The position numbers were made by a program, and so were the translations under genes. The notes below the pieces were generated by a model. It saw only the letters and a list, made by a program, of their open reading frames with translations. It had not been told where the DNA came from and searched no databases. Below, piece after piece: positions 1 to 14,904 of a stretch of DNA of 14,904 nt. The stretch is taken from NCBI GenBank assembly GCA_020853375.1, contig JADYZA010000177.1:1-14904 (forward strand), given 5' to 3'. How positions within the stretch are numbered: the first letter of the stretch is position 1; the number at the start of each line of letters is the position of its first letter. The stretch comes from Verrucomicrobiota bacterium. Its GTDB lineage: Bacteria > Verrucomicrobiota > Kiritimatiellia > Kiritimatiellales > Tichowtungiaceae.

Positions 1-566
1 CCATGCGACGTTCCGTGGAAACCATAACGGCGGATTTTGTGAACTGTGTACTGCTCTTTCGGTAAACCGTACAAATAGGCTTTGGGCGGCATGGTCTGAT
101 GGACAGCTGTATCGAACACCGCGACCTGCGGCATATCAGGATACAACTCATAAATAGCCTGAATCACCATCAGGTTCGGCGGATTATGCAACGGAGCCAG
201 CACCGAGTTTTTGCGAATGGCCGCAACCACATCGCCAGTAATCAGCACAGAGCCGGTAAAATCTTCACCGCCATGCACAACACGATGCCCAACACCGGAC
301 AGATCGCTCAAACTTTTCAAAACGCCTTTATCTGGGTCGGTCAGCATTTGAAAAATAGCGTTAATCGCCTTCTTGTGATCCGGCATGTCCAGATATTGGT
401 GTTCTTTTTCACTGCCGGTCTTCTTGCAATCTACACTGGATCCGGAAATGCCAATACGCTCCGCACCGCCCTGCGCCAGCACATTAAAGTCATTTGTGCC
501 GACAACAGCTTTATAGAGCTTATATTTAATGGACGATGAGCCAGAGTTGATGACCAGAATTTTCAT
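1..566 (-). CDS. ackA: Acetate kinase, N-terminal 188 residues (cut by window edge)
   Basis: Acetate kinase transfers phosphate between acetyl phosphate and ADP, giving acetate and ATP in the cytosol. The protein opens MKILVINSGSSSIKYKL, the phosphate-binding start of the ASKHA-fold acetate kinases. It continues with GHRVVHGGE (93-101), PLHNPPN (125-131), VAVFDTAVHQTMPP (148-161) and RRYGFHGTSH (179-188). The expected active-site residues are visible: Arg95, His127, Asp152 and His184, each four positions beyond the Methanosarcina numbering. Only about the first half is present; the frame is still open at base 1. The ATG at 566 fits the family start exactly and has a modest AGGT ribosome site. 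It starts 21 bp after the pta stop, so the two are very likely co-transcribed as pta-ackA. Confidence 0.96.
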   Translation of the reverse strand, partial: MKILVINSGSSSIKYKLYKAVVGTNDFNVLAQGGAERIGISGSSVDCKKTGSEKEHQYLDMPDHKKAINAIFQMLTDPDKGVLKSLSDLSGVGHRVVHGGEDFTGSVLITGDVVAAIRKNSVLAPLHNPPNLMVIQAIYELYPDMPQVAVFDTAVHQTMPPKAYLYGLPKEQYTVHKIRRYGFHGTSH

Positions 567-587
567 TTTTTACCTGTTTACATTTCG

Positions 588-1574
588 TTACTTGAGAGCG
601 AGCGACTGCACAGCCGTGATGGCAACAACGCCGACAATATCTTCTGCGCTGCATCCGCGCGACAAATCATTGACCGGTTTTTTCAGACCCTGGAGAACCG
701 GACCGTAGGCATCTGCGCCGCCGAGGCGCTGCACCAACTTATAGGCCATGTTGCCGGCGTTCAGGTCAGGAAAAATCAGCACACGCGCTTCGCCAGCCAA
801 CTCGCTCTGCGGCGCTTTACTTTTTGCAACCTTCGGAACAATCGCGGCATCCACCTGAAGTTCGCCATCGAGCTTAATCGGCGCACCGGATAACTTGGTT
901 TTTAACATCTCTTTGGCTTTCACTGTGGCTTCAATCACTTTATCAACCAGCGGACTGGAGGCAGACCCTTTGGTGGAATAAGAAAGCAGAGCAACGTTTG
1001 CTGGAATATTAAACTGCAAGGCGGTCTGCGCACTCTGCACGGCAATCTGCGCCAACTGATCCGCATCCGGATTTTCGACCAGACCGCAGTCGGAAAAAAT
1101 ATACGGAACATTGTTCACGCACATAAAAAACACGCTGGAAATAGTGGCACCCTTTTCAGCGGCCTTAATGATCTGTAACGCCGGACGAACCGTATCAGCG
1201 GTAGAGTGCGCCGCACCGGAAACCAGCCCGTCGGCTTCACCGTTCTGCACCATCATCATGCCGAAATAATTGACGTGCTTGACGGCCGCGCGGGCCTGAT
1301 CGAGCGTAATTCCTTTGCTCTTGCGCAGTTCAAAGAAAGCCGCAGCATAGCCTTCAAGCTTATCGGAAGTTTCAGGATTAATAACTGTTATGCCGGAGTT
1401 AAGGCGGGCGGCTGTTTTTGCATCACCCAACACGATCACCTTGGCAATCCCTTCGGCGGAAATCTGGTTGGCTGCATCGGTAACACGTTCATCAGCGCCT
1501 TCAGGAAGAACAATCGTTCGAGGATTGGCTTTCGCTTTGGCAATCACGTTTTGAATAAACTCACTGCGACTCAT
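588..1574 (-). CDS. pta: Phosphate acetyltransferase
   Basis: Phosphotransacetylase converts acetyl-CoA and phosphate to acetyl phosphate and CoA, feeding the acetate kinase just downstream. The 328-residue product has the length of the short, single-domain Pta class without the N-terminal DRTGG/P-loop extension of the E. coli enzyme. Conserved blocks are LPEGADERV (23-31), the segment around GEADGLVSGAAHSTADTVRP (112-131), LLSYSTKGSA (196-205), DGELQVDAAIVP (236-247) and the C-terminal stretch from FPDLNAGN (269-276) to GPVLQGLKKPVNDLSRG (291-307). The chosen ATG at 1574 follows an AAGGA ribosome site. A longer reading from 1625 would run back through the intrinsic terminator and add 17 atypical residues, so it was not used. 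No convincing promoter was seen in the short gap to the terminator. Confidence 0.95.
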   Translation of the reverse strand: MSRSEFIQNVIAKAKANPRTIVLPEGADERVTDAANQISAEGIAKVIVLGDAKTAARLNSGITVINPETSDKLEGYAAAFFELRKSKGITLDQARAAVKHVNYFGMMMVQNGEADGLVSGAAHSTADTVRPALQIIKAAEKGATISSVFFMCVNNVPYIFSDCGLVENPDADQLAQIAVQSAQTALQFNIPANVALLSYSTKGSASSPLVDKVIEATVKAKEMLKTKLSGAPIKLDGELQVDAAIVPKVAKSKAPQSELAGEARVLIFPDLNAGNMAYKLVQRLGGADAYGPVLQGLKKPVNDLSRGCSAEDIVGVVAITAVQSLALK

Positions 1575-1597
1575 TTTACAGATCCTTTTCTGCGGAA

Positions 1598-1640
1598 CAA
1601 AACAAACAAAAAGCCCCCTAAGCATTCTGCTTAAGAGGCT
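1598..1640 (-). terminator. Intrinsic terminator after rplQ
   Basis: On the minus strand, 26 bases past the rplQ stop, a 12-bp stem (AGCCTCTTAAGC with GCTTAGGGGGCT, two G-U pairs) closes a five-base AGAAT loop. It is followed by TTTTTGTTTGTTTTG. The stem is 1612-1623 with 1629-1640; the T-rich tract is 1598-1611. It should end the ribosomal transcript before pta, whose ATG lies 24 bases beyond the tract, unless readthrough is used. Confidence 0.85.
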
Positions 1641-1665
1641 CTTATCATAGGAAACTCTCCGAGAC

Positions 1666-2046
1666 TTACTTTTTAATTTCAGCCGGTTCGGAAGCTTCTA
1701 CCCACTCAAGAATCACCATCTCGGACGCATCGCTCATCCGCTGTCCCAGCTTGGTGATCCGCGTGTAACCGCCAGCGCGTCCGGCAAAACCGGGAGCGAT
1801 GACTTCAAACAAGGCTTTAACCTGTTCGGGCTGCTTGATCGTGGCCAGCGCCTGACGGCGGGCGGCCAGTGTTCCGGCCTTGCCGAGTGTAACCATCTTT
1901 TCAGCCAGCGAGCGAGTCGCCTTGGCTTTGGCAATGGTGGTTTTGATACGACGCTCAGCAATCAGGCTGCACACCTGATTCGCCAACATGGCGTCGCGGT
2001 GGGCGCCTGTGCGGCCAAGCTTAACTGTTTTCTTAAGATGTCTCAT
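1666..2046 (-). CDS. rplQ: 50S ribosomal protein L17
   Basis: L17 is a large-subunit protein near the peptide exit tunnel. The 126-residue product begins MRHLKKTVKLGRTGAHRDAM, matching the diagnostic L17 opening (RH..KLGR...HR.A), and contains TTIAKAKATRSLAEKMVTLG and a C-terminal GGYTRITKLGQRMSDASEM block, where bacterial L17 has GGYTRI.K...R.GD.A.M. Length is normal. A GAGGG ribosome site precedes the ATG. It is the last gene of the ribosomal cluster, 21 bp after rpoA, and is followed by the terminator, the same rpoA-rplQ ending found in most bacteria. Confidence 0.97.
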   Translation of the reverse strand: MRHLKKTVKLGRTGAHRDAMLANQVCSLIAERRIKTTIAKAKATRSLAEKMVTLGKAGTLAARRQALATIKQPEQVKALFEVIAPGFAGRAGGYTRITKLGQRMSDASEMVILEWVEASEPAEIKK

Positions 2047-2067
2047 GATAACCCTCGTTTTATAAAA

Positions 2068-3075
2068 CTATTCAACGTCTTTGGCCAACGGCTTCAGCAG
2101 ATCCGCATCAAATGTCATGCCGAGCGACAGGCCCATATCGACAATCTTCTGCTTGATCTCATTCAGCGATTTCTTACCGAAGTTGCGGTACTTGAGCATT
2201 TCGGCTTCTGTCTTCTGCGCCAGCTCGCCGACCGTAGTGATATTGGCGTTGTTGAGGCAGTTGGCAGCGCGAACACTCAACTCAATTTCGTTCACACTGA
2301 TATTGAGTTTCTTGCGCAGATCTTCTTTTTCGATATCAATCTGCTTTTCGCTGGCTTCGAATTCAATCAGGTCTTTGTCGTAGCTGACAAAGATATCGAG
2401 ATGGTGGCGCAGGATGGCGGCGGACATGGTAAGCGCATCGTCCGGAGTCAGACGTCCGTCGGTCCAAATTTCGATCGCGAGCTGATCGTAGTCCGTGCGA
2501 CGACCGACACGGCAGGAGCCGACATCGTATTTAACACGGGCGACTGGGGAGAAAAGTGAGTCGATCGGAATCACACCGATTTCCTGTTCCGCCTTCTTAT
2601 TTCCTTCCGCCGGGCAATAACCCCGGCCGACGCGAGTTTCGATCTCGACTTCAAATTTCCCGTTGGTGTCCAACGTGGCAATGTGGTGGTCAGGATTCAG
2701 CACGACAACACTGTCGTTGACCTGAATATCTCCTGCGGTGACTTCGCCAGGACCCTTAACGCTGATTTTCAGGCGCTGGGGTTCACGGGTATAGGACTTC
2801 AGCAAAACCTTTTTCAGGTTGAGCACGATATCGGTGACATCTTCTACAACGCCGGGAAGGCTGCAGAATTCGTGTGGAGCGCCAGTGATTTTAACGGATG
2901 AGATCGCGGTACCTTCCAGCGAGGAAAGCAGAACGCGCCGCATGGAGTTACCGATGGTGCGGCCATAGCCGGCTTCAAACGGTTCGGCGATGAATTTGCC
3001 ATACGTGGCAGTGGATGCGGTTTCGTCTTTGACGACCCGCTTGGGCATTTCGAAACGACCTAGTCTGATTGGCAT
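2068..3075 (-). CDS. rpoA: DNA-directed RNA polymerase subunit alpha
   Basis: Alpha subunits dimerise to start RNA polymerase assembly and contact promoter UP elements and activators. The 335-residue protein has the N-terminal domain, with GYGRTIGNSMRRVLLSSLEG (37-56), TDIVLNLKKVLL and VNPDHHIATLD. A linker then leads to the C-terminal domain (about 260-335), with ELSVRAANCLNNANI and KYRNFGKKSLNEIKQKI, the helix-hairpin-helix DNA-binding part. The ATG at 3075 has a GGGAG ribosome site. A second Met nine residues in (MPKRVVK) is a possible alternative start without an equally good site. It lies 67 bp after rpsK; the usual intervening rpsD (S4) is absent. Confidence 0.97.
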   Translation of the reverse strand: MPIRLGRFEMPKRVVKDETASTATYGKFIAEPFEAGYGRTIGNSMRRVLLSSLEGTAISSVKITGAPHEFCSLPGVVEDVTDIVLNLKKVLLKSYTREPQRLKISVKGPGEVTAGDIQVNDSVVVLNPDHHIATLDTNGKFEVEIETRVGRGYCPAEGNKKAEQEIGVIPIDSLFSPVARVKYDVGSCRVGRRTDYDQLAIEIWTDGRLTPDDALTMSAAILRHHLDIFVSYDKDLIEFEASEKQIDIEKEDLRKKLNISVNEIELSVRAANCLNNANITTVGELAQKTEAEMLKYRNFGKKSLNEIKQKIVDMGLSLGMTFDADLLKPLAKDVE

Positions 3076-3142
3076 TGTCTTTTTCTCCCAGAACCGGGCA
3101 TTAACCGGCTCATATGGTTAGTTTATCTATTTGCTGATTCGC

Positions 3143-3652
3143 TTAAACGCGCCGCTGTTTTCTTGGGCGGCAACCGTTATGCGGAACCGGCGTGGTATCC
3201 TTGATTGCGGAAACACGAAGCCCAGCAGCCTGAATCGCGCGTACAGCCGACTCGCGGCCTGCACCCGGCCCCTGCACCCGGACTTCAACTTCGTTCATTC
3301 CGTGAGCCATCGCAGCCCGCGCAGCTTCTTGAGCCACGGTGGTGGCGGCAAAAGCTGTACTCTTGCGGGAACCTTTGAACCCGCAACGACCTGCGCTACT
3401 CCAGGAAATTACCTGCCCTCTCATGTCGGTAAGCGACACGATGCAGTTATTAAAAGTGGTTTTGATAAAAGCGATTCCGTACGGGACATTTTTCGCACCT
3501 TTTGCACGACGCTTCGGTTTGCCGTCGTCTGCAGCAGGAGCCTCTTCGATTTGAGCGAAAATATCTTTCTGCCGCGGCTTCTTGGTTTCTTCGGCAACGG
3601 CAGGAGCCGCCGCGGCGACAGTTTCTTCTACAGGTTTGGTTTCTTCAGCCAT
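3143..3652 (-). CDS. rpsK: 30S ribosomal protein S11 with acidic N-terminal extension
   Basis: S11 helps form the platform of the small subunit near the mRNA exit. The body, from about residue 50, is canonical: [48 protein letters not shown] and [15 protein letters not shown] at the end. The protein is 169 residues, against about 129 in E. coli. The excess is an N-terminal tail of roughly 45 residues rich in Ala, Glu, Lys and Pro. The ATG at 3652 has an AAGGA ribosome site, so the tail appears genuinely translated. The C-terminus reads RPRKQRRV, where many bacteria have RPPK(K/R)RRV. It starts 22 bp after rpsM. Confidence 0.96.
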
Positions 3653-3674
3653 GAATCGAATCCTTGGTTATAAA

Positions 3675-4091
3675 TTATTTCTTCGGAGCGGGAGCCGTGA
3701 CTTTAGCGGCTGAGCGGGCGTCTTTGCCGCGAACCGCACCCACGGTACGACGGGCACCTTTACGGGTACGGGCGTTTGTCTTCGTGCGCTGACCGCGAAC
3801 AGGAAGGCCACGGCGATGACGGGTTCCACGGTATGAGTTGATGGAAATCAGACGGCGAATGTTCTGCCCGATTTCACGGCGAAGATCTCCTTCGATCGTG
3901 TAATCCGCACGAACCACGGCGGTCAGTTTGGTAATGTCTTCGTCAGTCAGATCGTCCGCCTTTTTCGCGGGATCCAGACCAGCTTTGGCAATCACTTCGC
4001 GGGAAGTGGTCAGGCCGAGACCGTAAATGTAAGTCAAAGCGTATTCGAGGCGCTTTTTACCGGGGATATCAACACTAAGTATGCGCGGCAT
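3675..4091 (-). CDS. rpsM: 30S ribosomal protein S13
   Basis: S13 sits in the head of the small subunit and contacts P-site tRNA and the B1 bridge to the large subunit. The product starts [26 protein letters not shown] and contains [42 protein letters not shown] split across residues ~70-112, the diagnostic S13 core. At 138 residues it exceeds the common ~118-125 by a lysine- and alanine-rich tail ending APAPKK. An AAGGAG ribosome site precedes the ATG at 4091. It lies 20 bp downstream of rpmJ. Confidence 0.97.
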
Positions 4092-4111
4092 ATAAAACTT
4101 GCTCCTTAAAA

Positions 4112-4228
4112 TTAACCCTGACGCTGTTTGTGACGCGGGTTGCGTTTGTTAATCACGTAAACACGCCCTTTACGACGCACAATCTTGTCGTCAGCGCTAA
4201 TCTTTTTAACTGATGCCTTAACCTTCAT
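4112..4228 (-). CDS. rpmJ: 50S ribosomal protein L36, cysteine-free form
   Basis: This 38-codon gene encodes [20 protein letters not shown] followed by [18 protein letters not shown], a full-length L36 (typically 37-38 residues). L36 is a small large-subunit protein at the base of the stalk. The usual CXXC...C...H zinc ribbon is lost: the cysteine positions are Ser/Ala, Asp and Asn, leaving only the histidine. That marks the zinc-independent (C-minus) L36 type. An AGGTGA ribosome site lies just before the ATG, overlapping the end of infA (7-bp gap). The infA-rpmJ-rpsM order is the classic bacterial arrangement. Confidence 0.95.
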
Positions 4229-4235
4229 AGTTCAC

Positions 4236-4442
4236 CTAAATACTAATTCGCCCCACATTCATACTGTAAGGCGACATTTCCACCTTCACAAAACCGCCCG
4301 CTTCCGGCCCTTTTTTCTCCCAGTCTTCCGTGGCAATGTAAGCCGTAAACCGATGTCCATTGCCTAGTACTGCGCGAAAAGCGTGACTATCTATCACGGC
4401 CTCCAACTGAGCGTCCAGTAAAATAGTCTCACATTCGTCCAT
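4236..4442 (-). CDS. infA: Translation initiation factor IF-1, divergent
   Basis: IF-1 is a small OB-fold (S1-like) protein that occupies the ribosomal A site during initiation. The 68-residue product keeps the IF-1 frame: an LEAVIDSHAFRAVLGNGHRFTAYI strand set, here at about residues 13-36 (family pattern V.E.L.N..F.V.L.NGH...A.I), and VKVEMSPYSMNVGRISI at the end (family V.VELSPYD...GRI). The family loop SGKMR...IRILPGD is replaced by TEDWEKKGPEAGG, with far fewer basic residues. Position directly before rpmJ supports the call. No Shine-Dalgarno sequence is seen before the ATG at 4442 and no in-frame upstream start exists before a stop, so this start is firm. It appears to be the first gene of the operon. 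Confidence 0.82.
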   Translation of the reverse strand: MDECETILLDAQLEAVIDSHAFRAVLGNGHRFTAYIATEDWEKKGPEAGGFVKVEMSPYSMNVGRISI

Positions 4443-4457
4443 TTTTAAGAGCGGCCC

Positions 4458-4485
4458 ATCATACTGACCCGCCCCCCCTGTACAA
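4458..4485 (-). promoter_or_regulatory. Candidate sigma70-type promoter for the infA-rplQ operon
   Basis: On the minus strand TTGTAC (4480-4485) and TATGAT (4458-4463) are separated by 16 bases. The spacer holds a run of seven G. Transcription would begin near 4451, about 9 bases before the infA ATG, giving an almost leaderless message, which fits the missing ribosome site. It is the best match in the divergent gap but not proven. Confidence 0.45.
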
Positions 4486-4507
4486 GCTTCAATTCCATAA
4501 ATTTAAC

Positions 4508-4526
4508 TTTTCCAAACCTTGGAAAA
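4508..4526. repeat. Palindromic repeat, perfect copy (site 1)
   Basis: TTTTCCAA and TTGGAAAA flank a three-base ACC spacer, a perfect 8+8 inverted repeat in the gap between infA and pdxH. It belongs to the family TTTCCRANNNTTGGAAA that recurs through the window. Confidence 0.85.
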
Positions 4527-4539
4527 ATCAGGCATCATT

Positions 4540-4556
4540 TTTCCAGCGTTTGGAAA
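4540..4556. repeat. Palindromic repeat, one mismatch (site 2)
   Basis: TTTCCAGCGTTTGGAAA is the second copy in the same gap, 13 bases after the first. Its right arm (TTGGAAA) ends 4 bases before the pdxH ATG. Its GGA is the only visible ribosome-site-like element for that gene. Confidence 0.75.
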
Positions 4557-4560
4557 CCCA

Positions 4561-5172
4561 ATGGACCGCCCTATACACAACCAGAAACTGTTTGATTTTC
4601 CGGACGCCGGAAAGGATCCAGCCCCTCTATTCGACCGCTGGTTCACAGAAGCCCTGAAAGTCGATCCGCAAAACGCCGCCGTCGTGGCGCTGGCAACCGC
4701 CTCTTGCAAAAACCGCCCCTCTCTACGAATGGTTCTTCTAAAAGGATACGGTGAAAACGGATTTCTCTTCTATACCAACTACGAAAGCCGGAAGTCCGCC
4801 GATCTTTCCGAAAACCCAGCCGCCGCCATGACGTTCTGGTGGCCTTGGCATGAACGGCAAGTGCGGATTGAAGGGGAGATTGAGAAAATCAGCGCCACCG
4901 ACTCCGATGTCTACTTCGCAAACCGTCCACGCGAGAGTCAGCTGAGTGCGTGGGCATCGCCGCAAAGTAGTGTGATTGGCTACCCGATCGCGCTCGACGA
5001 ACTGCGTGAGCGATTCGGCCAAGAAAAAATTCCGCGCCCGGAAAACTGGGGCGGATTCCGGCTCGTTCCGGAAATCTTCGAGTTCTGGCAGGGCCGCGCC
5101 AACCGCCTACACGACCGTATCCGTTTCACAAAAATGGATAGCGGATGGACCATCGATCGGCTCGCGCCATGA
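4561..5172 (+). CDS. pdxH: Pyridoxamine 5'-phosphate oxidase
   Basis: PdxH is an FMN-dependent oxidase that makes pyridoxal 5'-phosphate from pyridoxine or pyridoxamine 5'-phosphate in the cytosol. The 203-residue product shows the family blocks in order: APLFDRWFTEA (21-31), PSLRMVLLKGY (53-63) for FMN contact, FYTNYESRKSADL (70-82), RQVRIEG (99-105), RPRESQLSAWASPQSS (122-137), RPENWGGFRLVPEIFEFWQG (159-178) and the C-terminal RLHDRI and RLAP. A TTG at 4519 in the same frame lies inside a palindrome and would add 14 residues unlike the family, so the ATG at 4561 was chosen. There is no strong ribosome site; a GGA in the adjoining palindrome may serve. The stop overlaps the next start by four bases (ATGA). 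Confidence 0.95.
   Translation: MDRPIHNQKLFDFPDAGKDPAPLFDRWFTEALKVDPQNAAVVALATASCKNRPSLRMVLLKGYGENGFLFYTNYESRKSADLSENPAAAMTFWWPWHERQVRIEGEIEKISATDSDVYFANRPRESQLSAWASPQSSVIGYPIALDELRERFGQEKIPRPENWGGFRLVPEIFEFWQGRANRLHDRIRFTKMDSGWTIDRLAP
4597..4613. repeat. Palindromic repeat variant inside pdxH
   Basis: TTTCCGG-ACG-CCGGAAA is a perfect 7+7 inverted repeat with the same geometry as the TTTCCAA family but with CCGG in the inner positions. It is read as FPDAGK within the PdxH N-terminus. Membership in the family is inferred from the shared arms and spacing. Confidence 0.55.
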
Positions 5173-6527
5173 GAAACTCTGCGCTTCTTCTCCTGCCGCT
5201 ATTCCTCTGCGCCGGATGTTCTACAACCGGACGCCAAGTGACCTATGACAATACCGTCCAGGTCGCTCGACGTCCGCTGAGCGGAACATACGAATTCGGC
5301 TGGCGCGTAAAAACATTCTGGACGGAAGAAGTTACCTCACTCTGGCGGCGTAATATCAGTCTCCGTCTGCTGAACCTGCGGGATATTCCTGAATTATCCG
5401 GCTCTTCCTGCATGAAGCGCGAGGTTATGGCTGAATGGCTTCAGGATAAGAGCGGCCCACCGGTTCAAGGCTCCGGCCGCCTTCTACTTAACGGAGAAAA
5501 CTTTTTTCCAAGGCTTGGAAATTCCATCAACGCCGCCACGAACCGAATCCTTTTCAAAACCTATTTGTTCGACAACGACGATGTCGCAAAAGAAGCCGCC
5601 GATCGGTTGAAGGCTCGTAGCCATGACATTGACATCCGCTTGCTCTACGACTCCGGCGGAACCCGGCTTTCGTGGCAAACTGACGCTCCGTCACTGCCAA
5701 CGAATTATGTTTACGAAGTCGATGATATGATCCGGTATCTGGAAAAAGATTCTGGCATCACATTGCGCCGTGCGATCCACACCCTGCTCACCTCTGAACA
5801 CTCCAAATACATCATCATCGATCACACGGTTGCTTACTTCGGCGGAATGAATATCGGTCGCGAATACCGCTACGACTGGCGCGACGCAATGTTTGAGCTC
5901 ACCGGACCCGTTATCGATGCGCTTGAAAACCGTTTTGAAACCGCGTGGACGCTCGCCAGCGGAGACACCTCAACCCTCTTTAAGCTACCCAAAGACAATC
6001 ATCCCGGCGGCGGAGATTTATACCTGATAAAAACAACCCCGCTCCATGCGCACATCTACAAAGGACAACTGCGCGCGATCCGGAATGCCAAGCAGTGCAT
6101 CTACGTCGAAAACCCCTACCTGTGGAACGTATCCATTGTCTATGAACTCTGCGCGGCGCGCAAACGCGGCGTCGATGTGCGCGTCACCATTCCGCAAAAC
6201 GTCAATCACGGCATCGGAGTCGCCGCCAATAAACAGACGGTCAATTGGCTGCTCGACCACGGCGTCCGCGTTTTTGTTTATCCAGGCATGACGCACGTCA
6301 AAGCCGCCATCTATGACCAGTGGGCTTGCTTCGGATCGGCTAACTTCGATGACCTGAGCCTGCATAAAAACTATGAGCTGAATATCTTCACCGACAATCC
6401 GGACATTGTCCGGCAGGTCAAAGTGGATTTACTTGAAAACGGACAACAGCTTTCGAAGGAAGTTTTCAACGCCGAAGAAATCAGCTGGATAGACATTTTT
6501 ACGGCTCAAGCCGCGCAGTACTTGTAA
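5169..6527 (+). CDS. Phospholipase D-family lipoprotein, cardiolipin synthase-like
   Basis: The 452-residue protein carries two HxKxxxxD motifs of the phospholipase D superfamily: HSKYIIID (His211, Lys213, Asp218) followed by GGMNIGREY, and HVKAAIYD (His376, Lys378, Asp383) followed by GSANFDDLSLHKNYELN. Two such motifs with the downstream GG.N and GS.N.D patterns are typical of bacterial cardiolipin synthases (ClsA/B/C types), which join phosphatidyl groups of membrane lipids. The N-terminus is a lipoprotein signal: a charged MRN, a leucine-rich core and CAGC with Cys17 as the likely lipidation site, though the -3 residue is Cys rather than Leu. The chosen ATG overlaps the pdxH stop by 4 bp, suggesting translational coupling. 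Exact substrate is not certain; other PLD-type phosphatidyltransferases or nucleases are possible. Confidence 0.85.
   Translation: MRNSALLLLPLFLCAGCSTTGRQVTYDNTVQVARRPLSGTYEFGWRVKTFWTEEVTSLWRRNISLRLLNLRDIPELSGSSCMKREVMAEWLQDKSGPPVQGSGRLLLNGENFFPRLGNSINAATNRILFKTYLFDNDDVAKEAADRLKARSHDIDIRLLYDSGGTRLSWQTDAPSLPTNYVYEVDDMIRYLEKDSGITLRRAIHTLLTSEHSKYIIIDHTVAYFGGMNIGREYRYDWRDAMFELTGPVIDALENRFETAWTLASGDTSTLFKLPKDNHPGGGDLYLIKTTPLHAHIYKGQLRAIRNAKQCIYVENPYLWNVSIVYELCAARKRGVDVRVTIPQNVNHGIGVAANKQTVNWLLDHGVRVFVYPGMTHVKAAIYDQWACFGSANFDDLSLHKNYELNIFTDNPDIVRQVKVDLLENGQQLSKEVFNAEEISWIDIFTAQAAQYL
5505..5521. repeat. Palindromic repeat inside the PLD-family gene
   Basis: TTTCCAA-GGC-TTGGAAA is a perfect copy of the dispersed palindrome, lying within codons for FPRLGN just ahead of the first catalytic domain. 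Confidence 0.8.
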
Positions 6528-6545
6528 CCCATCGCATGGATTTCG

Positions 6546-7859
6546 CTAGCCCGGCTTTATTCCGCTGTCGATCTTGCGCACCACAGCCTCCGCCGTCCGG
6601 TTCCGCCGCACCTTACGCACCAACACATCGATGCCGTCCGTCCGGATTGAATCGCCGCACCGCGCGGATGAATTACGCACACGATCCACCCAATCGGCAA
6701 ACGCCAACTGAGGTTCCACACCTTGGAAAATCGAGTCACCCAAAACATTCCGTAAACTCTCGATCGTCACACCGCCACCAACCAGCCAGCCATCGCCAAT
6801 CGGATGCATGTGCGCCGGCAAGTGATCGTATTCATCCCGAATATCGCCGACAAGTTCCTCCACGATATCTTCCATCGTAAGCAGGCCAAGAACGGTTGAA
6901 TCATCCATCACCAGCGCAATATGAACCCGGTCACGGATCATGTCGGTCAGCGCCTTGGCCAACGTTGTTTTCGACGCGATCCGCGATATCGGACGGATAA
7001 TTCCGCTGAGGCCGGAACCTGACGGATCAACCTTCAGCGCGGTCACGATATCTTTAAAGGTGACATAGCCATCGATGGTTTGTGAATCGCCCGCCACCTT
7101 GCAAACCGGATAGCGCGTGTGCATGTGCATATGGGCTTCAATCAGCGCATCCATCATGCTCGCGCCAGCGGGAATGGTCGAAATATCTTTGGCCGGAACC
7201 ATCGCCTCCGCCACGGTTCTGGCTGACAGTTGTACCGCCGACATAACGATTCGTTCTTCCATCGGCCCAATAATGCGTGTCGCCCGCGCCAGAGCCGTCG
7301 CGGCCCGCAGTTCAAGCAAACCGGTACGGTCGTCCTGAGCGCTCTGTCCCTTGAATCCGCCCTGCCCGGCTCTCACCAAATGCTTAACCACCGCTTCGAA
7401 AATGACGATTACCGGACGGAATATCCGCGCGACGATATTCATCGCAGGAGAAAGCGCCAGCACGACTGCTTCCTTGTTATTGATGCCGATCATCTTCGGA
7501 ACCAGTTCCGCAAAAATAATTGTCGCCGCGCTCAGTGGAATCACAAAAAGAAGCAGCGACAAAAATCCGGCCAGTCCGGCCGACACTCCCGGAATCGCCT
7601 CAAGCTTTGGCGAAAGCCATTGATCTATGCCGGCGCCGCCGGTGGCCGCCGCGATCGCGCCAGCCAACGTGATTCCCAGCTGAATCACCGCCAGACTGGC
7701 TTCCAGCCGGTCTTTCATATACGCCGCGCTCCGCGCTCCGCGCCGGTTCGCATTCACCAGCACCTCCAGCCGCACACGCGACACCGAGGCCAGAGCCATT
7801 TCATAGGCTGCGAAAACGGCATTCACCGCAAGCATCAGCAGAATAATAATCCATTCCAT
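6546..7859 (-). CDS. CNNM/CorC-family membrane protein (DUF21, CBS pair, CorC_HlyC domain)
   Basis: The 437-residue product has the three-part CNNM/CorC (hemolysin C-like) plan. First comes a DUF21 membrane domain (about 1-170) with hydrophobic segments near 2-25, 58-78, 95-118 and 133-158 and the signature IIFAELVPKMIGI (114-126). Next comes a CBS pair (about 215-345) with AEAMVPAKDI, the H-M-H-rich stretch before TRYPVC, GYVTFKDIV and GLLTMEDIVEELVGDI. Last is a CorC_HlyC domain (about 355-432). Such proteins act in the cell membrane and are linked to magnesium or cobalt efflux and resistance; the ion here is not shown by the sequence. It converges on the PLD-family gene with 18 bp between stops and no clear terminator. 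A weak GGAACGG ribosome site precedes the ATG. A palindrome copy lies in the CorC_HlyC coding region. Confidence 0.9.
   Translation of the reverse strand: MEWIIILLMLAVNAVFAAYEMALASVSRVRLEVLVNANRRGARSAAYMKDRLEASLAVIQLGITLAGAIAAATGGAGIDQWLSPKLEAIPGVSAGLAGFLSLLLFVIPLSAATIIFAELVPKMIGINNKEAVVLALSPAMNIVARIFRPVIVIFEAVVKHLVRAGQGGFKGQSAQDDRTGLLELRAATALARATRIIGPMEERIVMSAVQLSARTVAEAMVPAKDISTIPAGASMMDALIEAHMHMHTRYPVCKVAGDSQTIDGYVTFKDIVTALKVDPSGSGLSGIIRPISRIASKTTLAKALTDMIRDRVHIALVMDDSTVLGLLTMEDIVEELVGDIRDEYDHLPAHMHPIGDGWLVGGGVTIESLRNVLGDSIFQGVEPQLAFADWVDRVRNSSARCGDSIRTDGIDVLVRKVRRNRTAEAVVRKIDSGIKPG
6713..6729. repeat. Degenerate palindromic repeat inside the CorC-like gene
   Basis: GTTCCACACCTTGGAAA matches the TTTCCRANNNTTGGAAA family except at two left-arm positions. 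On the gene's own strand it is read as IFQGVEP, in another frame than the copies in pdxH and the PLD gene. Confidence 0.5.
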
Positions 7860-7994
7860 AAAAATCCGTTCCCGGCGTTACGCCAGACAAAGCCCCGTTC
7901 AGCCGGAACCTGCTCAGATTAAATCCATTTCAGGAAAGTTCTTCCAGACAAAACCGGATGCGGTAAGCGGCCGCGTGAAAACAAACTGAACGAA

Positions 7995-9368
7995 TCAGCC
8001 GTTTTTCATGTACGTCAATCCGAGCGCTTGCAGAACAGCGGAGATGATGAAATTGAACGGTTTGTTGAAGTGCGGCAAGAAATACACATCCGTCATGGCC
8101 AGTTCGAGCAGGCTCATCCGCTTCTGAATCGCCAGCGACAGATAAAAAATGCACTCGGTATGACTGGTTTCGCCGTATGATCCAATTTGCGCGCCCACCA
8201 AACGGAGAGTTTCCTTTTCGTAAATCAGCTTAACGCCGACCTGCTCTGTGTCGTTCATGAACTCGGGCCGGTCGTTGTCCGCATAGAAGGAGCTCGCCAC
8301 GTTCAGTCCGGCGGCGACAGCCGCCGTTTCGCTCAGTCCAGTACTCGCCAGTTTATTCCCGAACACGCAAATCGCGTTGGTGCCGGTAATGCTTTCGAGC
8401 CGGACCTGTTTCAGTCCGTTAATCTGGCTGGCGGCCACCACACCGCCTTTGACCGCATTGGTCGCCAGCGCCACATGGCGGTAGGTTCCGGTCGCAGCGT
8501 GATAGATCGCTGCAGCATCGCCGATTGCGTACACGTCCGGAATCGAAGTTTGCATCGTGGCATCCACTTTCAGCGCGCCGTTTTCCAGCTTATCCGCTTT
8601 CGGTAACAGTGCGGTGTTCGGCTTGAACCCAACGCATTGCACAACGAGATCGGCATCGAACTTCCCGTGGTCGGTCACAATCTGCTTCACCTTGCCGTCG
8701 CTACCGCCGACATATCCGGTAAGCCGCGCGCCCAGTACCAGATTCACGTCGGCGAGACGGATGTCCTTTTCGAGCCGATCGGTGAATTCCTTATCGAAAT
8801 ACGCCGGAACCACCCGCTCCTGCAAATCAACCAGCGTCACTTTCTTGCCGCGCTGATGATAAGCTTCGGCCAGCTCAATGCCGATGTATCCGGCGCCGAT
8901 GATCGCCACGCTCTTAATCTCCGGTTCGCCCGCCTTGGCGATCAGTTCCGAAGCGTGCTGGAACAGTTTGCAGACATAGATGTTCTGCAAATCTCGGTTT
9001 TCAACCTTGAAATCCACGGGCCAGGAACCTGCCGAGTAGATCAGCTTGTCATAGGAAACGGCTCGCTCTTCGCCGGTTTTCAGATCCCTGGCGATCACTT
9101 CTTTCTTGTCCGTATCAATCCGCACGACCTCGGTGCTCATGTACACCTCAGCCCCGAGCCGCTCCAGCTCGTCGCAATCCGAATAAAACAGATCGTTCAC
9201 ATTGTGAACCACACCGCTGACAGACAGGGCGATGCCGCAGCCAAGAAACGAGATATTGTCGTTGCGGTCAAACGCCACAACCTTGTGATCCTTGTTCTGC
9301 GACAGCAGTGTTCGGATAGCAGATGTTCCCGCATGATTCACCCCGACAACAACAACCTTGTATTCCAT
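7995..9368 (-). CDS. nox: NADH oxidase-type FAD-dependent pyridine nucleotide disulfide oxidoreductase
   Basis: The 457-residue protein fits the NADH oxidase/CoA-disulfide reductase group. It has an FAD-binding start VVVVGVNHAGTSAIRTLL (5-22), a single redox cysteine in NISFLGCGIAL (38-48, Cys44), an NADH-binding GAGYIGIEL (158-166) with acidic Asp181, a second FAD motif VYAIGDAA (279-286), and a C-terminal dimerisation domain containing DVYFLPHFNKPFN. That tail, the His12 in the first motif and the total length are typical of water-forming NADH oxidases, which reduce O2 to water and regenerate NAD+. In an anaerobe this would be oxygen defence. CoA-disulfide or polysulfide reductase remains an alternative, since these share Cys44. 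A GGGGGA ribosome site precedes the ATG at 9368. It lies 128 bp after the ABC-F stop. Confidence 0.88.
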   Translation of the reverse strand: MEYKVVVVGVNHAGTSAIRTLLSQNKDHKVVAFDRNDNISFLGCGIALSVSGVVHNVNDLFYSDCDELERLGAEVYMSTEVVRIDTDKKEVIARDLKTGEERAVSYDKLIYSAGSWPVDFKVENRDLQNIYVCKLFQHASELIAKAGEPEIKSVAIIGAGYIGIELAEAYHQRGKKVTLVDLQERVVPAYFDKEFTDRLEKDIRLADVNLVLGARLTGYVGGSDGKVKQIVTDHGKFDADLVVQCVGFKPNTALLPKADKLENGALKVDATMQTSIPDVYAIGDAAAIYHAATGTYRHVALATNAVKGGVVAASQINGLKQVRLESITGTNAICVFGNKLASTGLSETAAVAAGLNVASSFYADNDRPEFMNDTEQVGVKLIYEKETLRLVGAQIGSYGETSHTECIFYLSLAIQKRMSLLELAMTDVYFLPHFNKPFNFIISAVLQALGLTYMKNG

Positions 9369-9496
9369 GACTTCCCCCTAGAAAAATTCGACTTTCAGCC
9401 CCGCTTTAGCGCCCCGGAGCAGATGTGAATGGAAAGTACTACCGCGCCGGTCATATTTGCAAGAGTTCTTCCGTGCCTTTTGCAGACATTGCTTGT

Positions 9497-11095
9497 TTAG
9501 CGCGTCTTTTGAGCTTTTTTCCAGGCTTCGAATTCGTCCAGCGTGCCGCGATAGTCGATGATTCCATGCTCGGTGACTTCAAGAATCCGCGTGGCCAGCG
9601 TCGCGATAAAACGGTGGTCGTGCGAAACAAAGATGAGCGTGTGGGGAAACAGCGAGAGGCCGTAGTTCAGCTCTTCGATGGATTCCAAATCAAGATGGTT
9701 GGTCGGCTCGTCCAAAGCTAAGACATTACCGCCCTCCAGCAGCATTTTTGAGATGATCAGCCGCGCCTTTTCGCCGCCGCTGAGCACGCCGGTTTTTTTC
9801 AGCACGTCCTGACCCTTGAACAGCATCTTGCCCATGAACGAACGTAACTCGACTTCGGCGGTTCCGGCGTCGGCAAAGCGGCCCAGCCAGTCCAGCGCGG
9901 GCGTTTCAGCATTCAGAAGGGTTGAGGAATCCTGCGGAAACAGACTGACCTGAACGGTTTCGCCGAACAGAACCTGTCCGCTATCGCTCTCCAGCTGTTT
10001 GCAAAGAATGTTGAGCAGTGTCGTTTTGCCAATCCCGTTTTTACCCACAATCGCCACGCGCTCTTCCGGCCCGATCGTGCAGGAAAAGTCGCTGAACAGG
10101 GATTTGTCATACGCCTTGGAAATTGCCGTCGCCTCAATCACTTTGTCGCCCAGCCGTTTTTTCGGTTTAAAACGAATGAAGGGCGATACCCGGCTGCTGG
10201 CTTTGATTTTCACAATCTCCAGTTTTTCGAGCGTCTTTTTTCGCGAGGTGGCCTGTTTCGCTTTGGAGGCGTTGGAGCTGAACCGGGAGATAAACGCTTT
10301 TAGATCGTTCGCCTGCCGTTCAACTTTCTGGTTCTGCTTTTCCTGCAACTCGCGCGCTTCAAGGCTGGCGATGGTGAAATCATCATAGTTTCCAGGGAAC
10401 AGGCGAATCTCGTGAAAATCCAAATCGGCGATGTGAGTGCAAACCTGATTCAGGAAAAAGCGGTCATGCGAGATCGTGATGATCATTCCTTTATAGTCCT
10501 GGAGCAACTCCACCAGCCATTCAATCGACTCCATGTCCAAATGATTGGTCGGCTCGTCAAGCATCAGTAGATCGGGCTTGCCGAAAAGAACCTGCGCCAG
10601 CAGAACGCGCAGTTTAAACCCGCCCTGCAAAACCGTCATACTTTGTCCAAACAGGTCTTCGGTAAAGCCCAGCCCGACCAGCAGTGTAGCCGCCTCGGAT
10701 TCCATCGTATAACCACCCGCTTCGCCGAAATCGTGCTCAATATGGCTGCACCGATCATGTTCTTCGTCGCTCAGCTCATCTTTTGAATAAAGAAGTTCTC
10801 GCTCGCAATGCAACGCCCACAGCTTGGGATTTCCCATGCAGACGGTGTCGAGAATTGTGTACTCATCAAACGCGGAATGATCCTGACGGAGATACCCAAG
10901 CGTACAGCCGGGGCCAATGGTGACCGTTCCTTCGCTCGGCTCCAGCTGTCCGGTCAGAATCTTCATAAACGTCGACTTGCCGGAACCGTTTGCGCCGATC
11001 AATCCGTAGCGGTTGCCGGGAACGAACTTCACCGAAACGTCTTCAAACAGCGCTGTCTTGCTGAAGCGCATCGTGATTTTTGAGGTTGTAATCAT
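9497..11095 (-). CDS. ybiT: ABC-F family ATPase, YbiT-like
   Basis: Two tandem ATPase domains without membrane segments identify an ABC-F protein, a family that binds the ribosome E site and modulates translation. Walker A motifs are GANGSGKST (34-42) and GKNGIGKTT (351-359). Walker B motifs are LLMLDEPTNHLD (176-187) and VLALDEPTNHLD (458-469). The second signature is normal (LSGGEKAR, 438-445), while the first reads LQGGFKLR (156-163), a deviation also seen in E. coli YbiT. The opening TSKITMRFSKTALFEDVSVKF, spanning residues 4-24, and the linker SRFSSNASKAKQATSR (270-285) and KASSRVSPFIRF (298-309) closely resemble YbiT as remembered. Length (532) is as expected. The ATG at 11095 matches the family start; the ribosome site is weak. 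It is divergent from the 279-residue gene. Confidence 0.93.
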   Translation of the reverse strand: MITTSKITMRFSKTALFEDVSVKFVPGNRYGLIGANGSGKSTFMKILTGQLEPSEGTVTIGPGCTLGYLRQDHSAFDEYTILDTVCMGNPKLWALHCERELLYSKDELSDEEHDRCSHIEHDFGEAGGYTMESEAATLLVGLGFTEDLFGQSMTVLQGGFKLRVLLAQVLFGKPDLLMLDEPTNHLDMESIEWLVELLQDYKGMIITISHDRFFLNQVCTHIADLDFHEIRLFPGNYDDFTIASLEARELQEKQNQKVERQANDLKAFISRFSSNASKAKQATSRKKTLEKLEIVKIKASSRVSPFIRFKPKKRLGDKVIEATAISKAYDKSLFSDFSCTIGPEERVAIVGKNGIGKTTLLNILCKQLESDSGQVLFGETVQVSLFPQDSSTLLNAETPALDWLGRFADAGTAEVELRSFMGKMLFKGQDVLKKTGVLSGGEKARLIISKMLLEGGNVLALDEPTNHLDLESIEELNYGLSLFPHTLIFVSHDHRFIATLATRILEVTEHGIIDYRGTLDEFEAWKKAQKTR

Positions 11096-11264
11096 GGCTG
11101 TCCAATCCCGCGTGAAACTGAAAAATTGAAAATGAGCGCCGTGTATAGCAGGAACTCCCGGAAGAGCCGACTGCTAATTGCCCCGAATTTTTAAAGGAAG
11201 TTGCCGCCGCAGAGGTGACATCTTCTGCCGACTGTTGTACGATGCCGCCCTTTACAACAAGCCG

Positions 11265-11284
11265 TGTATGCAGAAATGCATACA
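11265..11284. promoter_or_regulatory. Perfect 8-bp inverted repeat upstream of the 279-residue gene
   Basis: TGTATGCA and TGCATACA flank a GAAA spacer, 33 bases before the ATG at 11318. The position suits an operator or a small hairpin in the leader; it sits a few bases after a TTTACA that could be a -35 box. No regulator is identified. Confidence 0.4.
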
Positions 11285-11317
11285 ACAGGTTAAATTTTAA
11301 CAGAAGGAGCTTACATC

Positions 11318-12157
11318 ATGCTTACATTGCTGATTTCTATCATTATATCCGCCGCAACGGTCACCGCCTGCACCGTTTATCATGTCAGTTCGGGCGGAGA
11401 AATTTTCGGGGGAATCGTCGGACTCCTGATCCCTCAGTTCTCAATCGGATATTTAGTCCGGAAAAAAATTGTAGCGGTTCAGGAAGAGCTTCAGGAAACG
11501 CTCGCGAATGGTCAGAAACAGGTGAACCGGAAAATTCAGCTGTTTCAAACCCGGCCCGGTGGAAACATCAAACAGTTGCAACGCCAGATTGAAGGCGACC
11601 AGAAAACGATCATCACCCACGCGCTCGCCTTCACCAAACGCTTTGAACCCTTCAAAAAATGGAACCTGTTAATGGGTCGGCAGATTGACTCCATGCGCTT
11701 GCAGTTTTCCTACCAACTGAAGGACTTCGCAACCGTCGATAAACTTCTTGCGTCCGGAGGACTGTTCACCGGCCCGATCATGATGGAACCCATGATGGTC
11801 GCCATGAAAATCGCCCGCCAATACAAAAACGGCGATGCGGCGGGCGCCGAAAAAACCTTCAAACGCCGCGTGAAATGGTTCCGTGGAAATCGCGGCACCC
11901 TGCTCTACGGACTGATGTCCTGGATTTATATGCAGCAAGGCGAGGCCGAAAAAGCGCGCCTCCTTCTGGCCAAAGCCAAAGAAATCACCGGCGACAAAAC
12001 CCTCGCCAGCAACTGGGAACTGCTTTCGAACTGCAAAGACGCCCAGTTCTCAAACATCGGACTAGGCGATGAATGGTACGGTCTCTATTTAGAAGCCCCG
12101 CCAGCACCCAAACAGCAGAGAATGCACGGGAACGCCCACGGCGGACGTAGATTTTAA
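11318..12157 (+). CDS. Unrecognised 279-residue membrane-anchored protein with TPR-like C-terminal region
   Basis: I do not recognise this family. The N-terminus has two hydrophobic helices (about 2-21 and 28-47, the second starting after SSGGEIFGG) and then RKK, predicting a membrane hairpin or signal-anchor. A polar, glutamine-rich stretch follows (52-95), which could form a coiled coil. Residues ~130-240 are helical, with patterns such as NGDAAGAEKTFKRR and QQGEAEKARLLLAKAKE that look like tetratricopeptide repeats, suggesting a scaffold or interaction role. The strong AGAAGGAG ribosome site supports the ATG at 11318. The last codons (GGRRF and stop) coincide with the conserved start of the composite repeat, so the original C-terminus may have been altered. 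It is divergent from the ABC-F gene and converges with the uroD-like gene. Confidence 0.8.
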   Translation: MLTLLISIIISAATVTACTVYHVSSGGEIFGGIVGLLIPQFSIGYLVRKKIVAVQEELQETLANGQKQVNRKIQLFQTRPGGNIKQLQRQIEGDQKTIITHALAFTKRFEPFKKWNLLMGRQIDSMRLQFSYQLKDFATVDKLLASGGLFTGPIMMEPMMVAMKIARQYKNGDAAGAEKTFKRRVKWFRGNRGTLLYGLMSWIYMQQGEAEKARLLLAKAKEITGDKTLASNWELLSNCKDAQFSNIGLGDEWYGLYLEAPPAPKQQRMHGNAHGGRRF

Positions 12158-12227
12158 AGGGAAAGTCCGCCCCAGAGCTTTTTCCAGACATTGGAGCCGA
12201 GGCGCAGAGATTTCCAAACCTTGGAAA
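12142..12227. repeat. Diverged copy of the composite repeat
   Basis: This block begins CGGACGTAGATTTTA, matching the start of the 14.6-kb repeats with one base change. It contains TTTCCAGACATTGGAGC (12181-12197, degenerate palindrome). Bases 12196-12227 match 14641-14672 at 28 of 32 positions, all four differences being transitions, and include a perfect palindrome TTTCCAA-ACC-TTGGAAA (12211-12227). Its middle is unrelated to the other copies. A 7-bp inverted repeat GGCGGAC/GTCCGCC (12140-12146, 12165-12171) overlaps the start; with the short T run after it this could act as a weak terminator. Confidence 0.75.
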
Positions 12228-12246
12228 TTTTTATCGTCACACCTGA

Positions 12247-12296
12247 GCCAATGTCGAAAGAGGCTGTCGCCGAAAGCGACAGCAAACGACATTGGC
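12247..12296. other. Nested two-stem inverted repeat in convergent gap
   Basis: An outer 10-bp stem (12247-12256 with 12287-12296, GCCAATGTCG/CGACATTGGC) encloses an inner 8-bp stem (12263-12270 with 12276-12283, GCTGTCGC/GCGACAGC) around a CGAAA loop. Both stems are perfect. It lies 12 bases beyond the uroD-like stop, between convergent genes, and lacks a T tract. It could be a bidirectional transcript end, a processed hairpin or a repeat module. Confidence 0.75.
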
Positions 12297-12308
12297 CGGA
12301 TACCCGGC

Positions 12309-13529
12309 TCAATAAAACTCGGCGATGACTTCTCGGGTGAGTTTCACCCACTCTGATATTCTTGTGGTGTCTTTTTCCACTGTCTCGATATCTTTCAACG
12401 TAACGTCAAACACCGTGTCTTTGAGAACCTCAAAATCGCGACGGAGGGACTGTCTCACATTTTCCTTGTTGTATCCGGCGGCCAGCAATGCGGGGTTCGG
12501 ACGGTAACTTATGACATAATCGCGGCCGATCCGTTCCGCGCATTTCTTTACGTCAGCAAACGGGGAAACCGCGATGCGTCGAAGATTCGGTATTTTCCGA
12601 AGCATGCCTATCTTATTGGTCAGGTCTTCGCAGCAGCCGTAGGAGACAAGTCCGAACTTGCTCATTATCGGCATCTGATAATGCAGCATGAATTCATCGT
12701 GCATTTCAGGAGAAACAAGCGTGAATTCCTGCGCGGCGGTAAAATTCCATAACTGCTTCCTCTTTATGCCGTTCACATTGGGTTGAGGATCAAGCAGCTC
12801 CTTTGCGTAAGGCATGGCTTGGTTGTATGAGGACGTGCTGCCGATATCTCCGGCGGCTTCCGCCTGATCATGCGTCCGCAATACCCCATCACTCATGAAT
12901 TTTAAAAGCCTGTGAAGCTCTTCCGGGCTTTCATACATGTCCATCATTATGTTCTCGATGCCGCGCAGATGCCCTAGAGATGTCGATATGTCGGCGTAGG
13001 CCCCCCAATAAGCGGGTCCTCTAGCAACGTCTATCGGCATAATATCGCCGATTAGATCCGTAGCTTTTTCGACCAGAAGCGCCGTCTGTTCCTCATCAAT
13101 TTCATGAAAAGGGGCGCGCAGCGCGTCCATATCCTCAAGGGTCTTCAGGAAGTAATCGATCTTAAAGGATTCCAGCGTTTCGAGCTTCCCCGCGAAATGG
13201 CATTTGAGCTCAACCCCCCATCCGGAGCATTTGTGTATCGCTGGAAGGGTATACCAAGGCTCAATAATACAGTCATCGCCGAAGTTCGAACGGAAAAGTT
13301 CCTTTTTAAAAAACGTCTCCATGGCCTTGCATAACGGATCTGTACATTCCGTCCGAGATTCCGGCATTTCCAGCCAAGCGAAGGCTCTTACATAAACGAG
13401 CGGACGTGAAAATTCAAAACTGTTGTGTTTGCGCCAAAGATCCCGCCGTACGGCCTGTATGCCATCTGTTGCAATGTCCATGTACCGTTTTGCCAAATTC
13501 CGTACCAGAGTCTTTTCTCCGAGATTCAT
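12309..13529 (-). CDS. Uroporphyrinogen decarboxylase-like (URO-D domain) protein
   Basis: The 406-residue product resembles the URO-D/MtaA/CmuA fold group rather than true HemE. Many such proteins in anaerobes are methyltransferases acting on corrinoid cofactors. Recognisable parts are a substrate-pocket region PIDVARGPAYWGAYADISTSLG (165-186), LLKFMSDGVLRTHDQAEAAG (208-227), VSPEMHDEFMLHYQMPIMSKFG (272-293), VSYGCCEDL (295-303, Cys299-Cys300-Glu301, possible metal ligands) and a closing region with IPNLRRIAVSPFADV and DYVISYRPNP. It is longer than HemE (about 350) and lacks its typical N-terminal RQAGRY motif. A strong AAGGAG ribosome site fixes the ATG at 13529. It is divergently paired with an AraC regulator across 97 bp. 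Substrate and true activity are unknown. Confidence 0.8.
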   Translation of the reverse strand: MNLGEKTLVRNLAKRYMDIATDGIQAVRRDLWRKHNSFEFSRPLVYVRAFAWLEMPESRTECTDPLCKAMETFFKKELFRSNFGDDCIIEPWYTLPAIHKCSGWGVELKCHFAGKLETLESFKIDYFLKTLEDMDALRAPFHEIDEEQTALLVEKATDLIGDIMPIDVARGPAYWGAYADISTSLGHLRGIENIMMDMYESPEELHRLLKFMSDGVLRTHDQAEAAGDIGSTSSYNQAMPYAKELLDPQPNVNGIKRKQLWNFTAAQEFTLVSPEMHDEFMLHYQMPIMSKFGLVSYGCCEDLTNKIGMLRKIPNLRRIAVSPFADVKKCAERIGRDYVISYRPNPALLAAGYNKENVRQSLRRDFEVLKDTVFDVTLKDIETVEKDTTRISEWVKLTREVIAEFY

Positions 13530-13565
13530 GATCCGCTCTCCTTGTTTGTTTCAGATTTGCGTAAT

Positions 13566-13595
13566 ATAATAAAGGCCTACTATCAATGGGGTAAA
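13566..13595 (-). promoter_or_regulatory. Candidate promoter of the uroD-like gene
   Basis: On the minus strand TTTACC (13590-13595) and TATTAT (13566-13571) are 18 bases apart, about 37 bases before the ATG at 13529. The gap is markedly AT-rich. An AATGT/ACATT inverted repeat with a 9-base centre (13594-13612) overlaps the -35 side and could bind the divergent AraC protein; this is inference. Confidence 0.4.
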
Positions 13596-13626
13596 TGTAA
13601 TCTCATGACATTATTTTTGTGGTTTT

Positions 13627-14424
13627 ATGACTCTTCTCAAAGATTATAATTTCGCGATGAACTCCGCCGGAAAGGTCTTCTGCAGACCGGGCTGGCAATG
13701 GGATTGCCGCACGGCCCTCAAAGACTTCGACCTGTGGTGCATACTGGGCGGTCAGGGCGAAATGACGGTGGAAAAGGAAACTTACAAGTTATCGCAGGGT
13801 GACTGCTTCCTGTTGCATCCGGGTATACAATTCTTTGCCGACAACAAGCCTGAGGAGCCTCTTACCGTCGTATACACCCATTTTGATATTTTTAAAGACG
13901 GACGGAAAATCAGCGCTCTCAAAGAATCTCCCCTGCCCGATTTCCACAGAAAAATTCAAAACGTGCTGTTTTTCGAATCACTGCTTCAGAAAATGCTCGG
14001 ATGCTGGTATCGGAACGATACGGACAATGCAATCCTATGGCTCTCCGCCGCATTGTGCGAGGCAGGCGATGACACAGAAGAGAAGACCACGGGAAATAAA
14101 AGCAACTCATTGACGGAAACAGCAAAAGATCTCTACAAGACAATCAACGAACATCCTGAAGAAAAATATTCTCTGCGGAAAATCGCCAAAAATTGCGGAA
14201 CCTGCCCGGAACACTTCTCCAGAATATTTAAAAAGAGCACGAACTGTTCCTTCCGCGAAGCGGTAACCGCATCAAAAATCAGACGTGCGGAACTGCTCTT
14301 GAGCTCCACGGATTATTCAGTAACAAAAGTATCAGAGATTCTCGGATTTGGAGACATCTACCAGTTCAGCAAACTTTTCAAAAAGCAAACAGGCATGTCT
14401 CCGTCCACAATACGTCGAACATAA
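13627..14424 (+). CDS. AraC-family transcriptional regulator
   Basis: The 265-residue protein has an N-terminal cupin-like sensor domain (about 15-90) with GQGEMTVEKETYKLSQGDCF (43-62) and LLHPG (62-66), the usual AraC ligand-binding strand pattern. A helical middle follows. The C-terminal double helix-turn-helix covers about 165-264: YSLRKIAKNCGTCPEHFSRIFKK (first HTH, 181-203), then VSEILGFGDIYQFSKLFKKQTGMSPSTIRR (second HTH, 235-264), with the family's GF.D...F...FK...G.SP signature intact. It probably controls the divergent uroD-like gene and itself in response to a small molecule, possibly a sugar or a methylated compound. There is no good ribosome site; the ATG at 13657 (MNSAG) is an alternative start. 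It ends 32 bp before the convergent leuS fragment. Confidence 0.9.
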   Translation: MTLLKDYNFAMNSAGKVFCRPGWQWDCRTALKDFDLWCILGGQGEMTVEKETYKLSQGDCFLLHPGIQFFADNKPEEPLTVVYTHFDIFKDGRKISALKESPLPDFHRKIQNVLFFESLLQKMLGCWYRNDTDNAILWLSAALCEAGDDTEEKTTGNKSNSLTETAKDLYKTINEHPEEKYSLRKIAKNCGTCPEHFSRIFKKSTNCSFREAVTASKIRRAELLLSSTDYSVTKVSEILGFGDIYQFSKLFKKQTGMSPSTIRRT

Positions 14425-14455
14425 CACCTCTTGAAAGCGGCTTAGCGAGCGCCTC

Positions 14456-14566
14456 TTACGCTCCTGCGATGTTCACGAGACGACCCGGCGCCACCATGAC
14501 TGTTTTGATCGTTTCGCCTTCGAACCATTTCAGCACGGCTTCGTCGGTGATGCCGGTTGAATCGAA
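14456..14566 (-). pseudogene. leuS: 3'-terminal fragment of leucyl-tRNA synthetase gene
   Basis: Read on the minus strand, this segment ends TGITDEAVLKWFEG followed by ETIKTVMVAPGRLVNIAGA and a stop. Bacterial LeuRS proteins end with the same pattern: a helix, then a (G)K.(V/I)(R/K)KVI.VPG(R/K)L(V/L)NIV tail. Only about the last 37 codons are recognisable. Immediately upstream the frame runs into palindrome and repeat DNA (from 14567), and a stop at 14717-14719 closes it, so no full synthetase is readable here. Either the repeats split or displaced the 3' end of a leuS lying beyond the right edge, or this is a stray duplicate of the tail. LeuRS is essential, so an intact copy is expected elsewhere. 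Confidence 0.55.
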
Positions 14567-14567
14567 T

Positions 14568-14585
14568 TTTCCAGACATTGGGAAA
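14568..14585. repeat. Palindromic repeat with one extra base
   Basis: TTTCCAGACATTGGGAAA is a family member with a one-base longer centre. It marks the point where the LeuRS-like reading stops, and shares TTTCCAGACATTGG with the degenerate copy at 12181. Confidence 0.65.
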
Positions 14586-14606
14586 TGCTGCGAGGGTCGC
14601 GCACAA

Positions 14607-14729
14607 CGGACGCAGATTTTAGGGAGCCTCTCGCAAAGCCGCCAAGACGCAGAGATTTCCGAATCTTGGAAAAATGTAGTGTCGGCTCTGCGAGCCGATC
14701 TTCCGAACATTGGAAATTATACCGCCGCC
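14607..14729. repeat. Composite direct repeat, copy 1
   Basis: This 123-bp unit is repeated 175 bp further on with 121 of 123 bases the same. In order it holds CGGACGCAGATTTTAGGGA, a purine-rich block containing CTCGCAAAGCCGCCAAGACG, a palindrome TTTCCGAATCTTGGAAA (14656-14672), a perfect 7-bp hairpin TCGGCTC-TGC-GAGCCGA (14682-14698) and a second palindrome CTTCCGAACATTGGAAA (14700-14716), ending in CCGCCGCC. No coding potential was recognised. Confidence 0.9.
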
Positions 14730-14781
14730 GGCGTTACCGCAAAAAACAGCCGATTCTAAAAATCAGCGGTTGGCCCCTTTT

Positions 14782-14904
14782 CGGACGCAGATTTTAGGGA
14801 GCCTCTCGCAAAGCCGCCAAGACGCAGAGATTTCCGAATCTTGGAAAAATGTAGTGTCGGCTCTGTGAGCCGATCTTCCGAACATTGGAAATCATACCGC
14901 CGCC
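14782..14904. repeat. Composite direct repeat, copy 2 (reaches window edge)
   Basis: This is the second copy of the 123-bp unit, differing by two transitions: one in the hairpin loop (TGC to TGT, stem kept) and one just after the last palindrome. Its palindromes are at 14831-14847 and 14875-14891. A 52-bp unrelated stretch (14730-14781) separates it from copy 1. The match continues to the last base given, so the true right end is unknown. Confidence 0.9.

Follow-up and report, generated by a model that had tools for sequence, protein, structure and literature searches.

Here we show that neighbouring, nearly identical copies of a short palindrome, dispersed by the hundred along the chromosomes of some Kiritimatiellae bacteria, stand at whole helical turns of DNA from one another. 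This phasing of neighbour spacing is a new fact beyond the sequence-only reading of the same DNA, and palindromes set in this way suggest a putative protein gripping or looping the chromosome from one face. We favour, with modest confidence, the interpretation that the palindromes are sites of a putative dimeric DNA-binding protein acting cooperatively or by bridging on one helix face, most likely in an architectural role. Bacterial nucleoid proteins are regarded mostly as weakly specific. The sequence alone suggests here a system of sites that is strictly specific, phased with the helix and spread across the chromosome, and in which the spacing of neighbours records the geometry. A broader proposal, to which we give somewhat less than even weight, is a sequence-addressed chromatin in which one putative protein reads hundreds of palindromes, those in protein-coding genes among them, selection holds one face over several hundred base pairs and architecture bends protein sequences. 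Such a system would make it possible to read how DNA architecture acts as a selective force on the sequences of proteins.

The window, that is the whole stretch of 14,904 nt that was analysed, contains the following copies and look-alikes, mismatches being counted against the pattern of the sequence-only reading.

4509..4525, unstranded, site: no mismatch, spacer ACC; left member of a pair phased at 31 bp, directly upstream of pdxH
4540..4556, unstranded, site: 1 mismatch; right member of that pair, 3 turns (31 bp) from the left one
4597..4613, unstranded, CCGG-cored look-alike: inside pdxH, 3 mismatches
5505..5521, unstranded, site: exact, spacer GGC; within the PLD-domain gene 5145-6527, encodes FPRLGN
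6713..6729, unstranded, weak site: 2 mismatches; within the CNNM/CBS gene 6546-7859 (- strand)
12181..12197, unstranded, weak site: intergenic, 3 mismatches; the exact 12211 site follows at 30 bp
12211..12227, unstranded, site: exact, spacer ACC; between convergent genes 11318-12157 (+) and 12309-13529 (-)
14568..14584, unstranded, weak site: 2 mismatches
14656..14672, unstranded, site: R = G; lies in a 123-nt repeat, first copy
14700..14716, unstranded, site: 1 mismatch; 2.2 bp off whole turns, the 14656 site being 44 bp away
14831..14847, unstranded, site: second copy of the 14656 site; repeat spacing 175 bp
14875..14891, unstranded, site: second copy of the 14700 site, also with 1 mismatch

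Copies without mismatch to TTTCCRANNNTTGGAAA on the + strand start at 4509, 5505, 12211, 14656 and 14831. The sequence-only reading had described a dispersed 17-bp palindrome; every coordinate it gave was confirmed, and the family proved larger than noted. Its expectation that the copies exceed chance also held: allowing up to 3 mismatches on either strand, the window has 27 matches, where 200 dinucleotide shuffles averaged 4.4 and never exceeded 11. Its remark that the ribosomal, nox and ABC-F genes carry none held as well, for copies in the window that have at most 2 mismatches. The variant with a CCGG core at 4597, which it had listed beside the near copies, is probably not a family member, having 3 mismatches and not being retained in the orthologues of G002, G004 or G005; a match at 823 (2-3 mismatches) is probably due to chance. 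The pair 4509/4540 is retained in G002 and G004 with different spacers and degraded in G005, and the 5505 site is present in G002 and absent, with no gap, in G005, G007 and G008, where FPQFEE-type residues are encoded. Among the close pairs of the window, those at 31 and 30 bp are in phase, and the two 44-bp pairs (14656/14700 and 14831/14875) lie 2.2 bp off, which counts against the phased reading. The 31-bp pairing and the helical phasing, the main clue, had been missed in the earlier reading.

Beyond the window, exact matches number 122 on the forward and 119 on the reverse strand of its own 1.55-Mb assembly, the reversed control giving none; congeners carry 36-435 copies per strand, and the site is present in 46 of 58 relatives. 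The genome-wide excess and the conservation in relatives that the sequence-only reading had proposed as its test are thus both found. A sample of 1.43 Mb of G009 and G003 contains 551 sites with up to 2 mismatches; 40 control palindromes of matched composition have a median of 3 such copies, at most 12, and no exact copy at all. Occurrence in the class is patchy: counts range from 0 to about 1,040, some genomes passing 1,000 sites and many others having none, and site-bearing and site-free members occur within one genus (G290, G395 and G437 beside G277). Across the phylum, the stricter TTTCCAANNNTTGGAAA occurs in 59 of 387 genomes, and no sampled genome outside the window's class has more than one copy. 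A phage origin was considered and rejected, the exact doublet being found in 2 stretches of a viral collection. A literature search, with other nomenclature and preprints outside its scope, returned no paper matching the site sequences or dealing with palindromic sites in Kiritimatiellota.

The consensus is TTTTCCAA-NSN-TTGGAAAA, a palindrome of 17-19 bp; of 181 exact copies, 176 have C or G as the central base. Mismatches concentrate at the outer and inner ends of the arms while TTCC is retained. In orthologues from site-rich congeners the arms are 92% identical, compared with 78% for the flanks and 49% for the outer spacer bases; in site-poor congeners the arms fall to 70% against 75% for the flanks (60 comparisons, not independent). 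Conserved arms around a variable spacer, as described from the window, are therefore seen in orthologues as well, and this conservation over the surroundings is what sites of nucleoid proteins of the matS and Noc type require. No gap falls within 20 bp of the site in 36 of 60 orthologue DNA comparisons, 14 of 21 protein contexts are ungapped at the site, and the linkers between copies are not conserved. At the sites examined, these alignments indicate that copies mostly arise or decay in place, by substitution and less by insertion. Some four-site arrays within genes may have originated by insertion.

Distances between neighbours cluster at 21-22, 31-32, 42, 52-53, 62-64 and 73-74 bp, all whole helical turns, and phasing extends to about 400 bp, also inside single genes. 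In unselected DNA, the 141 pairs at 18-130 bp give R = 0.84, the 38 at 130-250 bp 0.59 and the 57 at 250-400 bp 0.64, with control draws reaching at most 0.28, 0.46 and 0.36, respectively. Controls based on one palindrome have about 10 pairs each and some give R of 0.59-0.75; hence 2,000 draws of the same size were taken from pooled control-palindrome pairs, and none reached the observed R. Consecutive pairs within single genes (113) give R = 0.79, so that gene boundaries and promoters are not required. Weak sites 18-130 bp from a strong one follow the same rule: counting as in phase those within 1.5 bp of whole turns and as out of phase those more than 3 bp away, 66 are in and 1 out at two mismatches, 51 and 3 at three, and 65 and 16 at four. 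Phasing is also found in other families, in G048, in a small sample from G134 and among the exact pairs listed (75 of 446), of which 70 are in phase where chance would give one third. Family f2 counts against the phased reading, having many exact sites and few close pairs (336 sites and 5 pairs in G018, 112 and 0 in G014), and its small sample of 11 pairs shows no phasing. In G003 alone, bins beyond 70 bp (7-11 pairs) are not significant.

A protein-binding site, one of the roles first suggested for the palindrome, is strongly supported as a prediction by the sequence-specific arms, the helical phasing and the in-phase weak sites. In the mechanism that we propose, one sequence-specific dimeric protein would recognise TTTTCCAA half-sites around the 3-bp spacer, and dimers at adjacent sites would touch or be bridged on the same helix face. 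Such contact would keep pairs and arrays at whole turns, neighbours sitting side by side at 2, 3, 4 or 5 turns and short loops reaching out to about 400 bp. Because sites lie both in genes and between genes along the chromosome, with 75% of exact sites in called ORFs against 89% expected and all three classes of intergenic space enriched, an architectural role, that of a sequence-addressed nucleoid protein, appears likeliest, and local effects on transcription would follow from the architecture. A segregation signal, also raised by the sequence-only reading, finds no support in the one complete chromosome sampled, where sites are not concentrated near origin or terminus.

Looping regulators display the same helical phasing, which speaks for a second reading, that of a global regulator of transcription whose operators act in cooperative pairs (AraC- or LacI-type looping), sites in genes serving as auxiliary operators. 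The intergenic enrichment is about 2-4 fold by class, and arrays lie upstream of mnmG and nadD. However, there is no promoter preference, exact sites in G009 being enriched 3.1-fold in convergent and 1.7-fold in divergent spaces; the final tenth of genes shows mild enrichment; and the majority of sites fall in genes. Among the 390 ORFs that flank site clusters, neither a recurrent gene family nor a regulator was found; the largest group, of 29 loci, is a spurious join through peptides read from the arrays themselves. LacI fails as common partner. We consider this explanation unlikely. Far less probable is a mobile or hairpin element of the REP/BIME type that a RAYT transposase would spread. 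REP/BIME elements with RAYT are, like the site, dispersed palindromes; Y1_Tnp proteins occur in 51 of the 58 relatives, two of three Y1_Tnp loci in the window's own assembly have a site in the stretch examined, and one aligned site lies within a Y1_Tnp-like gene of G025. Unlike in REP/BIME, sites are not tied to Y1_Tnp counts (sites/Y1_Tnp 1,042/2 in G048, 414/1 in G002, 427/2 in G010, 38/11 in G007 and 81/11 in G011), and the mostly ungapped, substitution-built alignments and unconserved linkers also speak against the REP-like element that the earlier reading had considered. Its hairpin of RNA or ssDNA, for example a terminator, is equally improbable. Symmetry lets every copy self-fold, and the slight excess of sites in the final tenth of genes fits it, but symmetric double mismatches number 32 against 33.8 expected from independent half-sites and pairing-restoring ones 14 against 20.6. 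A naive expectation of 16 would suggest compensation; the value of 33.8 uses the observed mismatch positions. The end-weighted mismatches with TTCC retained, a 3' arm that terminates in A and not U, an Rfam search of the window with no match, and the phasing itself, a property of dsDNA, argue in the same direction.

The sharpness of the consensus, about 26 bits against the 11-13 needed for a regulator with that many sites (a rough hand estimate), would also be explained by a drive such as DNA uptake, in which transformation favours site-bearing DNA and sites build up via point mutation and recombination. The palindrome evolves by point mutation, within genes and in intergenic space, as do published uptake sequences (DUS/USS; PMC1939737). 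Three of four low-GC chunks of G009 have fewer sites, and ComEC is found across the class (263 of 288 genomes); being near-universal, it does not discriminate. Against uptake, known uptake sequences are described as non-palindromic (PMC1939737), whereas here palindromes form phased pairs with weak partners, and weak sites in phase with strong ones are not predicted. G161 has 162 exact sites without a ComEC match (94% complete, absence from a MAG being weak evidence). We regard uptake as improbable, and less probable still is a HIP-like element made by methylation-dependent repair. HIP1 is likewise an abundant, highly iterated palindrome of patchy occurrence among genomes; it is an 8-mer tied to methyltransferases, unlike the 17-19 bp site with 14-16 fixed bases and phased pairs seen here (PMC4390886).

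For the phased dimeric protein that we prefer, a LacI census, a ParB_N census and a survey of recurrent ORFs flanking clusters gave no protein, which counts against the reading. The LacI family was rejected as partner: G003, which is 98% complete and has 349 exact sites, gave no match, nor did G001, G006 or G011. So was a second ParB of the Noc/KorB type, none of the 14 members of the genus having more than one ParB_N match and G010 (427 sites, 91% complete) having none.

Known systems share parts of this picture. The matS/MatP, Noc and parS sites are palindromes read by a chromosome-structuring dimer, as proposed here, numbering tens with a regional bias; the present sites number hundreds and are spread across the sampled chromosome, and no congener has more than one ParB_N match. 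GalR belongs to the LacI family of regulators, which is missing from site-rich G003 and G001, and we know of no genome-wide helical phasing for GalR. In the GalR 'mega-loop' restructuring of the E. coli chromosome, a palindrome-bound dimeric protein has interacting distant sites and a proposed effect on chromosome structure (PMC5110547), and palindromes, dimer, interaction between sites and structural effect all have proposed counterparts here. At proV, helically phased strong sites, a feature shared with the palindromes, nucleate bridging by H-NS; they are two sites of an AT-rich motif about 10 turns apart in one operon (PMC5418058), unlike the hundreds of strict palindromes described here.

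Copies of the 17-bp palindrome are more numerous than chance predicts and are shared with relatives. All the copies that the sequence-only reading had placed in the window were located there, and the excess it had claimed holds both locally, with 27 window matches at up to three mismatches against 4.4 expected, and across its own 1.55-Mb assembly, which contains 122 exact matches on the forward strand, 119 on the reverse and 0 of the reversed pattern. Relatives share the pattern, with 36 to 435 matches per strand across the 13 congeners examined (reversed control 0). Two relatives of 7.4 Mb (5 contigs) and 8.7 Mb (6 contigs) have 69-92 exact matches. A stricter pattern is present in 59 of the 387 genomes of a phylum sample, with counts above one in same-class genomes only (maximum 1,010). 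Scanning a named sequence collection for two sites 31 bp apart returned at least 108 stretches; the 80 titles listed belong mainly to MAGs of Kiritimatiellae, 'Lentisphaerae' and Verrucomicrobia, besides a minority of Spartobacteria or uncultured bacterium labels and one Bacteroidales. On kinship, the window belongs in Kiritimatiellae. The exact doublet occurs in two stretches only of a viral collection, L249 and L250 (phage, provirus or host DNA).

Aligned copies give the consensus TTTTCCAA-NSN-TTGGAAAA, and information content drops past the first base or two on either side of the 17-mer. Exact sites with C or G at the spacer centre number 109 of 113 in the complete congener G009, 40 of 41 in G048 (another family) and 27 of 27 in the relative G003, while the outer spacer bases are lineage-dependent, mainly ACC and ACA in G009 and GCC/GGC in G048. 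Mismatches are commonest at the outermost T and innermost A. Between the protein site and the hairpin first proposed, the counts favor the former: symmetric two-mismatch sites number 32, as against 33.8 expected from independent half-sites, and pairing-restoring ones 14 against 20.6 expected. Judged from these counts, the site is recognised by sequence, not by pairing. A GCSRAGRCGCAGAG motif, found at 5 places in the own genome, lies at 12196-12209, 14641-14654 and 14816-14829 of the window, each time just ahead of one of the sites, and also occurs in C189 and C202 of the same assembly.

Neighbouring sites are spaced by whole helical turns. In unselected DNA of G009 and G003, spacings fall at 21-22, 30-32, 40-43, 52-53, 62-63, 72-74, 83-84 bp and onward, and the phase coherence of inter-site distances (R) at a 10.45-bp period is 0.84 at 18-130 bp (n = 141 pairs), 0.59 at 130-250 bp (n = 38) and 0.64 at 250-400 bp (n = 57). 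Size-matched draws (2,000) from the pooled pairs of 100 same-composition palindromes reached at most 0.28, 0.46 and 0.36, respectively. When distances between consecutive sites with up to two mismatches were jittered, the real values exceeded 200 of 200 nulls at 18-70, 70-130 and 250-400 bp; at 130-250 bp the value, 0.64, was below the null maximum of 0.65. All pairs at 400-600 bp gave a value just above the jittered null, and no phasing was detected by this test beyond 600 bp. Pairs within one ORF are phased (R = 0.79, n = 113). Weak sites 18-130 bp from strong ones are in phase (within 1.5 bp of whole turns) rather than out of phase (>3 bp) by 66 to 1 at two mismatches, 51 to 3 at three and 65 to 16 at four. 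Phasing is still seen in the site-poor relative G007 (n = 12 pairs) and, in other families, in G048, in a small sample of G134 (13 sites) and in 70 of 75 exact pairs among the matches listed. Two cases run contrary: family f2 (G014, G018-G020), unlike f1 and f8, has many single exact sites but few phased pairs, with no phasing in a small sample, and in the window the 44-bp pairs of a terminal repeat lie 2.2 bp off phase:

14607-14729 and 14782-14904: tandem 123-nt repeat at the contig end, 98% identical, 175-bp spacing, two sites per copy.

Bridging of stiff DNA by protein predicts whole-turn spacing up to a few hundred bp and fading thereafter, as is established for looping repressors. That weak sites accompany strong ones only in phase indicates that partners act together and, with the fading of whole-turn spacing past a few hundred bp, suggests that a putative dimer would bind each palindrome and that bound dimers would contact or bridge on one helix face. 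An architectural role is likelier than a regulon, since sites are spread through genes chromosome-wide and are indifferent to promoters. A DNA uptake signal is possible because ComEC, an uptake-related protein, is nearly universal, but it leaves the phased weak partners unexplained. As a shared partner, LacI was ruled out by G003 and G001 and a second ParB across the genus, both subject to MAG completeness.

Sixty evenly spaced 20-kb chunks of G009 contain 113 exact sites, 159 with one mismatch and 184 with two, for which the reversed control gave 0, 0 and 8. In these chunks sites are not concentrated at the origin (~1.4 Mb) or terminus (~3.4 Mb), positions inferred from skew. Of the 113 exact sites, 85 lie within ORFs as delimited by a crude caller (89% expected), and enrichment is 3.1-fold in convergent, 2.9-fold in tandem and 1.7-fold in divergent intergenic regions. 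In-ORF sites favor one reading frame, encoding FQxLE (183 versus 126 and 118), as if sites were filtered by protein tolerance. There is a weak hint of fewer sites in low-GC chunks: GC is under 49% in four chunks, three of which contain 1-4 sites and the fourth 8 (mean 7.6).

Orthologous loci indicate that most sites examined were gained or lost by substitution, because 36 of 60 site-by-genome comparisons are gap-free within 20 bp of the site and, of 21 distinct protein contexts for which a homologue lacks the site, 14 align without a gap, although non-coding frames may be among the 21. The 60 comparisons are not independent, since they include overlapping loci and pairs entered in both directions; in this set, identity in site-rich congeners is 92% for arms, 78% for flanks and 49% for outer spacer bases, and in site-poor congeners 70% for arms and 75% for flanks. 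The site pair upstream of pdxH is retained in relatives G002 and G004 with differing spacers and faces a degraded stretch without a gap in G005; the PLD-gene site is present in G002 and has an ungapped replacement in G005, G007 and G008. Two further stretches, L247 (956-2720) and L248 (390-2154), carry in-frame four-site arrays in a predicted membrane-protein gene, which may be insertions.

Two divergent genes lie in the window:

12309-13529, minus strand: 406-aa protein, no Pfam match at 0.001.
13627-14424, plus strand: AraC-type regulator gene.

In G053 (family f13), in-frame TAG occurs within ComEC (3) and Y1_Tnp (1) matches, possibly reflecting TAG recoding or pseudogenes.
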